Origin: Candidatus Nitrosopelagicus sp.
Lineage (GTDB): Archaea; Thermoproteota; Nitrososphaeria; Nitrososphaerales; Nitrosopumilaceae
Length of the DNA: 59,836 nucleotides
Direction of reading: 5' to 3'
NCBI GenBank assembly: GCA_028345195.1
Contig: JAOMCX010000007.1
Span: 1 to 59,836, forward strand
A program made the position numbers and the translations under genes. Shown one piece after another: positions 1 through 59,836 of the stretch. The notes under the pieces are model-generated. The model did not search any database, was not told where the DNA came from, and saw only the letters and a program-made list of their open reading frames with translations. How positions within the stretch are numbered: the first letter of the stretch is position 1; each line of letters starts with the position of its first letter.

Positions 1-1
1 A

Positions 2-433
2 GAGTCTTGTAATGATTTTATTAATCAAGAAATCGAAATAATCAATCCAAAAATAATCTGCGTTATGGGAAATACTGCATATGGTACATTATTGGATGGA
101 AAAGAAATAACAAAAAACCATGGTAAAATTGTGGAAAAAGATGGAAGGAAATTTTTTGTCACATTTCATCCTGCTGCAACAATTTACAATCAAAAGCTAG
201 TTGAGGAATTAAAAAATGATTTTAGAGAGTTGGCGAAGTTTCTAGGAATGAAAGATCAGCCAAAACAATATGAAGAAAGGCGATGTGATTACTGCATGGC
301 TAAAACAAAACACGAGGTGGTAGTTATGCCAAAAGTAGTCACAAGAAAAAGAAGATGGTTATTCAAATGCGTAGAATGCAACCATGAGAGATGGCTTCAA
401 CCTTACAGAACGGTTGCGGAAAGTTTGTACTAA
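2..433 (+). CDS. Type 4 uracil-DNA glycosylase, C-terminal part (5' end outside window)
   Basis: The reading frame is open from the left edge, so only the last 143 residues are visible. They match the C-terminal half of family 4 (Fe-S) uracil-DNA glycosylases, which remove uracil from DNA to start base-excision repair. Visible family signals are a Cys followed by an acidic helix and 'INPKIICVMGNTAY', then the catalytic-loop motif 'FHPAA'. After the glycosylase core comes an extension with two CxxC pairs (CDYC and CVEC about 30 residues apart) that looks like a zinc ribbon; this is not part of the standard fold as I know it. The N-terminal Fe-S cysteines and active-site GEAPG motif lie outside the window. 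Confidence 0.8.
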   Translation, partial: ESCNDFINQEIEIINPKIICVMGNTAYGTLLDGKEITKNHGKIVEKDGRKFFVTFHPAATIYNQKLVEELKNDFRELAKFLGMKDQPKQYEERRCDYCMAKTKHEVVVMPKVVTRKRRWLFKCVECNHERWLQPYRTVAESLY

Positions 434-437
434 TTAT

Positions 438-1712
438 CTAATACAGATGACTCTGTAATTCAATTTGTTCTTCAGCAGACATTATTCCTTTTCTAACTAG
501 GATATCAAGCATATCTTTGAACAACTGTTTTTGTTCTTCAGACATTCCACCGGTTGGGCCTTTCTCTCCAGGTGGGCCAGGAGGACCGCGTGGGCCTTTC
601 TCTCCAACAGGTCCTTGTGGACCTTGTGAGCCTTTGTCGCCAGAAGGACCTTGCAAACCTTGTTTTCCTTGTTCACCTTGTGGACCTTGAATTCCTTGTG
701 GACCGCGTGGACCTTTGTCGCCAGTTAATCCAGGAGGACCTTGTTCGCCTTGTGGACCAATTGTTCCACGGTCACCTTGTGGACCTGGAACACCAGTTAT
801 GCCTTTGTCACCAGGAGTACCTTGTGGACCGCGTGGACCTTTCTCTCCAATTGGACCTGTAATTCCAATTTTTCCTTTTTCGCCTTGTGGACCTTGAGGA
901 CCGGTTGGGCCTTTCTCTCCCATTGGACCTGTAACACCTTTGTCGCCTCTTTCACCAACAGGACCAGGAACTCCTTTGTCTCCTTGAACACCAGGAGGAC
1001 CGGTTGGGCCTTTCTCTCCTTTGTCTCCACGTAAACCTGTTAATCCTTTGTCTCCAGATGGACCTTGAGCACCAGTGGTACCTTTGTCACCAATTAAACC
1101 ACGACCCCCCTGTTCACCTTTGTCTCCTTTGTCGCCGGTTAGACCTTTCTCTCCTTTGTCTCCAGTTCCACCTTTTACGCCAGGAGGACCTTTGTCACCT
1201 TTGTCTCCTTTGTCTCCAGTAACTCCTTTTTGTCCCGAAAGACCTTTGTCACCTGCAGGACCTTTGTCACCTTTGTCTCCTTTGTCCCCATCAGGACCAG
1301 GTTGACCTGGAGGACCTTTAACACCAGCGCTAGAAGAGCGCGACATTTGTTTTGTTTTTGATTGAGTTGAATCTGACTTTGGTTTTTGAGGAACCTGTCT
1401 CATTGTTTCAGGGACTTTAAATTCAAATGATGAACCAACAGATGAGAATTGATCAACAAGTATTATCCAAACAGTGGTAAATGTGGAAATTTTTTCAGGT
1501 AATGGATTTGATTGGGAACCTAATGTAGCCTCAAATTCTCCATTTTTTATATTGAGATGTGATTTTTCACGCCAAATTGGAAGAAATGATTTTTGTGCAA
1601 TTTGTTCACTAGTAGGCTTTGCTTCAGTGATAGCAAATTCCACTTCAAAGACGCCGTTTTTTTGTTTGTATGGAGATTGTCCTTTAACAGTAAAGTGCTC
1701 AGATGACGGCAT
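438..1712 (-). CDS. Collagen-like triple-helix repeat protein
   Basis: About 424 residues from the ATG at 1712; a TTG five codons upstream is possible, but an AT-rich box (TAAATAAATAC) lies 21 bases upstream of 1712. Residues 1-105 form a globular domain with the pattern '[10 protein letters not shown]...NPLP...VWIILV', reminiscent of domains preceding collagen stretches in other prokaryotic proteins. A Ser/Lys/Gln linker follows. Residues 130-387 are 86 uninterrupted Gly-X-Y triplets, dominated by GDK, GEK, GPQ and GPP. Frequent KGD/KGE pairs are known to stabilise triple helices without hydroxyproline. The last 35 residues form a charged helical tail starting MSEEQKQLF, perhaps a trimerisation element. 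I see no signal peptide or membrane anchor. Function unknown; a structural or phage-fibre-like role is possible. Confidence 0.85.
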
Positions 1713-1823
1713 AATCATTTCTTTCAATATCTAGTATTTATTTACATTTTCTAGCCATGTTAGGCATAGATTTGGCACTAGTAGCAGCTTAATATTTATC
1801 CGTTAAATGTAGAAATCTAATTC

Positions 1824-2930
1824 ATGAAGGATAAGAAAAAAGAAACAGCACTAAGTAAAAAAGATGAAACTAGTCTAACAAATGTCAATTATCAACGAGA
1901 TAGACTTTTCAAAAAAGGCATTAATTTGATGGCAGATGAGAAATTGGAAGAAGCTGTAGAAAATTTTGAGATGATATTACGAACAGACCCAAACGATGTA
2001 GAAGCAATGCTCAAACTTGGATATTCACGATTTCATTTAGATGACCATTCAGAAGCAATGAGAGTTTATGATAGAATTTTAGATATTGATGTGACAAATC
2101 CAGAAGCATGGAACTTAAAATCATTAGTAAATTATGAAAAAAAGAATTATGCTAAAGCATTAGACTGTGTTGAAAAAGCAATAGATTCAGACCCGACATA
2201 CGGAATGGCATGGTATAACAAAGGATGTTACCTTTCGATGCTAAATCAAGTCCCGGATTCATTAGAAGCATTAAAACGCTCAATTGAGATTGATGTTAAA
2301 AATGCAAGAAAAGCAGTTAAAGATAAAGACTTTGTAAATGTAAGATCAGAAGAAGGTTTTAAACGAATTATTGAAGTTGTGTTAATTGAATCATTAAGAC
2401 AAGGATACCATACAATTGGCGCAATTGTTTGGACAACATTCCTAGGAAAAGAAGATACTATCAAAGGATTAGATGAATTAATTTTAAAAGGTGTTGTTGT
2501 TAAAAATGAAAAAAGACAGGGATTCAACCAAATTATACCAATTTATGATTTGATACCAGATGTTGCAAAAAAACTTGGTGCAAAGAGAAGAGGACTACTT
2601 GGTCCAAAAGAGATTGGAAAAGTTCCGACACCTGTTAAAAGTCTAAAGGAAATTGGATTGGCGGTTCAAACAACAATGTCTGCAATAGAAAATGAAGATT
2701 TAGAAAAAACAATGGATAGTTTTGATGCATATATCAATCCGGCAAAATGTGGTCAACAAATGATTGAAGAATTTTTAGATGAACATAGAGAGATAAGATT
2801 GTTTAAAATTAGATTGGATGATAAAGGCAAAGATTACCTAATTGATAACAAAAAGAAAATGTTGGAATTATTTGAAAATATGGAAATTACAGTTACAAAG
2901 AAATTAAGAGCAAACGTTCCACAGAACTAA
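1824..2930 (+). CDS. Tetratricopeptide-repeat protein
   Basis: A 368-residue cytosolic protein. Residues about 25-165 hold at least four TPR units with the usual spacing (for example 'NPEAWNLKSLVNYEKKNYAKAL' pattern split over consecutive 34-residue blocks), which form a superhelical protein-binding surface. The second half (about 170-368) has no repeat; it contains a segment 'GAIVWTTFLGKEDTIKGLDELI' style region compatible with a winged-helix fold, and a Lys-rich C-terminus. The partner is unknown. Its stop codon shares bases with the convergent gene downstream. Confidence 0.75.
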   Translation: MKDKKKETALSKKDETSLTNVNYQRDRLFKKGINLMADEKLEEAVENFEMILRTDPNDVEAMLKLGYSRFHLDDHSEAMRVYDRILDIDVTNPEAWNLKSLVNYEKKNYAKALDCVEKAIDSDPTYGMAWYNKGCYLSMLNQVPDSLEALKRSIEIDVKNARKAVKDKDFVNVRSEEGFKRIIEVVLIESLRQGYHTIGAIVWTTFLGKEDTIKGLDELILKGVVVKNEKRQGFNQIIPIYDLIPDVAKKLGAKRRGLLGPKEIGKVPTPVKSLKEIGLAVQTTMSAIENEDLEKTMDSFDAYINPAKCGQQMIEEFLDEHREIRLFKIRLDDKGKDYLIDNKKKMLELFENMEITVTKKLRANVPQN

Positions 2931-3133
2931 GTCATAGAATCTTTTTCTTTTTTTATAATTGGGATTCCATCTATTATTGATACATCATCTTCTTCATAGA
3001 CAGTATGCCAACGTCCATTGTGAGGAAGTAGATTGTTTAATTCTTCGATTTTTTTATTGGTAGGTTTTTTGTTAAGCAATGCACCCCATTTCATATTTGG
3101 AACTTTTGGCATTACATCATTGATATCTTTCAT
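2927..3133 (-). CDS. Hypothetical 68-aa protein downstream of rhodanese
   Basis: A short soluble protein starting MKDINDVMPKVP, with a Lys/Asn-rich middle and 'HNGRWHTVYEEDD' near the centre. It lies six bases after the rhodanese stop, so it is probably the third gene of the sulfite reductase-rhodanese operon. I do not recognise a family. The stop TAG is formed from the same CTAA sequence that supplies the TAA of the convergent TPR gene. Confidence 0.6.
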   Translation of the reverse strand: MKDINDVMPKVPNMKWGALLNKKPTNKKIEELNNLLPHNGRWHTVYEEDDVSIIDGIPIIKKEKDSMT

Positions 3134-3139
3134 TTTGTA

Positions 3140-3937
3140 TCACTCTGCAGAAAGATCCCAATAATTGGCATTTTCTTGTTTATCAATTGGTTTTTCAAGA
3201 CTTTTCCATTCTTTAAAGGAGTGGACATATAGTTTGACGTTTGGTACACCTATTGATTTTAGAGCATAATATGCCAATCCAGATAATGTTCCTACACTTC
3301 CACAATATGTGATTATTTCTGCATCCTCAGAAATACCTCTATTTTTTAAAAGAGTTTTCATGCCCTCTTTTGTTCTAAGTATTTTTCCATCGCTTGCAAG
3401 TGTTCTATATGGAATATTTATCGCACCAGGAATATGTTGTTCAAGATAATTTAGACGCTCACGATTATCAATTATTACAACATTTTTGTTTTCTTTAACT
3501 TTTTCAAGATATTCAGCAGTGGCCATAATTTCAGGATTAATTTTTACAGAGTGAGTTGCAGTTTCAATCTCAGGTACTTCAGTGGAAATTTCATATCCAA
3601 GATCTTTCCATTGTGAAAATGTTACATCCAATAATTTTACATCTTTATGCCCAATGTATTGTAAAGCCCAAACAACCCTAGAAGATAACGCGCCAAATGT
3701 ATCATCATAAATTACGACAGGTGTTTCATCAGAGATTCCCAAATCTTGTGCAATTTTTTGTATGGATTCTGAACTATCGTCAGCAAGAAGTTTTGCTAGA
3801 GGAAGATTTACAGAATTTGTTATATGACCTTGTTGATATTCTTGTTCTCGTCTAACATCAACAATTCGAATTGAGTTTTCTTGGATTTTTTCACGAAGAA
3901 GTTTTGAATTAATTATCGGAATATCAGAATCGATCAT
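3140..3937 (-). CDS. Two-domain rhodanese (sulfurtransferase)
   Basis: About 265 residues with two tandem rhodanese domains. Enzymes of this class move sulfane sulfur, for example from thiosulfate or 3-mercaptopyruvate, through a cysteine persulfide. The C-terminal domain carries the active-site loop 'TYCGSVGT' (Cys212 from this start). The matching loop of the N-terminal domain reads 'YDDTFG', so that domain lacks the Cys and is probably structural, as is usual in the family. I chose the ATG at 3937 because it overlaps the upstream sulfite-reductase stop as ATGA, a typical coupling junction; an ATG three codons earlier is also in frame. Partnership with the upstream reductase suggests a role in sulfur assimilation. 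Confidence 0.85.
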   Translation of the reverse strand: MIDSDIPIINSKLLREKIQENSIRIVDVRREQEYQQGHITNSVNLPLAKLLADDSSESIQKIAQDLGISDETPVVIYDDTFGALSSRVVWALQYIGHKDVKLLDVTFSQWKDLGYEISTEVPEIETATHSVKINPEIMATAEYLEKVKENKNVVIIDNRERLNYLEQHIPGAINIPYRTLASDGKILRTKEGMKTLLKNRGISEDAEIITYCGSVGTLSGLAYYALKSIGVPNVKLYVHSFKEWKSLEKPIDKQENANYWDLSAE

Positions 3938-5736
3938 GCAGCACATTCACCTTTTCCAGTTACGGTGTGATAATTTGTATCACTTCCATAATCCATGTAG
4001 AAATCAGGTTCATCTTCAACATTCGGAGGAACTATGAGAGGTGCAATTGCTTTTTTGATATCATCAACGCCTGTAATTTTTGAGGATTCATTTCCACTAA
4101 CAACTCTATCAATCCATTTAGCTAGTGTATCATCAGATTGTTTATTTTCTTTAAACAGTTCAATGATTTTTAGAATTACAGGAATTATACGTTTTACAGG
4201 AACACGTGCGGTATGATGACCAAGCATTGCATCTTCATCGAATTTACCTCCTAATGACATCGTATAATTTGGGAACATGTCAGTTCCATGTCTACCGCCA
4301 CCACCATAAAATCCGATTGTTGCAATTTGGTGTTGTCCACAAGAGTTAGGACATCCACTAATTTTGATTGTGGAATCTTTCAAGTCATCATCGTCATCAT
4401 AATTTAGTTCTAAGAATTTTCTTTGTACTTCTTTTGCCAGTCTATGAGAGTTAGTTAATGCAAGATTACAAGAGGTCGTACCAGAACATCCTACTGCAGA
4501 TGCCATTGTTAATGAGCCAGTTTTAGCAAGGCCATTTTCAATTAGTCGAGAATACATGGATTTAAGATCATCATCATGAACATAACGAATTACAATATTT
4601 TGTGAGAATCCATTTCTAGCAAAACCTTCAGCAGAATAATCACGGATTATTTCTGCTACACTTCTTAGTTGATTAGCCGTAATATCTCCAGCCTCTAAAC
4701 CAATGAATACAGAATTAAAACCAGATTGAGATTGTTTTTCAACGTTGGTTTTTTCCCATCTTGCATATCCATCAGGAACAGAAGCAGATTCATCATTAAC
4801 AGATATTGGCCTTTGAATCTCATTTACACTCTCATCAATATTTAATTTAACGATAACAGATTGAGTAGCTTTTACAACAGCTCTTTCTTTTAAGACAAGG
4901 TTTTGGAATTTTTCCCAACCCAAATCGTTTACCAAATAACGCATTCTATTTCGAGATAGATTTTTTCTGTCACCCATTCTGTCAAAAATTCTAATTACGG
5001 CCATCGAAGTATAAAGTAAATCTTCAACAGGAGTAAAGTCTTCTAATTGATGACCTACAAATGAACGATTTCCTAATCCACCACCTAAGAAAATTTTAAA
5101 GCCTTTTCTTTTTTCTCCATCAATTTCTTGGATTTGAGGTAAAAGACCAACATCCACAATTCGTATCATTCCATGTTTTTCACAACACGTAAAATTAAAT
5201 TTGAATTTACGTGGAAGTCCTTGGCATATTGGATTTCTAAGCATAAATCTTGCAATTGCCATTGCATATGGAGTTGCATCAAAAATTTCATCTTTACAAA
5301 CACCAGACATAGGACTACACATTACATTTCTTACGGTATTTCCACATGCTTCACGTGATGTCATGCCAACATCAGCAAGCGATTGCATTATTTCAGAAAC
5401 ATCTTCAAGTATTACCCAGTGAAGTTGAATATTTTCACGAGTTGAGAAATGTGCACTGCCAATTGAATACATCTCACTTAACTGAGCAATTTTTTCTAAT
5501 TGATTTGGATACACTTGTCCTGCTGGAACTTTGATTCGAACCATCGCATAATCATCAGTCATACGTGTACCGTATGCCCCATGTTGTAAACGGAATCTAC
5601 GGAACATGTCAGGATCAATCTTGCCTTGTCGGAATAGCTTCACGGTTTCAGCAAAATTTTCTGCTTCTTGTCTTCTGGACCAATCAATCTTTGACTGTTT
5701 ATCAGCCGGTTTTGATGGTCTTAGCTGTTGTGCCAT
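3934..5736 (-). CDS. Ferredoxin-type sulfite/nitrite reductase (siroheme, 4Fe-4S)
   Basis: About 600 residues. The protein has the duplicated nitrite/sulfite reductase architecture. The siroheme-Fe4S4 ligands are present as CSGTTSC (Cx5C) and CPNSC (Cx3C), separated by about 40 residues. The enzyme performs a six-electron reduction, sulfite to sulfide or nitrite to ammonium. Sequence alone cannot separate these with certainty; overlap with a rhodanese gene and the nearby TusA and THI4 genes favour sulfite. I chose the ATG at 5736 ('MAQQLRPSKPADK'), because the 20 codons upstream look unlike the family N-terminus. The gene is divergent from THI4, with a short shared promoter region. Confidence 0.85.
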   Translation of the reverse strand: MAQQLRPSKPADKQSKIDWSRRQEAENFAETVKLFRQGKIDPDMFRRFRLQHGAYGTRMTDDYAMVRIKVPAGQVYPNQLEKIAQLSEMYSIGSAHFSTRENIQLHWVILEDVSEIMQSLADVGMTSREACGNTVRNVMCSPMSGVCKDEIFDATPYAMAIARFMLRNPICQGLPRKFKFNFTCCEKHGMIRIVDVGLLPQIQEIDGEKRKGFKIFLGGGLGNRSFVGHQLEDFTPVEDLLYTSMAVIRIFDRMGDRKNLSRNRMRYLVNDLGWEKFQNLVLKERAVVKATQSVIVKLNIDESVNEIQRPISVNDESASVPDGYARWEKTNVEKQSQSGFNSVFIGLEAGDITANQLRSVAEIIRDYSAEGFARNGFSQNIVIRYVHDDDLKSMYSRLIENGLAKTGSLTMASAVGCSGTTSCNLALTNSHRLAKEVQRKFLELNYDDDDDLKDSTIKISGCPNSCGQHQIATIGFYGGGGRHGTDMFPNYTMSLGGKFDEDAMLGHHTARVPVKRIIPVILKIIELFKENKQSDDTLAKWIDRVVSGNESSKITGVDDIKKAIAPLIVPPNVEDEPDFYMDYGSDTNYHTVTGKGECAA

Positions 5737-5873
5737 CTGTCTATTTTTGATCGCAGTGTAGTTATAAGTTTTTGATATAGGTAAAGTTACACACATCGAT
5801 TAAACAAAGTATACATTTTTGCCGGTTTGTGTTAGTATAACCTAATTTCGAATAAGAATACCCAAAGCTATTA

Positions 5874-6728
5874 ATGAGTTTGAGAATAAAAAAGTCCATG
5901 CAAGAATCAGTTAACGAACAAAGACCAGATAAAATTTTTGCAGATGCAAAAGAAGTAGAAATTACTAGAGCAATTGCAAAAGAATTCTATGATGTTTTAC
6001 AGGATAGAGCAGAAAGTGATATCATAATTATAGGAGCTGGACCTGCAGGGCTAACTGCATCTAGAGAATTATCATTAATGGGTTACAAAGTTTTAGTTAT
6101 TGAACAAAATAACTATCTAGGCGGAGGATATTGGCTTGGAGGTTACATGATGAATCCTGTAACAGTACGTGCACCAGCACAAAAAATTTGGGATGAAATA
6201 GGAATTCCTTACAAAAAAGTCGGAGAAGGATTATATCTTACACCAGGTCCGCATGCAGTTTCTAAATTAATTGGAGCAGCATGTGATGCAGGAGTGAAAT
6301 TTTTGAATCTAACAAAATTTGATGACTTGGTTATGAGACATGGAAGAGTCGCAGGAATTGTTGTAAACTGGATGCCAGTTTCAGCACTACCAAGAAACAT
6401 TACATGTGTAGATCCTGTTGCGTTAGAAGCAAAAATGATTATTGATGCATCAGGACATGATTCAGTTGCAGTAAAGAGACTAGTAGATAGACAATTAGTA
6501 GAATGGAAAGGAATGGATCCAATGTGGGTAGAAGATGGCGAAGAACACGTAGTACACAAAACAGGAGAAGTATATCCAGGATTAGTCGCTGCAGGAATGT
6601 CAGTTACAGAGACTTATGGATTAGCGAGAATGGGACCAACATTCGGTTCAATGCTTTACTCTGGAAAAAAAGCAGCTGAGATAACTGATCAAAAGATTAA
6701 AGAATTTGATAATAAGATTCCAAAATAA
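5874..6728 (+). CDS. thi4: THI4-type thiamine thiazole synthase, Cys variant
   Basis: A 284-residue FAD/NAD-type protein that builds the thiazole half of thiamine from NAD, glycine and sulfur. The nucleotide-binding loop GAGPAG is at residues 54-59 and the GGGYWLGGYMM segment follows at about 83-93. The residue before the conserved VDP (Cys178, in 'NITCVDP') sits where yeast Thi4 has its sulfur-donating Cys205 and where Methanocaldococcus has His. This makes it a C-type THI4, which in yeast donates its own sulfur and works once. It is divergent from the sulfite reductase operon. The final residues are Lys-rich and lack extra domains. Confidence 0.9.
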   Translation: MSLRIKKSMQESVNEQRPDKIFADAKEVEITRAIAKEFYDVLQDRAESDIIIIGAGPAGLTASRELSLMGYKVLVIEQNNYLGGGYWLGGYMMNPVTVRAPAQKIWDEIGIPYKKVGEGLYLTPGPHAVSKLIGAACDAGVKFLNLTKFDDLVMRHGRVAGIVVNWMPVSALPRNITCVDPVALEAKMIIDASGHDSVAVKRLVDRQLVEWKGMDPMWVEDGEEHVVHKTGEVYPGLVAAGMSVTETYGLARMGPTFGSMLYSGKKAAEITDQKIKEFDNKIPK

Positions 6729-6733
6729 TCTAT

Positions 6734-7528
6734 TTGAACTTTAAAAAAATAATATTATACAAAGAACCGGCAATTTCAGAAATTAATATTGAGAAATTAA
6801 CTAAATTTTTAGAAGATAATTTTCCATTTGAAGTCAAAATAAAAGAGAATATTTTCAAAGAATTTAATCTCAAAAATATCAAAGAATTATCAAATACTCG
6901 AATCACAGATATCAAAAATTCATTTTCAAAGTATGACTCGAATGATACCGAGATTGAATTTGAGGAGGAATTATGTAGAAATTCTTCAGTTATGGATTCG
7001 ACAACCAAAATTGAAGATGCTGAAGAAATAAGTCAAGTTTTCATGTATGACGGTTTTGAATTACAAAAGATTCTCAGATATCTTAATGAAAATAATGAAA
7101 CATTACATGTAATTCTGACAAATAGACTAACATGTACATTTGATGAAAATGATAAAAGATATCATGCAAGAGCAGTGATTTGTGCCAATCCTTCAATTAT
7201 TTCTACTACAGGAATAGTAGAAGCCCCTGCAAAACCAAAAGAATACTATTTCGAAGTAATGAAGTTGAGAACACAAGGTTTGGATATAAAATCTGCTAAA
7301 GAAAAATACAAAGATAAATTTTTAGAATATAACGATAAAAGATTAACCAAAGTTTTAGAGGGATATCTCTTACAAATCATTTTTTACAATATAACAGGAG
7401 AATCATTTTGTGAAAATATTGAATGCAGATTGAATAATGCTCATTGGCAGAAGGATCTTTTGTTCTCACAACTTGAAATAAGCAAACTATGTAAAAAACA
7501 CACTGAGATCCTGACAAGTCTAAATTGA
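6734..7528 (+). CDS. Hypothetical archaeal protein, possibly DUF6775-like
   Basis: A 264-residue soluble protein with a TTG start five bases after the THI4 stop, so the two are probably cotranscribed. The second half contains 'RYHARAVICANPSIISTTG' and a C-terminal region with the Cys/His pattern C-x3-C-x5-AHWQ...LC-x2-H, which could bind a metal. The pattern recalls an archaeal family of putative metallopeptidases (DUF6775), but I am not sure of this and no HExxH motif is seen. The N-terminal third is Lys/Asn-rich and poorly conserved in appearance. Confidence 0.6.
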   Translation: MNFKKIILYKEPAISEINIEKLTKFLEDNFPFEVKIKENIFKEFNLKNIKELSNTRITDIKNSFSKYDSNDTEIEFEEELCRNSSVMDSTTKIEDAEEISQVFMYDGFELQKILRYLNENNETLHVILTNRLTCTFDENDKRYHARAVICANPSIISTTGIVEAPAKPKEYYFEVMKLRTQGLDIKSAKEKYKDKFLEYNDKRLTKVLEGYLLQIIFYNITGESFCENIECRLNNAHWQKDLLFSQLEISKLCKKHTEILTSLN

Positions 7529-7557
7529 TTTAAATTATAATCATAGAGTAAATTATT

Positions 7558-8559
7558 ATGATGTCAGGTGATGATAGTTCACTAGTTATGGAAGATAGAG
7601 GTTCAAATGATGAACCAAAAACTCCAGATTTTCCAAAAAAATCAAAGACAGCATATGACGTTATTATAATTGGTGCAGGACCTGCAGGATATACTGCAGG
7701 AATTTATTGTTCAAGAGCAAGACATGATACACTAATAATTTCAGGACTTTTACCAGGAGGCCAACTCATGAACACAACAGATGTTGAAAATTATCCAGGA
7801 TTTGAAGAAGGCATAATGGGTCCAGATTTAATGTTAACCATGAGAAAACAAGCAGAGAGAATGGATACTACAATTATTGATGATGTAGTTGTGAATGTTG
7901 ATTTTCGTACAAAACCATTCAAAGTTTTAACAGGCTCAGAAGAGTATGAAGCAAAAGCAGTAATAGTTTGTACTGGTGCAACACCAAGAAAAATTGGCAT
8001 CGAAGGAGAACAAACATTCAGTGGGAAAGGAGTTTCTTATTGTGCAACATGCGATGGTGCATTTTTCAGAAATCAAGATATTGCAGTTGTTGGTGGGGGA
8101 GATACATGTATGGAAGAAGCAACATTTCTTACAAAATTTGCATCAAAGGTTCACATTATTCATAGACGAGATGCATTCAGAGCAAGCAAAATAATGCAAG
8201 ACCGCGCATTAAGTAACGAGAATATTGAGGTTCATTGGAACAGTGAAATTGAAGATATTAAAGGAGACCAAAAAGTACAACAGATAATTCTAAAAGATAC
8301 AAAAACTGGAGAGAATAAAACTCTGGAGATGGGAGGAGTTTTTGTAGCAATAGGTCATGAGCCAAACACAGAATTATTCAAGAATCAATTAGAAATGGAT
8401 GAAAATGGATACATTATTCAGAAGCAAAATACAGAAACAAGTGTAAAAGGTGTATTTACCGCAGGAGATGTTCATGACCATAGATATAGACAAGCAGTTA
8501 CAGCAGCAGGATTTGGATGTATGTCAGCAATTGATGTTGACAAATATTTATCAGAATAA
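7558..8559 (+). CDS. trxB: Thioredoxin reductase
   Basis: A 333-residue low-molecular-weight thioredoxin reductase, which passes electrons from NAD(P)H through FAD to thioredoxin. The FAD-binding GAGPAG is at about residues 39-44, the redox-active CATC is Cys162/Cys165, the NAD(P)H loop is 'VVGGGDTCMEEA', and the FAD-binding end is 'GVFTAGDVHDHRYRQA'. There is a 30-residue acidic N-terminal extension before the Rossmann fold; an internal ATG at codon 11 could be the real start. It is followed by the convergent tusA gene. Confidence 0.93.
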   Translation: MMSGDDSSLVMEDRGSNDEPKTPDFPKKSKTAYDVIIIGAGPAGYTAGIYCSRARHDTLIISGLLPGGQLMNTTDVENYPGFEEGIMGPDLMLTMRKQAERMDTTIIDDVVVNVDFRTKPFKVLTGSEEYEAKAVIVCTGATPRKIGIEGEQTFSGKGVSYCATCDGAFFRNQDIAVVGGGDTCMEEATFLTKFASKVHIIHRRDAFRASKIMQDRALSNENIEVHWNSEIEDIKGDQKVQQIILKDTKTGENKTLEMGGVFVAIGHEPNTELFKNQLEMDENGYIIQKQNTETSVKGVFTAGDVHDHRYRQAVTAAGFGCMSAIDVDKYLSE

Positions 8560-8567
8560 AAATAAAA

Positions 8568-8801
8568 TTACTTTATTTTTTTAATTGTAAATTCTAAATC
8601 ACTACCATTTTTTTTCAATTCTACAAGTTCATGACCACGAGTTCTACACAAGTCTGAAATATCATCTTCAGCAGCAGGATCATCGGCCAGTACAAGGAGT
8701 ATTTTACCAACCTGCATTTTTGAAAGCTCTACTACAGTTTGCATTGCAGGAGATGGACAGTATAATCCTCGTACATCTAGAGTTTTTTCTGGTTCAGACA
8801 T
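8568..8801 (-). CDS. tusA: TusA/SirA-family sulfur carrier
   Basis: A 77-residue protein of the TusA family, small carriers of persulfide sulfur used in tRNA thiolation or other sulfur routes. It has the family core 'LDVRGLYCPSP' with the carrier Cys15 in the CPxP motif, followed by the two-helix, four-strand pattern. It is convergent with trxB. Together with the rhodanese and sulfite reductase a few kilobases away it suggests a local set of sulfur-transfer genes. Confidence 0.9.
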   Translation of the reverse strand: MSEPEKTLDVRGLYCPSPAMQTVVELSKMQVGKILLVLADDPAAEDDISDLCRTRGHELVELKKNGSDLEFTIKKIK

Positions 8802-8868
8802 TTCTACCTAACAAAAAATTAACAGTTCTATATTAAAATCTAGTTCTTTTTAGCTCTGCCTACAGAGA

Positions 8869-9789
8869 TTAAAATATCATTTTTGTAATTGTAGGAATAT
8901 CACGTGTTCGAAAGGCAGACGGATCATAACCTTCAAAATTTATCTTGTATGAAATTCTTCGTAATCCAAATAATGCAATCTTCAAAGTAGCATCCCAGAT
9001 TAGTGATTTTTTAGTAATCATGTATGATCTATACATTAGATTAAACAACCAAGAATATTTTGGGTAGAATTCTTGTACATATTGATCTATGTAATCTTTA
9101 GAATTCTCAATTTTATACCGAATATGTTCTAAGATTTCACGACGTGTGATATATTCAGTTTTTTCAATAGAGATTTTACCTTTTTTCATTGCAGATATGA
9201 CATCATCAAGATTATTTTCAGAATTTATCAAATTCGTACATCTTCCGATAGTAGATGCAACATGAGAATCACTTCCAGCAGTTGTTAACAAATTATTATT
9301 TTTTGCAAAAATTTCTGCTTTTTTATTTGAATGTAAATCAACATTCGAACTATTAAAAACTTCAAATAAATCACACTTTAGGGAATCATCACGTAAAGCA
9401 TCAACCAAACTAAAGGGATGAGGAGCGATTGTTACAGCATCTTGTACTTTAGCGGCATCAAGTATTTCATCTATAGTTTGATTTGATTTTATTTCATCTT
9501 GTAAACCATAAACAAGAACATGCGCTTCTTTGTCAGTAGTTACTTCTACAGCAGGATACACTTTTAGATTTGAGAATTTTTCATGGTCATGTTTATAATC
9601 TGTTATTTGTTTGAAGCCATCTAAGGTGTTATGATTTGTTACAAATAATATGTCAAGTTTTGATTTTAATGAATTTTCTAATTGTTCATTTAGTGTCACG
9701 TTTGAATCAAAAGGAGGTTCCAAATCACCTACATGACCATTGGAGTAGACATTATGACAATGAAGTTCAGCACGTAACATTTCCAACAT
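8869..9789 (-). CDS. PHP-domain metal-dependent phosphoesterase
   Basis: A 306-residue protein with the PHP motifs 'ELHCHNVYSNG' (HxH), 'TNHNT', 'APHPFS' and 'TAGSDSH', which bind two or three metal ions. PHP proteins without a polymerase domain are usually phosphoesterases acting on phosphorylated small molecules or nucleic-acid ends; the substrate cannot be read from sequence. The last 80 residues are hydrophobic and aromatic ('YSWLFNLMYRSYMITKK') and may form a lid or membrane-contact region. Confidence 0.8.
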   Translation of the reverse strand: MLEMLRAELHCHNVYSNGHVGDLEPPFDSNVTLNEQLENSLKSKLDILFVTNHNTLDGFKQITDYKHDHEKFSNLKVYPAVEVTTDKEAHVLVYGLQDEIKSNQTIDEILDAAKVQDAVTIAPHPFSLVDALRDDSLKCDLFEVFNSSNVDLHSNKKAEIFAKNNNLLTTAGSDSHVASTIGRCTNLINSENNLDDVISAMKKGKISIEKTEYITRREILEHIRYKIENSKDYIDQYVQEFYPKYSWLFNLMYRSYMITKKSLIWDATLKIALFGLRRISYKINFEGYDPSAFRTRDIPTITKMIF

Positions 9790-9816
9790 TTTCTATAAGA
9801 TTTTACTTTTTATTAA

Positions 9817-10554
9817 TTATCTGAATAGATCTTCTTCTTTAGAACGAAGTATGTTATTGATATTTCCAGTATTTTCTTTAAATTCAAAATTTTTGATGAT
9901 TGCAGCAGGACATTTTTTAGTTTTACCCATTACAAGTTCTGCTGCAGAACTAAGTTCATCAACTATGGCAGTTGCAGTAACTCGTAAAATTTTACCAAAA
10001 GTGTCAGGTGTACCTTCATAGTGTAAAATAGTATCAATACCGGCTACACCTATAGCATGATCAGTTTGCCCCATCCTAAAAGGACGACCAAATGTATCCG
10101 AAATTATTACTGCTATCTTTTTTCCAGTTTGCTGTAAAATTTTTAATCGTATTTCTTGTGCAGATTTATCAGAATCTTTTGGAAGTAATGTGGCATAACC
10201 ATTTTCTACATTACTTTCATCGATTCCTGCATTTGCACAAATAAACCCATGATTAGTTTGAACAATAATTACACCATGTTCCATTCTAACAATTCGTTCT
10301 GATTCTGATAAAATTGCTTGAACCAATTTTGGATCCTTATCATATGCAGATGCGATACCAATAGATAATTCAGATGGAATGATAGAGTCTAGATTTACAA
10401 CTCTACCTTCATGTTTTGATATGATTTTTTGTGATATTACTAATACATCACCATTTTCAAGAGATGTTTTAGAAGAGGATAGTAAAAGATCAACCAAATC
10501 ATCAGTAGGTTGAATATCATTTTTTAAATGAATTGGTGTTATTTGCAAGCTCAA
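9817..10554 (-). CDS. cofE: Coenzyme F420-0:L-glutamate ligase
   Basis: A 245-residue CofE homologue that adds glutamates to F420-0 using GTP. Family marks are 'VLVISQKIISKHEGRVV' near the N-terminus, 'GFICANAGIDESNV' at the centre, and 'ISDTFGRPFRMGQTDHAIG'. F420 occurs in thaumarchaea. There is no FbiB-type nitroreductase domain. It lies between the PHP gene and the HAD phosphatase gene, all on the same strand. Confidence 0.92.
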   Translation of the reverse strand: MSLQITPIHLKNDIQPTDDLVDLLLSSSKTSLENGDVLVISQKIISKHEGRVVNLDSIIPSELSIGIASAYDKDPKLVQAILSESERIVRMEHGVIIVQTNHGFICANAGIDESNVENGYATLLPKDSDKSAQEIRLKILQQTGKKIAVIISDTFGRPFRMGQTDHAIGVAGIDTILHYEGTPDTFGKILRVTATAIVDELSSAAELVMGKTKKCPAAIIKNFEFKENTGNINNILRSKEEDLFR

Positions 10555-10595
10555 TGGTTAATAGAAAAATTTGCTATAATTGAGTTTTTTCAATC

Positions 10596-11246
10596 CTATG
10601 AAGATACAGGCATAGGGAGTTCCATAGAATAATGCTCATTAATTATAGGAATTATTTTTGTAAGATCTTTTTCTTCTAAAGTAGTAGTTGCAAGATCTTT
10701 GACCAAATCTTGTGCACGATATGCGATACCAAGATTACATATATCAAATAATTTTATGTCATTAGCACCATCAACAATAACAACAATTTCATCTTTAGTA
10801 ATATTCCATTCTTCAATTTTTACTCTAGCAGATTTTGCTTTATCAGAATCGACATTAATTTTTACACCATCCAATTTTCCATCTTTGAATATCAATTCAT
10901 TTGTATATACATGATCAAGATTTAGTTCATCTTTCAATCTATCAGTCATAATTGTGAACCCTCCAGATACAGCCATTACTTTCCATCCTGCATCTTTTAG
11001 AGTTTTACAGGCTTCTCGTGCACCAGTCATTATTGGTAAAGAGTCAGCAACTTGTTTACATGTTTCAAAATCAATGCCTTTCAAAAGTTCTACTCTCTTA
11101 GTTAATCCTTCTTCCCAATTTATTGAACCTTGAATACCTTTTTTTGTGATATCCCAAATCTCCTCTTCCTTGTTTATTTTTTCAGCAAGAATTGGCAGAT
11201 ATTCTGCATCATACAATACCCCTTCAACATCAAAAATTGCTAACAA
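10596..11246 (-). CDS. HAD-family phosphatase, phosphoserine phosphatase-like
   Basis: A 216-residue HAD-IB protein similar to SerB, which releases serine from phosphoserine. The second motif 'AVSGGFTIMTDRL' and the metal-binding 'VIVDGANDIKLF' are present. The first motif reads FDVEGVLYD: the nucleophile Asp6 is present, but the acid/base Asp two residues later is Glu8. This change is unusual for a SerB and makes the substrate uncertain. The cap region of about 70 residues is of SerB type. Confidence 0.75.
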   Translation of the reverse strand: MLAIFDVEGVLYDAEYLPILAEKINKEEEIWDITKKGIQGSINWEEGLTKRVELLKGIDFETCKQVADSLPIMTGAREACKTLKDAGWKVMAVSGGFTIMTDRLKDELNLDHVYTNELIFKDGKLDGVKINVDSDKAKSARVKIEEWNITKDEIVVIVDGANDIKLFDICNLGIAYRAQDLVKDLATTTLEEKDLTKIIPIINEHYSMELPMPVSS

Positions 11247-11349
11247 TTATTTTCTATTTTCACAAAAAAAGTTCATCATATAAAAGTTGAAATAAAACAA
11301 TCCGATCTACAATAGCTAGTAATAAATCAGCCTTCATGGAAATTTGACC

Positions 11350-11643
11350 ATGGTTGACGAATTAGAACACAAATACGAAGTAAAAGTTCAAGCAAGAGAA
11401 GGACGACAAAAACTTCCAAACGATGTAAAAGAAATTCTAAAAGAAGGCGGAATGATGGACGAGAAAGGAAAATTGAAGTTGAAAGGAGTTAGCCCTAAAA
11501 TGCTGAAAAAAATGAAACAAGAATTTGTTGAATGCCCAGTCTTAAAAGATGAGGTTCATTTCATTCAATGTTTTGTTTGTACAAATTTTCAAAGCAGAGT
11601 TATGGGAAGCGTCTTGTGTAAAGGCGATGCACTCAAAGATTAG
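11350..11643 (+). CDS. Hypothetical 97-aa protein with a cysteine cluster
   Basis: A small basic protein (MVDELEHKYEVKVQAREG...). Its C-terminal half holds five cysteines, one at 'FVECPVL', then CFVC, and one in 'SVLCKG', which could bind one zinc ion. A TTG two codons upstream is a possible alternative start. I do not recognise a family; the Lys-rich middle would fit a nucleic-acid-associated protein, but that is a guess. Its end overlaps the convergent gene by 11 bases. Confidence 0.6.
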   Translation: MVDELEHKYEVKVQAREGRQKLPNDVKEILKEGGMMDEKGKLKLKGVSPKMLKKMKQEFVECPVLKDEVHFIQCFVCTNFQSRVMGSVLCKGDALKD

Positions 11644-12013
11644 CAGTAATTCGCTTAATTTGAGAAACAATTTTCATTTTTCGTTGTATTGTTAATTCCG
11701 GTTCCATCGTAAAGAAGATAGTTTTTCTTGTAGTATAGATAACAAACTGGGTAACTTTTTCACGCTCAACATGGACATATCTTACTTTTCCAAGAGGACG
11801 ATCAAATTCCCTTCTCATTTTTCGTCTTTGAGATACCTGTTTACAAAAATTTTCTTCTTGTCTTTGTGTTTCAAGTGAATTTTTACCGGTTTTCATTATT
11901 CCTTCAACAATGTTACCTTTGAGATCAATTATGGATGCAAATCTCATTTGAGAATCTAAGGAAATTATTTTTTCAATTATAGCAAGAAGATCTTGTTTAG
12001 CCATATGTCTCAT
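11633..12013 (-). CDS. Roadblock-like small protein (DUF6659-like)
   Basis: A 126-residue protein. The pattern of an N-terminal helix, 'MRFASIIDLKGNIVEGIMK', a helix, and then two strands ('VRYVHVEREKVTQFVIYTT', 'IFFTMEPE') fits a roadblock/LC7-type alpha/beta fold. Such proteins are abundant in thaumarchaea and are often regulators of small GTPases or scaffolds; assignment to DUF6659 is from memory and unverified. An ATG at codon 4 is an alternative start. Confidence 0.5.
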   Translation of the reverse strand: MRHMAKQDLLAIIEKIISLDSQMRFASIIDLKGNIVEGIMKTGKNSLETQRQEENFCKQVSQRRKMRREFDRPLGKVRYVHVEREKVTQFVIYTTRKTIFFTMEPELTIQRKMKIVSQIKRITANL

Positions 12014-12064
12014 AACTCATGATTTTCAATATAATTCTAGGTTTCAAATGTCTAGAAACAAGAC

Positions 12065-12073
12065 TAAATAATT
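12065..12073 (+). promoter_or_regulatory. Box A of proS
   Basis: TAAATAATT lies 22-30 bases upstream of the ATG at 12095, the spacing expected for a leaderless archaeal transcript. It decides the start against the TTG at 12083. Confidence 0.5.
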
Positions 12074-12094
12074 ACAAAATTCTTGTCTTTTCAA

Positions 12095-13537
12095 ATGGGA
12101 AAAGAGATTGGAGTCACTGTAAAGAAATCAGAAGATTTTAGTGAGTGGTATACACAAACGGTCATCAAATCAGAGCTTGTAGATTATGCTCCAGTAAAAG
12201 GTTTGATTGTTCTAAGACCAGACGGATATTCTATTTGGGAATCAATAAAATCCTCACTTGATAAAAAATTTGCAGCGACAGGTCATAGAAATGGATTTTT
12301 ACCAACTTTAATTCCTGAATCACTATTAACAAAAGAAAAAGATCATTTTGCAGGATTTAATCCCGAAGTATTTTGGGTAACTAAATCAGGAGAAGGTGAA
12401 CTTGGAGATAGATTGGCATTAAGGCCAACCTCAGAAACTTTAGCTTACACATTATTTTCAAAATGGATTAGAAGTTGGAGAGATTTACCCTTAAAAATTA
12501 ATTTTTGGAATACAGCATTAAGAGCAGAGATTAAAGCAACAAAACCATTTTTGAGAACATCGGAATTTTTATGGCAAGAAGGACATACAGTTCATACAAA
12601 CAGTGATGAAGCACAAAAAGAAGTTATAGATATTTTAGAATTATATAAAAAAACAGTTGAAGAAGAATTAGCAATTCCAGTAATTACTGGAAAAAAATCT
12701 GAAAAAGAAAAATTTGTAGGAGCAGTGTATACTTTTACCATGGAGTCATTAATGCCAGACGGCAAGGCATTGCAGATGGGTACATCACATTTTCTTGGAC
12801 AAAATTTTTCAAAACCATTTGAGGTGAAATTTGCAGATAAAGAAAATGTAGAGAGTTATGCATGGCAGACATCGTGGGGGGTTTCATGGAGATTAATTGG
12901 TGGAATGATTATGGTCCATGGGGACGATAAGGGATTGGTGTTACCTCCAAGAGTTGCACCAATTCAGGTAGTCGTAATTCCAATTTATTATTCAGATGAG
13001 GACAGAGAAAAAATTGAAAAAGTCTCAAAAGAAATTGAAGAGAAACTAAAAAATGCGGAGATTAGAGTGCAAGTTGATAATAGAGAAGAGCTTAAACCAG
13101 GTTTCAAGTTTAATGAATGGGAAATGAAAGGAATCCCATTACGAATTGAAATTGGACCAAAAGATTTAGAAAAAAATCAGGTTACATTTGCTAGAAGACA
13201 TAATCGCCAAAAAGACGATCAAGCAATTACAGGTCTTGTAGAAAGAGTAGTTTCAGAATTGGATAAAATTCATAATGATATGTTTTCAGATGCAAAAAAA
13301 ATTCTAGAAGATAGAACAATTGAAGTTGAAACATACAATGATTTCAAGACGGAATTAGAAAAAGGACGACTGATTAAAGCACCGATTTGTGATAATCCAA
13401 AATGTGAAGAAGAAATTAAAGAAGAAACTAGTGCCGATGTGAGAGTAATAACAAGTGATTCCGATGATACAAGTTCAAAATGTATTAAATGCTCAGATCA
13501 GAGTACTAGTAGACCTCTATTTGCAAGAGGCTACTAG
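12095..13537 (+). CDS. proS: Prolyl-tRNA synthetase, archaeal/eukaryotic type
   Basis: A class II synthetase of about 480 residues that charges tRNA-Pro. Motif 2 'LRTSEFLWQEGHT' and the 'RPTSETLAYTLF' and 'GTSHFLGQNFSK' segments are clear. There is no bacterial-type editing insertion. The C-terminal zinc domain has four cysteines (Cys in 'PICDNPKCEE' and 'SKCIKC') and the chain ends in GY, as in archaeal-type ProRS. The start is set by the box A spacing. Confidence 0.95.
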   Translation: MGKEIGVTVKKSEDFSEWYTQTVIKSELVDYAPVKGLIVLRPDGYSIWESIKSSLDKKFAATGHRNGFLPTLIPESLLTKEKDHFAGFNPEVFWVTKSGEGELGDRLALRPTSETLAYTLFSKWIRSWRDLPLKINFWNTALRAEIKATKPFLRTSEFLWQEGHTVHTNSDEAQKEVIDILELYKKTVEEELAIPVITGKKSEKEKFVGAVYTFTMESLMPDGKALQMGTSHFLGQNFSKPFEVKFADKENVESYAWQTSWGVSWRLIGGMIMVHGDDKGLVLPPRVAPIQVVVIPIYYSDEDREKIEKVSKEIEEKLKNAEIRVQVDNREELKPGFKFNEWEMKGIPLRIEIGPKDLEKNQVTFARRHNRQKDDQAITGLVERVVSELDKIHNDMFSDAKKILEDRTIEVETYNDFKTELEKGRLIKAPICDNPKCEEEIKEETSADVRVITSDSDDTSSKCIKCSDQSTSRPLFARGY

Positions 13538-13608
13538 AAATTCATTTCAACGCAAATTCAATTTTCATACAGATCAGATATCTATAACTGAAAATCTAGT
13601 TAAATAGA

Positions 13609-13821
13609 ATGCAAGAAAAAAAGAAAAGGGAATTACCAGTTCTCGATTCCACAGAAATACCTGAGTCACTTGATTGTACAACGTGTTTGTTACCTATGCA
13701 ATATCAAAAAAAGGAAGAAGAAAAATTTGTGTGGCAGTGTTTTAGATGTGGAAAAAAATATTTTGTGTACACAGAAGATGGAAAAACCACTATTGAAGAA
13801 ACATGGGGACCACCAAGATAA
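13609..13821 (+). CDS. Small zinc-ribbon protein
   Basis: A 70-residue protein with two CxxC knuckles (CTTC and CFRC) about 25 residues apart, a classic zinc ribbon. The N-terminus is Lys-rich, and the tail 'TIEETWGPPR' follows the ribbon. Not recognised beyond the fold. It is 71 bases after proS and 30 bases before the next gene, so it may be part of a loose operon. Confidence 0.65.
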   Translation: MQEKKKRELPVLDSTEIPESLDCTTCLLPMQYQKKEEEKFVWQCFRCGKKYFVYTEDGKTTIEETWGPPR

Positions 13822-13851
13822 CTTCATGTATAGTAAAATTAATGATAAACC

Positions 13852-14238
13852 ATGAGAGAATCAGAAACTTTTGGTTCAGAGAAGGGGTCAGGAGAAGAAC
13901 TTGTACAGTGGCTTAACGATGAAGCAATAAAACGAAAAATGAAGTTTGAAGCAAGATTGTATGATTATGTTATTAAAACAGAGAATTTTGGTACGTTTGA
14001 AATGTTTTCATGGATGGGAGACGTAAAGACAGCAAGAAGTTTAATCGTTAAAGCAAGTAAAAAATTTAGAGTTAAAGTCATAGAAGGAGGATACAAGGCT
14101 AAAGAAAAAGTTTACAGTACAAAAAAAGCAGATTTTGCAATGGTTAGAAAAGGAGATAGAATTATTGGTCATTTGAAATTTACCGCACCAAGAATTGGAA
14201 AAGGTGATTGGGAATTAGTAGAGGAAGAAAGAAGATAA
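13852..14238 (+). CDS. Hypothetical 128-aa protein coupled to a dehydrogenase gene
   Basis: A soluble, Lys/Glu-rich alpha/beta protein, with segments such as 'FEMFSWMGDVKTARSLIVKA' and 'RKGDRIIGHLKFTAPRIG'. No recognised motif. Its TAA stop shares its last base with the ATG of the next gene (TAATG), which suggests translational coupling. Confidence 0.6.
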   Translation: MRESETFGSEKGSGEELVQWLNDEAIKRKMKFEARLYDYVIKTENFGTFEMFSWMGDVKTARSLIVKASKKFRVKVIEGGYKAKEKVYSTKKADFAMVRKGDRIIGHLKFTAPRIGKGDWELVEEERR

Positions 14239-15110
14239 TGAAGATTGGCATTATTGGAACAGGAATGTTAGGTGAAGCAGTAGGATTACATTTACTTGAC
14301 GTAGGGTATGAAGTAATAGTTTTTAACAGAACTAAAGAAAAAACTGAGAATCTTAAAAAAAATGGAGCGATAGTTGTTGAATCACCCAAACATGTTGCAG
14401 AGAATTCAGATTTAGTGATAACGGTAGTAAAAGATGCGGATGCAGTAAATGATGTAATTTTTGGTAGTTCAGGTGTAATTATAGGAAAACACGATGGAAT
14501 GTGTATTGCAGATATGAGTACAGTTAATCCAAATTCAAGCAAAGAAATTTCAGAAAAAGTTACTACTGCAGGCATAAATTATTTAGAAATACCTGTTATG
14601 GGCGGCCCAAATGTTGCAATTGATGGGAAATTGGTACTAATGGCATCAGGTAGAAAAGATATTTTTGAAAAATTTAAAAAAGTTTTTGATGCAATAGCAG
14701 AACAATCATTTTACTTAGGAAATACTGGTACTGCACACTCAATTAAACTGGCAATGAATTTACAAATTTCGATGCTCGCATTATCACTTTCAGAAGGAAT
14801 TACATTGACAAAAAAAGCAGGATTTGATCCAGAAATGTTTTTGAAAATTTTGAATTCAACTTATTTTAAAACAGGTATGAGTGAAAACAAGGCCTACAAA
14901 ATGATCAAAGGAAGTTATGAACCTACATTTACACTTGCGAATTTGAAAAAAGATCTTGATACAATTTATGATGCAGCAGATTCATGTAATGCAGAACTAC
15001 CTATGGCGAAACTTGCAAGAAAAATTTATGCTGATGCAAAAGATGCAGGATTTGGAGATGTAGACTACACAGGAATCATAGCACACATTGCAAAATTATC
15101 AGAAAAATAA
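14238..15110 (+). CDS. NAD(P)-dependent 3-hydroxyisobutyrate dehydrogenase-type oxidoreductase
   Basis: A 290-residue beta-hydroxyacid dehydrogenase. It has an N-terminal Rossmann loop 'GIIGTGMLGEAVG', the substrate loop 'DMSTVNP', 'PVMGGP' and the catalytic Lys in 'GTAHSIKLAMN'. The family includes hydroxyisobutyrate, tartronate semialdehyde and succinate semialdehyde reductases; substrate cannot be settled here. The start is the ATG sharing a base with the upstream stop; the in-frame ATG ten codons earlier lies inside the previous gene. It abuts the convergent smc gene with no gap. Confidence 0.8.
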   Translation: MKIGIIGTGMLGEAVGLHLLDVGYEVIVFNRTKEKTENLKKNGAIVVESPKHVAENSDLVITVVKDADAVNDVIFGSSGVIIGKHDGMCIADMSTVNPNSSKEISEKVTTAGINYLEIPVMGGPNVAIDGKLVLMASGRKDIFEKFKKVFDAIAEQSFYLGNTGTAHSIKLAMNLQISMLALSLSEGITLTKKAGFDPEMFLKILNSTYFKTGMSENKAYKMIKGSYEPTFTLANLKKDLDTIYDAADSCNAELPMAKLARKIYADAKDAGFGDVDYTGIIAHIAKLSEK

Positions 15111-18100
15111 CTATTGTTGATTTTCTAGAGAAGATAACAATCGCTTATCCTTGTATTTTACAACATGAGATACACCATGTTTTGGGAATACACCATAAAT
15201 TAGACGTGCCTTTTCTACAACAGAGTCTTTAAGAGAAACCATAATGAATTGACTGCCTTCAGACCTTTCTTTAATTATATTAGATAATTTTTCCGTATTT
15301 GGGGCATCAAGATGTGCATCAACTTCATCAAATAGATAGAATGGTGATGGATTTAATTTTTGAAGTGCCAATACGAAAACAGTTGCAGCAAGAGTTTTTT
15401 CACCACCACTAATTGATGTTGATTCTCTTTTTGGTTTTCCAGGGAATTGAATTAAATAATTTAATCCGGAATTAAATATGTCATCTTCATTTTCAAGTTC
15501 TAACCAAGCACTGCCACCAGTCATTTTTGAGAATGCATCTCTTACCTGTGTATCAACGGTATCAAATGCATCAAGGAATGTCTGTCTCTTGTCTTTTTCT
15601 ACAGATTCAATAAATGCAACAATTGTATTACGTTCTTTTTCAAGCATATTCTTTTTAGAGGACGAAGATTTGTATCCATTTGAAATTTCTACATATTGTA
15701 ATGGTGCACCAGCATTAAGAGAGTTTTTTATACGATTTTGTTCAGACTCAAGTGATGAAATAGTAGATTCAACATCAAATACTTCAATAGTTTTGTCAAA
15801 TCCAAAAGTGGCAAGAAGAGAGGTTATTTTAGATTCTTTTTGACGCAGATCAGTAAGATCACGATTTAATGCATCAGTATTTCTTTCACGGGAAGTGATT
15901 TCTTTTGTTGAATCACGTTCCTTGGAGTTTAAATTTTCAAGACTATTATCAAATTCGGACATTTTTTCTACTGAAGTGCCAGAAGTTGAAATGAGTTTTT
16001 GCTCTTCATCACGTAATGTGACAAGTGCAGATTCAGCAGTTTCATTATCTTTTGATGCACGACGTATTTCAACTTCTAAATGATATTTTTCTTGACTCAT
16101 TGTTGAACAGGTATGCTGAAGATTTTTCTTTTCGGCAGTAATTTTTGTATCATGAGCCATCAATTCAGCGAGATGAGATTGTTTTTGTTTAAGTTCACTG
16201 TGTATGGGCGCTAATTTTTTATCTTGTTCGACTATTTCTTCATTAACAAGGGTAAGTTCATTTGCAATTCTATCCATTTGAGGTTCTGCATAATTATCTC
16301 TAACAAGTTTAATTTGAGATTTCAAGGATTCCAGATGTGATTTACGATTAATTAATTCTCGTGAAAATCGTTCTTGTGTTCGTTTTAATTGATTGATTCT
16401 TGAGTCAAAAGATTTTTTATTATTTGATATTTGAGATATTCGAGTTTTTAGTTCAGAGAGACTATTGATAGTAGTAGTCATTCCAACTTCGGATAAAGAC
16501 AGTCTTTTTTCATAATTTTTTACTAGTAAATCCAATTTTTTTGCACGATTTTTCTTTTTTGTGACTGTTTGTCGAAGTGAGGCAATCATTTGTTGAAGTC
16601 CTTCAACCGAATCACTCATGTTAATAATTTTGGTTAATTTTGAAATTTTTGAGTTATTATCAATTGTAACCGATGTTGTTTTCGCTTCAAAATATTCACC
16701 GGATATGGTAATTGTTTTGAATCCTGATTTTGATAATTGAATCGCAGTATTTCGTGATTCAACCAACACAACATTTCCAAAAAGGAAATTTTTGAGTCCC
16801 AAAAACTTTTTTTCACATTTAACATAATCAGATAATATACCTAAAACACCATTTTGTTGTGGATATTCAATTTTTACTTCAGGAATTGATTCTAATGGAA
16901 TGATTTTGAGTTTTGGTAATTTTTTATCTGTGACAAATTCGGCAAGAGAAATAAGAGATTCAAAATCTTTTACAACTACTGCTTTTATCCAATTAGAACA
17001 AACTGCAAGCGATGCACGTTCATATTTTTTATCCCATGAAAGAATTTCATAAACTAGACCTTCTATTCCAAAATCTTGTGTACTATGTTTGAGTTTTGAT
17101 ATTGAATAGTCTTCATGCATTATTCCTTTAGCAAATTTAATTTTTGTTTCATATTTGTTTGCACCTTTAGATGATGCATCTATTAATTCAGATAGTTCAT
17201 GAATATCACTTTCAGATCTTGTTTTATCATCAGTGAATTTTTTTATTCTTAAATTAATTTCAGAAATAGAAGCATTATGATTTTCAATTATACGTTCAAG
17301 TTTTATTTTTTGTTTATCTAATGTTTCAAGACTTTGCAAAAGTGAATTAAATTTTTCCTGATTAGATGAGAGTTTTTCAGATGCATTTGTAAATCCAGAT
17401 TCATACTCACCAACTGCCAACTTTGTATTTGTTATTTTATCAGTTAGCCGTTGGATTTTTCCATCAACGTCACGTTTTTGATTTATGACTTGAGATTGTT
17501 TTCGTAATGCTTCAGTTTTTTGAACTCGGAGAACATTTGTTTTCTCATCAAATGATTTTTCAGTTTCACGGAGATTGTTTATTTGATTTTTAAAATATGA
17601 TACTTGGGATTCAGAGAATGATTTTTGGATTTGTAAGTTATTAAGATTTATTTTATGATTTGGAAGATTGGTATCAATTTCAGTTAGACGATTGGTACTT
17701 GTTTTGATTAAACTATCAGCTTCATCGAATTTTCGTCTTTCATAACTTAATTTTGTCTCTATTTCAGATTTTGATTTGTTATAGGCATTAACTTCATCCA
17801 TGAATTTTGTTTTTTGTGCCCTAATCTCTGCTGCATCTTTTCTGAGACTAGCTCTTTCTTCTTCAAGATGTTTTATCTCCGAATTTAAAGAATTCAGAGT
17901 CTTATCTTTAGATATTTTTTCAGATTGAATTGTTTTTAGATTTGTTGCGGCAGATATTGCACGATATCGATTTAATTCACGTTCAAGAAGGTCATATCGA
18001 AGTTTTTTATTTCGTTCTTCTTCTAACTCATCAATTCTTTTCTTTACTTCACCCATCTTAGCCATTGCAATTTCCAATTTATGATCTGCATCTGTCAATT

Positions 18101-18647
18101 GTTTTTCTGCTTCCTTTTTCTTTTCATCAAAAGCAGAAAGACCAATTAAATCCTCTATGACAATTCTTTTTTCTTCAGAAGTCATTTCGGAGATTCTAGT
18201 GACAGTTCCTTGTTGGACGTTATTGATTTGATTAAGACCCGCATTTGCAATTTCCATAAGATCTAAAATTTTTGAGCGTATGACCTTCTTTTTATTTAGA
18301 TAGTAAATGTTGTCACCTTTTTCATTCATTTCTCTTGTGATTGTGACAATATCAGAATCAACAGGAATTTTTCTATCAAGATTATCAAAATGTACACTAG
18401 TTCTAGCCATTTTAGGTCCACGTCTTGTTGAACCTTCAACATCATGCATAAGACCACGTAAATTTGGCGCACGCATTATTTTTGCTCTATTTTCACCAAG
18501 TGCAAAAGTAATTGCATCTAAGATATTACTTTTACCAGAACCATTAGGTCCAGAAATTGATACCAAACCAGGTTCAAAATCTACGATCGTGTTTTTGAAT
18601 CCGAATGATTTGAAACCAAAGATCTCAACTTTTTTTACATGAACCAT
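15111..18647 (-). CDS. smc: Chromosome segregation protein SMC
   Basis: A full-length SMC ATPase of 1178 residues, which organises and segregates chromosomes as a homodimer. Walker A GPNGSGKS is at residues 33-40. Long coiled coils flank a hinge at about 510-660 (with 'GIEGLVYEIL' and 'VLVESRNTAIQL'). The ABC signature SGGEK is near residue 1080 and Walker B 'YLFDEVDAHLD' near 1105. No ScpA or ScpB gene is adjacent. The gene stands alone between two convergent or spaced neighbours. Confidence 0.96.
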   Translation of the reverse strand: MVHVKKVEIFGFKSFGFKNTIVDFEPGLVSISGPNGSGKSNILDAITFALGENRAKIMRAPNLRGLMHDVEGSTRRGPKMARTSVHFDNLDRKIPVDSDIVTITREMNEKGDNIYYLNKKKVIRSKILDLMEIANAGLNQINNVQQGTVTRISEMTSEEKRIVIEDLIGLSAFDEKKKEAEKQLTDADHKLEIAMAKMGEVKKRIDELEEERNKKLRYDLLERELNRYRAISAATNLKTIQSEKISKDKTLNSLNSEIKHLEEERASLRKDAAEIRAQKTKFMDEVNAYNKSKSEIETKLSYERRKFDEADSLIKTSTNRLTEIDTNLPNHKINLNNLQIQKSFSESQVSYFKNQINNLRETEKSFDEKTNVLRVQKTEALRKQSQVINQKRDVDGKIQRLTDKITNTKLAVGEYESGFTNASEKLSSNQEKFNSLLQSLETLDKQKIKLERIIENHNASISEINLRIKKFTDDKTRSESDIHELSELIDASSKGANKYETKIKFAKGIMHEDYSISKLKHSTQDFGIEGLVYEILSWDKKYERASLAVCSNWIKAVVVKDFESLISLAEFVTDKKLPKLKIIPLESIPEVKIEYPQQNGVLGILSDYVKCEKKFLGLKNFLFGNVVLVESRNTAIQLSKSGFKTITISGEYFEAKTTSVTIDNNSKISKLTKIINMSDSVEGLQQMIASLRQTVTKKKNRAKKLDLLVKNYEKRLSLSEVGMTTTINSLSELKTRISQISNNKKSFDSRINQLKRTQERFSRELINRKSHLESLKSQIKLVRDNYAEPQMDRIANELTLVNEEIVEQDKKLAPIHSELKQKQSHLAELMAHDTKITAEKKNLQHTCSTMSQEKYHLEVEIRRASKDNETAESALVTLRDEEQKLISTSGTSVEKMSEFDNSLENLNSKERDSTKEITSRERNTDALNRDLTDLRQKESKITSLLATFGFDKTIEVFDVESTISSLESEQNRIKNSLNAGAPLQYVEISNGYKSSSSKKNMLEKERNTIVAFIESVEKDKRQTFLDAFDTVDTQVRDAFSKMTGGSAWLELENEDDIFNSGLNYLIQFPGKPKRESTSISGGEKTLAATVFVLALQKLNPSPFYLFDEVDAHLDAPNTEKLSNIIKERSEGSQFIMVSLKDSVVEKARLIYGVFPKHGVSHVVKYKDKRLLSSLENQQ

Positions 18648-18743
18648 TAAAGATCATGATACATAGAGTTGCATAATTAACATGAACAAGTAATTTTGAC
18701 TTTGGTAACAAACTTTGTAGTGTTATGAATAAGATTAGAGCGG

Positions 18744-19838
18744 TTATTCTCCTTTTACAAAATTTTCAATTTCAGTTTTTGCAATAGGATCAGTCATTTG
18801 TTGTATTGGATGTTTCATTAGATATGCAGATGCAGGAATGATTGGACCACCCAAACCACGATCAAGAGCAATTTTTGCGAGTCTTATTGCATCAATAACT
18901 ATTCCAGCAGAATTTGCCTTATCATCTACTTCTAGTCGAACTTCCATATTATATGGAATATTTGCCCATTGTCTACCTTCAATCCTCATAAACATGAGTT
19001 TTGTATTGCCTAAGAAAGGAATGAAATCTGAAGGTCCAACATAGATATTATCATCATCCAATCTATCAGTAAGTTGACTTTGAACGCTCTCAGTTTTTGA
19101 TATTTTTTTACTAACAAGACGTTCTTGTTCTTTCATGTTCAAGAAATCTGTATTTCCACCAACGTTAATCTGATAAGTTTTTTCTATCTTTGTTCCACGT
19201 TCATCACATAATCGTGCAAGTGTTCGGTGAACAATTGTTGCTCCGACCTGACCTTTAATATCATCACCAATAATTGGAATATTTTTATCAGTAAACTTTT
19301 GAGCCCACTCTTTATCAGATGCGATAAATGCAGGCATGCAATTTACAAATGCCGTATTTGTATCGAGACACACTTGAGCCCAAAATTGAGTTGCCTTTTC
19401 AGAGCCTACAGGCAAATATGAGACTATAATTTCAACACCTGTTTCTTTCAAAACTTTGATTATTTCTTCACGTAACTCAGATTCAGATTTTCCACTTTCA
19501 ATTGGTTTTACCTTGTTTTCCACCCATATTCCAACGCCATCAAGAGCAGGACTTTCATAGACATTCCCATTTGCTTTAGGCATGTCATTCTTATCAATCC
19601 AATTTACCATATTCGGCAATTCGTAAATTGCGTCATTGATTGGTTTTCCGACCTTATTGGCACCAACATCAAATCCAGCGACAAATTCAATGTCATGAAT
19701 AGTATAATCACGTAAATTTTCATGTATTATGCCAGTAACCTTCTGAGAAGGATTTTTTGAATAGTATTCAATACCTTGTATAAGTCCAGAAAAACAGTTT
19801 CCTAAACCAACTAATGCGACTTTAATTTTTTCGGGCAT
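18744..19838 (-). CDS. Inositol-1-phosphate synthase
   Basis: A 364-residue NAD-dependent enzyme that converts glucose 6-phosphate to inositol 1-phosphate, needed for inositol-headgroup archaeal lipids. Visible family features are the Rossmann segment 'VALVGLGNCFSGLIQG', 'VAGFDVGANKVGKP', 'NCMPAFIASD', 'IPIIGDDIKGQVGATI' and 'LNVKE'-like 'LNMKEQERL'. Length and layout match the short prokaryotic type rather than the longer eukaryotic enzyme. Confidence 0.92.
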   Translation of the reverse strand: MPEKIKVALVGLGNCFSGLIQGIEYYSKNPSQKVTGIIHENLRDYTIHDIEFVAGFDVGANKVGKPINDAIYELPNMVNWIDKNDMPKANGNVYESPALDGVGIWVENKVKPIESGKSESELREEIIKVLKETGVEIIVSYLPVGSEKATQFWAQVCLDTNTAFVNCMPAFIASDKEWAQKFTDKNIPIIGDDIKGQVGATIVHRTLARLCDERGTKIEKTYQINVGGNTDFLNMKEQERLVSKKISKTESVQSQLTDRLDDDNIYVGPSDFIPFLGNTKLMFMRIEGRQWANIPYNMEVRLEVDDKANSAGIVIDAIRLAKIALDRGLGGPIIPASAYLMKHPIQQMTDPIAKTEIENFVKGE

Positions 19839-19918
19839 TCGTCAAATTGTGAATTACTTACAGTTTAAAGTTTTCCTAGAAAGATAAATTATTTTAGATG
19901 TAGTATATGCAGTATAGT

Positions 19919-20629
19919 ATGACTAATGATATAGAAATCAAAGAGATCGTACCGATAAATTTGGAAGGAGGTACACTAGTTAACGGATTCCCATCTTCTG
20001 GAATCACAAGTGCGATAGCTACAGAATCTTTGATTAATACGTCAAATTTTGAGTTACAGGCAAATATTGATTCAGACAAATTTCCACCAATTAGTATTGT
20101 AAAAAACGGAATGCCAAATTATGCAACCAGAATATTCGTGAATAAGGATCTAAAAGTTGGAATATTTTCATCTTTTCTTACTCTTGATGTAACAATGCAT
20201 AGAACTGCTGCAAGAATGATGTTGGATTGGGCCGAAGAAAAAAAATGTTCAACAATTGTTAGTAGTATCACAGTCAAAGGATCAAACGAACTAGACGTGT
20301 TTGGAGTTGCATCGACAGGAAATGCAAGAGGAAAACTTGTTGAGAGCGGAATTACAATGGTAGATCATGCAACAATTCCAGGAATATCAGGAATATTATT
20401 GAATGAAGGTGCAACACGAGGATTAGATGTTATCGTATTGCTAGTAAGTTCAAATAAAGAGATCCCAGATTTCAAGGCTACAGCAAATTTATGTGAAACA
20501 TTTTCCAAAATTATTCCAGGAATATCTTGTAATTTAACAAAACTAGAAAATGAATCAAAAATTATTGAAGAGCAATTACAACAAGCAACACAAAATACAA
20601 AAGATTTAGGCGACCATATCTATCGTTAA
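19919..20629 (+). CDS. Proteasome assembly chaperone-like protein (PAC2 family)
   Basis: About 236 residues with the PAC2 fold pattern: 'LVNGFPSSGITSAIATESLI', then 'GIFSSFLTLDV...AARMMLDWA', and 'ATIPGISGILLNEGATRGLDVIVLL'. Archaeal PAC2-family proteins resemble eukaryotic 20S assembly chaperones, although a direct role in archaea is not established here. The C-terminus is a Gln/Glu-rich helix. The ATG at 19919 is preferred over the one at 19907 because 'TTATTTTAG' then lies near -30. Confidence 0.8.
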   Translation: MTNDIEIKEIVPINLEGGTLVNGFPSSGITSAIATESLINTSNFELQANIDSDKFPPISIVKNGMPNYATRIFVNKDLKVGIFSSFLTLDVTMHRTAARMMLDWAEEKKCSTIVSSITVKGSNELDVFGVASTGNARGKLVESGITMVDHATIPGISGILLNEGATRGLDVIVLLVSSNKEIPDFKATANLCETFSKIIPGISCNLTKLENESKIIEEQLQQATQNTKDLGDHIYR

Positions 20630-20653
20630 TATCTAGATCAAATTCAATTCAAT

Positions 20654-21268
20654 ATGCAAGAGATATTTGGTTTTTTAGGATTAGTGATAGTAATTTCTGC
20701 ATCAGGCGTAATGTCACCAGGTCCATTATTTGCAGCAAACGTAATGTATGGATTACGTGAAGGGAAGATTTCAGGAATAAAAATGGCGGTAGGACATACC
20801 GTCGTAGAATTTCCATTGATACTTTTGTTAGGAATAGGATTTTTTTCTATTGAAAATATTCCAGAGATTAGAACTACAATTACAATATTAGGGGCCATAG
20901 GATTATTTGGATTTGCTTTATTACAGATTAGAGCAGTAATGAAACAGAAATTTAGTTTAGAAACGAAGTCGAGTCAAGGACCATTTGTAACAGGAATTCT
21001 TCTTAGTGCATTAAATCCATTTTTCATTATATGGTGGTTAACAATCGGATTAGTATTAATTTCAGAATCAATACAAATTTTTGGAATAGTTGGAATTGTA
21101 GTTCTGTTTTTATTTCATATCTGGATGGATTATGCATGGTTATTTACCATCGCAGCCTTTTCCTCAAGAGCAAAAAATTACCTATCAAAAAGAAATTTTA
21201 AGATCATAATTATAGGATTAAGTGTAGTTTTAATCTATTTTGGAGTAGAATTTCTATTCAAATTATGA
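20654..21268 (+). CDS. LysE/RhtB-family membrane exporter
   Basis: A 204-residue integral membrane protein with about six transmembrane segments. The N-terminal motif 'SPGPLFAANVMYGLREG' and the later 'ALNPFFIIWWLTIG' match LysE/RhtB amino-acid and small-molecule exporters. The exported substrate cannot be told. It follows the PAC2-like gene by 24 bases and may be cotranscribed. Confidence 0.85.
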   Translation: MQEIFGFLGLVIVISASGVMSPGPLFAANVMYGLREGKISGIKMAVGHTVVEFPLILLLGIGFFSIENIPEIRTTITILGAIGLFGFALLQIRAVMKQKFSLETKSSQGPFVTGILLSALNPFFIIWWLTIGLVLISESIQIFGIVGIVVLFLFHIWMDYAWLFTIAAFSSRAKNYLSKRNFKIIIIGLSVVLIYFGVEFLFKL

Positions 21269-21273
21269 TATAC

Positions 21274-21780
21274 TTATTTTGAGATATCAATTTCAATGGT
21301 AGAAACATTACGGGTTTTTCCATCTCTTGATTCCAATGCATCAGATGATATTCTTACATCAGATATTCTATAGCCAATAGAATGCATACGTTTCATAATG
21401 AATTGAGATACATCTACGGCCTGAGTAATACGTTGACCTCTAGCCTTAATTGTTACAGTGGGTAAGGTCGATAGTTGTGTTAATGTTGAATTCACATACG
21501 TTACCAAAGGTTTTACCCCTACCAAAATTAATTTTCGTGTAGGTTTTTCTTCTGGACTAAATGGTTTTTTTGAAGATTTCGTTTCAGATTCTTCGTTAAT
21601 TGTAGATTCTGGTGCACGTTCAGGTTGTGGTTCTGGTGCACGTTCAGGTTGTGGTTCTGATGCACGTTCAGGTTGTGGTTCTGGTGCACGTTCAGGTTGT
21701 GGTTCTGGTGCACTTTCAGGTTTTTTTGAATCTTCTAATATTTCATCAAGAATATCAGATGCATCAGAATTTGAACTCAT
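21274..21780 (-). CDS. Alba-family nucleic-acid-binding protein with N-terminal repeat extension
   Basis: A 168-residue protein. Residues about 80-168 are an Alba domain ('KLILVGVKPLVTYVNSTL', 'VTIKARGQRITQAVD', 'RNVSTIEIDI'), a DNA/RNA-binding chromatin fold. In Sulfolobus Alba the pair Lys16-Lys17 lies in GKKP; here it is GVKP, so the first, acetylatable Lys is missing. Residues about 24-58 are four to five copies of an octapeptide (A/S)PEPQPER-type repeat, then an acidic stretch. Most archaeal Albas lack such an extension. It may be a spacer or a protein-binding tail. Confidence 0.9.
   Translation of the reverse strand: MSSNSDASDILDEILEDSKKPESAPEPQPERAPEPQPERASEPQPERAPEPQPERAPESTINEESETKSSKKPFSPEEKPTRKLILVGVKPLVTYVNSTLTQLSTLPTVTIKARGQRITQAVDVSQFIMKRMHSIGYRISDVRISSDALESRDGKTRNVSTIEIDISK
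21608..21714 (-). repeat. 24-bp tandem repeat inside the Alba gene
   Basis: Four to five near-identical 24-bp units (plus strand: GGTGCACGTTCAGGTTGTGG followed by TTCT), each encoding eight residues. Units differ by single bases, and the array stays in frame, so copy-number change would alter only linker length. Confidence 0.9.
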
Positions 21781-21798
21781 TAATACAGTAAGACAAGT

Positions 21799-22047
21799 TT
21801 ATTGTTTTTTAAGCTTCTGTTTTTCAATATAAGATTCAAGTATAGAATGCACATCATCGTCTTTTGAGGATTTGATTTTGTCTACTATTTCTGTTTCTTC
21901 AATTTCAAAACAATTCAAAAATTCCTGATGATCCTTGAAGACTAGAATCACTTTATCCTTGAAAATACAATGATAGAATTTTTCATTTTCCATGATTTCA
22001 GGATTTACCTTAACACCATCATCATTTACTTCAATTGCCGAATCCAT
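21799..22047 (-). CDS. Hypothetical 82-aa acidic protein
   Basis: A small soluble protein starting MDSAIEVNDDGVKVN with two cysteines (one in 'KFYHCIFKD', one in 'FLNCFEIEE') and a Lys-rich tail. Codons and spacing look genuine. It lies 18 bases upstream of the Alba-like gene on the same strand and is probably its operon partner. Family not recognised. Confidence 0.6.
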   Translation of the reverse strand: MDSAIEVNDDGVKVNPEIMENEKFYHCIFKDKVILVFKDHQEFLNCFEIEETEIVDKIKSSKDDDVHSILESYIEKQKLKKQ

Positions 22048-22118
22048 TAAAGATACTTAGTTCAGATTCAGATATAAAATTACGTAATTGTAATAAGAAT
22101 TGAATTTTAAAACACATT

Positions 22119-23210
22119 ATGGAAAAACGAATTGTATTTCATGTTGATTTTGACTATTTTTATGCACAGTGTGAAGAAATTAGAGATTCTAAAATAAAAG
22201 GAAAATGTGTTGCAGTTTGTATATTTTCAGATAGAGGAGGAGATAGCGGTGCCATAGCTACTGCAAATTACAATGCAAGAAAGTTTGGAGTAAAATCAGG
22301 CATACCAATCATGCTTGCAAAAAATAAATTAAAAGAAGAAGATGCAGTATTTTTGCCAGCAGATTTTGATTATTATTCTGACATGTCATCAAAGGGAATG
22401 GAAATAATTGAAAAGTATGCAGATGTGTTTGAGTATGTAGGTAGAGATGAAGCATATCTAGACGTTACAAAAAAAACCGAAATAGATTTTCATAATGCAG
22501 AGCATTTAGCACAACAATTAAAAAATGAAATAAGAAATAAGCTAAAACTCACATGTTCTGTTGGAATTACGCCAAATAAATTACTGTCAAAAATTGCTTC
22601 TGATTATAAAAAACCGGATGGATTGACAACTGTAAAACCAGAACAAGTTGAGGAGTTTTTATCACCACTTAAAATTAGAGAAATTCCAGGAATAGGTAAA
22701 AAAACAGAAGAGGTCTTTACGCAAATGAATATTCATACAATTGAAGAATTAAGAGAAATTGACATTTTTGATTTAAACAAGATTTTTGGAAGAAAAACTG
22801 GAGGATATATTTTTAATTCTGCAAAAGGTATAGATACAGAAATAGTCAAAGAAAGACCTCCAACAATTCAGTTTAGTAAAATTGTCACTTTAAAGAAAAA
22901 TTCTAAAGAACTGGAATTTCTACGAGAAAACGTAATAGAGTTATGTGTACAATTAAACAAAATAGCAATTGAGAATAACAAAATGTACCGCTCAATTGGA
23001 ATTCAATTTGTAAATGAAGATTTATCAACAAAAACTAAATCAAGAATGCTAAAAAATCCAGTAAGTAATGAAAACGAACTGAAAAAAGTTACAGTCCAAT
23101 TATTAGAAGAAGCATTAGTTGAACAAATTATGTTAGTTAGAAGAGTTGGAGTTAGAATTTCAGAATTTTCAGACGTTGAAGGTCAAAGTAGTATTACAAA
23201 TTATTTTTAG
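22119..23210 (+). CDS. dinB: Y-family DNA polymerase IV (Dpo4/DinB)
   Basis: A 363-residue translesion polymerase. Catalytic motifs are 'HVDFDYFYAQCEE' near the N-terminus and 'GRDEAYLDVT' (in place of the usual S-[IM]-DE; the residue before DE is Arg). 'SVGITPNKLLSKIASDYKKPDG' and the helix-hairpin-helix 'IPGIGKKTEEVF' follow, then the little-finger domain. The last eight residues QSSITNYF fit a PCNA-interacting peptide (QxxIxxYF). The gene overlaps the convergent archaeosortase gene by 17 bases. Confidence 0.94.
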   Translation: MEKRIVFHVDFDYFYAQCEEIRDSKIKGKCVAVCIFSDRGGDSGAIATANYNARKFGVKSGIPIMLAKNKLKEEDAVFLPADFDYYSDMSSKGMEIIEKYADVFEYVGRDEAYLDVTKKTEIDFHNAEHLAQQLKNEIRNKLKLTCSVGITPNKLLSKIASDYKKPDGLTTVKPEQVEEFLSPLKIREIPGIGKKTEEVFTQMNIHTIEELREIDIFDLNKIFGRKTGGYIFNSAKGIDTEIVKERPPTIQFSKIVTLKKNSKELEFLRENVIELCVQLNKIAIENNKMYRSIGIQFVNEDLSTKTKSRMLKNPVSNENELKKVTVQLLEEALVEQIMLVRRVGVRISEFSDVEGQSSITNYF

Positions 23211-24132
23211 ATGTGTCTTCAGATTCTAATTTTTTGAGTCTTTTTGTTTCAACTGCCGTAACTACTAGTAAGAATATGAATAACCAAGGAAGGAACATAA
23301 TTTCTCCAGCTACAGAATGGAATTCTTCCCAAGCTTCAGGATCAGTAGTTACTTTTAGTGCGTAAACAGATAATGAAAATATTCGGATCATGTTTACAAA
23401 AATAGTTCCAAGAATACCCAAAACAAAATAAATGATTTTACGATTACGAGGAATTCTCATTTTTATGAGAAATGCCATCATTACTAGTGAATAGATGATT
23501 ATACTATGCACTCCTGCAGATGGCCAGAAGACTTGTAATGCAAATGGACCAAAGTCACCATTAAGGAACATCAGATTATCACGTGCAGTTGCAACGCCAA
23601 GATCAAGTACAGTAATTACCCAAACGTTGGCTTGCACAAAATACGGTACAATGTATTGTAATGGTCCAAGGGTATCATAAGGAAAGAAAGAATCTAATGC
23701 TAAAATAATTGCATTACCAGCTAAAAATATTGGGCCGGCAGGTCCTATTCTAATCCATTTTCTTCCAAATAGAATTGCAAGAGACGCGGTGACAAAAATT
23801 GCCATTACTGTGAAATCAAATAACCATTCCCAAGAATATTCTAAGACACCAAAAACATCGACTAAACTCATTATGTAATCTCTAACACCGAATTGTAGAG
23901 ATACGAAGTATGTTATTGTGAGTGCAATTAACGGAATGCAGTAAAAGAAACGCTTTTTTGGAATTACAAATTTTAATCCAATTAATTCTGCTGCAATGAA
24001 TGCGGCTGCAAAAAGAAATCCACCTCTACCTTGATTCCAGCTAAGACTAAAGCTATCAGGATATATCGCCATTGTGAATAGTATTGGAGACAAAACAAGA
24101 AGAATTGCTATAAACACACTTTTGTTTTCCAT
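23194..24132 (-). CDS. Archaeosortase/exosortase-family membrane protein (thaumarchaeosortase-like)
   Basis: About 312 residues with eight or so transmembrane helices. Archaeosortases cleave and modify proteins bearing a PEF/PGF-type C-terminal tail. The expected Arg and His are visible in 'NMIRIFSLSVYAL' (Arg250) and 'EEFHSVAGEIMFLPW' (His272). The catalytic Cys motif (C-S/T-G) reads 'WPSAGVHSI': Ser205 stands where Cys is expected. I recall that thaumarchaeal homologues form a separate group, but cannot confirm that they share this Ser. The start is the ATG at 24132, which lies just past the end of the Nre gene; the frame runs on upstream but with no signal-like sequence. Confidence 0.75.
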   Translation of the reverse strand: MENKSVFIAILLVLSPILFTMAIYPDSFSLSWNQGRGGFLFAAAFIAAELIGLKFVIPKKRFFYCIPLIALTITYFVSLQFGVRDYIMSLVDVFGVLEYSWEWLFDFTVMAIFVTASLAILFGRKWIRIGPAGPIFLAGNAIILALDSFFPYDTLGPLQYIVPYFVQANVWVITVLDLGVATARDNLMFLNGDFGPFALQVFWPSAGVHSIIIYSLVMMAFLIKMRIPRNRKIIYFVLGILGTIFVNMIRIFSLSVYALKVTTDPEAWEEFHSVAGEIMFLPWLFIFLLVVTAVETKRLKKLESEDTSKNNL

Positions 24133-24170
24133 TGAGTGTCGTTTGAAGTCTCTCAATAAATATGCAAATA

Positions 24171-25328
24171 TTAGAAAAAATCCGACATGTTGGTTTGAGC
24201 TACAAGTTTGAGCATATTTCCATGAGCAAGCCATTCATTTTTACTAATACTCATTCGTTTTGTTGCAAGACCGATTGCTTCATTTAATGAATTTGTTTCT
24301 TGAGGAGTTTTTTTCATTGCTTCCCTCACCCCTTCACGAACCTGCCAAACACCAACAGGTACAGCATATTCAGGTTGAATTTCTCTAAATATCATAACAC
24401 CTGATTGTCTTTTGATTTTTTGTAGGTACTCGGTTACTGCCAATTTACCTGCAAAATATGCACCTGCAATAGATGGAGTATGATCAATTCCTTTTGCATT
24501 TTCATAATCATTTCCAAATCCTATTGAATTTTTATCATGCCATGCTTCTTGCATTTCAAAAATCCATCTATGAGGGAATAATATTACTGAAAATAAATTT
24601 CCAAGATGATCAAAGTTAAAGACACGATATGTGTCAATTATATCAAAATCAAGTATGTTATGCATTAAATCATTAGATATTATTTGATCTGTTGCAGTGA
24701 TACTCCATTTTGTTGGAACTAGTTTTCGGTTTTTACCAAACATTCCAATACTGAAACATTTTTGAATTTTGGATATTTCAATTCCAGAATTATAAAGTTT
24801 CATCACTGCATCTTCAGCTTTTAGATCAGTGTCATAGTATGCATTTTCTATTGGTTTGATAGAAGAATTTGGCAAAAATTTTGCAGTCTTTATTTCACCG
24901 AGAGGGCCAAATGGTGCATTTTGGCCATCAACAGATGGAATTGGAGTAGGTTTTTTCAGGAACTCTATTTCAGAATCAATAGAGCCTGATGACATTGCTA
25001 ATTCATGAAGACTTTCAATAAAACGACCATTGGTCTCTTCAATTCCTGTTTTTTGGATTCCACGTACAAGATTTAATCGATAATTGACAATTTCTTCAAG
25101 ACTTTTTCCAAGCCATCTTTCAGGTGAATCTAAAAGTGTAGTATCTCCGTGGATTGGAGGTAACATTGGCCCAATACCAACTTTGGGGTATCCATATGAG
25201 CCTACAAAAACTGAAGGAGGGCTAGAACCCTGTATTTCATTAGAAGAGAAAAGATTTGCATACTTTGAAAGATATTCATGCCAGTTTTGTTCAATACCTT
25301 TTCTAATATCAGAACCTGTTCTAGACAC
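24171..25328 (-). CDS. Nre-family DNA repair protein with C-terminal PIP box
   Basis: A 385-residue archaeal Nre protein. Family marks are 'SVFVGSYGYPKVGIGPMLPP', 'DSPERWLGKSLEEIVNYRLN', and 'GIDHTPSIAGAYFAGKLAV'. Nre in Haloferax helps repair mitomycin C damage with UvrABC and depends on PCNA. The C-terminus QTNMSDFF matches the PCNA-interacting consensus QxxMxxFF. The N-terminal cysteine-rich zinc finger found in some relatives is not seen. It is 38 bases upstream of the archaeosortase gene on the same strand. Confidence 0.85.
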   Translation of the reverse strand: MSRTGSDIRKGIEQNWHEYLSKYANLFSSNEIQGSSPPSVFVGSYGYPKVGIGPMLPPIHGDTTLLDSPERWLGKSLEEIVNYRLNLVRGIQKTGIEETNGRFIESLHELAMSSGSIDSEIEFLKKPTPIPSVDGQNAPFGPLGEIKTAKFLPNSSIKPIENAYYDTDLKAEDAVMKLYNSGIEISKIQKCFSIGMFGKNRKLVPTKWSITATDQIISNDLMHNILDFDIIDTYRVFNFDHLGNLFSVILFPHRWIFEMQEAWHDKNSIGFGNDYENAKGIDHTPSIAGAYFAGKLAVTEYLQKIKRQSGVMIFREIQPEYAVPVGVWQVREGVREAMKKTPQETNSLNEAIGLATKRMSISKNEWLAHGNMLKLVAQTNMSDFF

Positions 25329-25418
25329 ATATTTTCTAGAAGTTTATCAATAATAAATAATTCATCTAGTAAAAAATTGACACAAAGTTAAAGAGAACAA
25401 AGAATACAATAAATTGAA

Positions 25419-26339
25419 ATGAAGAATAAAAGAATTATTTCATTTTTACCTAGTGCAACAGAGTTAATTTATGAATTAGGAGCACAAGAAAAATTATTTG
25501 GTGTAACTCATGAGTGTAATTTCCCAAGTGATGCTTCAAACAAACCTAAAGTGATAGAGAGTGTTTTTGAACCAGAAAACATGTCAAGTCAAGAAATTGA
25601 TGAGAAAATTTGTAGTCTTTCAAAGAAAGGAGAAGATATTTACAAGTTAGTAGTACAAAACGTATCTAATGCAAAACCGGATCTAATTATTTCACAAGAA
25701 ATTTGTGAGGTTTGTTCAGCATACACCAATCAAGTAAAAAATGCAATTGAAATTCTGGATGAGAAACCAGAAATTTATTCAATGAGCCCTCATGATGTAC
25801 AAGGTATTTTAAAATGTGTGAAGGATATTGCAGAAAAAATTGATGAAGTGCAAAGAGGTGCGGAAATTGTTAATTCACTTAATTCACGAATAAATAGAAT
25901 AAAAGAAGTAGAAATTTCAAACAAACCTAAAGTTTTAGGAATAGAATGGGTGAAACCATTTTTTACATCAGGGCATTGGGTGCCAGAAATGATTGAATAT
26001 TCAGGAGGTATTAACATGATAACGAAAACTGGCGAACATTCAAGAAAAATGGAAATTGAAGAAATTGTAAAGGCAGATCCAGATGTGTTAATCTTGATGC
26101 CATGTGGTTTTGATCTTAAAAGAACAGTTTCAGAGTATGAAAAATATCTTAGAAACGATTCAAAATGGAATCAGTTGAGAGCTGTTAAAGAAAAGAAAGT
26201 TTTTGCAGTTGATGCAAATTCATTTTTTAGCAAACCAAGCATTAGAGTAGTAAGTGGTATTGAAATTTTGGCGAAAATTTTGCATCCAGAGGTATTCATA
26301 GATTTAGAGGTACCAAGTAATTCGTTTTTAAAAATATAG
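25419..26339 (+). CDS. BtuF-like periplasmic-binding-fold protein without signal peptide
   Basis: A 306-residue protein of the cobalamin/iron-complex-binding fold: 'RIISFLPSATELIYELGA', 'PDLIISQEICEVCSAY', 'KVLGIEWVKPFFTSGHWVPEMI' and 'ADPDVLILMPCGFDL' are typical of BtuF/FepB-type proteins. The first residues MKNKRIISFLPS run straight into the first strand of the fold, so there is no signal peptide or lipobox, and no permease or ATPase gene is adjacent. A cytosolic corrinoid-related role is possible but not shown. Confidence 0.75.
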   Translation: MKNKRIISFLPSATELIYELGAQEKLFGVTHECNFPSDASNKPKVIESVFEPENMSSQEIDEKICSLSKKGEDIYKLVVQNVSNAKPDLIISQEICEVCSAYTNQVKNAIEILDEKPEIYSMSPHDVQGILKCVKDIAEKIDEVQRGAEIVNSLNSRINRIKEVEISNKPKVLGIEWVKPFFTSGHWVPEMIEYSGGINMITKTGEHSRKMEIEEIVKADPDVLILMPCGFDLKRTVSEYEKYLRNDSKWNQLRAVKEKKVFAVDANSFFSKPSIRVVSGIEILAKILHPEVFIDLEVPSNSFLKI

Positions 26340-26351
26340 AAAGAACTTCTA

Positions 26352-26432
26352 TTATTGATCGTCTGTCTCATCTAATTCGTCAGCATCGTATGCCCGTTTA
26401 GATGGACGAGTTGGAACGAAGAATCGTGACAT
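26352..26432 (-). CDS. Candidate 26-aa microprotein
   Basis: A short frame encodes a basic-then-acidic peptide starting MSRFFVPTRPSKRAYDADEL and ending TDDQ, with a stop at TAA. It fills an otherwise empty 170-base gap. A weak box (CTAAAATT) lies about 26-33 bases upstream of its ATG. Without homologues the call is tentative. Confidence 0.35.
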   Translation of the reverse strand: MSRFFVPTRPSKRAYDADELDETDDQ

Positions 26433-26511
26433 AGTAATGCATTACAATTTGAAGAGTAATTTTAGTGGGTTGTAAAAAATTGTCTTTTTACATCAACAAA
26501 ATTGAACTAGG

Positions 26512-26988
26512 CTAGAATTTCATTTTACACTCGCGTGAAAGAGACTTTGCAGTGACAAAAATTACGATTCCAAGGATTCCAATAGATGTTAAGCGAATTG
26601 GAATTTCATAAATTGTTAGAAATGAGCTTGCGATACTTCCAGCTGTCCCAAATGTTGTAATAACTGAAAATGCAATAGGTCCACAAGAACATGCACCTGC
26701 AGATGCCCCAATAATAGTTCCAACTATACTTGAACCTATTTTTTTAGTTTCTTTGATTAATTTAACACGGTAGATATTCATCGATACTGCAAGAGATGAA
26801 AGAATTGATAAAAATACAATTAAAGAAAAGCTCAATGTAGTTTCAGGATACATAGAGAATACCACAAATGGTTCAAGAAATAAAAATTCTGAAATTATAA
26901 TTAATGGAATAAATAATAAGAAAAAGATTCCAGTTGTAATTAGAATGTAAGATGGATTTGAATAAACAAGTCCAAAAATATTATTCAA
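26512..26988 (-). CDS. Four-helix membrane protein with CSC motif, partner of the DsbA-like gene
   Basis: A 158-residue integral membrane protein with about four transmembrane helices. The conserved-looking part is 'GASAGACSCGPIAF' (Cys100 and Cys102, at a membrane edge), and there is a further Cys near the C-terminus. It starts one base after the stop of the DsbA-like gene. The pairing suggests a membrane redox partner that could reoxidise or reduce the DsbA-like protein, in the manner of DsbB or VKOR, but there is no sequence match to those families that I can see. Confidence 0.7.
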   Translation of the reverse strand: MNNIFGLVYSNPSYILITTGIFFLLFIPLIIISEFLFLEPFVVFSMYPETTLSFSLIVFLSILSSLAVSMNIYRVKLIKETKKIGSSIVGTIIGASAGACSCGPIAFSVITTFGTAGSIASSFLTIYEIPIRLTSIGILGIVIFVTAKSLSRECKMKF

Positions 26989-26989
26989 T

Positions 26990-27670
26990 TTAGATTAATG
27001 AATCAATTAGATTTTCAAATGTAGAGTATGGATGAGCGCCTACAACTCTTTGTGACTCCCCAGATAATGTATTTACAATCATGAATGTAGGAGTACTGTT
27101 TGCTCCAAATTCAGTAACAGCCACTTGTCTGTTATAATTAACTCTAGCATAATGATCATCAGTGGTCATACACTTGTCAAACTGTTCAATATCCAAACCT
27201 AAGTTAAATGCAAAAGCTTGTAATCGGGTAGCGCTGGCCCAACCACCATCTATTTCATCTTCTTGGTATGTGAAAAGCATTGAATGATATTCCCAATATT
27301 TTCCTTGATCATCTGCACAGTATGTTGCTTCAGAAGCAGGAATCGAATCACTACCTAGAAATGGCATATCAACAAAAACAAGATTTGCTTTTCCAGTGTT
27401 AATATAATTTTCAATGATTTGGGGTCGAGTTTCTTCAAACCAAAGTTTACACATGTGGCATTGGTAATCACCAACTTCAATAATTGTTACAGTTGCAGTT
27501 TTAGAACCTAATACAGGTGCTTGTTTTAGTTCAAGTGTTTTAAATTCATCATCATTAGTGGAAGTCCGAGGAGTGTCAAAGTCAGACATGTATGATGTGG
27601 CAAACGTTACAAGTATTACAACTAGCACTACAGCTGCACCAGCAACTGCAATTTTCTTTGTATCCACCAT
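26990..27670 (-). CDS. DsbA-family thiol-disulfide oxidoreductase
   Basis: A 226-residue membrane-anchored thioredoxin-fold protein. Residues about 7-28 form a transmembrane anchor; a low-complexity linker leads into the catalytic domain with 'VGDYQCHMCKLWFEE' (Cys71/Cys74) and the cis-Pro loop 'NSTPTFMIVN'. The active site faces outside. Its family forms or isomerises disulfides in exported proteins such as the cupredoxins. Extra cysteines ('ATYCADDQ', 'DKCMTTD') match the usual helical insertion pair. Confidence 0.85.
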   Translation of the reverse strand: MVDTKKIAVAGAAVVLVVILVTFATSYMSDFDTPRTSTNDDEFKTLELKQAPVLGSKTATVTIIEVGDYQCHMCKLWFEETRPQIIENYINTGKANLVFVDMPFLGSDSIPASEATYCADDQGKYWEYHSMLFTYQEDEIDGGWASATRLQAFAFNLGLDIEQFDKCMTTDDHYARVNYNRQVAVTEFGANSTPTFMIVNTLSGESQRVVGAHPYSTFENLIDSLI

Positions 27671-27724
27671 GAATTTTAGAAGAGGAATTTAATTAAAAAA
27701 CCTTGCATTGTCTCTAAGATTATA

Positions 27725-27850
27725 TTATTTGCGCCTGAACAAACTCATGATTTTTTGGGCGACGGAATCAATAGGGCAAGAGCTACATGAGACTTCAGAA
27801 TTTTCAGCCTCAATTTGTTCATCCATATCATTTTGTTTTTTTTCATCCAT
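27725..27850 (-). CDS. 41-aa CxxC microprotein
   Basis: An acidic N-terminal half (MDEKKQNDMDEQIEAEN) is followed by a CSSC pair and a basic, amphipathic end 'KIMSLFRRK'. The frame has a clear box A (TTTATAA) with 22 bases to the ATG, fitting a leaderless gene. It lies 54 bases upstream of the DsbA-like gene on the same strand and may lead the thiol-redox operon. Family unknown; the CxxC could bind metal or carry a disulfide. Confidence 0.6.
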   Translation of the reverse strand: MDEKKQNDMDEQIEAENSEVSCSSCPIDSVAQKIMSLFRRK

Positions 27851-27872
27851 GTGCTCATAAATCAAAAATAGG

Positions 27873-27879
27873 TTATAAA
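27873..27879 (-). promoter_or_regulatory. Box A of the 41-aa CxxC gene
   Basis: TTTATAA on the minus strand, 23-29 bases before the ATG, in the expected position for a leaderless archaeal promoter. Confidence 0.5.
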
Positions 27880-28026
27880 CAATTTGACAAAATTTACAAT
27901 TACACTATTCACCATAGGAATCAATTAATTCTAAGCATGGGTTTATTAGACGATCGAATTGAGTCAGATTAGAAATAATGATAGATTAGGTTCGCTTTCT
28001 CTGTCATTGCTTTAGACAGAAAAAAA

Positions 28027-29382
28027 ATGAACACATTTGATGAATTAAAAATAAATGAAGACATAATGAGATCCATCAAGGAGCTCGGATTTACCAAACC
28101 TTTTCCAATACAAGCACAAGCAATACCTGAACTTTTACAAGGAAATGATGTAATTGGTCAAGCGCATACAGGAACTGGAAAAACAGCCACATTTGGAATA
28201 CCAATGCTACAAAACATCATCCATGGAGGAGGAATTCAAGGACTAGTAATTGCGCCAACAAGAGAATTAGCAATGCAGATTACAGAAGAAATAAAGAAAG
28301 TTGGAAAGTACACTAAAATCAAAGTAGTAACAGTTTATGGAGGACAAGGAATTGGAATTCAATTAGATGCACTACGTAGAAAACCAGAGATAGTAGTTGC
28401 AACACCTGGAAGATTAATTGATCATTTGGATAATGGTTCAATCAGAACTAATGATATCAAACATGTCGTATTAGATGAAGCAGATGTAATGCTGGATATG
28501 GGATTCATAGAAGATATCGAATATGTTCTACAAAAAGTTCCAGGAAATAGAATTACGTCATTATTTTCAGCAACAATGCCACCTGAAATTCTTAGACTAG
28601 CAGACAAATATCTAAACAATCCAAAGAATATTCTAATTGATTCAGATGATTTAAGTGGAGAGGGAATTGATCAATCATTTTTAGTAATCAAGGATAGAGA
28701 GAAGCACAAGTATCTTACAGACTTCATTAATCAAAATAGAGGACAAGTAATAGTATTTTGTTCAACAAAAATTAGAACAAGAAATGTTGCAAGAGATTTA
28801 CAAAAATCCAGATACAAAGTAGTTGCAATTGAAGGAGATATGTCACAAAATAAACGAGAATATTCAATGATGAAATTTAGAAAAAATCAAGCAGACATAT
28901 TGGTTGCAACAGATGTTGCAGCAAGAGGAATAGATGTTCCTAGAGTAGGCTTAGTAGTAAATTATGATGTTCCAAATCAAGATATGGTTTATTTCCATAG
29001 AATTGGCCGTACAGCAAGAGCAGGAGCAAAAGGAAGAGCGATTACATTAGTATCATACTCATCAATTGCCGATTGGAAATTTATTAAAAAACAAATTAAA
29101 TCAGATTTAACTGATCTAAATAAAAAGATGGGAATTGAAGTTCATATTCCAGACCCATTGAAACGTGATGTTGGACGACGTGTTGCACAACCAATGCGTT
29201 CAGGATATGGACGTAGGCCAAGTTACGGTGGAAGAAGTAGACCAAGTTATGGTGGGGGCGGAAGATCAAGTTATGGTGGTGGACGCAGTAGAGATGGACC
29301 CGCAAGAGACCAATACAAAAGAAGAAGCAGTACACGATCATCATATGGAAGACAAGGTAGAGATACAAAGAAAAAGTGGTAG
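28027..29382 (+). CDS. DEAD-box RNA helicase with Tyr-Gly-Gly/Arg-rich tail
   Basis: A 451-residue helicase. All core motifs are visible: Q motif region 'PFPIQAQAIPELLQG', 'HTGTGKT', 'PTRELAMQ', 'VLDEADVML', 'SAT', 'VATDVAARGIDVP' and 'HRIGRTARAG'. It should unwind RNA duplexes, for example in ribosome assembly or cold response. From about residue 390 the tail is low complexity (YGRRPSYGGRS...), similar to RGG/YGG RNA-binding tails. The start ATG follows an A-run. A single-domain Lrp-like gene lies 47 bases downstream. Confidence 0.95.
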   Translation: MNTFDELKINEDIMRSIKELGFTKPFPIQAQAIPELLQGNDVIGQAHTGTGKTATFGIPMLQNIIHGGGIQGLVIAPTRELAMQITEEIKKVGKYTKIKVVTVYGGQGIGIQLDALRRKPEIVVATPGRLIDHLDNGSIRTNDIKHVVLDEADVMLDMGFIEDIEYVLQKVPGNRITSLFSATMPPEILRLADKYLNNPKNILIDSDDLSGEGIDQSFLVIKDREKHKYLTDFINQNRGQVIVFCSTKIRTRNVARDLQKSRYKVVAIEGDMSQNKREYSMMKFRKNQADILVATDVAARGIDVPRVGLVVNYDVPNQDMVYFHRIGRTARAGAKGRAITLVSYSSIADWKFIKKQIKSDLTDLNKKMGIEVHIPDPLKRDVGRRVAQPMRSGYGRRPSYGGRSRPSYGGGGRSSYGGGRSRDGPARDQYKRRSSTRSSYGRQGRDTKKKW

Positions 29383-29429
29383 TTTACAACACTTAAAGAC
29401 AAGGATTAGTTAGAAAAGTGTAAGAAAAA

Positions 29430-29666
29430 ATGCATATCGGATTTGTTTTATTGAATTGTGATCTAGGTGCTGAAGAGTATATTTTAGAAGAATTACAACA
29501 AGTAGATGAAATAAAAAATGCATACGTTACATTTGGTGCATATGACATAATAGCAGAAATTCATGCAGATACACAGGAAGATTTTGAAAAAACAGTTTCA
29601 TTGAGAATTAGACAATTATCTAGAGTGGTTAGCACAATGACACTAAATGTCATTAAAGGCGAATGA
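29430..29666 (+). CDS. Stand-alone Lrp/AsnC ligand-binding (RAM) domain
   Basis: A 78-residue protein that is almost entirely an Lrp-type effector-binding domain: 'YVTFGAYDIIAEIHADTQEDFEKTV' and 'SRVVSTMTLNVIKGE'. No DNA-binding helix-turn-helix is present. Such single-domain proteins may bind amino acids and modulate full-length Lrp regulators, or act alone. Target not evident. Confidence 0.85.
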   Translation: MHIGFVLLNCDLGAEEYILEELQQVDEIKNAYVTFGAYDIIAEIHADTQEDFEKTVSLRIRQLSRVVSTMTLNVIKGE

Positions 29667-29693
29667 CACTTATACGAAAAAAAAAGTGAAACT

Positions 29694-29984
29694 GTGTTGC
29701 AGCAAATTGAATATTCTGGAACAGTGTGGGCACTAAGTCACAATGACCCAGAACCACTAATTGAACACAGCATAAAAAAATTACAAGATTATGGCATCAA
29801 AAAAGAAGATATCAAAATAGTTGATGCACCAGATAGTCCAGAAGTTGGGCAAGTAGTGGTAGAAATTTGGCCACATGAACTAGTTATTGCTAGAATTAGA
29901 ACTGTAAGAGGTGAATCTTTTATCAGCGGAACAGAACTCAACATAGAATTAAAATCAGATGAAGCAGGAAAATATATCGATTAG
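29694..29984 (+). CDS. Hypothetical 96-aa protein
   Basis: Starts with GTG-TTG. The protein is a small alpha/beta domain with 'GTVWALSHNDPEPLIEHSIK' and 'DAPDSPEVGQVVVEIWPHEL'. I do not recognise it. It lies between the RAM-domain gene and a membrane-anchored gene with spacings of 27 and 3 bases, so these genes probably form one transcript. Confidence 0.6.
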   Translation: MLQQIEYSGTVWALSHNDPEPLIEHSIKKLQDYGIKKEDIKIVDAPDSPEVGQVVVEIWPHELVIARIRTVRGESFISGTELNIELKSDEAGKYID

Positions 29985-29987
29985 TAA

Positions 29988-30494
29988 TTGAAAAAACGCA
30001 AGGCAAAAAAATCTAAAAGTAAATTTCCAATTATCATTATCGGTGCAGTCATGATAGGAATCATTGTTTTTTACTTCTATTCAGCAGATCAGGCAAAAAT
30101 TCGGGGGTTTGCATTTGGAAATGAGATTCAAACATTACAAGAAGAAATCCAAGAAGAGCAAGGACTATTCATTTCAAGCATAGCAAAATGGAATGAGAAT
30201 ACAATATCAGATACAGAAATGATTAGAATTGGAGAAAGACACATTGAAACATTCAATGAATTATTAGACAAATATGATGAATTACAACCACCAGATGCCT
30301 TCTCAAGATCCGTAAAACTACTAAAATTATCATTAGATTATCAAATTGAGTCACATGAACATCGTTTAGGATGGATAAAAAATGGAGATGAACTAGAATT
30401 AATCAGATCCCAAGAATTAACACAGCTATCATTTGAAGCAGAGCAAGCAGGATTAAAATCATTTAACGATGCAAAATCAGGAATAGAACAGTAA
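29988..30494 (+). CDS. Membrane-anchored helical protein, unknown
   Basis: A 168-residue protein with a TTG start, a Lys-rich N-terminus (KKRKAKKSKSK) followed by one transmembrane helix at about residues 12-31. The remainder is predicted helical with heptad-like Leu/Glu spacing, facing outside if the positive-inside rule holds. Function unknown. The TTG is three bases after the upstream stop. Confidence 0.6.
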   Translation: MKKRKAKKSKSKFPIIIIGAVMIGIIVFYFYSADQAKIRGFAFGNEIQTLQEEIQEEQGLFISSIAKWNENTISDTEMIRIGERHIETFNELLDKYDELQPPDAFSRSVKLLKLSLDYQIESHEHRLGWIKNGDELELIRSQELTQLSFEAEQAGLKSFNDAKSGIEQ

Positions 30495-30525
30495 ATCTTT
30501 AAGCGTTTAAGGTTATAGCATTTTT

Positions 30526-31290
30526 ATGAAAAAATTAGTATTTTTAATTCCATTATTATTTTTAGTGCAACCAGCGTTTGGTGAGATAATAGTTGAAAAT
30601 GATCAAACGTACATTGGAAATGACGGTATAATGCACATTGTAGGTGAAATTAAGAATGATTCAAAATCACCAGTTAATAAAATAAAAATTATAGCCACAC
30701 TAATTGATGAAGATGGAAAAATACTGGATACGATAAATGGAAAAGTTATGTCAAATATAATAATGCCAGGAATGAAAGGTAGTTTCGATATAATTACAAA
30801 TGAAAAAAAAATTGATAGTGTTTTAGGTTATGATTTAGGATTTGAATATAAACTCGCAGCACCAAAAAATCAAGCCATTGAAATTGTTTCATCAGAAATG
30901 AAAAGAGACCAATTAAATAATTTAATAATTTCAGGAACTATTGAAAATAATGGAGAGATTACTGCCAACATGATAAACGTCGTTGCGACATTATATGACA
31001 GAAATGGAAAAGTGTTAACAGTTTCAAAAATTCAAACACAACCAGATTTTTTGAGAGCTGGTGAAGAAAGTCACTTTTTGGTTCCAATTTATGAGAAAAA
31101 TCAATCAATGAATGTAGCAGATTATACCATAATTGCAGAATCAGATGAGTATGCAGCAGTTCCAGAGTTTCCATTAGGTTCTGGTGCACTATTAATAATT
31201 TCAGTATCATCATATGTGATTTTTTCGAGAAATCCTGAAAGAATCACTAATGCCCTTGATAGATGTTCAAAGATTTTGGCTCGACAATAA
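30526..31290 (+). CDS. Exported protein with two FxLYD-like domains and a PEF-type C-terminal tail
   Basis: A 254-residue protein. Residues 1-19 are a signal peptide (MKKLVFLIPLLFLVQPAFG). Two repeats follow with the FxLYD pattern, 'GEIKNDSKSPVNKIKIIATL.D.DGK' and 'GTIENNGEITANMINVVATLYDRNGK'. Near the C-terminus is 'VPEFPLG' (residues 212-218), then a hydrophobic stretch and Arg, the plan of a PEF-CTERM/PEFG-type sorting signal recognised by archaeosortases. An extra tail after the Arg ('NPERITNALDRCSKILARQ') is longer than usual. It may be a substrate of the archaeosortase homologue in this window. Confidence 0.75.
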   Translation: MKKLVFLIPLLFLVQPAFGEIIVENDQTYIGNDGIMHIVGEIKNDSKSPVNKIKIIATLIDEDGKILDTINGKVMSNIIMPGMKGSFDIITNEKKIDSVLGYDLGFEYKLAAPKNQAIEIVSSEMKRDQLNNLIISGTIENNGEITANMINVVATLYDRNGKVLTVSKIQTQPDFLRAGEESHFLVPIYEKNQSMNVADYTIIAESDEYAAVPEFPLGSGALLIISVSSYVIFSRNPERITNALDRCSKILARQ

Positions 31291-31322
31291 TTCTTATACA
31301 TACACACAAACAAGAATGTTAA

Positions 31323-31607
31323 ATGACAATTTCAGATGAGAATAAAAAATTTTTAGAAGGATTACTGCAATACTACATTGAACAAGCTGATTCTTACAAT
31401 CAATTTGCAAATGAATACAGTAAATTTTCTAGTTCTAAAAGGGAGATAGCATTCGGAGTAATAGTCGGTACAGTCTATTCAGCATTTTTACAGACATATT
31501 CAAATCAGCAATTGGAAGTTAGATTAGACGATATACAGGAATTTCATGAATTTATGAGAGACAATATCGAAAAAATAACCAAGGCATTAGACCAAAAGAA
31601 GCTATAG
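31323..31607 (+). CDS. Hypothetical 94-aa helical protein
   Basis: A small helical protein with a sequence such as 'LLQYYIEQADSYNQFANEYS' and 'DDIQEFHEFMRDNIEKITKAL'. It contains a hydrophobic central stretch 'IAFGVIVGTVYSAFL' that is too short and polar-flanked to call a membrane helix. Family not recognised. Confidence 0.55.
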   Translation: MTISDENKKFLEGLLQYYIEQADSYNQFANEYSKFSSSKREIAFGVIVGTVYSAFLQTYSNQQLEVRLDDIQEFHEFMRDNIEKITKALDQKKL

Positions 31608-31640
31608 GTAGGAATAAATCCAAACAGAATGACGATGATT

Positions 31641-31961
31641 ATGTCAGAAATAATTGGATATAAGATTCAGCAAATTGTTGACAATGGTCAAGCAATTCAA
31701 ATTGCACTTGCCGAAGATGTTCAAACAGAACCAATTTCACAAAAGCAATTGATTATGGAAAATGTTTCAAAGAAATTGGATCAAGACACAAAAGAACAAG
31801 TCATGCCATTGCTTGAAGCAATGCTTCAAGCACAACCAACTATCAAAATGAAGAGTTATGCACAAACAAATATCTCAATTACTATGCCAAAAAATAGATA
31901 TGAAAAACTTGGCAGACCGCAAGTTGGGCAAGTTTTAAGAATAGATATACAAAAAATTTAG
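31641..31961 (+). CDS. Hypothetical 106-aa protein
   Basis: A soluble protein '[20 protein letters not shown]' with a '[39 protein letters not shown]' end that resembles a small beta-barrel. No recognised family. I place the start at the third in-frame ATG of a cluster because AATAAAT then lies 22-28 bases upstream. The stop shares TTAG with the convergent gene. Confidence 0.6.
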
Positions 31962-33982
31962 AGATTTTCTTCTATTTTAGATAATTCAGATAATGGTAAA
32001 GAGCAAGTAAAGTTTTTACAAATAGTTACATTTGTTTTTTCCGAGAATTCTTTTCCTTCAAAAAAGGGATATGTAGATAATAATTTCAAATTTTCTTCAT
32101 CTTTAATTTGAATTATAATTCCTTCAGGTATGAATTTCTTATACAAAGAATTTACAATTTCAGAGTTTTCAGAATTAATTATTGTAATTTCTGTGGGATG
32201 CTTAAGATACAGATTCATTACATTAAGCAGATATCCAAATGCAAATGGATTTTCTGCAGCAGAAGTACCATTTAATTCCAAAATTTGCTTAGATATTTTA
32301 AGAAATTTTTCATCATTTACAAGATGATGAAGTTTCAGTAATGCATTTGCAGCAACTGAATTTCCAGAGGGAACAGATAAATCATAATAATTTTTTGGGC
32401 GAACTATCAAAGATTCATGTGTGTCAGCTGTAAAGTAAAATGTTTTTTCAGATTCATTCCAGAAATGTTCTATCATATAATTTGCAATTTTCTGAGCCAT
32501 ATCAAGAAAATATGCGTCAGATGTTATCTCAAAAACATCAATAAGAGAATTTACAAGATATGCATAATCATCTAAATATCCGTTTAATTTTGGAGTATCA
32601 TTTTTGAAGGTTCTATGTATGAATCCATGTTTAGAGAATTGTTCTGAAAAATATTTGGCGGCATTTGTGGCAGCGTTAAGATATTTTTCATTTCCTGAAA
32701 TTCTATAACCTTTAGCATATGCAGAAATCATCATAGAATTCCATGACGTGATAATTTTATCGTCAGTTCCAGGTTGATCACGTTTATCTCTTACATCAAG
32801 TAGTTTTTTTGATGAACGTTTCAAAAGTTCAGTAATTTCATCTTCAGTTTTATTAAATTTGAATGAAAGAGATGAGATATTGATATTATTTGCTAGAATT
32901 GTATTTCCTTCAAAGTTTCCACCATCAGTAACATCGTAATAAATACAAAATATTTCAGAATCATCGCCTAAGATACTTTCAATTTCACGTTTTTTCCAAA
33001 CAAAAGTCTGTCCTTCTTCTCCATTGGTATCTGCATCTTGAGCAGAATAAAATAAACCTGTAGTAGATGTCATTTCACGTAGTACATAGTCAAGAGTTTT
33101 TGTGACAACACTGAGGTAGAACGGATCTTTTGTAATTTGATACGCTTCAGCATACACAGGAGGTAAAAGTGCATTGTCATACAACATTTTTTCAAAATGA
33201 GGTACAAGCCAGCGTCCATCAGTCGAATATCTATGAAATCCACCACCAATTTGATCAAAGATTCCGCCTTTAGCCATTTTTTTTAATGTCATTAACGCAA
33301 ACTCTTGAAATTTTGTGATTCCTGAGAGTTTAGAGTATCTAAACATGAAAGAAAGATTTGCAGCGTTTGGAAATTTAGGTGCTTGACCAAATCCACCATA
33401 GTTAGTATCTGCAACCTGTAAAAGATTAACTGCAGCCTCATCCAAAATAGCTTTTTCAATTTCCCCACCATCAGAAACGCGTTCTAATTTAGTAAGATTT
33501 GACATGAATTGTTCGGCGGAAGTGCCGACATCTTTTGGTTTTTCCTTCCATGCTTGTGCCAACTGTCGACATAAACTACCAAAGCCAGGTCTTCCATAGG
33601 AATCAAGAACTGGAAAATATGTTCCAACGTAAAATGGTTTTTGTTCAGGCGTCAAGAATACACTTAGTGGCCATCCTCCTTGACCAGTTGACATTTGACA
33701 TATTTTTTGGTAAATATCATCCAAGTCTGGTCGTTCTTCACGATCAACTTTGATATTAATAAAATTTTCATTCATAATTTTTGCCACATCGTCATTTTCA
33801 AATGACTCATGAGCCATAACATGACACCAGTGACAAGAGCTGTAACCGACAGATAAGAAAATAGGTTTATTTTCATCTTTTGCTTTTTTTAATGATTCAT
33901 CATTCCAAGAGTACCATTCAACAGGATTATCTTTGTGTTGAAGCAAATATGGACTTGTTTCTTTAGATAGATTATTGGGCAT
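31958..33982 (-). CDS. YyaL/SSP411-type thioredoxin-domain protein (DUF255 plus glucan-hydrolase-like barrel)
   Basis: A 674-residue protein. The N-terminal thioredoxin-like domain carries '[16 protein letters not shown]' (Cys50/Cys53). The C-terminal two thirds is an alpha/alpha-barrel-like region of the N-acylglucosamine epimerase type ('[25 protein letters not shown]'). The family is widespread and includes human SPATA20; the function is not established. It is cytosolic, with no signal peptide. Confidence 0.88.
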
Positions 33983-34018
33983 TATGATAATTCATAGTAT
34001 TGATTATTTGTATGTAAT

Positions 34019-34252
34019 CTAAATTTTCCAGATTGCCGTATCATTACGTTTGTAAATTTCTATGTTAATCTGTTTTAGTAATTTTTGCTTTGATTTTTCT
34101 GCTTTTTTTTCGTTGCTGTAATCTTTCTTTTTTAACAATTTGTCTAGAAGAATGAGTTGATCATCACTTAGATTTTTGAAACTTCCATTTTTAGTTACTA
34201 AATTTAGCAGTTCAACACGTCGAAAATCATCTTTTTTTAAAATTTCAGCCAT
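34019..34252 (-). CDS. Hypothetical 77-aa basic protein
   Basis: A small Lys-rich helical protein starting MAEILKKDDFRRVELL. No cysteines or recognised motif. The gene is divergent from the alcohol dehydrogenase gene. Possibly a conserved lineage protein; function unknown. Confidence 0.5.
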   Translation of the reverse strand: MAEILKKDDFRRVELLNLVTKNGSFKNLSDDQLILLDKLLKKKDYSNEKKAEKSKQKLLKQINIEIYKRNDTAIWKI

Positions 34253-34276
34253 ACTTAGAATAAAGAACGTCCTACT

Positions 34277-34286
34277 AAAAATAAAT
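34277..34286 (+). promoter_or_regulatory. Box A of the alcohol dehydrogenase gene
   Basis: AAAAATAAAT lies 23-32 bases before the ATG at 34309, which supports that start over the ATG at 34285 inside the promoter. Confidence 0.45.
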
Positions 34287-34308
34287 GTGTGTTAGATTAG
34301 GCACAGTT

Positions 34309-35346
34309 ATGACAGAAATGATGCGTGCAATGGTTCTTTCAGAATGTAAGAAGATTGAAGACAAGCCATTAAAATTAACAAATATTGAAAGACATTCAAT
34401 AAATAATCCTGATGAAGTTTTAATCAAGATTGAAGCATGTGGCGTATGTCATTCTCAACTACATGGAATAGAAGGAGATTGGCAAGAGATAGGAATTCCT
34501 CCATCATTCCCAACAGTACCAGGACATGAGGTGGTTGGAAAAATTATCGAGATTGGGGATAAAGTTACAAAATTTAGAATTGGTGATAGAGTTGGAATAA
34601 CACCACTTTTGAAATCATGTATGAATTGCACATATTGTAATGAAGGAAAAGAATACCTTTGTGAAGATAACGAAATAACCGGTGAAACATTACGCGGAGG
34701 TTATACAGAATTTATTAATGCATCAGAAAACTTTCTGACAAAAGTTCCAGAAAGTATGTCATCAGAATATGCAGCACCATTATTTTGTCCAGGAATAACG
34801 GCATACAAAGCAGTAAAAGCAGCAGAACCTGAAAAAAATAAAAAAATTGCAATTTACGGAATTGGCGGAGTAGGGCATATGGCAATACAATTTGCCAAGG
34901 TAGAAGGGTGTGAAGTAACAGGCATATCAAGAAAGAAAGAGCACCTGAATGTTGCAGAGAATCTTGGTGCAGAGAAAACATTTCAATTTACAGAATCACA
35001 AGATGAATTTTTGAATAAAGTTAAAGAGGATTATGGATTATTTGATGCTGCAATTGTATTTGCACCATCAGATATTGTAACAGATACAGCCATAAAATCA
35101 GTAAAGAAAGGAGGTACTGTAATAATTGCCACGGTAGGTAAAATTCCAAATTTCCTAGCGTTTGAAGAAAAAACAGTTAGAGGTACATTAATTGGTTCTA
35201 TGAAAGATATGGAAAAAGTAATTGAGATTGCACAAAAAAATAATTTCAGGGTTGTTACAGAATCATTTCCATTAGAACAGGCAAATGAAGTACTTGAGCG
35301 GTTAAAAAATTCAAATATCGAAGCACGTGCAGTTCTAATTCCTTAA
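34309..35346 (+). CDS. Zinc-dependent alcohol dehydrogenase (medium chain)
   Basis: About 345 residues. The catalytic zinc site is seen as 'ACGVCHSQLHG' and 'VPGHEVVG', and the structural zinc as four cysteines in 'CMNCTYCNEGKEYLC'. The NAD(P)-binding loop is 'IYGIGGVGHMAIQFAK'. The enzyme should oxidise alcohols or reduce aldehydes; the substrate is unknown. The N-terminus begins 'MTEMMRAMVLSECK'. Confidence 0.9.
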   Translation: MTEMMRAMVLSECKKIEDKPLKLTNIERHSINNPDEVLIKIEACGVCHSQLHGIEGDWQEIGIPPSFPTVPGHEVVGKIIEIGDKVTKFRIGDRVGITPLLKSCMNCTYCNEGKEYLCEDNEITGETLRGGYTEFINASENFLTKVPESMSSEYAAPLFCPGITAYKAVKAAEPEKNKKIAIYGIGGVGHMAIQFAKVEGCEVTGISRKKEHLNVAENLGAEKTFQFTESQDEFLNKVKEDYGLFDAAIVFAPSDIVTDTAIKSVKKGGTVIIATVGKIPNFLAFEEKTVRGTLIGSMKDMEKVIEIAQKNNFRVVTESFPLEQANEVLERLKNSNIEARAVLIP

Positions 35347-35370
35347 ATTGCTAGGAATTTTGTTACAAAC

Positions 35371-35523
35371 ATGATTTGTAGACGCTGTCATCATACAGAT
35401 GAAATTCATAAAACTACCACATCCTCAGAGTCAATACTAAGAAGAGGATCTTGCCAAATTCCAGATTGTACATGTAATCAGTTTTTAGATGTATTTGAAG
35501 AGATTGATGATGAACAACTCTAG
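35371..35523 (+). CDS. 50-aa zinc-binding microprotein
   Basis: A short gene 24 bases after the alcohol dehydrogenase stop. The peptide starts MICRRCHHTDEIHK and continues to 'SCQIPDCTCNQFLDVFEE'. It has a CxxC-HH group and a C-x4-C-x-C group, enough to bind a zinc ion. The acidic tail ends IDDEQL. Not recognised, but the Cys/His pattern is hard to explain by chance. Confidence 0.65.
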   Translation: MICRRCHHTDEIHKTTTSSESILRRGSCQIPDCTCNQFLDVFEEIDDEQL

Positions 35524-35553
35524 TCATATATAGGAAAAAAGGATTTCAAAAAC

Positions 35554-35790
35554 ATGGATAAACACGCACCGAAAGAAGAAATGATTAAAGATTTGGAAAA
35601 TATCTTGGCAAAAATCAATGCTTTGGAGGTCACCGCTAAAGATGAAGAAGCAAAAGCTAATGTTAAAATTTTAAGAAAACTTACAGAGGGACAAATTCAT
35701 TCAATCAATGAATTTGATCACTTGAAAAAAGCAATTGATCTTCTTACAATGCAATTATTTGAAGTTAAAGATAAAATAAATTCAAAATAA
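35554..35790 (+). CDS. Hypothetical 78-aa helical protein
   Basis: A Lys/Glu-rich helical protein starting MDKHAPKEEMIKDLENIL, probably a coiled-coil hairpin. No recognised family. It lies 30 bases after the 50-aa zinc protein and directly abuts the convergent gene. Confidence 0.55.
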   Translation: MDKHAPKEEMIKDLENILAKINALEVTAKDEEAKANVKILRKLTEGQIHSINEFDHLKKAIDLLTMQLFEVKDKINSK

Positions 35791-36114
35791 TCATTCAGTC
35801 TGACATAGAGGACGATATTTCGATATAATTTTGTCTACAATACGTTTTCTTTCTGGCGCTTCAGACTCCCATAGAGGTAAAATTGCGAGATAAAGACTCT
35901 CTTCATTGCCAGCATGTTGAATCCAGCACTTGAAATTATCATTTTGTGTGAAAAAGTCTTTCTGATCGGTTTTGTCAGATTCACCAGCATGAAGTGGTAT
36001 AAAGCCGGATTTATTCTGGTTGAAAATTATGTAAACTACTTTATCCATAGGCGGGCCCCATTCGGATAGCTTGATAGGTCCAAGAAATTCATAATGAAGA
36101 ATTTGAATTGTCAC
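35791..36114 (-). CDS. Hypothetical 107-aa protein, GIY-YIG-like pattern
   Basis: The sequence 'VVYIIFNQNKSGFIPLHAGES' followed by a central Cys-containing strand and 'ESEAPERKRIVDKIISKYRPLCQ' resembles the layout of a GIY-YIG-type domain (hydrophobic YII strand, gap, then an ERK helix and YxP.C end). The catalytic GIY/YIG Tyr pair is not clear, so I treat this as a fold hint only. It is divergent from the cupredoxin gene. Confidence 0.5.
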   Translation of the reverse strand: MTIQILHYEFLGPIKLSEWGPPMDKVVYIIFNQNKSGFIPLHAGESDKTDQKDFFTQNDNFKCWIQHAGNEESLYLAILPLWESEAPERKRIVDKIISKYRPLCQTE

Positions 36115-36137
36115 TAATGAAATTAAGAAGGCTCAAG

Positions 36138-36145
36138 TTTTAAAT
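36138..36145 (+). promoter_or_regulatory. Box A of the 203-aa cupredoxin gene
   Basis: TTTTAAAT, 25-32 bases upstream of the ATG, consistent with a leaderless transcript. Confidence 0.5.
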
Positions 36146-36169
36146 TTGCCTAATTTTGCCTCAAAGTAA

Positions 36170-36781
36170 ATGTCAGAAATGCAAGATCCACATAATTATA
36201 GAAAAGTTGGTTATTCAATGATATTAGTAGCTGCATCACTAGCAGCAATTGGAATAGTTCAAGTCGCAATTGGACCGGACGTTCTTTATGCAGATCGAAT
36301 ACAAAGAGACAATACAGCATTTTTTGAGATGTGTAAAGCAGGAAATTACATGCAGGAAGGATGTGAGATGTTTGAAAAACCTGGAAATACATTATATGAA
36401 ATTCCTAGAATGACATTAGATGACACAGAAGAATCTGAAACTATGATTATGGAAGAACCAGTTATGGAAGCACCGCAAGTATCTGCAGAAATTGTTTCAA
36501 TTCCCGAAGGATCAGGTGCACCCGGATGTGAAGAAACCGATGAATGTTATATTCCAGCAACATTAAACATTTCAACCGGCACCACAGTAGTTTGGGAAAA
36601 TAATGATAGTGCTGCACATCTTGCAACAAGTGGAACTCCAGATGGGGGACCAGACGGAGTTTTTGATTCAGGAATGATTATGGCAGGAGCTACATACGAA
36701 TTTGAGTTTTCAGACAAAGGAGAATTTGTTTATTATTGTCTCGTTCATCCTTGGATGGTTGGAACTGTTATAGTAGAATAA
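36170..36781 (+). CDS. Membrane-anchored plastocyanin-like cupredoxin
   Basis: A 203-residue protein with one N-terminal transmembrane anchor at about residues 13-35 and an acidic linker. The C-terminal type 1 copper domain has all four ligands: His150 ('SAAHLAT'), Cys190, His193 and Met196 in 'YYCLVHPWMVG'. Two further cysteines in 'PGCEETDEC' could form a disulfide. Ammonia-oxidising archaea use many such proteins in place of cytochrome c for electron transfer outside the membrane. Its stop abuts that of the convergent gene. Confidence 0.9.
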   Translation: MSEMQDPHNYRKVGYSMILVAASLAAIGIVQVAIGPDVLYADRIQRDNTAFFEMCKAGNYMQEGCEMFEKPGNTLYEIPRMTLDDTEESETMIMEEPVMEAPQVSAEIVSIPEGSGAPGCEETDECYIPATLNISTGTTVVWENNDSAAHLATSGTPDGGPDGVFDSGMIMAGATYEFEFSDKGEFVYYCLVHPWMVGTVIVE

Positions 36782-37537
36782 TTACTGTCCGTTCATGTAA
36801 TCTTCCCAAGTGTTAAGATTAGAAGTAAAACGATTCATTTGATACATTGCACCACCAATAATTCCAGCGTGATAACACGTGTATAGATAGATTTGAGAGT
36901 TAGAGGGATCTGTTTGTGTTAAACTCATACTAATCATTGAAAAGAAAACAAATGTTCCACCAAATGTAATAATTTTTCCAATAATTCCGCCATTTAATCC
37001 AACAATTCTTCTTGTTGCAGCAGCCATAATTGTAATACTCGATACAATCAAAAATGTTGCACCACCATTTGCAGTAATCATATCAGTAGCCCAAGGAACC
37101 ACTCCATCATCAACTAAAGATGAATCAGGTATCATTGCACCACCATGAAGTGCAAAATTTACAGAGCTAAACAAACCACCAATGACTAAGAAGAAAAGAA
37201 ATAATTTCATAATTTTTCTTTTGAACGCACTTCGAGTTTCAGAGGGTTGTAATGCTCTTTCAGAGATTTTTAGGCCATACAGAAATCCAATTCCAAATGC
37301 AGGAGCAAATAAAATATTCATGATGTACGGGTGTTCAAGAAATAATTCAGCATAATAGGTATTGAGTAGAAATGCTGTCAATAATGCAATTCCAGCAGCA
37401 GACCCAAAAACAATCAAATTTGAATATTTGAATATTTTTGGCACATTTTCATCAGAACTATTCCAACTATACACAGAAAATTCTTTTGGAATTTGGATTA
37501 AAAAACCGAGTAAAAATTGATTTACCCAATTAATCAA
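36782..37537 (-). CDS. Multi-pass membrane protein, unknown
   Basis: A 251-residue protein with about six transmembrane helices, including 'AAGIALLTAFLLNTYY', 'FLFFLVIGGLFSSVNFALHGG' and 'GATFLIVSSITIMAAATRR'. It ends with 'MNRFTSNLNTWEDYMNGQ' on the cytosolic side. Family not recognised. It is convergent with the cupredoxin gene. Confidence 0.7.
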   Translation of the reverse strand: MINWVNQFLLGFLIQIPKEFSVYSWNSSDENVPKIFKYSNLIVFGSAAGIALLTAFLLNTYYAELFLEHPYIMNILFAPAFGIGFLYGLKISERALQPSETRSAFKRKIMKLFLFFLVIGGLFSSVNFALHGGAMIPDSSLVDDGVVPWATDMITANGGATFLIVSSITIMAAATRRIVGLNGGIIGKIITFGGTFVFFSMISMSLTQTDPSNSQIYLYTCYHAGIIGGAMYQMNRFTSNLNTWEDYMNGQ

Positions 37538-37616
37538 TTCTTTTCAATTTGTTCCTAACGAATGATCATTTTCAATGAACATCGCATTTTTATTTTAACT
37601 AAAAGAACTTTACAAT

Positions 37617-37823
37617 ATGAAATCATTATCAATTGTAGTTCCAGGAGTAATTCTGGTAATTTTTGGAATCATATTCAGTTTTCAAGGACAAGGAATGGTT
37701 GGACCAGAATCATCATTCATGTATGAAAGTGAAGAATGGATAGATAATGGAATAATTATCAGTATGATAGGAGTAATTTTAATATTAATTGGGTATTTTG
37801 TAGAAAAGAAAAAATTAACTTAA
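37617..37823 (+). CDS. Small two-helix membrane protein
   Basis: A 68-residue protein with two hydrophobic segments ('IVVPGVILVIFGIIFSF' and 'GIIISMIGVILILIGYFV') separated by an acidic loop, and a Lys-rich end. Function unknown. An AT-rich TTTTAA box lies near -27. Stop shared with msrA through TTAA. Confidence 0.6.
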   Translation: MKSLSIVVPGVILVIFGIIFSFQGQGMVGPESSFMYESEEWIDNGIIISMIGVILILIGYFVEKKKLT

Positions 37824-38278
37824 TAGTTTTTTTCAAAATATTTTTGATGATATTCTTCAGCTCGATAAAATTTAGAAGCAGATTTTATCTCAGTGACAAT
37901 ATCACTACCAAATGTCTTTTGTGCAGATGGATTTAATTTTTCTTTAACATCTTTTGCCGCTTGTTCTTGCTCAGGATTATGACAAAATATTGCGGAGCGA
38001 TATTGAATGCCAATATCAGGACCTTGCCTATTAGGAGTAGTTGGATTATGATTTTCAAAAAATACTTTCACTAAATCGGAATATGAAATTTCTGCAGGAT
38101 CAAACTCAACTTGTATAGCTTCAGCGTGACCAGTTTTATCAGTACAAACATCTTCGTACGTAGGATTATCTGTATGACCTCCGGTGTATCCTACAGCGGT
38201 AGATTTTACGCCATTTGTTTTAGAAAATACTTCTTCAACGTGCCAAAAACACCCTGCAGCAAAAGTTGCTTTCTCCAT
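37820..38278 (-). CDS. msrA: Peptide methionine sulfoxide reductase A
   Basis: About 152 residues. The catalytic motif is 'AAGCFWHVEEVF' (Cys10), followed by 'GYTGGHTDNPTYEDVCTDKTGHAEAIQVEFDP', here broken for length: 'GYTGGHTDNPTYEDVC' then 'TGHAEA'. It repairs the S-epimer of methionine sulfoxide. I chose the ATG seven codons inside the longest frame, next to the catalytic Cys as in the family. No fused MsrB. Confidence 0.93.
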   Translation of the reverse strand: MEKATFAAGCFWHVEEVFSKTNGVKSTAVGYTGGHTDNPTYEDVCTDKTGHAEAIQVEFDPAEISYSDLVKVFFENHNPTTPNRQGPDIGIQYRSAIFCHNPEQEQAAKDVKEKLNPSAQKTFGSDIVTEIKSASKFYRAEEYHQKYFEKNY

Positions 38279-38319
38279 ACATTCATTCAGGTTAAACAAT
38301 AAAAAAAGCTTTCAAAATT

Positions 38320-39516
38320 TTAGAATCCAGAATCCAAAGGATTTGAAGGTTTTAGAATTTCTCTTAACAGAATTGTGGCATATGAACCACGTGACAATTG
38401 GAATTTTATGGTATTTTCATCAATCTTGAAGTTCAGATAATTAATTGATGCATTACGAAATCCACCTTCAACTGAGAGTTCTTGGAAATCTTTTATGAAG
38501 AAATCTTTTGGAGTAAGTAATTCTTCATCAAGAATTTTTTTTATATAATAATCAAATCTTGATTTTTTATAATATGAATGACCTACAAGTGGGATAGCAA
38601 GTTTTTGTTTAGGATCATTTTCAAATTTTCCCAATATAGAATTTTTATCAAAACAAACATCATCAGTTGTCGGTAATGATAATTCTTCTTCAAATTCATG
38701 TGCAAGACTCAAAGTTTTGTTGAATAGAAATGACTGATATGCTTGAATGTAAAATCTTCGTAATGCAAGAGGAATTGAACGTATTGCATTTTTAGGATCA
38801 CTGTCATTTGAAAGTTGTTTTAGTAAATTTCTTTCAATATCCATCGAATATGGTAGTAAGTCAATTACTTCAGATTCAGATTTACGTTCAGATATTAATT
38901 TCCGCATTTCATTATTTTTTTCTGAATCATATTTTGATGAGAAACTTAGTAGATACTCAAGTGCCTCTTCATAATCACCTTTAATGATTGATTTTCCAAC
39001 TAGATGAGTTATTGGTCGTTTTGAACCAAATCTTTGATATCCAAAGAAATTAAGAATATTTTCAGTACCTGTAAATGATGGCAATGGTTCATTCAAATCA
39101 GATACTCTAATCTCAAAATAATTTCCTAACATATCTTTTTTTGATATTGGTTTTTCTACAAATCCAAGTCTTTGAGCAGAATATTTTTGTCCAGCATATT
39201 CTTCCAGAGAATTTATTTTTTTGTAGGTGTAAACGTATTGTTCTGTTTTTGCATTTGCATCTTTCAAACCAAGTGATTTTAAGACAAGACCATAGCGTTT
39301 TTCAATATCAATTAATGCATGATTTGTATCAATTCCAGATTTTTTTAACAAGTAAACAGCATGTCCATCCAAATTATCAAATGAGTCGATGGCTTTTTCA
39401 GATAAAACCTCTTTCACTAAAAAATCATTTTCATTTTTTTTAATTTTTCCAGAAATAGGGGCATATTTTGTAGTATAAACAGAGAGCCCTATCTCTTTAT
39501 CAATTTGTGGAATCAC
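38320..39516 (-). CDS. truD: tRNA pseudouridine(13) synthase TruD
   Basis: A 398-residue TruD enzyme that isomerises U13 of tRNA-Glu and others. The catalytic Asp is in 'GLKDANAKTEQYV', the FQRFG-type motif reads 'GYQRFGSKRPITHLVGK', and 'SFLFNKTLSLA' follows. Its ATG overlaps the upstream beta-propeller stop by four bases (ATGA). Confidence 0.93.
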   Translation of the reverse strand: MIPQIDKEIGLSVYTTKYAPISGKIKKNENDFLVKEVLSEKAIDSFDNLDGHAVYLLKKSGIDTNHALIDIEKRYGLVLKSLGLKDANAKTEQYVYTYKKINSLEEYAGQKYSAQRLGFVEKPISKKDMLGNYFEIRVSDLNEPLPSFTGTENILNFFGYQRFGSKRPITHLVGKSIIKGDYEEALEYLLSFSSKYDSEKNNEMRKLISERKSESEVIDLLPYSMDIERNLLKQLSNDSDPKNAIRSIPLALRRFYIQAYQSFLFNKTLSLAHEFEEELSLPTTDDVCFDKNSILGKFENDPKQKLAIPLVGHSYYKKSRFDYYIKKILDEELLTPKDFFIKDFQELSVEGGFRNASINYLNFKIDENTIKFQLSRGSYATILLREILKPSNPLDSGF

Positions 39517-41297
39517 GGTTCAATTATGACATCAACGTATTTTGATACGTTTACCTCAGAGTTGAAAACTCCTAAAAGTAATTTGTAATCTCCAGATAAT
39601 GCAATTTGACTTGCAGTGATGGATACAATAATTTCATTAGAACTATTGAAGTCATGTGAAATTAAAAGATCAGACGATTTTGTAACAGCAGATGCGGTAT
39701 GGGCAGAATTGAAATTAATGTCTCCAATATTTGATGATGATGGATTAATACTCAAAGAAATTTTTTCAGTTTCACCTTTTTTGATGGTTATAGATTCAAC
39801 ATTGGTATTTACTGTGAATGGAAGAGATTTTCCAGTATCAACTACACCAATTTTATTTTCTGCCCATTCTGTAAACCAAATTTTATCATCTATCACATCA
39901 AAACCGAAAATTTGTGCAACACCACAATTTGATTTTGATTTATCTTCACAGTCAGCCCAGTTAGGATTTTTAGATGGTACCATGTATTCTATTAGTCGTT
40001 CATTATCAATATCAAAGACTGCAAGTTGATTGGATGTTTGTTCATTGAAAATGAGATTTCCATTCATATCAGTTTCAGTCCAATAGGGTCTAGAAATTGG
40101 TGTTTTTATTATTCCAGTTGAGTTCCCATATGCAGATTTTTGAGGTGTTGAGGTAACAAATTTTGTAAATTTTTCTTCATTAGGATCAAATTTGAAAAAG
40201 AAACTACTAGAAGTATCTACAATCCAAACATTATCATTTTCATCTACAGACAATCCATTTGCAGTATTAAGATCATCTGGAAAATCATATACATCAAAAT
40301 AATTTTCGAGCGGAATATCTATTCCTGTACTTGCCAAATAGGAATCTTGTTTGTATTGTTCAATATTGAATTTTAATAATAATCCAGTAGTATCAGGAAC
40401 CCAATTTGTATACCATAAATTATTTTTAGAATCAACTCCAAAATCACCAGTAAATGAATTTGGAATTGGTGCTACAATACTAGAATATGTAAGATCATCA
40501 ATGTTTTGAGCTAAATCAAAGAAAGTAATTTTACTTCCAGTAAAGTCATTTACTATAATATTTGAACCGCGTATAGCAAGTTTTTGAGGTAACGAACCTT
40601 CTTCAGAAGGAGGGAATGATACTGCATCATAGGTTTCACCAATTGTGTCAAAACGCCAAAGAGTATCAAAACTTCCATCAGTATACCACATTGTACCATC
40701 AGAAGAATAATCCATCCCCCATGACATAGTACGTGCACCTTCCGGCCACATATCATTTTCAAATTCAGTAAATTTTTCAGATATAGGATCAAATTTTGCA
40801 ATTTGACCTACATTTGATTCAACAAACCATACATTTCCATCAGGTGCAACTTTAATTGCAAGTGGTTGTGTACATAAAGTTGGAATTTGGTATTCCTGTA
40901 CATAAGATGTGGATTTTGCATCACTACCTCCACAGAAAGTTGCACGTTGATCATCAGGGAAATTATCCATAGGAGTTCCGGTCATTGTTGAACTAAGTTC
41001 AGTACAATAATTATCAATTAACATCTGCTCACCAATTTTCTGTCCAACATCACATAGTGAAGAATTACGGTCTTGAGTTGCAACTTCCTGACATGCAGTA
41101 AGAGCTTGTTCATTATTTTCTAAGTCAGATGTACGTTCTACACATGCATTCATCATAAAATCAAATCTATCTAGAACTTCTTTTTCTTCCATAGTCATGG
41201 TGGCTGCTGGCGGAGCAATTGCAAATAATACAGTCGATGTTAATAAAATACCTCCCAAAAATGCGAATGCAAGAATACCTTTTGTTTTTTGCTTCAC
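39513..41297 (-). CDS. Exported beta-propeller protein (virginiamycin B lyase/streptogramin-lyase-like)
   Basis: A 594-residue protein with an N-terminal hydrophobic segment at about residues 7-30 (signal or anchor). Residues about 130-490 are repeated strands of the type 'VAPDGNVWFVESNVGQIAKFDP' and 'GVDSKNNLWYTNWVPD', typical of Vgb/NHL six- or seven-bladed propellers. The C-terminal domain is an Ig-like fold. An additional Cys-rich part precedes the propeller. True Vgb enzymes open a cyclic antibiotic; in AOA the family is probably a scaffold or sugar-related protein. Unrelated in role to truD, despite the overlap. Confidence 0.8.
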   Translation of the reverse strand: MKQKTKGILAFAFLGGILLTSTVLFAIAPPAATMTMEEKEVLDRFDFMMNACVERTSDLENNEQALTACQEVATQDRNSSLCDVGQKIGEQMLIDNYCTELSSTMTGTPMDNFPDDQRATFCGGSDAKSTSYVQEYQIPTLCTQPLAIKVAPDGNVWFVESNVGQIAKFDPISEKFTEFENDMWPEGARTMSWGMDYSSDGTMWYTDGSFDTLWRFDTIGETYDAVSFPPSEEGSLPQKLAIRGSNIIVNDFTGSKITFFDLAQNIDDLTYSSIVAPIPNSFTGDFGVDSKNNLWYTNWVPDTTGLLLKFNIEQYKQDSYLASTGIDIPLENYFDVYDFPDDLNTANGLSVDENDNVWIVDTSSSFFFKFDPNEEKFTKFVTSTPQKSAYGNSTGIIKTPISRPYWTETDMNGNLIFNEQTSNQLAVFDIDNERLIEYMVPSKNPNWADCEDKSKSNCGVAQIFGFDVIDDKIWFTEWAENKIGVVDTGKSLPFTVNTNVESITIKKGETEKISLSINPSSSNIGDINFNSAHTASAVTKSSDLLISHDFNSSNEIIVSITASQIALSGDYKLLLGVFNSEVNVSKYVDVIIEP

Positions 41298-41332
41298 AAC
41301 TTTTCAAAATTAGAGCTTGTTATATCTGATTC

Positions 41333-41686
41333 TTAAAGTAACGATAAATCTCCAGTAACTTTATCAATTAAATTTTCAGGAGCAGGTCCAACAGATATGC
41401 AAGTTGTTGTTCCTGGTGCAATTTGTGTATGACCAGCATCAGTTATTTCAGACCAGGGAAGACCTAACTCAATTGCACCTTTTTTGACTTCATTTAATTC
41501 CTTTATTCCAGAAACCTTGACGACAACTTTCTCTTGTCCACCCCACCAAGTTTGAAACCATTCAGGATGTGATTTTCTAACATGTTCTGCACCCATAACA
41601 CATGCATGACCAACTTGTGCTGCAATCTTACCTTTTCCCATTCCAAGATCAGTTCTAACCGCAATAACCTGTTTGATATCAGTCAT
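41333..41686 (-). CDS. pth2: Peptidyl-tRNA hydrolase Pth2
   Basis: A 117-residue archaeal/eukaryotic-type enzyme that releases tRNA from stalled peptidyl-tRNA. Seen motifs are 'RTDLGMGKGKIAAQVGHAC', 'VVVKVSGIKELNEV', and 'TDAGHTQIAPGTTTCISVGP'. Length and layout match Pth2. It is divergent from the reductase gene. Confidence 0.95.
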   Translation of the reverse strand: MTDIKQVIAVRTDLGMGKGKIAAQVGHACVMGAEHVRKSHPEWFQTWWGGQEKVVVKVSGIKELNEVKKGAIELGLPWSEITDAGHTQIAPGTTTCISVGPAPENLIDKVTGDLSLL

Positions 41687-41754
41687 ATGAAATAATTATG
41701 GAAGTTGATGATAAACGTTACAATTCAAATACCAAATAAAGATACAGACCATAC

Positions 41755-42897
41755 ATGTATGATGCGGTAGTAGCTGGAGGAAGTATTTCTGGACTTTTAG
41801 CTGCAAGAGAAATTGCAAAAAATGGTCATTCTGTTTTAGTTTTAGAAGAAGGATTCGAAGTTGGTAGTCCAGAACATTGTGGAGGATTGGTTAGTGAAAA
41901 TGCATTAAAAGAATTAGGAATTGAACCATCACCAAAAACATTTGATAGTAAAGTAGAATGTGCAAAGATTTTTTCTCCAGAGGGAAAAGAGATTACAATT
42001 AATTCAAAAAGACAAAAAATCATAGTCATCAACAGAAGAGAATTAGATAAACAAGCAGCAAGACAAGCAAGGGATAACGGTGCCGAAATTTCTGTAAAGA
42101 CTAGTTTCCAAGAAAAAAATGATAATACAATAAGAACATCAAACGGAAATGTAGAATGTAAATTTTTTGTAGATTGTAGAGGAGTTTCAAGATTAGCAAA
42201 TAAAGATAGAGACGGAATATTGCTAACTGCACAATACGAAGTTTACGCAGATTGGATTAAAGAAGGTCAAGTAGAAGTATATTTTGATCAAGAGAAATAT
42301 CCAGAATTTTTTGCATGGATAATTCCTTCAGGAAAAGGAGTAGGTAAGGTAGGAGTTTCAGGTAAAGGAATTAACACATTGGGACGAATGGATGAATTTC
42401 TAAAATCTAAAGGTAATTTTTCAACAATTAGAAAAATATTTGCACCAATCTGGATCAAAGGACCAATAAAGAATTTTGTTGAAGATAATACAATGATAGT
42501 TGGAGATGCTGCAGGACAGGCAAAACCTACAACTGCAGGAGGTATTTTCTCATGTGGAATGGCAGGGATTATGGCAGGTAGAGCAATTTCACAAGCAATT
42601 GAAACAGGCGATTCCTCATCATTGATGAATTATGAAAAACAATGGAAAGAGAAATTTGGGAAAGAGTTTGAAAAGCAAAATCTTGCTAGAAAAATACTTG
42701 CAAGATTAGATAATGGAACGGTAAACAAATTGTTTAATTCCATTACACCTGAAATTGAAGAAGATATCTCAAACAAAGAAGACTTTGATTTTCATACAAG
42801 TTCAATTCTCAGATTGCTAGGAATGAAAGGTTCTTTCAACACAATGCAAGCATTGATTGGAGGAGAAATCAAGAGACTTGTTCAAAATAAAGCATAA
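41755..42897 (+). CDS. Geranylgeranyl reductase family protein (digeranylgeranylglycerophospholipid reductase type)
   Basis: A 380-residue FAD flavoprotein. The FAD loop is 'VVAGGSISGLLAAREIAK' and the C-terminal FAD segment is 'IVGDAAGQAKPTTAGGIFSCG'. 'KYPEFFAWIIPSGKG' is the substrate-binding motif region (YxWxFP type). Archaeal members saturate isoprenoid chains of membrane lipids. A 59-aa zinc protein lies 43 bases downstream. Confidence 0.9.
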   Translation: MYDAVVAGGSISGLLAAREIAKNGHSVLVLEEGFEVGSPEHCGGLVSENALKELGIEPSPKTFDSKVECAKIFSPEGKEITINSKRQKIIVINRRELDKQAARQARDNGAEISVKTSFQEKNDNTIRTSNGNVECKFFVDCRGVSRLANKDRDGILLTAQYEVYADWIKEGQVEVYFDQEKYPEFFAWIIPSGKGVGKVGVSGKGINTLGRMDEFLKSKGNFSTIRKIFAPIWIKGPIKNFVEDNTMIVGDAAGQAKPTTAGGIFSCGMAGIMAGRAISQAIETGDSSSLMNYEKQWKEKFGKEFEKQNLARKILARLDNGTVNKLFNSITPEIEEDISNKEDFDFHTSSILRLLGMKGSFNTMQALIGGEIKRLVQNKA

Positions 42898-42940
42898 AAT
42901 TTCAAGGAAGGTATAAATTCCTAACAGAGAGGATTTCATT

Positions 42941-43120
42941 ATGTCTTCAAGTATTACACTACCGGTATGCAATGGTTGTAGTAGACATATCATGCCAGGT
43001 GACAAGAATGTTAAATTCAATTGTCCAGAGTGTAATAACGAATTAATTTGGAGATGTGGAAGTTGTAGAGAAGCCGCAGCACCATATACATGCAAATCAT
43101 GCGGCTTTTCGGGACCATAG
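42941..43120 (+). CDS. 59-aa zinc-finger protein (HVO_2753-like)
   Basis: A short protein with four CxxC knuckles: 'CNGC', 'CPEC', 'CGSC' and 'CKSC'. The sequence begins MSSSITLPVCNGCSRHIMPG and has 'NNELIWRCG' in the middle. This composition and its place directly upstream of aEF1B match the archaeal HVO_2753-type two-zinc proteins. It starts four bases from its neighbour's ATG region, so the two are probably cotranscribed. Confidence 0.85.
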   Translation: MSSSITLPVCNGCSRHIMPGDKNVKFNCPECNNELIWRCGSCREAAAPYTCKSCGFSGP

Positions 43121-43123
43121 AAA

Positions 43124-43405
43124 ATGGCTCAATTACTTTTAATTGTAAAGATACTTCCTACCGGAACCGAAGTAGATTTAGATAAATTAGTTGAAGGAAT
43201 AAAATCAAGTCTAAAAGATGAGATTGAATTACGTAGACATACAAAAGAACCATTAGCTTTTGGATTAGAGTTTATCAAAGCAGAATTCACTTTAGAAGAT
43301 GCTGAGGGCAAGATGGAATCATTAGAAAATTCTGTCAAATCTGTCGAAGGTGTTAGTGAGTTTGAAGTGCTGAATATGAGCCGCATGTCAGTTGACATGA
43401 AATAG
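43124..43405 (+). CDS. ef1b: Translation elongation factor 1-beta (aEF1B)
   Basis: A 93-residue archaeal EF1B that exchanges GDP for GTP on EF1A. The motifs '[17 protein letters not shown]' and '[21 protein letters not shown]' match the family, as does the end '[15 protein letters not shown]'. It lies three bases after the zinc-finger gene and eight bases before cdc48. Confidence 0.93.
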
Positions 43406-43413
43406 GAGTTTAG

Positions 43414-45588
43414 TTGACTCGAAATGTCGACCCACTACAAATGAGAGTGGGAGAAGCAAAACAAAGAGATATTGGGAAAAAAAGAGCTCGAATTGGTCCA
43501 GATGCAATGGATTATCTTCAGGTAACACCAGGCGATGTAATTCAAATTAATTCAAAAAAATCAACATGTGCTATAGTTTGGCCTACTGATGAAGATGAGA
43601 AATATCCAGATACAATCAGAATTGATGGTCAAACAAGAAAAAATTTAGGGGTTGCATTAAGCGACGTGGTTGAGATTAAGAAAATAATAACAAAACCTGC
43701 AAAATCAGTTACGTTAACTCCAATTGCAGATCAAGTAACAGTTGATAAAGAATTTACTGATTTTGTAAAAAATAGATTGAAAGGATTACCATTAAGCCAA
43801 TCTGATGAAATTTCAGTGATGATTCTTGGAAATGCAATGGACTTTAAAATAGAAAAAATTTCCCCCAAAGGAATAGTACGCATTGAACGTACCACCACTC
43901 TAACAATTTTATCAGAAGCATCTGAAGATAAAAAATCACGAATAACATATGAAGAAGTTGGAGGATTGCAAGAAGAAATAAAGATTATGCGAGAAATAGT
44001 GGAACTTCCATTAAGACATCCAGAATTATTTGTAAGACTTGGAATTGAGCCACATAGTGGAGTATTGTTGTATGGTCCACCTGGATGCGGTAAGACATTA
44101 CTTGCAAAAGTTCTTGCAAGCGAATCAGAAGCAAGAATGTTATCAATTAACGGTCCAGAAATTATGAACAAGTATTATGGTGAAACAGAAGCAAAATTGA
44201 GAGATATTTTCAAAGAAGCAAAAGAAAATTCACCAAGTATAATTTTCATTGATGAAATTGATGCAATCGCACCAAAAAGAGAAGAGGCGTATGGTGATGT
44301 AGAAAAAAGAGTTGTCGCTCAATTACTTGCATTAATGGATGGATTGACAGATAGAGGAAACGTGGTAGTACTTGGTGCAACAAATAGACCAGACAGTGTA
44401 GACCCCGCATTAAGAAGACCAGGAAGATTTGATAGAGAAATGGAAATTTCAGTTCCAAATGCGGATGGTAGATTAGAGGTTATGCAGATTCACACGAGAG
44501 GGATGCCTATTGCAGATGATGTTAACTTGAAAAGTCTTGCATCAGAATTACATGGATATACAGGTGCAGATATGAAATCATTATGTAGAGAAGCAGCAAT
44601 CAGATCAATTCGGAGGTATTTACCAGAAATTGATTTAGAAACTGAAAAAATTCCTGCAAAAGTTCTTCAATCAATGGAAGTGAAAATAATTGACTTTTAT
44701 GATGCAATGCATGGCATAATTCCTACAGCTATGAGAGAGTTCTATGTTGAACGCTCGAAAGTTTACTGGGAAGATGTTGGAGGATTAGAAGAATCAAAAC
44801 ATGTTCTTCAAGATAACTTAATAGTTGCAATGAATGATCCTGAGAAATTTAGTAAAATGGGAATAAAACCACCTAGAGGTGCATTGTTGTATGGTCCACC
44901 GGGATGTGGTAAGACAATTTTGGCTAGAGCGTTAGCTACTGAAAGTGGAGGAAACATGATTCTTGTTAGAGGACCAGAAATATTATCAAAATGGGTGGGA
45001 GAATCAGAAAAAGCTATAAGAGAAATTTTCAGAAAAGCAAAAGCATCATCACCATGTGTAATAATTTTTGACGAACTAGACTCTTTGGCAAAAATGAAAA
45101 ATGGAGAAGAAGGTGGAGGAATTGGCGAAAATATACTCAGTCAAATGTTAACAGAGATGGAAGAAGGAACAACTTCAAGAGTTGTAATTATAGGAATAAC
45201 AAACAGACCAGATTTGATTGATAACTCCATGTTACGAACAGGTAGATTAGACTTGAACGTCTTTGTTAGTCCACCAGATGAAAAAGGTCGTTTAGAAATT
45301 ATCAAAATATTGACAGATGGAATGCCTTTATCAAAAGATGTAGATTTACATGAGATTTCAGTTGCTACACAGAGTTATTCAGGTGCAGATTTAGCATCAT
45401 TATGCAGAGAAGCAGCAGTTGAAGCAATGCAAAATAATTCAAAAGAAATTTCAAGCAAAGACTTTGCTGCAGGATTAAAAAAGATTAGACCATCAATAAC
45501 AAAAGAAGTAGAATCATGGTATGAGAAGATTAAAGAAGGTGCATCAAGCATTATTCCACGAGAGGCTGACAAAACGTTTTACGGTTAG
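43414..45588 (+). CDS. cdc48: CDC48/VCP AAA+ ATPase
   Basis: A 724-residue unfoldase with an N-terminal double-psi-barrel domain and two AAA domains. Walker A of D1 is GPPGCGKT at residues 221-228 and D2 has the same sequence near 500. Walker B is '[15 protein letters not shown]' in D1 and '[11 protein letters not shown]' in D2. The start is TTG. The last three residues FYG fit the HbYX rule (hydrophobic-Tyr-any) used to dock on the 20S proteasome. It follows aEF1B closely and is probably in its operon. Confidence 0.95.
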
Positions 45589-45595
45589 ATTTGAT

Positions 45596-45886
45596 ATGGC
45601 AATTCCAATAAGAAATCACATATTAGAAGTAATTAAGCAAAAGGAAAACTATACCGATAAAGAGTTAGAGAAGGCACTTACAAAAGATGGTACAATTATC
45701 ACTGAAGGTAAATTCAACAAAGTTCTATTAGATCTAGAGATAATGGGATTGATCAATGTAGCATGGGTAACAAAAGATAATAGAAGAATTCAAGCAGTTA
45801 CAGAAAAAATTGAAGAAGATGCATACGAAGAACAAATAAAAGAAACACAAGAAAAAGACTACGAAGCCAGTTTTCCTAACTCTTAA
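45596..45886 (+). CDS. Small winged-helix-like protein
   Basis: A 96-residue protein, 'MAIPIRNHILEVIKQKENYTDKELEKALTKDG...' here given in parts: 'RNHILEVIKQKENY', 'TEGKFNKVLLDLEIMGLINVAW', 'DNRRIQAVTEK'. The pattern of three helices and a beta hairpin fits a winged helix. I start at the ATG seven bases after the cdc48 stop. The acidic tail is not part of the fold. Could be a transcription factor, target unknown. Confidence 0.65.
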   Translation: MAIPIRNHILEVIKQKENYTDKELEKALTKDGTIITEGKFNKVLLDLEIMGLINVAWVTKDNRRIQAVTEKIEEDAYEEQIKETQEKDYEASFPNS

Positions 45887-45891
45887 AATTA

Positions 45892-46773
45892 TTAAAATCT
45901 AAAATTAAAAGCCGCATCTAATGCAACAGCCAAGAAAATTATTGTTAAATATGGAGCAGTGACTTTGTATGCTTTCCATGCAAAGTCAGAGGTTGGTTCT
46001 TTTGTTAACTTGTAATGATATACAAGCATTAGACCGCCAGAAGCAGCTGCAATTGCTGTGTAAACAAGACCCATTCCAAATGCATAAAGCATTAACGAGT
46101 ATGGAAGTAGAATCAAGGTATTAATCAAAATGTATTTTGATGTTTTCTGCATTCCAATTAGAACCGGAAGCATTGGAACTTTGGCTGCAGAATATTCGTC
46201 CTTCATTTTCATTGCTAGACACCAAAAGTGAGATGGAGTCCAAACGAATACGAGAAATCCAATTAAAAATCCTAGAATATCCATAGAGCCTGTTGCTGCT
46301 GACCATCCAGCCATAGAAGCTGCACTTCCGGCAAAGCCACCAATCACAATGTTTGATGAATTTAATCTCTTTAACCATGCTGTGTATATTATCACATAGA
46401 AAAATATTCCAAGTGCAATGAAAAATGCTGAGATGTAATTCAAAGCTAATGCACCATACACAACAGAAATCACACTTACCGTCAAACCATAAATCAAAAC
46501 AGAGTTTGGTTTTATTCTTCCAGAGGGTATTGGTCTAGTACTGGTTCTTTCCATTAATGGATCAATATCACGGTCATAGTAGTGATTCAATGCGCTTGAG
46601 CCAGCTGATGCCAAACCTCCTGCAATAATGATATGAATTAATCCCCAAGTGTCCAATTCAGGTCCAATCAATTTACTTGCTGCATACATCGATGTAACAG
46701 CTGTAATTACAAGAAGAACGACAATTCGTGGTTTTGAAATTTCAATTATTTCTTTTATTCCCAATATACTCAT
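45892..46773 (-). CDS. ctaB: Heme O synthase (protoheme IX farnesyltransferase)
   Basis: A 293-residue membrane prenyltransferase with about eight helices. It adds farnesyl to heme B to make heme O, for heme-copper oxidases. The prenyl-diphosphate motif is 'NHYYDRDIDPLMERTSTRPIP', here split as 'NHYYDRDIDPLME' and 'RTSTRP', and the second one is 'KMKDEYSAAKVPMLP'. Divergent from the cupredoxin gene with 91 bases between. Confidence 0.93.
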   Translation of the reverse strand: MSILGIKEIIEISKPRIVVLLVITAVTSMYAASKLIGPELDTWGLIHIIIAGGLASAGSSALNHYYDRDIDPLMERTSTRPIPSGRIKPNSVLIYGLTVSVISVVYGALALNYISAFFIALGIFFYVIIYTAWLKRLNSSNIVIGGFAGSAASMAGWSAATGSMDILGFLIGFLVFVWTPSHFWCLAMKMKDEYSAAKVPMLPVLIGMQKTSKYILINTLILLPYSLMLYAFGMGLVYTAIAAASGGLMLVYHYKLTKEPTSDFAWKAYKVTAPYLTIIFLAVALDAAFNFRF

Positions 46774-46830
46774 ATTTTTGTTGTATCGAATTTATTCCCT
46801 TCTAATAGACGATCTTCTTTGTTACATAAG

Positions 46831-46842
46831 GATAAAATAATA
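46831..46842 (+). promoter_or_regulatory. Box A of the multi-TM cupredoxin gene
   Basis: GATAAAATAATA, 23-34 bases upstream of the TTG start. It is placed correctly for a leaderless transcript from TTG and not for the later ATG at 46886. Confidence 0.5.
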
Positions 46843-46864
46843 CTCTGAAAGCATCAAAGCAGAA

Positions 46865-47671
46865 TTGAGTAATTGGGATCTAATAATGCCAGGTGGAGGA
46901 TTAACCGCAATCGGTCTTGTGGGACTTATCACATCATATTCAGGAATTGCCCACACATTCATTGATGGAATGCATGCATTGACCGGATTACTCTTCATGT
47001 TTGGATTAATCATAATGACTGCAGGTCTTTTGGAAGGAGGAATTTCAACATCAAATCGTACCAAGGCAACCGTACTAGCAATTATCTCAATTTCTCTAGG
47101 ATTTGGAACATTTGCAACTACGATGACAGAAAATTCAACATTACCATTATTTGCAGGAATATTAATTATGATTGCAATTCCGGCAATTGTAATTTCATAC
47201 TTTGCAATGAAGATGCCAACATATGCAAAACCTGTTGGAGTAATCTTTGTTTTAGCATTTGGAACAGGAATCGGACTTTACATGGCATTTGGATTTGTAG
47301 GACCAGACCCTTACATGGTTGCATCAGAAGTTACTGAAGTAGAAGAAGCTGTAGAAGAAGCAATTCCAGAAGGACCAATATTCATAATTTCAATGTTAGC
47401 AGGATCAGATGTACAAGGTGCTCCAGACTATGAACCAGATGAAGCGGTAGTTTCACAAGGTCACATTATTGAATGGGTAAACGATGATGCAATGTCACAT
47501 ACTGCTACAAGTTCAGTAGACTTTGGTGAAACATTTGACACAGGACTATTAAATGCAGGAGAAACTTACAAACTAGATACTAACAAGTTAGACCTTGGAA
47601 CATACGAATACATGTGTATTGTACACCCATGGATGGTCTCAACAATAATTATAGAAGAGTCCGTAGAATAA
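46865..47671 (+). CDS. Multi-helix membrane protein fused to a plastocyanin-like domain
   Basis: A 268-residue protein. Residues about 10-145 hold four or five transmembrane helices ('LTAIGLVGLITSYSGIAH', 'GLLFMFGLIIMTAGLLEGG', 'LFAGILIMIAIPAIVISYF'). After an acidic linker the C-terminal cupredoxin has all four type 1 copper ligands: His212, Cys251, His254 and Met257 (in 'MCIVHPWMVS'). Its place next to ctaB suggests work with a terminal oxidase. The TTG start is supported by the box A spacing. Confidence 0.85.
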   Translation: MSNWDLIMPGGGLTAIGLVGLITSYSGIAHTFIDGMHALTGLLFMFGLIIMTAGLLEGGISTSNRTKATVLAIISISLGFGTFATTMTENSTLPLFAGILIMIAIPAIVISYFAMKMPTYAKPVGVIFVLAFGTGIGLYMAFGFVGPDPYMVASEVTEVEEAVEEAIPEGPIFIISMLAGSDVQGAPDYEPDEAVVSQGHIIEWVNDDAMSHTATSSVDFGETFDTGLLNAGETYKLDTNKLDLGTYEYMCIVHPWMVSTIIIEESVE

Positions 47672-47676
47672 CAATA

Positions 47677-48081
47677 GTGAATAAATCTATTATTTTATCA
47701 GATAAGGATAAACAAGAACTAGCAAAGTATGCAGAATCAGAAAAACCATACGAGTCTTGTGCAATTCTAGTTGGAAATGAGACTGATGAGAACTGGACTG
47801 TAAAAGAATTAGTCTTAACTGAAAATACTGCAAAGTCTAAGGTTACATTTACGATTTCACCTGATAAAGAGTTTGAAGTAGACCAAAAAGCAAAGAAATC
47901 AAACATGGAAATAGTTTGTATTTTTCATTCACATCCAGAATCAGAAGCATATCCATCAGAGACAGATAAAAAATTCATGAGAGTTAATCCATTTCCATGG
48001 ATAATTTATTCAGGCAAGACAGAAGAAATGAACTGCTTCATTTTAGAAGACGAGAACGTAAAACAGATTTCAATAATATAG
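47677..48081 (+). CDS. JAMM/MPN+ metalloprotease
   Basis: A 134-residue JAB1/MPN domain protein. All active-site residues are present: Glu26 ('PYESCAILVG'), His84 and His86, Ser94 and Asp97 in the sequence 'HSHPESEAYPSETD' (HxH-x7-S-x2-D). Related archaeal enzymes remove ubiquitin-like SAMP modifiers or process sulfur carriers. The start is GTG six bases after the cupredoxin stop; the longer frame overlaps that gene and is a shadow. No ubiquitin-like gene is adjacent. Confidence 0.88.
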   Translation: MNKSIILSDKDKQELAKYAESEKPYESCAILVGNETDENWTVKELVLTENTAKSKVTFTISPDKEFEVDQKAKKSNMEIVCIFHSHPESEAYPSETDKKFMRVNPFPWIIYSGKTEEMNCFILEDENVKQISII

Positions 48082-48083
48082 TG

Positions 48084-48094
48084 ATAAATTAAAT
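48084..48094 (+). promoter_or_regulatory. Box A of the DUF2024 gene
   Basis: ATAAATTAAAT, 24-34 bases upstream of the ATG at 48118. Confidence 0.5.
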
Positions 48095-48117
48095 AGAACT
48101 AATTTTGCATCAAGAAT

Positions 48118-48378
48118 ATGGCAATGGATATACACGTCTACGACACTTATGTTAAAGCCAAAGATGGTCATACAATGCATTTCGATGTTATCACCGATAA
48201 GCAGGATCATGATCAAGCAATCGCATTTGCAAAAGAATGGCTAGCAACTGTTGGTGAAGAAGGTGCAACTGTAACAGGAGAGGAATGTCAATTCTGTCAC
48301 ACACAAGGTGCCCCAGAACCAGTAGAAACTGAGATTAAAGAAAAAGGTTATTTCATCCAAAAGATGGAAGGCTGTTAA
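48118..48378 (+). CDS. DUF2024 family protein
   Basis: An 86-residue protein with the DUF2024 layout: 'DIHVYDTYVKAKDGHTMHFDV', 'AIAFAKEWLATVGEEG', 'ECQFCHTQGAPEPVE' and the end 'GYFIQKMEGC'. Cys/His residues in 'ECQFCH' and the terminal Cys could bind metal. Structures of relatives are small alpha/beta domains; function unknown. Followed by a T-rich run. Confidence 0.8.
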   Translation: MAMDIHVYDTYVKAKDGHTMHFDVITDKQDHDQAIAFAKEWLATVGEEGATVTGEECQFCHTQGAPEPVETEIKEKGYFIQKMEGC

Positions 48379-48388
48379 TTCTATAATC

Positions 48389-48407
48389 TTTTTTTATTTT
48401 ATTTTTC
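48389..48407 (+). terminator. T-rich terminator after DUF2024
   Basis: A 19-base run in which all but three bases are T lies ten bases after the stop. Archaeal terminators are often T-tracts without a hairpin. Confidence 0.5.
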
Positions 48408-48456
48408 TATATTTTACCTAAGTTCATCTAAAAATTTCAGAAAGAAAAGAAAGGAA

Positions 48457-48555
48457 TTATGGGATCATCATTATGCCTATACCCACAATCAACAAAAACC
48501 CTACAAAAAGAACAGAGCGCTCTTTTTGATCTTTTAGGAGTTTTCTTTCATACAT
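48457..48555 (-). CDS. 32-aa single-pass membrane microprotein
   Basis: The peptide has a charged N-terminus (MYERKLLKDQKERS) followed by one hydrophobic segment of about 16 residues 'VLFVGFLLIVGIGIMMIP' that ends the protein. A box A (GTTTAAAA) sits with about 24 bases to the ATG, the spacing used throughout the window. It occupies a 296-base gap that has no other gene. Length and topology resemble small membrane regulators or complex subunits; function unknown. Confidence 0.55.
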   Translation of the reverse strand: MYERKLLKDQKERSVLFVGFLLIVGIGIMMIP

Positions 48556-48578
48556 GAGTCACTAGTTCTTTGTTTGGA

Positions 48579-48586
48579 TTTTAAAC
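48579..48586 (-). promoter_or_regulatory. Box A of the 32-aa membrane microprotein
   Basis: GTTTAAAA on the minus strand, 24-31 bases before the ATG. Good match in sequence and distance. Confidence 0.5.
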
Positions 48587-48592
48587 AATGTA

Positions 48593-48619
48593 TCGTATTT
48601 TTACAAGTTCATGATACGA
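48593..48619. promoter_or_regulatory. Inverted repeat between divergent small genes
   Basis: TCGTAT and ATACGA arms are separated by 15 bases, upstream of the box A of the 32-aa gene and about 55 bases before the next plus-strand gene. Six-base arms are short, so chance is possible; an operator or stem are both options. Confidence 0.25.
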
Positions 48620-48674
48620 ATGTACTTAAAGAAAACAAGAAATCTCTATATCGCTCTACAGATTTCAAAATCAT

Positions 48675-48884
48675 GTGAACTTGAAAGATGAATTAAAAGA
48701 ACACGAAGCATACATACGTGATACAATTGAATTTTTTCAAAAAGCCAAAGAGACACTGAATATTGCTGAACCGTTCAGTAAAGATAATGATTTGATAGAC
48801 AATATGCTTCATGACCTAGATCAATTGCATAAACATACAGAAAAGATGCTGAAAAATGTTGAAGAGACTAAGAATTCACAATAG
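48675..48884 (+). CDS. Hypothetical 69-aa helical protein
   Basis: Starts with GTG. A Lys/Glu/His-rich helical protein ('NLKDELKEHEAYIRDTIEFF', 'LIDNMLHDLDQLHKHTEKM') probably forming a helical hairpin. A CTATAT box lies about 20-26 bases upstream. Family not recognised. It is convergent with hppA. Confidence 0.55.
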   Translation: MNLKDELKEHEAYIRDTIEFFQKAKETLNIAEPFSKDNDLIDNMLHDLDQLHKHTEKMLKNVEETKNSQ

Positions 48885-48904
48885 TGGCTGTTTTTCTAAA
48901 TTTT

Positions 48905-50965
48905 CTATAATACAATAACTGCAAAGAATACTGGAACGAATACGATTGCAATTGTGTTCAAGAGTTTGATTACTGTGTTTAGTGCAGGACCTGCTGTATC
49001 TTTGTAAGGGTCACCAATGATATCACCGACTACTGCGACTTTGTGTTCTTCAGTACCTTTCTCGCCTCTCATTTCAATGAGTTTCTTTGCATTATCCCAT
49101 GCACCACCAGTGTTTGCCAAGTGATATGCAAGATAAATTCCAGAGACAACGGCTCCCATTAAGAGACCTGCAACTGCAGAAGGACCTAATAATATACCAA
49201 CAATGATTGGTGCTGCTACTGCAACTGATGCTGATTTCCATAGTTCTCCGATTGATGCAATTGTTGCAACGTCTACACACTTAGCATAATCAGGTTTTGA
49301 TTTACCAGTTAAAATTTCAGGATCCTCTTTGAATTGTCTTCTGACTTCATAGACCATTTTCTTTGCTGCACGTTCTACGCCGCTGATTAATTGGCCTGTG
49401 ATGATAAATGGAATCAATCCACCAACTAAGAGACCTACAATAACTGATGGGTTTGATAGACCATAGTCAATTACAACGTCGCTGAAATAGTGTGATGCCT
49501 CAAATTGGAATGCTTGAATCATTGCTAATGCGGCTAGCGCTGCACTTGCAATTGCAAAGCCTTTGGTTACAGCCTTTGTCGTATTTCCAACTGCGTCAAT
49601 CTCATCAGTAATTTTACGATTTTCTTCACCCATTTCGGTCATCTCTACAATACCGCCTGCATTATCTGCAATTGGACCGAATGCGTCAATTGAGAGAACG
49701 ATTCCTGCTAGAGATAGCATAGCCATTGCAGTTAGTGATGTTCCAAAGATTCCATACAATAATGGGTCAGTACCTTCAGGTGCTGCTGCAGATGTAATTG
49801 CAAATGAAATGATAATTGCTGCAACTAGTGCAATCATGAATGGTCCGGTTGATTGTAAGCCTTTGATAATTCCCATTAATGTTAGTGATGCATAACCCCA
49901 CTTTGCAGATTCAGAAATTTCTACAACAGGTTTTGAGTTTGCGTTTGTGTAATAGTCTGTAATTTTTTGTATGACTGGAACCAGAATTACACCGATTACA
50001 GTTGAACCAAATAATGCATAAGCAATTGGAGTATCTCCTAAAATTATTTGAGTGAATACAAAGTTAAGTGCAATTGCTATTGCTGCTGAAACATAAAATG
50101 AAATGTTAAGCGGCTTCATAACATCAGTAATCTTTCTTGAGCCAATTGTTGCAGTACCAATGATTGATGCTACTAATCCAGATGCTCCAATTAAGATTGG
50201 ATATGCAAAGTTTTCTGGTGAACCGATTAATGCTGCAATTAGTAATGATGCTAAAATTGTTACAATGTATGATTCGTATACGTCTGAACCCATGCCTGCT
50301 GCATCCCCTACATTATCACCCACATTATCTGCAATTGTAGCAGGGTTTCGTGGGTCATCTTCAGGAATGTTTGCTTCTACTTTTCCTACCAAGTCTGCAC
50401 CCATATCGGCAGCCTTTGTGAAAATTCCACCACCAATTCTAATGAATAATGCAATTAGACTTGCACCAATTCCGATACCGGCAATGGTGATTGGGTTTGG
50501 ATAAATCATATACAAAATTGCGGTTGCAGCTAGTGCCATTGCAGGAACTGCAAGACCAACTGTTGCGCCGCCTCTAAATGTGATAGCAAAAGTTTTTCCT
50601 AAACCAGAGCCTGTTGCATGTGCTGCTCTTACTGCAGCCTTTACTGTAACTTTCAATGAGATAAATCCTGCAACTGCAGAAAGTGTTGCACCCACTGCAA
50701 AAGCGATTCCATTTGAATCACCAATGAAAAATCCAATAATTACAGATAATCCAATTGCAATTGGAATAATAATTCTCATTTCACGTCTCAAAAATGCTGC
50801 TGCACCAATTCTTACTGCTTCAGAGATTTCCTGCATTTGTTTTGTACCAGGATTTTGTTTGGCAACCCAGCCCGTGTATATGCCTGCAACTGCAAAGGAT
50901 GCAATTGCTGCAATAATTGGAACAATTACCTCGATAGGCAAACCCAGAATAGTTTCAGTAGCCAT
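48905..50965 (-). CDS. hppA: Membrane-bound proton-pumping pyrophosphatase, K+-independent type
   Basis: A 686-residue pump with about 16 transmembrane helices that couples pyrophosphate hydrolysis to proton export. The pyrophosphate-binding segment is 'DMGADLVGKVEANIPEDDPRN' in parts: 'GADLVGKVE', 'PEDDPRNPATIADNVGDNVGD'. The K+-dependence motif reads GNTTKAVTKG: Lys464 and Thr467 are the pair known from K+-independent H+-PPases (K+-dependent ones have Ala there). The gene stands alone between convergent and spaced neighbours. It would save energy from biosynthetic PPi. Confidence 0.95.
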   Translation of the reverse strand: MATETILGLPIEVIVPIIAAIASFAVAGIYTGWVAKQNPGTKQMQEISEAVRIGAAAFLRREMRIIIPIAIGLSVIIGFFIGDSNGIAFAVGATLSAVAGFISLKVTVKAAVRAAHATGSGLGKTFAITFRGGATVGLAVPAMALAATAILYMIYPNPITIAGIGIGASLIALFIRIGGGIFTKAADMGADLVGKVEANIPEDDPRNPATIADNVGDNVGDAAGMGSDVYESYIVTILASLLIAALIGSPENFAYPILIGASGLVASIIGTATIGSRKITDVMKPLNISFYVSAAIAIALNFVFTQIILGDTPIAYALFGSTVIGVILVPVIQKITDYYTNANSKPVVEISESAKWGYASLTLMGIIKGLQSTGPFMIALVAAIIISFAITSAAAPEGTDPLLYGIFGTSLTAMAMLSLAGIVLSIDAFGPIADNAGGIVEMTEMGEENRKITDEIDAVGNTTKAVTKGFAIASAALAALAMIQAFQFEASHYFSDVVIDYGLSNPSVIVGLLVGGLIPFIITGQLISGVERAAKKMVYEVRRQFKEDPEILTGKSKPDYAKCVDVATIASIGELWKSASVAVAAPIIVGILLGPSAVAGLLMGAVVSGIYLAYHLANTGGAWDNAKKLIEMRGEKGTEEHKVAVVGDIIGDPYKDTAGPALNTVIKLLNTIAIVFVPVFFAVIVL

Positions 50966-51001
50966 TGTATATTTGAAAAACGAATCTCTGAAGAATATAA
51001 A

Positions 51002-51382
51002 TCAACAAGAGATTTTGGGAGAATTTCTTTTCCTATATGGATCAAATGTCTTTCCACGCAACCCCTGACGGACTAATTTGTTGAATCTTTTACCATGGCT
51101 AAGATACGGAAATCTTTGATGGATCAATTCATGGACAATTGTATTTTCCAGAGTCTTTTCATCAGGGATTTTTTTGACATTGAGGAAAATTGTATTTTTT
51201 TCCATGTATGAAACACCATAATACTTGTAGGCCGTAGTTCTACAACCTTCAGTAATTTCTTTTGGGGCAGCCATCACTTCTTTGTTTGTAAAAAATACTT
51301 GTGGCTCAGATGTTGAGAATCGTTTTGAGTATATTCCTACTTTTTCCAGTATTACTAAACGGAGCTCATCATCTAGCTTCAT
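51002..51382 (-). CDS. SprT/YgjP-like zinc metallopeptidase
   Basis: A 126-residue protein with the zinc-protease motif 'VHELIHQRFPYLSHG' (His84, Glu85, His88 and a likely third ligand His96). The family includes SprT/Spartan-like and YgjP proteins; this is a minimal version without a C-terminal zinc ribbon. The basic end 'KTFDPYRKRNSPK' could contact nucleic acid. Role not known, protein-DNA crosslink repair is one idea. Confidence 0.75.
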   Translation of the reverse strand: MKLDDELRLVILEKVGIYSKRFSTSEPQVFFTNKEVMAAPKEITEGCRTTAYKYYGVSYMEKNTIFLNVKKIPDEKTLENTIVHELIHQRFPYLSHGKRFNKLVRQGLRGKTFDPYRKRNSPKISC

Positions 51383-51501
51383 GATTAGATTCTAAATTTT
51401 AGACTTTATTGGATAATGTCAAATGATCTTGGCTAAGTGTAAAAGATGGTCAGAGTTTAGTGTTGTAATCACAAGTCATACAGCCACCGTCTCATCATCC
51501 C

Positions 51502-51999
51502 TTATTTCATTTGATTTACTATTTTTTGAACCTTGTCTCTCACTTCATCAGTAATTTCAGCAATTACTAGTCCTTCATTGGGTTGACCATACATTACAAC
51601 TGAATTTGGAGGAGCAAATAGACAAACAGGCAGTACCAGTAAATCTTCTTCACCGTCAACTAGTAATCGAATTGGAGGCTTTTGTTCAAAAATATCTTTA
51701 ATGAGATTGTAACTTTCAGTGCTAATTTCGCCAGGATTATTTTTTACGGTTAATTCAGTGTTGATTGATTCAGCTAAAGGTGGAGAACGTTTCTCACGTT
51801 TTTCTTGTCCATCAATAATGTGTAATAATGGAGTTAACCCCATTCCTAAAAGTAACTCTGATGTCGCATCACCAACAGTAATCACAACTTTTTCAGAATA
51901 AATTTTTTGAATGTAAGATTCTTTTTCAGACGAATCATTTTGAATTAGTTTACCTAAAGGAATTTTTAATTCATCACGTAAGTTTGAAGGTAAAATCAA
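51502..51999 (-). CDS. GTP-dependent dephospho-CoA kinase (DUF359)
   Basis: About 165 residues, the usual size. The motifs 'VVITVGDATSELLLGMGLTPLLHIIDG' in parts ('VGDATSELLLGMGL', 'IIDGQEKREKRSPP'), 'VKNNPGEIS', 'LVDGEEDLLVLPVCLFAPPNSVVMYGQPNEG' in parts ('DGEEDLLVLP', 'MYGQPNEG') match archaeal DUF359. It performs the last step of CoA synthesis with GTP. The start is TTG five bases after the Mrp stop; the longer ATG-starting frame runs inside the Mrp gene. Confidence 0.88.
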   Translation of the reverse strand: MILPSNLRDELKIPLGKLIQNDSSEKESYIQKIYSEKVVITVGDATSELLLGMGLTPLLHIIDGQEKREKRSPPLAESINTELTVKNNPGEISTESYNLIKDIFEQKPPIRLLVDGEEDLLVLPVCLFAPPNSVVMYGQPNEGLVIAEITDEVRDKVQKIVNQMK

Positions 52000-52003
52000 G
52001 AGA

Positions 52004-53089
52004 TTAGTTTGTAGTAGCTTCTGCTTGCATCTCTTCTTGCAATTTTGCTGCAACAATACTACATTGTGCTGCAACATTTTTTGCTGCGATTCTAAATGCT
52101 TCTGCACTAGGTGATTCTGCATCTGTCATCATTACAGGTTTACCTAAATCAGAACCTTCCATAATTCCAGAGTTTAATGGAATTTCTCCTAAGAATGGAA
52201 TTTCATGTTTTTCACTAATTTTTTTTGCTCCACCATTACCAAAGATGTAATGTTTGTTTGAACAATCAGGACAAGAGAAATAACTCATATTTTCTACAAC
52301 GCCAAGTATTGGTACGTTGAGTTTATCAAACATTCCAATTGCTTTGACGGCGACATTACTTGCAACATCTTGAGGAGTTGTTACAACTAGTATACCAGTG
52401 ATAGGAATTGTTTGTGCTAATGTTAATGGGATATCACCAGTTCCAGGTGGAAGATCAACTATAAGATAATCGAGATTTGTCCAGTTTGTATCAACTAAAA
52501 ATTGTTTTAAAATTCCTGAAATTATAGGTCCACGATAAATTGCTGCTTGATGTTCTTGTTCTGCAAAAAATCCAAAAGATACAACTTTGAGATCATCAAA
52601 TGTTGCAGGTTGTAGTTTATTATCTTCTACTTCCATTGCGCCATCTTTCATTCCCAACATTAGTGGAATACTTGGTCCATAGATGTCTGCATCAAGTAAA
52701 CCAACTTTTGCACCAGTTTGAGATAATGCAAGTGCAAGATTTAATGATACAGTGGATTTTCCAACACCGCCTTTTCCACTAGCAACGCCAATTACATTTT
52801 TGACAGTTGCCATTGCTTCATCGGCGTCAAGTGAACGACCTTCCATAACTTTGGCAGTAACTTTCAGATCAAAATTTTCAATGCCATCAATGTCATCAAT
52901 AGCTTTTCTTACATCAGCTTCAATCTCATCATTGAATGGACAAGCAGGAGTAGTTAGTTCTAAAGTGAATTTAAGATCACCAGAGTTTAATTCTAAATCC
53001 TTAATCATACCCATAGATACAATATCTTTTTTCAAATCAGGATCAACGACTGTTGCCAGTTTTTCTAATACTTGATCTACACCAACCAT
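52004..53089 (-). CDS. Mrp/NBP35-type Fe-S cluster carrier ATPase with N-terminal MIP18 domain
   Basis: A 361-residue protein. Residues 1-85 are a DUF59/MIP18 domain with Cys50 in 'TTPACPFND'. The ATPase part has a deviant Walker A GKGGVGKS at residues 105-112, 'IVDLPPGTGDIP', and the Fe-S-binding CxxC in 'YFSCPDCSNK'. Such proteins build or deliver Fe-S clusters. It precedes the dephospho-CoA kinase gene with near-overlap, so they are probably cotranscribed. Confidence 0.93.
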   Translation of the reverse strand: MVGVDQVLEKLATVVDPDLKKDIVSMGMIKDLELNSGDLKFTLELTTPACPFNDEIEADVRKAIDDIDGIENFDLKVTAKVMEGRSLDADEAMATVKNVIGVASGKGGVGKSTVSLNLALALSQTGAKVGLLDADIYGPSIPLMLGMKDGAMEVEDNKLQPATFDDLKVVSFGFFAEQEHQAAIYRGPIISGILKQFLVDTNWTNLDYLIVDLPPGTGDIPLTLAQTIPITGILVVTTPQDVASNVAVKAIGMFDKLNVPILGVVENMSYFSCPDCSNKHYIFGNGGAKKISEKHEIPFLGEIPLNSGIMEGSDLGKPVMMTDAESPSAEAFRIAAKNVAAQCSIVAAKLQEEMQAEATTN

Positions 53090-53228
53090 TGTGCAGATTA
53101 CTCATTCTCTTCATTTAAAATATTCTTTACTTAGTCCGAACTAATTAGAGAATTATAGTGAACTGATGAGCATACATTAGACAAAAATTGGAAAAATTTG
53201 AATAAATCTTGGAAAATATCCAAAGGTT

Positions 53229-53238
53229 CATAAATAAA
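53229..53238 (+). promoter_or_regulatory. Box A of rpo7
   Basis: CATAAATAAA lies 22-31 bases upstream of the TTG at 53260, consistent with a leaderless start at that TTG. Confidence 0.5.
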
Positions 53239-53259
53239 AATTCCATCAAAAAATTGCAA

Positions 53260-53853
53260 TTGTTTTCGGTTTCAACTCTAGTAGATATTGTAAGAATTCC
53301 ACCTAGTCTATTTGGTTCAACATTGAAGAAAGCAGCAGAGAGTATCTTAAAATCAAAATATGAAAGTATGATCAATCAAGAGTTAGGATACATCATAATG
53401 GTGATGGATGCCAAAGTAGAGCCAATGGGAAAAATGATTCCAGGTGACGGAGGTACATTCCATAGAGTTGAATTTCAAGCATTAACATTTTATCCAAAAT
53501 TACAAGAAATCGTCAAAGGTGAAATTGTCGATATTACGGACTTTGGTGCATTTGTAAGAATTGGACCAACTGATGCATTGTTACACTTGTCTCAAGTAAT
53601 GGATGATTATTTGAAAAGTGATGTAGCATCTGGAATGATAATTGCAAATCAAAGTGGAAGAACATTAAAAGTTGGTTCCATGTTAAGAACTAGAATCACT
53701 GCAGTCTCATTAGGTAAAGCAGCCACAATGGGAAAAATTGGAATTACATGTAGACAACCATTCTTAGGTACAGAAGAATGGATTAAAGAAGAAATTGCAA
53801 AAGCAAACGGCGAAGAAGTTGATGCAAAAGAAGTTGTTGTTGAGGAAAAGTAA
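53260..53853 (+). CDS. rpo7: RNA polymerase subunit Rpo7 (RpoE')
   Basis: About 197 residues. The N-terminal RNP-like domain begins 'FSVSTLVDIVRIPPSLFG' and the S1 domain contains 'IVKGEIVDITDFGAFVRIGP' and 'DALLHLSQVMDD'. Rpo7 forms the polymerase stalk with Rpo4 and binds emerging RNA. The TTG start is set by the box A; the longer frame begins within the promoter. An acidic tail (KANGEEVDAKEVVVEEK) extends beyond the core. Confidence 0.93.
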   Translation: MFSVSTLVDIVRIPPSLFGSTLKKAAESILKSKYESMINQELGYIIMVMDAKVEPMGKMIPGDGGTFHRVEFQALTFYPKLQEIVKGEIVDITDFGAFVRIGPTDALLHLSQVMDDYLKSDVASGMIIANQSGRTLKVGSMLRTRITAVSLGKAATMGKIGITCRQPFLGTEEWIKEEIAKANGEEVDAKEVVVEEK

Positions 53854-54042
53854 TTGGCAAAAGAATTAGCTTGTAGAGAATGCAGATGTGTAACAGTGGC
53901 AAAAGTTTGTCCAGTATGTAAATCAACAGATCTCTCACCAGACTGGAATGGAATAGTTCTAGTTGTAAAACCAACCAACTCAAAAATTGCAAATACACTA
54001 GGAATTAGTAAACCAGGCAAATACGCATTAAAGGTAACTTAA
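53854..54042 (+). CDS. spt4: Transcription elongation factor Spt4 (RpoE'')
   Basis: A 62-residue protein with two CxxC zinc pairs, 'ACREC' and 'VCPVC', and 'LSPDWNGIVLVVKP', which is typical of archaeal Spt4. It pairs with Spt5 to keep the polymerase processive. The TTG start directly follows the Rpo7 stop, a common archaeal pair. Confidence 0.93.
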   Translation: MAKELACRECRCVTVAKVCPVCKSTDLSPDWNGIVLVVKPTNSKIANTLGISKPGKYALKVT

Positions 54043-54043
54043 A

Positions 54044-54871
54044 TTGACATATTCTCCAAAAAGAGAATTAAAACGATTTTTAGATGAAGATGTTGGAAAC
54101 GGCGACATTACAAGTAAATTATTAGAAAAGAAAAAAATTGTTGCAAAAATAATTACAAGAGAAGATGCAATTGTTGCAGGTACAAAGTATGCTAGAGATA
54201 TTTTTGCATTAAAAAAATGTAAAACAAAAATTTACAAAAAAGATGGAGAAAATGTAAAAGCAAATCAAACCATTTTAGAGATAAAAGGTAATGCAGGAGA
54301 CATTTTAACCTGTGAAAGAACAGCACTGAATCTTTTATCAAGAATGTGTGGAATTGCAACACAAACAAACAATCTTAAAAAACAGATTAAATCAGTAGGC
54401 TCAAAATCCAAGGTTTTCGCAACACGAAAGACAGTTCCAGGTTTAAGATTTTTTGATAAAGAAGCAGTAAAAATTGGTGGTGGGGAAAAACATAGAATGA
54501 CTCTCAACGAGATGATTATGATTAAAGATAATCACTTGGCAGTTGCAAAATCAATTGAAGACATATTGAGAAAAGCAAAAAAAACAAGAGGTAAAATTGA
54601 GATTGAAGTTGAAACAGAGAAAGATGCAATTTTGTGTGCAAAAATGGATGCAGATATAATAATGCTGGATAATTTTTCTCCTGAAAAAATCAAGAAGACA
54701 ATAAAAAAATTAACTGAACTCAAGTTAAGAAATAAAGTTGTTTTAGAAGCATCAGGACGAATAAATTCAAAGAACATTACAAAATATGCTAAAACAAACG
54801 TGGATATGATTTCTGTAGGAAGTATTACTAATTCGGTTAATGGTATAGATTTGAGTTTAGAAATTTCTTAA
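54044..54871 (+). CDS. nadC: Nicotinate-nucleotide pyrophosphorylase (quinolinate phosphoribosyltransferase)
   Basis: A 275-residue NadC that makes nicotinate mononucleotide from quinolinate and PRPP. Motifs include 'DEDVGNGDITSKLL', 'ERTALNLLSRMCGIAT', 'ATRKTVPGLRFFDKEAV', 'GGGEKHRMTLNEMIMIKDNHL' in parts, and 'MLDNFSPEKI'. The start TTG follows the spt4 stop by one base. It is convergent with nadA; their stops share TTAA. Confidence 0.94.
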   Translation: MTYSPKRELKRFLDEDVGNGDITSKLLEKKKIVAKIITREDAIVAGTKYARDIFALKKCKTKIYKKDGENVKANQTILEIKGNAGDILTCERTALNLLSRMCGIATQTNNLKKQIKSVGSKSKVFATRKTVPGLRFFDKEAVKIGGGEKHRMTLNEMIMIKDNHLAVAKSIEDILRKAKKTRGKIEIEVETEKDAILCAKMDADIIMLDNFSPEKIKKTIKKLTELKLRNKVVLEASGRINSKNITKYAKTNVDMISVGSITNSVNGIDLSLEIS

Positions 54872-55803
54872 CTTATAGCAAGCATTCTTTCAATGGCAAG
54901 TCGTGCTTTGTCAGCAATTTCTTTTGGAACAGTAACTACATTTTCCTCATTTAATAGAGAATTATAGACTTTCTCTAGTGTGATCATTTTCATATATTCA
55001 CATTCTGCTTTTTCTGATGCAGGAATGAATTTCTTACTAGGGTTTTGTTGTTTCATTCTATACAAGATTCCAGTTTCAGTTGCAACTACAAATTCATTTG
55101 ATTTTGAGTTTTTCACATGATTCATCATACCTTCAGTAGATAAAATTTGCACTTGATTAGATTTGTAGCTACCATTTGCAACATCGTACATCATAGGAGT
55201 AGTACAGCTACATTCAGGATGAATTAGAAATTCTGCATTAGCAAGAGAATTTAATTTTTCTTTTACATGATCAGGTGTGATGCCAGCATGTACATGACAT
55301 TCTCCAGCCCAAATTAACATATTTTTTCTACCAGTCATTTTTGCAACATAAGATCCCAAGAACATATCAGGTAAAAATAAAATTTCTTTTTCATCAGGAA
55401 TTGCTTTTACAACATTTACAGCATTTGATGAAGTGCAACAATAATCTAATTCAGATTTTATTTCAGCAGTAGTGTTAACATAACCAACTGCAATTGAATT
55501 TGGGTGTTCGGATTTCCATTTTTTTAATTGATCAATGTTGATTGAATCAGACAATGAACAACCTGCATTGGTGTCAGGAATGAGAACTTTTTTTTCAGGA
55601 CTAATTATTGCTGCAGTTTCAGCCATGAAATGTACGCCACAAAATAAAATTGTCTTATGAGGAGTTTTTGCTGCTTGACGTGCAAGACCTAAAGAATCAC
55701 CTACAAAATCAGCTACATCTTGAACTTCAGGAATTTGATAATTATGTGCAAGAATAACTACATCTTTTTCTTGTTTCAATTCTTCAATCTTATCTTTTAA
55801 CAT
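54868..55803 (-). CDS. nadA: Quinolinate synthase
   Basis: A 311-residue Fe-S enzyme that condenses iminoaspartate with dihydroxyacetone phosphate to quinolinate. Seen are 'VVILAHNYQIPEVQDVADFVGDSL' in parts, Cys84-type 'NAGCSLSD', 'YCCTSSNAVNVV', 'HPECSCTTPMM' and 'ASEKAECEYMK', which hold the 4Fe-4S cysteines. With the convergent nadC, two of three steps of de novo NAD synthesis are here; no nadB or aspartate dehydrogenase is in the window. Confidence 0.94.
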   Translation of the reverse strand: MLKDKIEELKQEKDVVILAHNYQIPEVQDVADFVGDSLGLARQAAKTPHKTILFCGVHFMAETAAIISPEKKVLIPDTNAGCSLSDSINIDQLKKWKSEHPNSIAVGYVNTTAEIKSELDYCCTSSNAVNVVKAIPDEKEILFLPDMFLGSYVAKMTGRKNMLIWAGECHVHAGITPDHVKEKLNSLANAEFLIHPECSCTTPMMYDVANGSYKSNQVQILSTEGMMNHVKNSKSNEFVVATETGILYRMKQQNPSKKFIPASEKAECEYMKMITLEKVYNSLLNEENVVTVPKEIADKARLAIERMLAIS

Positions 55804-55914
55804 CCGAAATTCTCCCTCCAGTAATCATTTAAAGTATTATTATTTTACCAAAAAAATACATAGAAATTTTGTTTTGAGGTAATTCTTGCCGTCATTTTGT
55901 TATTAAATTTACAA

Positions 55915-55989
55915 CGGGTCCGAAGGGATTCGAACCCCCGGCCTAATGCTCCGCAAGCACTCGCTCTATCCATGCTGAGCTACGAACCC
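55915..55989 (-). tRNA. tRNA-Arg (anticodon GCG)
   Basis: The minus strand folds into a complete cloverleaf: acceptor GGGTTCG pairs with CGGACCC; D-stem GCTC/GAGC; anticodon stem AGTGC/GCATT with loop TTGCGGA, anticodon GCG; T-stem GGGGG/CCCTT around TTCGAAT. The loop length is normal with no intron, and CCA is not encoded. It reads CGC/CGU Arg codons. The gene lies between nadA and the aquaporin gene. Confidence 0.95.
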
Positions 55990-56032
55990 ATTAACTTACT
56001 TGAAAAAATTGTTAAAAACGTTTGGAAAAAAT

Positions 56033-56746
56033 TTATGCTTCTTTTTCTGCTGGTTTAACGTATAGATAATTCATTACTACACCTGCAATGATACCACCGA
56101 TGATTGGACCTACCCAGTATAGCCATTGAACTTCCCATAAACCAGCATCTCCAGATACTAGTGTAGGTGAAAATGATCTTGCAGGATTCATTGATGCACC
56201 AGTTAGTGGTACACCTACTAAGTGTAGTAAGAATACCATTCCACCTATTGCACCGCCGTAAATCTGCTTTGGTGCTTTTGTGTGAACTGCAGTCATGTAA
56301 ATTACAACAACTAAAAAGAATGTCAAGATAATCTCAACTGCCAATCCAGACATCATACTATTACCAATTAATTCACTAGGGCCTCCATGGGCACCCCAGA
56401 ATACCTTCTTACCAATCTCTGGGAATAGTGCTTGTAAACTTAGAGTTGCGATAACGGCACCCATTATTTGAAATAGAATATATCCAATTCCATTTTTAAC
56501 ATCAATTTTTTTTGTAATCATCATAGGTATTGTAACTGCAGGATTGATATGCGCACCAGAAATATGTCCAAATGCATAAACCATCAATACAATTATTCCA
56601 CCGTGACCAAGTGAAATGAAAATTATTGCTTCAGTTGATAATCCATCACCATACCATGCAGCAGCTAGAATTACAGATAGAGGTCCAAAGAATACTAGAC
56701 CAAATGTTGCAATTGCTTCTGCAAGCCATGCTCTTGGATTAACCAT
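56033..56746 (-). CDS. Aquaporin/MIP family channel
   Basis: A 237-residue channel with six transmembrane helices and two half-helices carrying NPA: 'SGAHINPAVTIP' (residues 68-70) and 'GASMNPARSFSP'. The Arg after the second NPA is the selectivity-filter Arg. Water, or perhaps ammonia or other small neutral molecules, would pass; the full filter cannot be assigned from sequence alone. No neighbouring kinase suggests glycerol is not the substrate. Confidence 0.93.
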   Translation of the reverse strand: MVNPRAWLAEAIATFGLVFFGPLSVILAAAWYGDGLSTEAIIFISLGHGGIIVLMVYAFGHISGAHINPAVTIPMMITKKIDVKNGIGYILFQIMGAVIATLSLQALFPEIGKKVFWGAHGGPSELIGNSMMSGLAVEIILTFFLVVVIYMTAVHTKAPKQIYGGAIGGMVFLLHLVGVPLTGASMNPARSFSPTLVSGDAGLWEVQWLYWVGPIIGGIIAGVVMNYLYVKPAEKEA

Positions 56747-56833
56747 ATTCGATGTCGAATTTCATATCCATATAAAACATACTAGTCAATTTTAACTCAA
56801 AGAATATTTATCTGGAAAAATCATCTGTACATT

Positions 56834-57292
56834 ATGATAGAAGAAGGAAAAGCGGTACCAAAATTTCAATTACAAGATGCAAATGGTAATACGATCAAAT
56901 CATCTCAATTCAAAGGAAAAAAATTTGTTGTTTATTTTTATCCAAGAGATTTTACACCAGGATGCACAACTGAAGCGGATGAATTTTCTAAAGATTATAA
57001 AAAATTTCAAAAGGCAGGAATTGAAATTGTTGGAATTAGTAAAGATGATGTAACATCACATAGAAAGTTTTGTGATAAAATGAACATACCTTACATTTTA
57101 CTTGCAGATGTTGAGACAGAAGTTTGTAAAAAGTTTGGTGTATGGGGATTAAAAAAATTCATGGGACGAGAGTTTATGGGAATTAATCGTAGTACATTTC
57201 TAATAAATGAAAAAGGAAAAATTTTCAAGGTTTTTCCTAAAGTAAAACCAAAGGGACATTCAAAGGAAGTCCTAGAAGCTTTTCAAAAATAA
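56834..57292 (+). CDS. bcp: Peroxiredoxin of BCP/PrxQ type
   Basis: A 152-residue thiol peroxidase. The peroxidatic Cys44 lies in 'PRDFTPGCTTEADEF'. The usual PrxQ resolving Cys five residues later is absent (Asp here), so resolution may use Cys residues in 'HRKFCDKM' or 'TEVCKKFG' or an external thiol. 'GINRSTFLINEKGKI' matches the C-terminal part. It probably works with the thioredoxin reductase system. Confidence 0.92.
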   Translation: MIEEGKAVPKFQLQDANGNTIKSSQFKGKKFVVYFYPRDFTPGCTTEADEFSKDYKKFQKAGIEIVGISKDDVTSHRKFCDKMNIPYILLADVETEVCKKFGVWGLKKFMGREFMGINRSTFLINEKGKIFKVFPKVKPKGHSKEVLEAFQK

Positions 57293-57314
57293 AATAAAAG
57301 AAGAGTAAGGGCGG

Positions 57315-58193
57315 TTAATGTCCAGTGTTTGCTTTTGCACCTGCAGGTCCCCAACCTTTTGGCATTGATCCTCGGTTAGATTGTGCGGCTGCGGTTGCTG
57401 CTGCTTCTGCTGCGGCTGCTTCTGCTGCTGCTTTTGCATCATCAACTTTTTTCTGTTCTAGACGTACCAGGTATTCTTTCTCATAATCTTCAAGTTCTTG
57501 CTGCTTTGATTTTCCATCAGATGCATTTCCAGTACTAGCCTGAACTTCAGGTTGTGGAGGTGGTGGAGGTGGTGGAGCAGATTTTGTTTGTCCACTTGCC
57601 GGAGCATCATTTATCCAAGTACCAAATTTTTTGGCTTCCGGATGATATGCAAGTCTCTGTTTTGTTGCAAAGTACTTGTTTCCTGGTGCTGTGTAACCAG
57701 TGATTTTTGTTTTGTGATCATTCCAGTTGGATGGTGTAACTTCAGTTTGCGCTACAAGAGCTCTGCTACCAAAGTATCGGTTACCAGGTGCAGTGAAACC
57801 AGTGATTGCAACTTTTTGTGTGTTCCAGTTTCCTGTTGGAATTTCACGGAATCTTTCGTGAAGCGGAACTGAAGGTGCTTTCTCTGCAGGTTTTGGTGGT
57901 GCCTTATCTGCAGGCTTTTCATCATGTCCGTGTGGACCGCCACCGCCTTCTGGTTTTTTAACTTCTGCTGGTTTTGGTTTTGGTGCAGTTTCTGCTGGTT
58001 TTGGAGCCGGTTTTGGAGCTGGTTTTGATTCAGCACCTGCTGCAAGACCTGATAATCGCTTTTCTAATTGAGCAATCTTTGCTTCTAAATCAGCTTTTGT
58101 TGTTCTTGAAGATGTTGTTTTACGTTTTGTTGTTGTTTTACGTTTTGTTGTTGTTTTACGTTTTGTTGTTGTACGCTTTTTCGATGTCGCCAT
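57315..58193 (-). CDS. 292-aa ANTGH-tail protein with basic N-terminus and two NWN-APGN repeats
   Basis: Layout: residues 1-33 are a Lys/Thr-rich tandem repeat (TTTKRK units), resembling histone H1 tails; a short coiled coil at about 34-50; a Pro/Ala-rich linker with 'GPHGHDEKP' at 86-94; two direct repeats at about 121-144 and 156-180 with the core 'NWN..K..ITG(F/Y)TAPGN(R/K)YF'; a second Pro-rich linker; a helix; and an Ala-rich stretch. It ends 'MPKGWGPAGAKANTGH'. The tail and the GPHGHDEKP motif are shared with the small genes downstream of it on this strand. No signal peptide. Function unknown; the basic end suggests nucleic-acid or polyanion binding. Confidence 0.85.
   Translation of the reverse strand: MATSKKRTTTKRKTTTKRKTTTKRKTTSSRTTKADLEAKIAQLEKRLSGLAAGAESKPAPKPAPKPAETAPKPKPAEVKKPEGGGGPHGHDEKPADKAPPKPAEKAPSVPLHERFREIPTGNWNTQKVAITGFTAPGNRYFGSRALVAQTEVTPSNWNDHKTKITGYTAPGNKYFATKQRLAYHPEAKKFGTWINDAPASGQTKSAPPPPPPPQPEVQASTGNASDGKSKQQELEDYEKEYLVRLEQKKVDDAKAAAEAAAAEAAATAAAQSNRGSMPKGWGPAGAKANTGH
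58134..58190 (-). repeat. Tandem repeat encoding TTTKRK units
   Basis: Three in-frame copies of an 18-base unit (plus strand CGTTTTGTTGTTGTTTTA) code for the basic N-terminus of the 292-aa protein. Units are almost identical, which points to slippage or recent duplication. Confidence 0.85.
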
Positions 58194-58266
58194 TGGTGGA
58201 ATAGGGAATTAGTTACTTATGTGCATTTTGTAACGACATAAAATTTTTGCAAAAAAATAAACAAAA

Positions 58267-58304
58267 ATATGTAAAAATTTGAAAAAAGGAGTTGTAAAAA
58301 GGAG
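58267..58304 (-). terminator. T-tract terminator after flavodoxin
   Basis: On the minus strand the flavodoxin stop is followed by two T-runs, each preceded by CTCC (CTCCTTTTT, CTCCTTTTTT), then more T-rich DNA. This fits an archaeal T-tract terminator. Confidence 0.45.
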
Positions 58305-58315
58305 TATAGATTTTC

Positions 58316-58870
58316 TTATATTCCCATTTCAGATTTAAGCTGAGTGCACCAATTCTTTACTCGTTCGGCTGTAAGATCTCCTTCACTGTCTTCATCAACA
58401 GGTAGTCCACAAAACTTCTCACCGTCTTCTGGTGGTGTTATTTCATTTAGATGTGGAATTAAACATCTTGAATGAGTAAAGTTTTCGTAGCCATCTAGAC
58501 TTACATATCCGACCATTTTTGCACCTGCTTTTTCGAAATATCTGTGTAGTTCTTCCATTGCATCGACATAATCTTCGCCGTAACCAACAGAGTCACCTAA
58601 ACCAAATACTGCGACCGGCTTGCCTTTGAGATCTAATTCACCTATTTTTTCTAATAGTTCATCCCAAGCAGTTCCAGATCTTAATTCTTCGGCTCCAGTA
58701 TTCCAAGTAGGAATGCCACATATGAGACCATCAAGGCCGGCAAAGTCTGCCAAATCGCCTTCGGTAACATCTTTGGCAGCTGCTACTGCATCTCCTAGTT
58801 CTTCTGTTATTATACCACAAACGGTTTCTGTTTTACCAGTTTGGGTACCAAAATATAGTCCGATTGTCAT
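58316..58870 (-). CDS. Flavodoxin (long chain type)
   Basis: About 184 residues with an FMN-binding loop 'IGLYFGTQTGKTE', 'IPTWNTGAEE' (isoalloxazine loop with Trp) and 'VFGLGDSVGYGEDYVDA'. The insertion in the last third marks a long-chain flavodoxin. It carries electrons in place of ferredoxin, often under low iron. The start is the ATG at 58870, just before the first strand. It is located inside the array of ANTGH-tail genes. Confidence 0.93.
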   Translation of the reverse strand: MTIGLYFGTQTGKTETVCGIITEELGDAVAAAKDVTEGDLADFAGLDGLICGIPTWNTGAEELRSGTAWDELLEKIGELDLKGKPVAVFGLGDSVGYGEDYVDAMEELHRYFEKAGAKMVGYVSLDGYENFTHSRCLIPHLNEITPPEDGEKFCGLPVDEDSEGDLTAERVKNWCTQLKSEMGI

Positions 58871-58948
58871 TAAAAAATTTCCCACCCCATTATATTTAAT
58901 TCATACTAATTTGGTAGATCAAAGAAAAATAAAAGAAAAAAAGAAATT

Positions 58949-59026
58949 TAGAATTTACACTAATGATTAGTGTCCTGTGTTTGCTTTTGCATCTTTGATG
59001 AATCCTTTTGGTAAAGTTGCGCCTTT
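58949..59026 (-). repeat. 78-bp repeat, copy 1 (gene end, stop and palindrome)
   Basis: Covers the last 19 codons, the TAA stop and the downstream sequence of the 55-aa gene. It differs from copy 3 by about one base. It is the first of three collinear copies. Confidence 0.9.
58958..58972 (-). terminator. 15-bp palindrome across the stop, copy 1
   Basis: CACTAATCATTAGTG is a perfect inverted repeat around its central base; it contains the final His codon and TAA. U-rich sequence follows, so it could be a terminator hairpin. Confidence 0.55.
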
Positions 59027-59134
59027 TTTCTTCATTTCTTCAGCATAATCGTCTTTAGCTGCATCGGCTTCTGCCTTCTTTTTCTTTGCATCTTCTGCAT
59101 CTGGTTTTTCATCATGTGCGTGTGGACCAGCCAT
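58967..59134 (-). CDS. 55-aa ANTGH-tail protein
   Basis: Begins MAGPHAHDEKPDAEDAKKKK and ends 'GATLPKGFIKDAKANTGH'. The middle is a Lys/Ala/Glu helix. It shares the tail with its neighbours and has the 'GPHAHDEKP' start motif seen (as GPHGHDEKP) in two larger members. A box A-like TAAATAAAC lies about 23-31 bases upstream of the ATG. No cysteines. Function unknown. Confidence 0.75.
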   Translation of the reverse strand: MAGPHAHDEKPDAEDAKKKKAEADAAKDDYAEEMKKKGATLPKGFIKDAKANTGH

Positions 59135-59246
59135 AAGATGGTCAGTGTCATGGTTGTTTATTTATGTAATGATATTGAGATTTTTTCAATAAATTAGACA
59201 GTTTTAGAAGAAAATTCAAGAAAATAGAAATAAAAAAAGAAAGTTC

Positions 59247-59324
59247 TAGAATTTACACTAATGATTAGTGTCCTGTGTTTGCTTTTGCGTCAGAAATGAA
59301 TCCTTTTGGTAAGGTTGCGCCTTT
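59247..59324 (-). repeat. 78-bp repeat, copy 2
   Basis: Same segment at the end of the 52-aa gene. The main differences lie in the codons before AKANTGH (Ser-Asp for Lys-Asp). Confidence 0.9.
59256..59270 (-). terminator. 15-bp palindrome across the stop, copy 2
   Basis: Identical 15-bp palindrome overlapping the TAA of the 52-aa gene, followed by a T-rich tract. Confidence 0.55.
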
Positions 59325-59423
59325 CTTTCTCATTTTTTCAATATATTCTGCTTTAGCTTTATCAGCAGCATCTTGTTTTTTCTTTGCTTCTTCTGCTGCT
59401 GTAGTTTTTTTTGATTTTGCCAA
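59265..59423 (-). CDS. 52-aa ANTGH-tail protein
   Basis: TTG start, then 'AKSKKTTAAEEAKKKQDAA', and the end 'RKKGATLPKGFISDAKANTGH' in parts: 'GATLPKGFIS' and 'DAKANTGH'. It lacks the GPHGHDEKP segment. A box with TTAAATAT is 22-29 bases upstream of TTG, and a 14-bp palindrome sits right behind it. Function unknown. Confidence 0.65.
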   Translation of the reverse strand: MAKSKKTTAAEEAKKKQDAADKAKAEYIEKMRKKGATLPKGFISDAKANTGH

Positions 59424-59451
59424 TTCCTTTGATCACAGATATGGATATTTA

Positions 59452-59465
59452 ATTAACATGTTAAT
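59452..59465. promoter_or_regulatory. 14-bp palindrome upstream of the 52-aa gene
   Basis: ATTAACATGTTAAT is a perfect palindrome touching the upstream edge of the likely box A (TTAAATAT) of the 52-aa gene. This is a common place for a regulator site. AT-rich DNA makes chance palindromes more likely. Confidence 0.35.
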
Positions 59466-59577
59466 TTCAAAAGTTAGTTTTAGAATCTAATTACAAAATT
59501 TTAGAGTGGGATAGTATGAGAAATAGGATAAAATCTAATTAAACAGTTTAAAGAAAATAAAAGAAAAAAGAATGTTC

Positions 59578-59655
59578 TAGAATTTACACTAATGATTAGT
59601 GTCCTGTGTTTGCTTTTGCATCTTTGATGAATCCTTTTGGTAAGGTTGCGCCTTT
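59578..59655 (-). repeat. 78-bp repeat, copy 3
   Basis: Same segment at the end of the edge-truncated gene, nearly identical to copy 1. Confidence 0.9.
59587..59601 (-). terminator. 15-bp palindrome across the stop, copy 3
   Basis: Third identical copy of the stop-spanning palindrome, followed by a T-rich tract. Confidence 0.55.
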
Positions 59656-59836
59656 AGCCTTCATTTTTGCAGCATATGCATCTTGAGCTTCTTGTGATTT
59701 CCAATCTGCCCCTTTAGCATCTACCTTTTTTGGTTTAGCTTCTGCTTTTTTAGCTTCTGCCGGTTTTTCATCATGTCCATGTGGACCACCTGCTTCTGCC
59801 TTTTTGGCTTCTGCTGGTTTTGGTTTTTCTGCTTGT
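59596..59836 (-). CDS. ANTGH-tail protein, 5' end outside window
   Basis: At least 79 residues are visible. The sequence has Lys/Ala/Glu/Pro-rich parts ('KPAEAKKAEAGGPHGHDEKP'), a second motif part 'GADWKSQEAQDAYAAKMK', and the end 'GATLPKGFIKDAKANTGH'. It combines the GPHGHDEKP motif of the 292-aa protein with the tail of the small members, which links the family. The start is beyond the right edge. Confidence 0.7.
   Translation of the reverse strand, partial: QAEKPKPAEAKKAEAGGPHGHDEKPAEAKKAEAKPKKVDAKGADWKSQEAQDAYAAKMKAKGATLPKGFIKDAKANTGH

Follow-up and report, generated by a model that had tools for sequence, protein, structure and literature searches.

A single-copy collagen-like protein without a known export signal at a fixed chromosomal locus of the Nitrosopumilaceae

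Introduction

Most of what is known of collagen-like proteins in prokaryotes concerns exported adhesins, which are variable, and the fibers of phages. Streptococcal Scl1 and Scl2 (NCBIfam models NF038329 and NF038330) have a long Gly-X-Y rod, free of hydroxyproline, between non-collagenous domains, and exosporium proteins of the BclA type in Bacillus join a collagen-like rod to a stabilizing C-terminal domain (PMC8968730). Phage tail fibers with collagen repeats (PHROGs 819, 6320 and 5073) also contain Gly-X-Y rods, made in the cytosol. Archaeal examples include exported proteins with Gly-X-Y repeats in the Nitrososphaeraceae. In addition, LPXTG-anchored collagen-like adhesins have been reported in Ca. 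Nitrosotenuis chungbukensis, one of which was present in the proteome and was discussed as a surface protein (PMC13037477).

Here we analyzed a gene for a collagen-like protein, designated COL, in Candidatus Nitrosopelagicus sp. (a genome of 1.1 Mb in 31 contigs). The whole stretch of DNA analyzed, 59,836 nucleotides beginning at a contig end, is referred to as the window. We found that COL is a core gene of nearly every marine ammonia-oxidizing member of the Nitrosopumilaceae, located at one chromosomal place. A search of the open literature on collagen combined with Nitrosopumilus, ammonia-oxidizing archaea or thaumarchaeal genera (subscription papers were outside its scope) returned no description of this family, which is thus apparently undescribed there.

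Results

Anatomy of the COL protein

The gene and the parts of its product are as follows.

438..1712, minus strand: collagen-like protein gene COL (ATG start, 424 aa plus stop; ORF call and Pfam)
1401..1712, minus strand: N-terminal beta-sandwich domain, aa 1-104 (alignment of diverse members; AlphaFold2 pLDDT 80)
1326..1400, minus strand: linker, aa 105-129, variable, basic and rich in Ser, Lys and Pro
543..1325, minus strand: Gly-X-Y rod, aa 130-390, 87 triplets without interruption
558..596, minus strand: conserved segment at the C-terminal end of the rod, aa 373-385 (GPP density; motif in nearly all members inspected)
441..542, minus strand: C-terminal helical-hairpin tail, aa 391-424, terminus -SHLY/-SYLY

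COL matched the Pfam Collagen family (PF01391) with an E-value of 1.3e-42 and a score of 143.8 bits against a curated cut-off of 27.2; the repeat was continuous in the sense of that family, and Pro occupied the X position in 28 of the 87 triplets. The original prediction had counted 86 perfect triplets, which is right if the final one, GGM, is left out. It had also pointed to frequent KGD and KGE pairs, of which we counted 5 and 3, respectively, along with many GDK triplets. At 7% Gly, the chance of 87 in-register glycines is about 1e-100.

Both end domains had been anticipated as well, and AlphaFold2, run with 13 close sequences only, modeled the N-domain as a beta-sandwich (pTM 0.72) and the tail as two helices (pLDDT 83). 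Residues invariant across 16 diverse members of the N-domain (alignment A1) include W47, G65, P70, P72 and D87. No family for this domain was found in Pfam, NCBIfam, PHROG or PDB, and a fold search of PDB gave no confident match; it may resemble beta-sandwich domains of exported bacterial proteins. The tail of the window protein had no Pfam match and no significant sequence relative in PDB, and its fold matches were short generic helical hairpins only. In the six family genomes tested, a tail profile gave a significant match on the COL gene only. The tail ended in YLY, HLY or FLY in every member, and the C-terminal end of the rod was nearly always the same 10-residue segment followed by [ED]KG; GPP triplets peaked in density over the final tenth of the rod. 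Since the rod end and tail resemble the nucleation site and the trimerization domain of other collagens, the segment at aa 373-385 is a probable candidate for triple-helix nucleation and the tail a probable candidate for trimerization.

Rod length and periodicity across the family

The rods of 75 distinct complete family proteins ranged from 68 to 163 triplets (7,929 triplets in total, zero interruptions), a span that would correspond to 58-140 nm as a triple helix. The commoner lengths were 68-70, 87, 101-104 and 119-125 triplets. A comparison of triplet numbers among strains, proposed with the original prediction, showed that length was fixed at exactly 87 in 16 distinct members of the genus, with identity down to 68%, and was different in other clades. 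In all genera examined, charged triplets recurred along the rod with a period of about 4 triplets (12 residues), probably with phase slip; a first reading of the period, 3.93 triplets, is better explained in this way. The charge register was conserved from the C-terminal anchor (R 0.83 for 24 rods that differ in length) much more than from the N-terminal anchor (R 0.31). The simplest explanation of this periodicity is past growth in 36-bp modules; the spacing is possibly also useful for lateral packing.

The repeat is highly charged and proline-rich, and it might instead not be triple helical at all, belonging to a disordered, low-complexity chain such as a condensate or stress protein. A metatranscriptome study (PMC5069720) classed as disordered a set of marine euryarchaeal proteins with high expression, among them one cluster annotated as collagen-like. 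However, the unbroken register, the conserved GPP cap and the conserved helical tail would all be superfluous for a disordered chain, and we regard this explanation as improbable. The same three features are what a triple helix needs and therefore favor a triple-helical rod.

Base composition and selection

GC content of the COL repeat was 0.52, compared with 0.31-0.40 in other genes. The original prediction, which had attributed this difference either to Gly and Pro codons or to transfer, was right about the former and not about the latter: GC3 of COL (0.207) fell within the range of its neighbors (0.16-0.23), which indicates a codon effect and no sign of transfer, and the locus was syntenic across the family. 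Recent horizontal transfer or an assembly artifact, which the high GC of the repeat and the position of the window at a contig end might have suggested, is refuted by this GC3 and by independent assemblies in which a nearly identical gene is flanked in the same way. COL is under strong purifying selection. All 87 glycines were invariant in the 16 genus members (Gly codons, dN=0 and dS about 0.5), and median dN/dS was about 0.06 for the N-domain (the median alone is used here, since a gap of one residue in three rows inflates the means), 0.11 for the whole rod and about 0.01 (0.011) for the tail.

Distribution of COL

Collagen-like proteins had been expected to be rare in archaea, and this expectation failed: PF01391 matches occurred in 218 of 250 family genomes, including 124 of 131 good ones, and in 22 of 22 genera. 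Within the genus, relatives of the full COL protein appeared in 27 of 31 genomes; the real count is 26, the match in one genome (G022) being a low-complexity false match. A search with the N-domain only, another of the checks proposed at the outset, likewise spoke against rarity. Of 400 genomes of the order, 192 had a match to the A1 profile, almost always a single one; they came from 22 of 66 genera, which is the number of genera in the Nitrosopumilaceae, and all matches lay in that one family. A phylum-wide sample of 398 genomes gave no convincing match outside it, the sole candidate (E=0.047) being a 38-aa frame with stops.

COL was present, in one copy, in all 24 single-contig genomes of the family. 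In one of them (L084, G071:C1) it was split by frameshifts into three frames corresponding to N-domain, rod and tail, a result of sequencing error or of gene decay. Eight family genomes without COL were compared with a profile for the TPR-protein gene that adjoins it (see below). In five of these the contig ends on the side of the TPR gene where COL would lie, in one case within the TPR gene itself, and true losses are therefore few; two lacked the TPR gene too, and one (G058) had another gene at this place.

Locus and synteny

The genes next to COL in the window are listed below.

1824..2930, plus strand: divergent TPR-protein gene, a constant neighbor, also found without COL in related families
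3140-3946, minus strand: rhodanese gene, conserved housekeeping context
3934-5796, minus strand: nitrite/sulfite reductase-like gene, conserved housekeeping context

The TPR gene lay directly upstream of COL, head to head with it, at 59 of 62 loci. Twenty relatives representing many genera had the TPR gene head to head beside COL, followed in most by genes for rhodanese, nitrite/sulfite reductase-like and Thi4-like proteins, and the COL neighbors in the relatives examined were cytoplasmic enzymes and translation genes. The TPR gene was also found in genomes of two other groups of the order, f8 and f2 (read as Nitrososphaeraceae and Nitrosocaldaceae), where the N-domain is absent, which suggests that it is older than COL. 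The ancestor of the family thus probably acquired COL next to the TPR gene, or evolved it there. Outside the genus, a 94-aa family ending in QMFS (f11) was often found directly downstream of COL (L080, L082, L091, L095).

A link to viruses had also been raised, in which COL would be a tail-fiber-like protein, resident or domesticated. The rod alone resembled PHROG tail fibers, as any collagen repeat would, and in the fold search one phage protein weakly matched the N-domain (E 3.4e-4, TM 0.41), a TM value reached by many beta-sandwiches. However, no relative of the N-domain was found in viral contigs, phages or plasmids, and it had no PHROG match at E<0.1. The housekeeping synteny in the 20 relatives, which offered no phage tail context, and the single copy per genome across 22 genera also argue against this explanation, and a survey of thaumarchaeal integrated elements made no mention of collagen (PMC6563490). 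We consider a viral origin largely refuted and very improbable.

Two other repeat proteins were observed in the window. One (21274-21780, minus strand; 168 aa) carries at its N-terminus a tail in which the octapeptide EPQPERAP repeats (24-bp array in the DNA, 21607-21722), and by eye its C-terminal part resembles the Alba chromatin domain. The other (57315-58193, minus strand; 292 aa) has a very basic repeated N-terminus (KRKTTTKRKTTTKRKTTT) with a perfect 18-bp array at 58113-58172, followed by a middle part rich in Pro and Ala and by two copies of a motif of the KITGYTAPGN type.

Start codon, promoter and export signals

The 75 upstream regions of the family yielded a consensus promoter element.

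1734..1743, minus strand: TATA-like promoter element AAATAAATAC, -31 to -22 from the ATG

Across these members an AT-rich TATA-like block was centered near -27 from the start codon. About -27 is the usual archaeal distance of the TATA box to the transcription start, so transcription would begin at or near the ATG, which makes leaderless COL transcripts probable and a start codon further upstream unlikely. Longer in-frame starts would add at most 5 residues. No signal peptide, transmembrane segment or LPXTG motif was found in the sequence of the window protein, whose most hydrophobic stretch (residues 75-89) lies inside the folded N-domain, and no signal-like N-terminus was seen among the family members listed. 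A signal peptide gained through a longer start was ruled out by hydrophobicity, start positions and promoter position. The original prediction of a collagen-like protein without a signal peptide is therefore borne out; there was neither an N-terminal hydrophobic stretch nor a longer start with a cleavable signal. As judged from sequence, cytoplasmic residence would be the simplest reading.

Clear hydrophobic signal-like N-termini and other end domains were found in unrelated collagen-like proteins of the Nitrososphaeraceae (L149-L152) and in an additional protein of the Nitrosopumilaceae (L056, G217). These archaea thus have two classes of collagen, and COL lacks the export signal of the other class. 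One of the unrelated proteins continues into Calx-beta-like repeats, and others have variable short rods. The distribution of the exported Nitrososphaeraceae proteins was patchy (21 of 70 genomes).

COL might nevertheless act at the cell surface, as a filament associated with the S-layer or as an adhesin, and be released by a route that requires no classical signal peptide. Most characterized prokaryotic collagen-like proteins sit on surfaces (PMC8968730), and the LPXTG-annotated adhesin of Ca. N. chungbukensis was highly expressed, besides being detected in the proteome, in dilute medium (PMC13037477). The top-scoring NCBIfam models for the COL family are also such adhesins, NF038329 and NF038330 among them, although all scores were below cut-off: against NF038329 (Scl2/SclB), COL reached 170.5 bits and six family members 208-281, compared with a cut-off of 325. 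Because these matches are to adhesins, the protein reported from Ca. N. chungbukensis may itself belong to the COL family under a misleading name. The features weighing against a surface location are the missing signal peptide, transmembrane segment and LPXTG motif, the signal-like N-termini of other collagen-like proteins in the same order, and the cytoplasmic enzymes and translation genes around COL. Taken together, they make this location rather less likely than a cytoplasmic one.

Discussion

The reading that we prefer, and to which we give about an even chance, is that COL forms a homotrimeric rod, cytoplasmic or at least without a known export signal, which is nucleated at its C-terminus and serves as a strut or spacer. 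Three identical chains would be joined by their C-terminal helical hairpins, and the segment adjoining the tail would nucleate a triple helix that zips toward the N-terminus. The predicted product is a stiff rod, about 75 nm long if triple helical (0.286 nm per residue), with three beta-sandwich heads at the far end. Within the cell, such a rod would most likely be a strut, spacer or cross-linker of a length that does not vary within a lineage. Anatomy, constraint, single copy, locus and the missing signal are observed; trimer, folding direction, location and strut role are inferred. Three points count against this reading: most collagen-like proteins known so far act outside cells or belong to virions or spores, the collagen-like protein in the proteome of Ca. 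N. chungbukensis was discussed as a surface protein (PMC13037477), and rod length differs between lineages, so that any spacer length is not universal. With regard to modifying enzymes, about 5-6 family genomes had no match to prolyl hydroxylase (PF13640) above cut-off, and six genomes had none to lysyl oxidase (PF01186), for which the control gave no match either. Bacterial collagens make triple helices without hydroxyproline (PMC8968730).

A further suggestion is that this intracellular collagen is a core architectural rod of the Nitrosopumilaceae that sets or braces cell dimensions. Nitrosopumilaceae are rod-shaped and Nitrososphaeraceae coccoid (PMC13037477), and the distribution of COL coincides with the former and excludes the latter, which amounts to a single evolutionary contrast. 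We consider such a role rather unlikely.

COL occurs in some of the ocean's most abundant archaea, with end domains specific to the family and no export signal, and it is a concrete candidate structural protein for cells whose internal architecture is poorly understood. The series of rods from 68 to 163 triplets provides a natural test set for what sets triple-helix length. Naming members of this family as adhesins on the strength of their Gly-X-Y repeat is misleading.

Compared with the variable exported adhesins and phage fibers described so far, COL is single-copy, syntenic and slowly evolving. Unlike Scl1 and Scl2, it has neither a signal peptide nor an LPXTG anchor, its end domains are unrelated, and it is an archaeal core gene; moreover, the trimerization domain of the streptococcal proteins is N-terminal, whereas the one predicted for COL is C-terminal. 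BclA, too, is produced intracellularly and has no classical signal peptide, but its length varies between strains, whereas COL length is fixed within a clade. The COL host has no spore, and the tail of COL is a 34-aa helical hairpin in place of a C1q/TNF-like C-terminal domain. Phage tail fibers differ from COL in their unrelated end domains, and COL has chromosomal synteny and no phage neighbors. The collagen-like proteins of the Nitrososphaeraceae, although from the same archaeal order, are set apart from COL by signal-like N-termini, short repeats, other end domains and, in some genomes, several loci.
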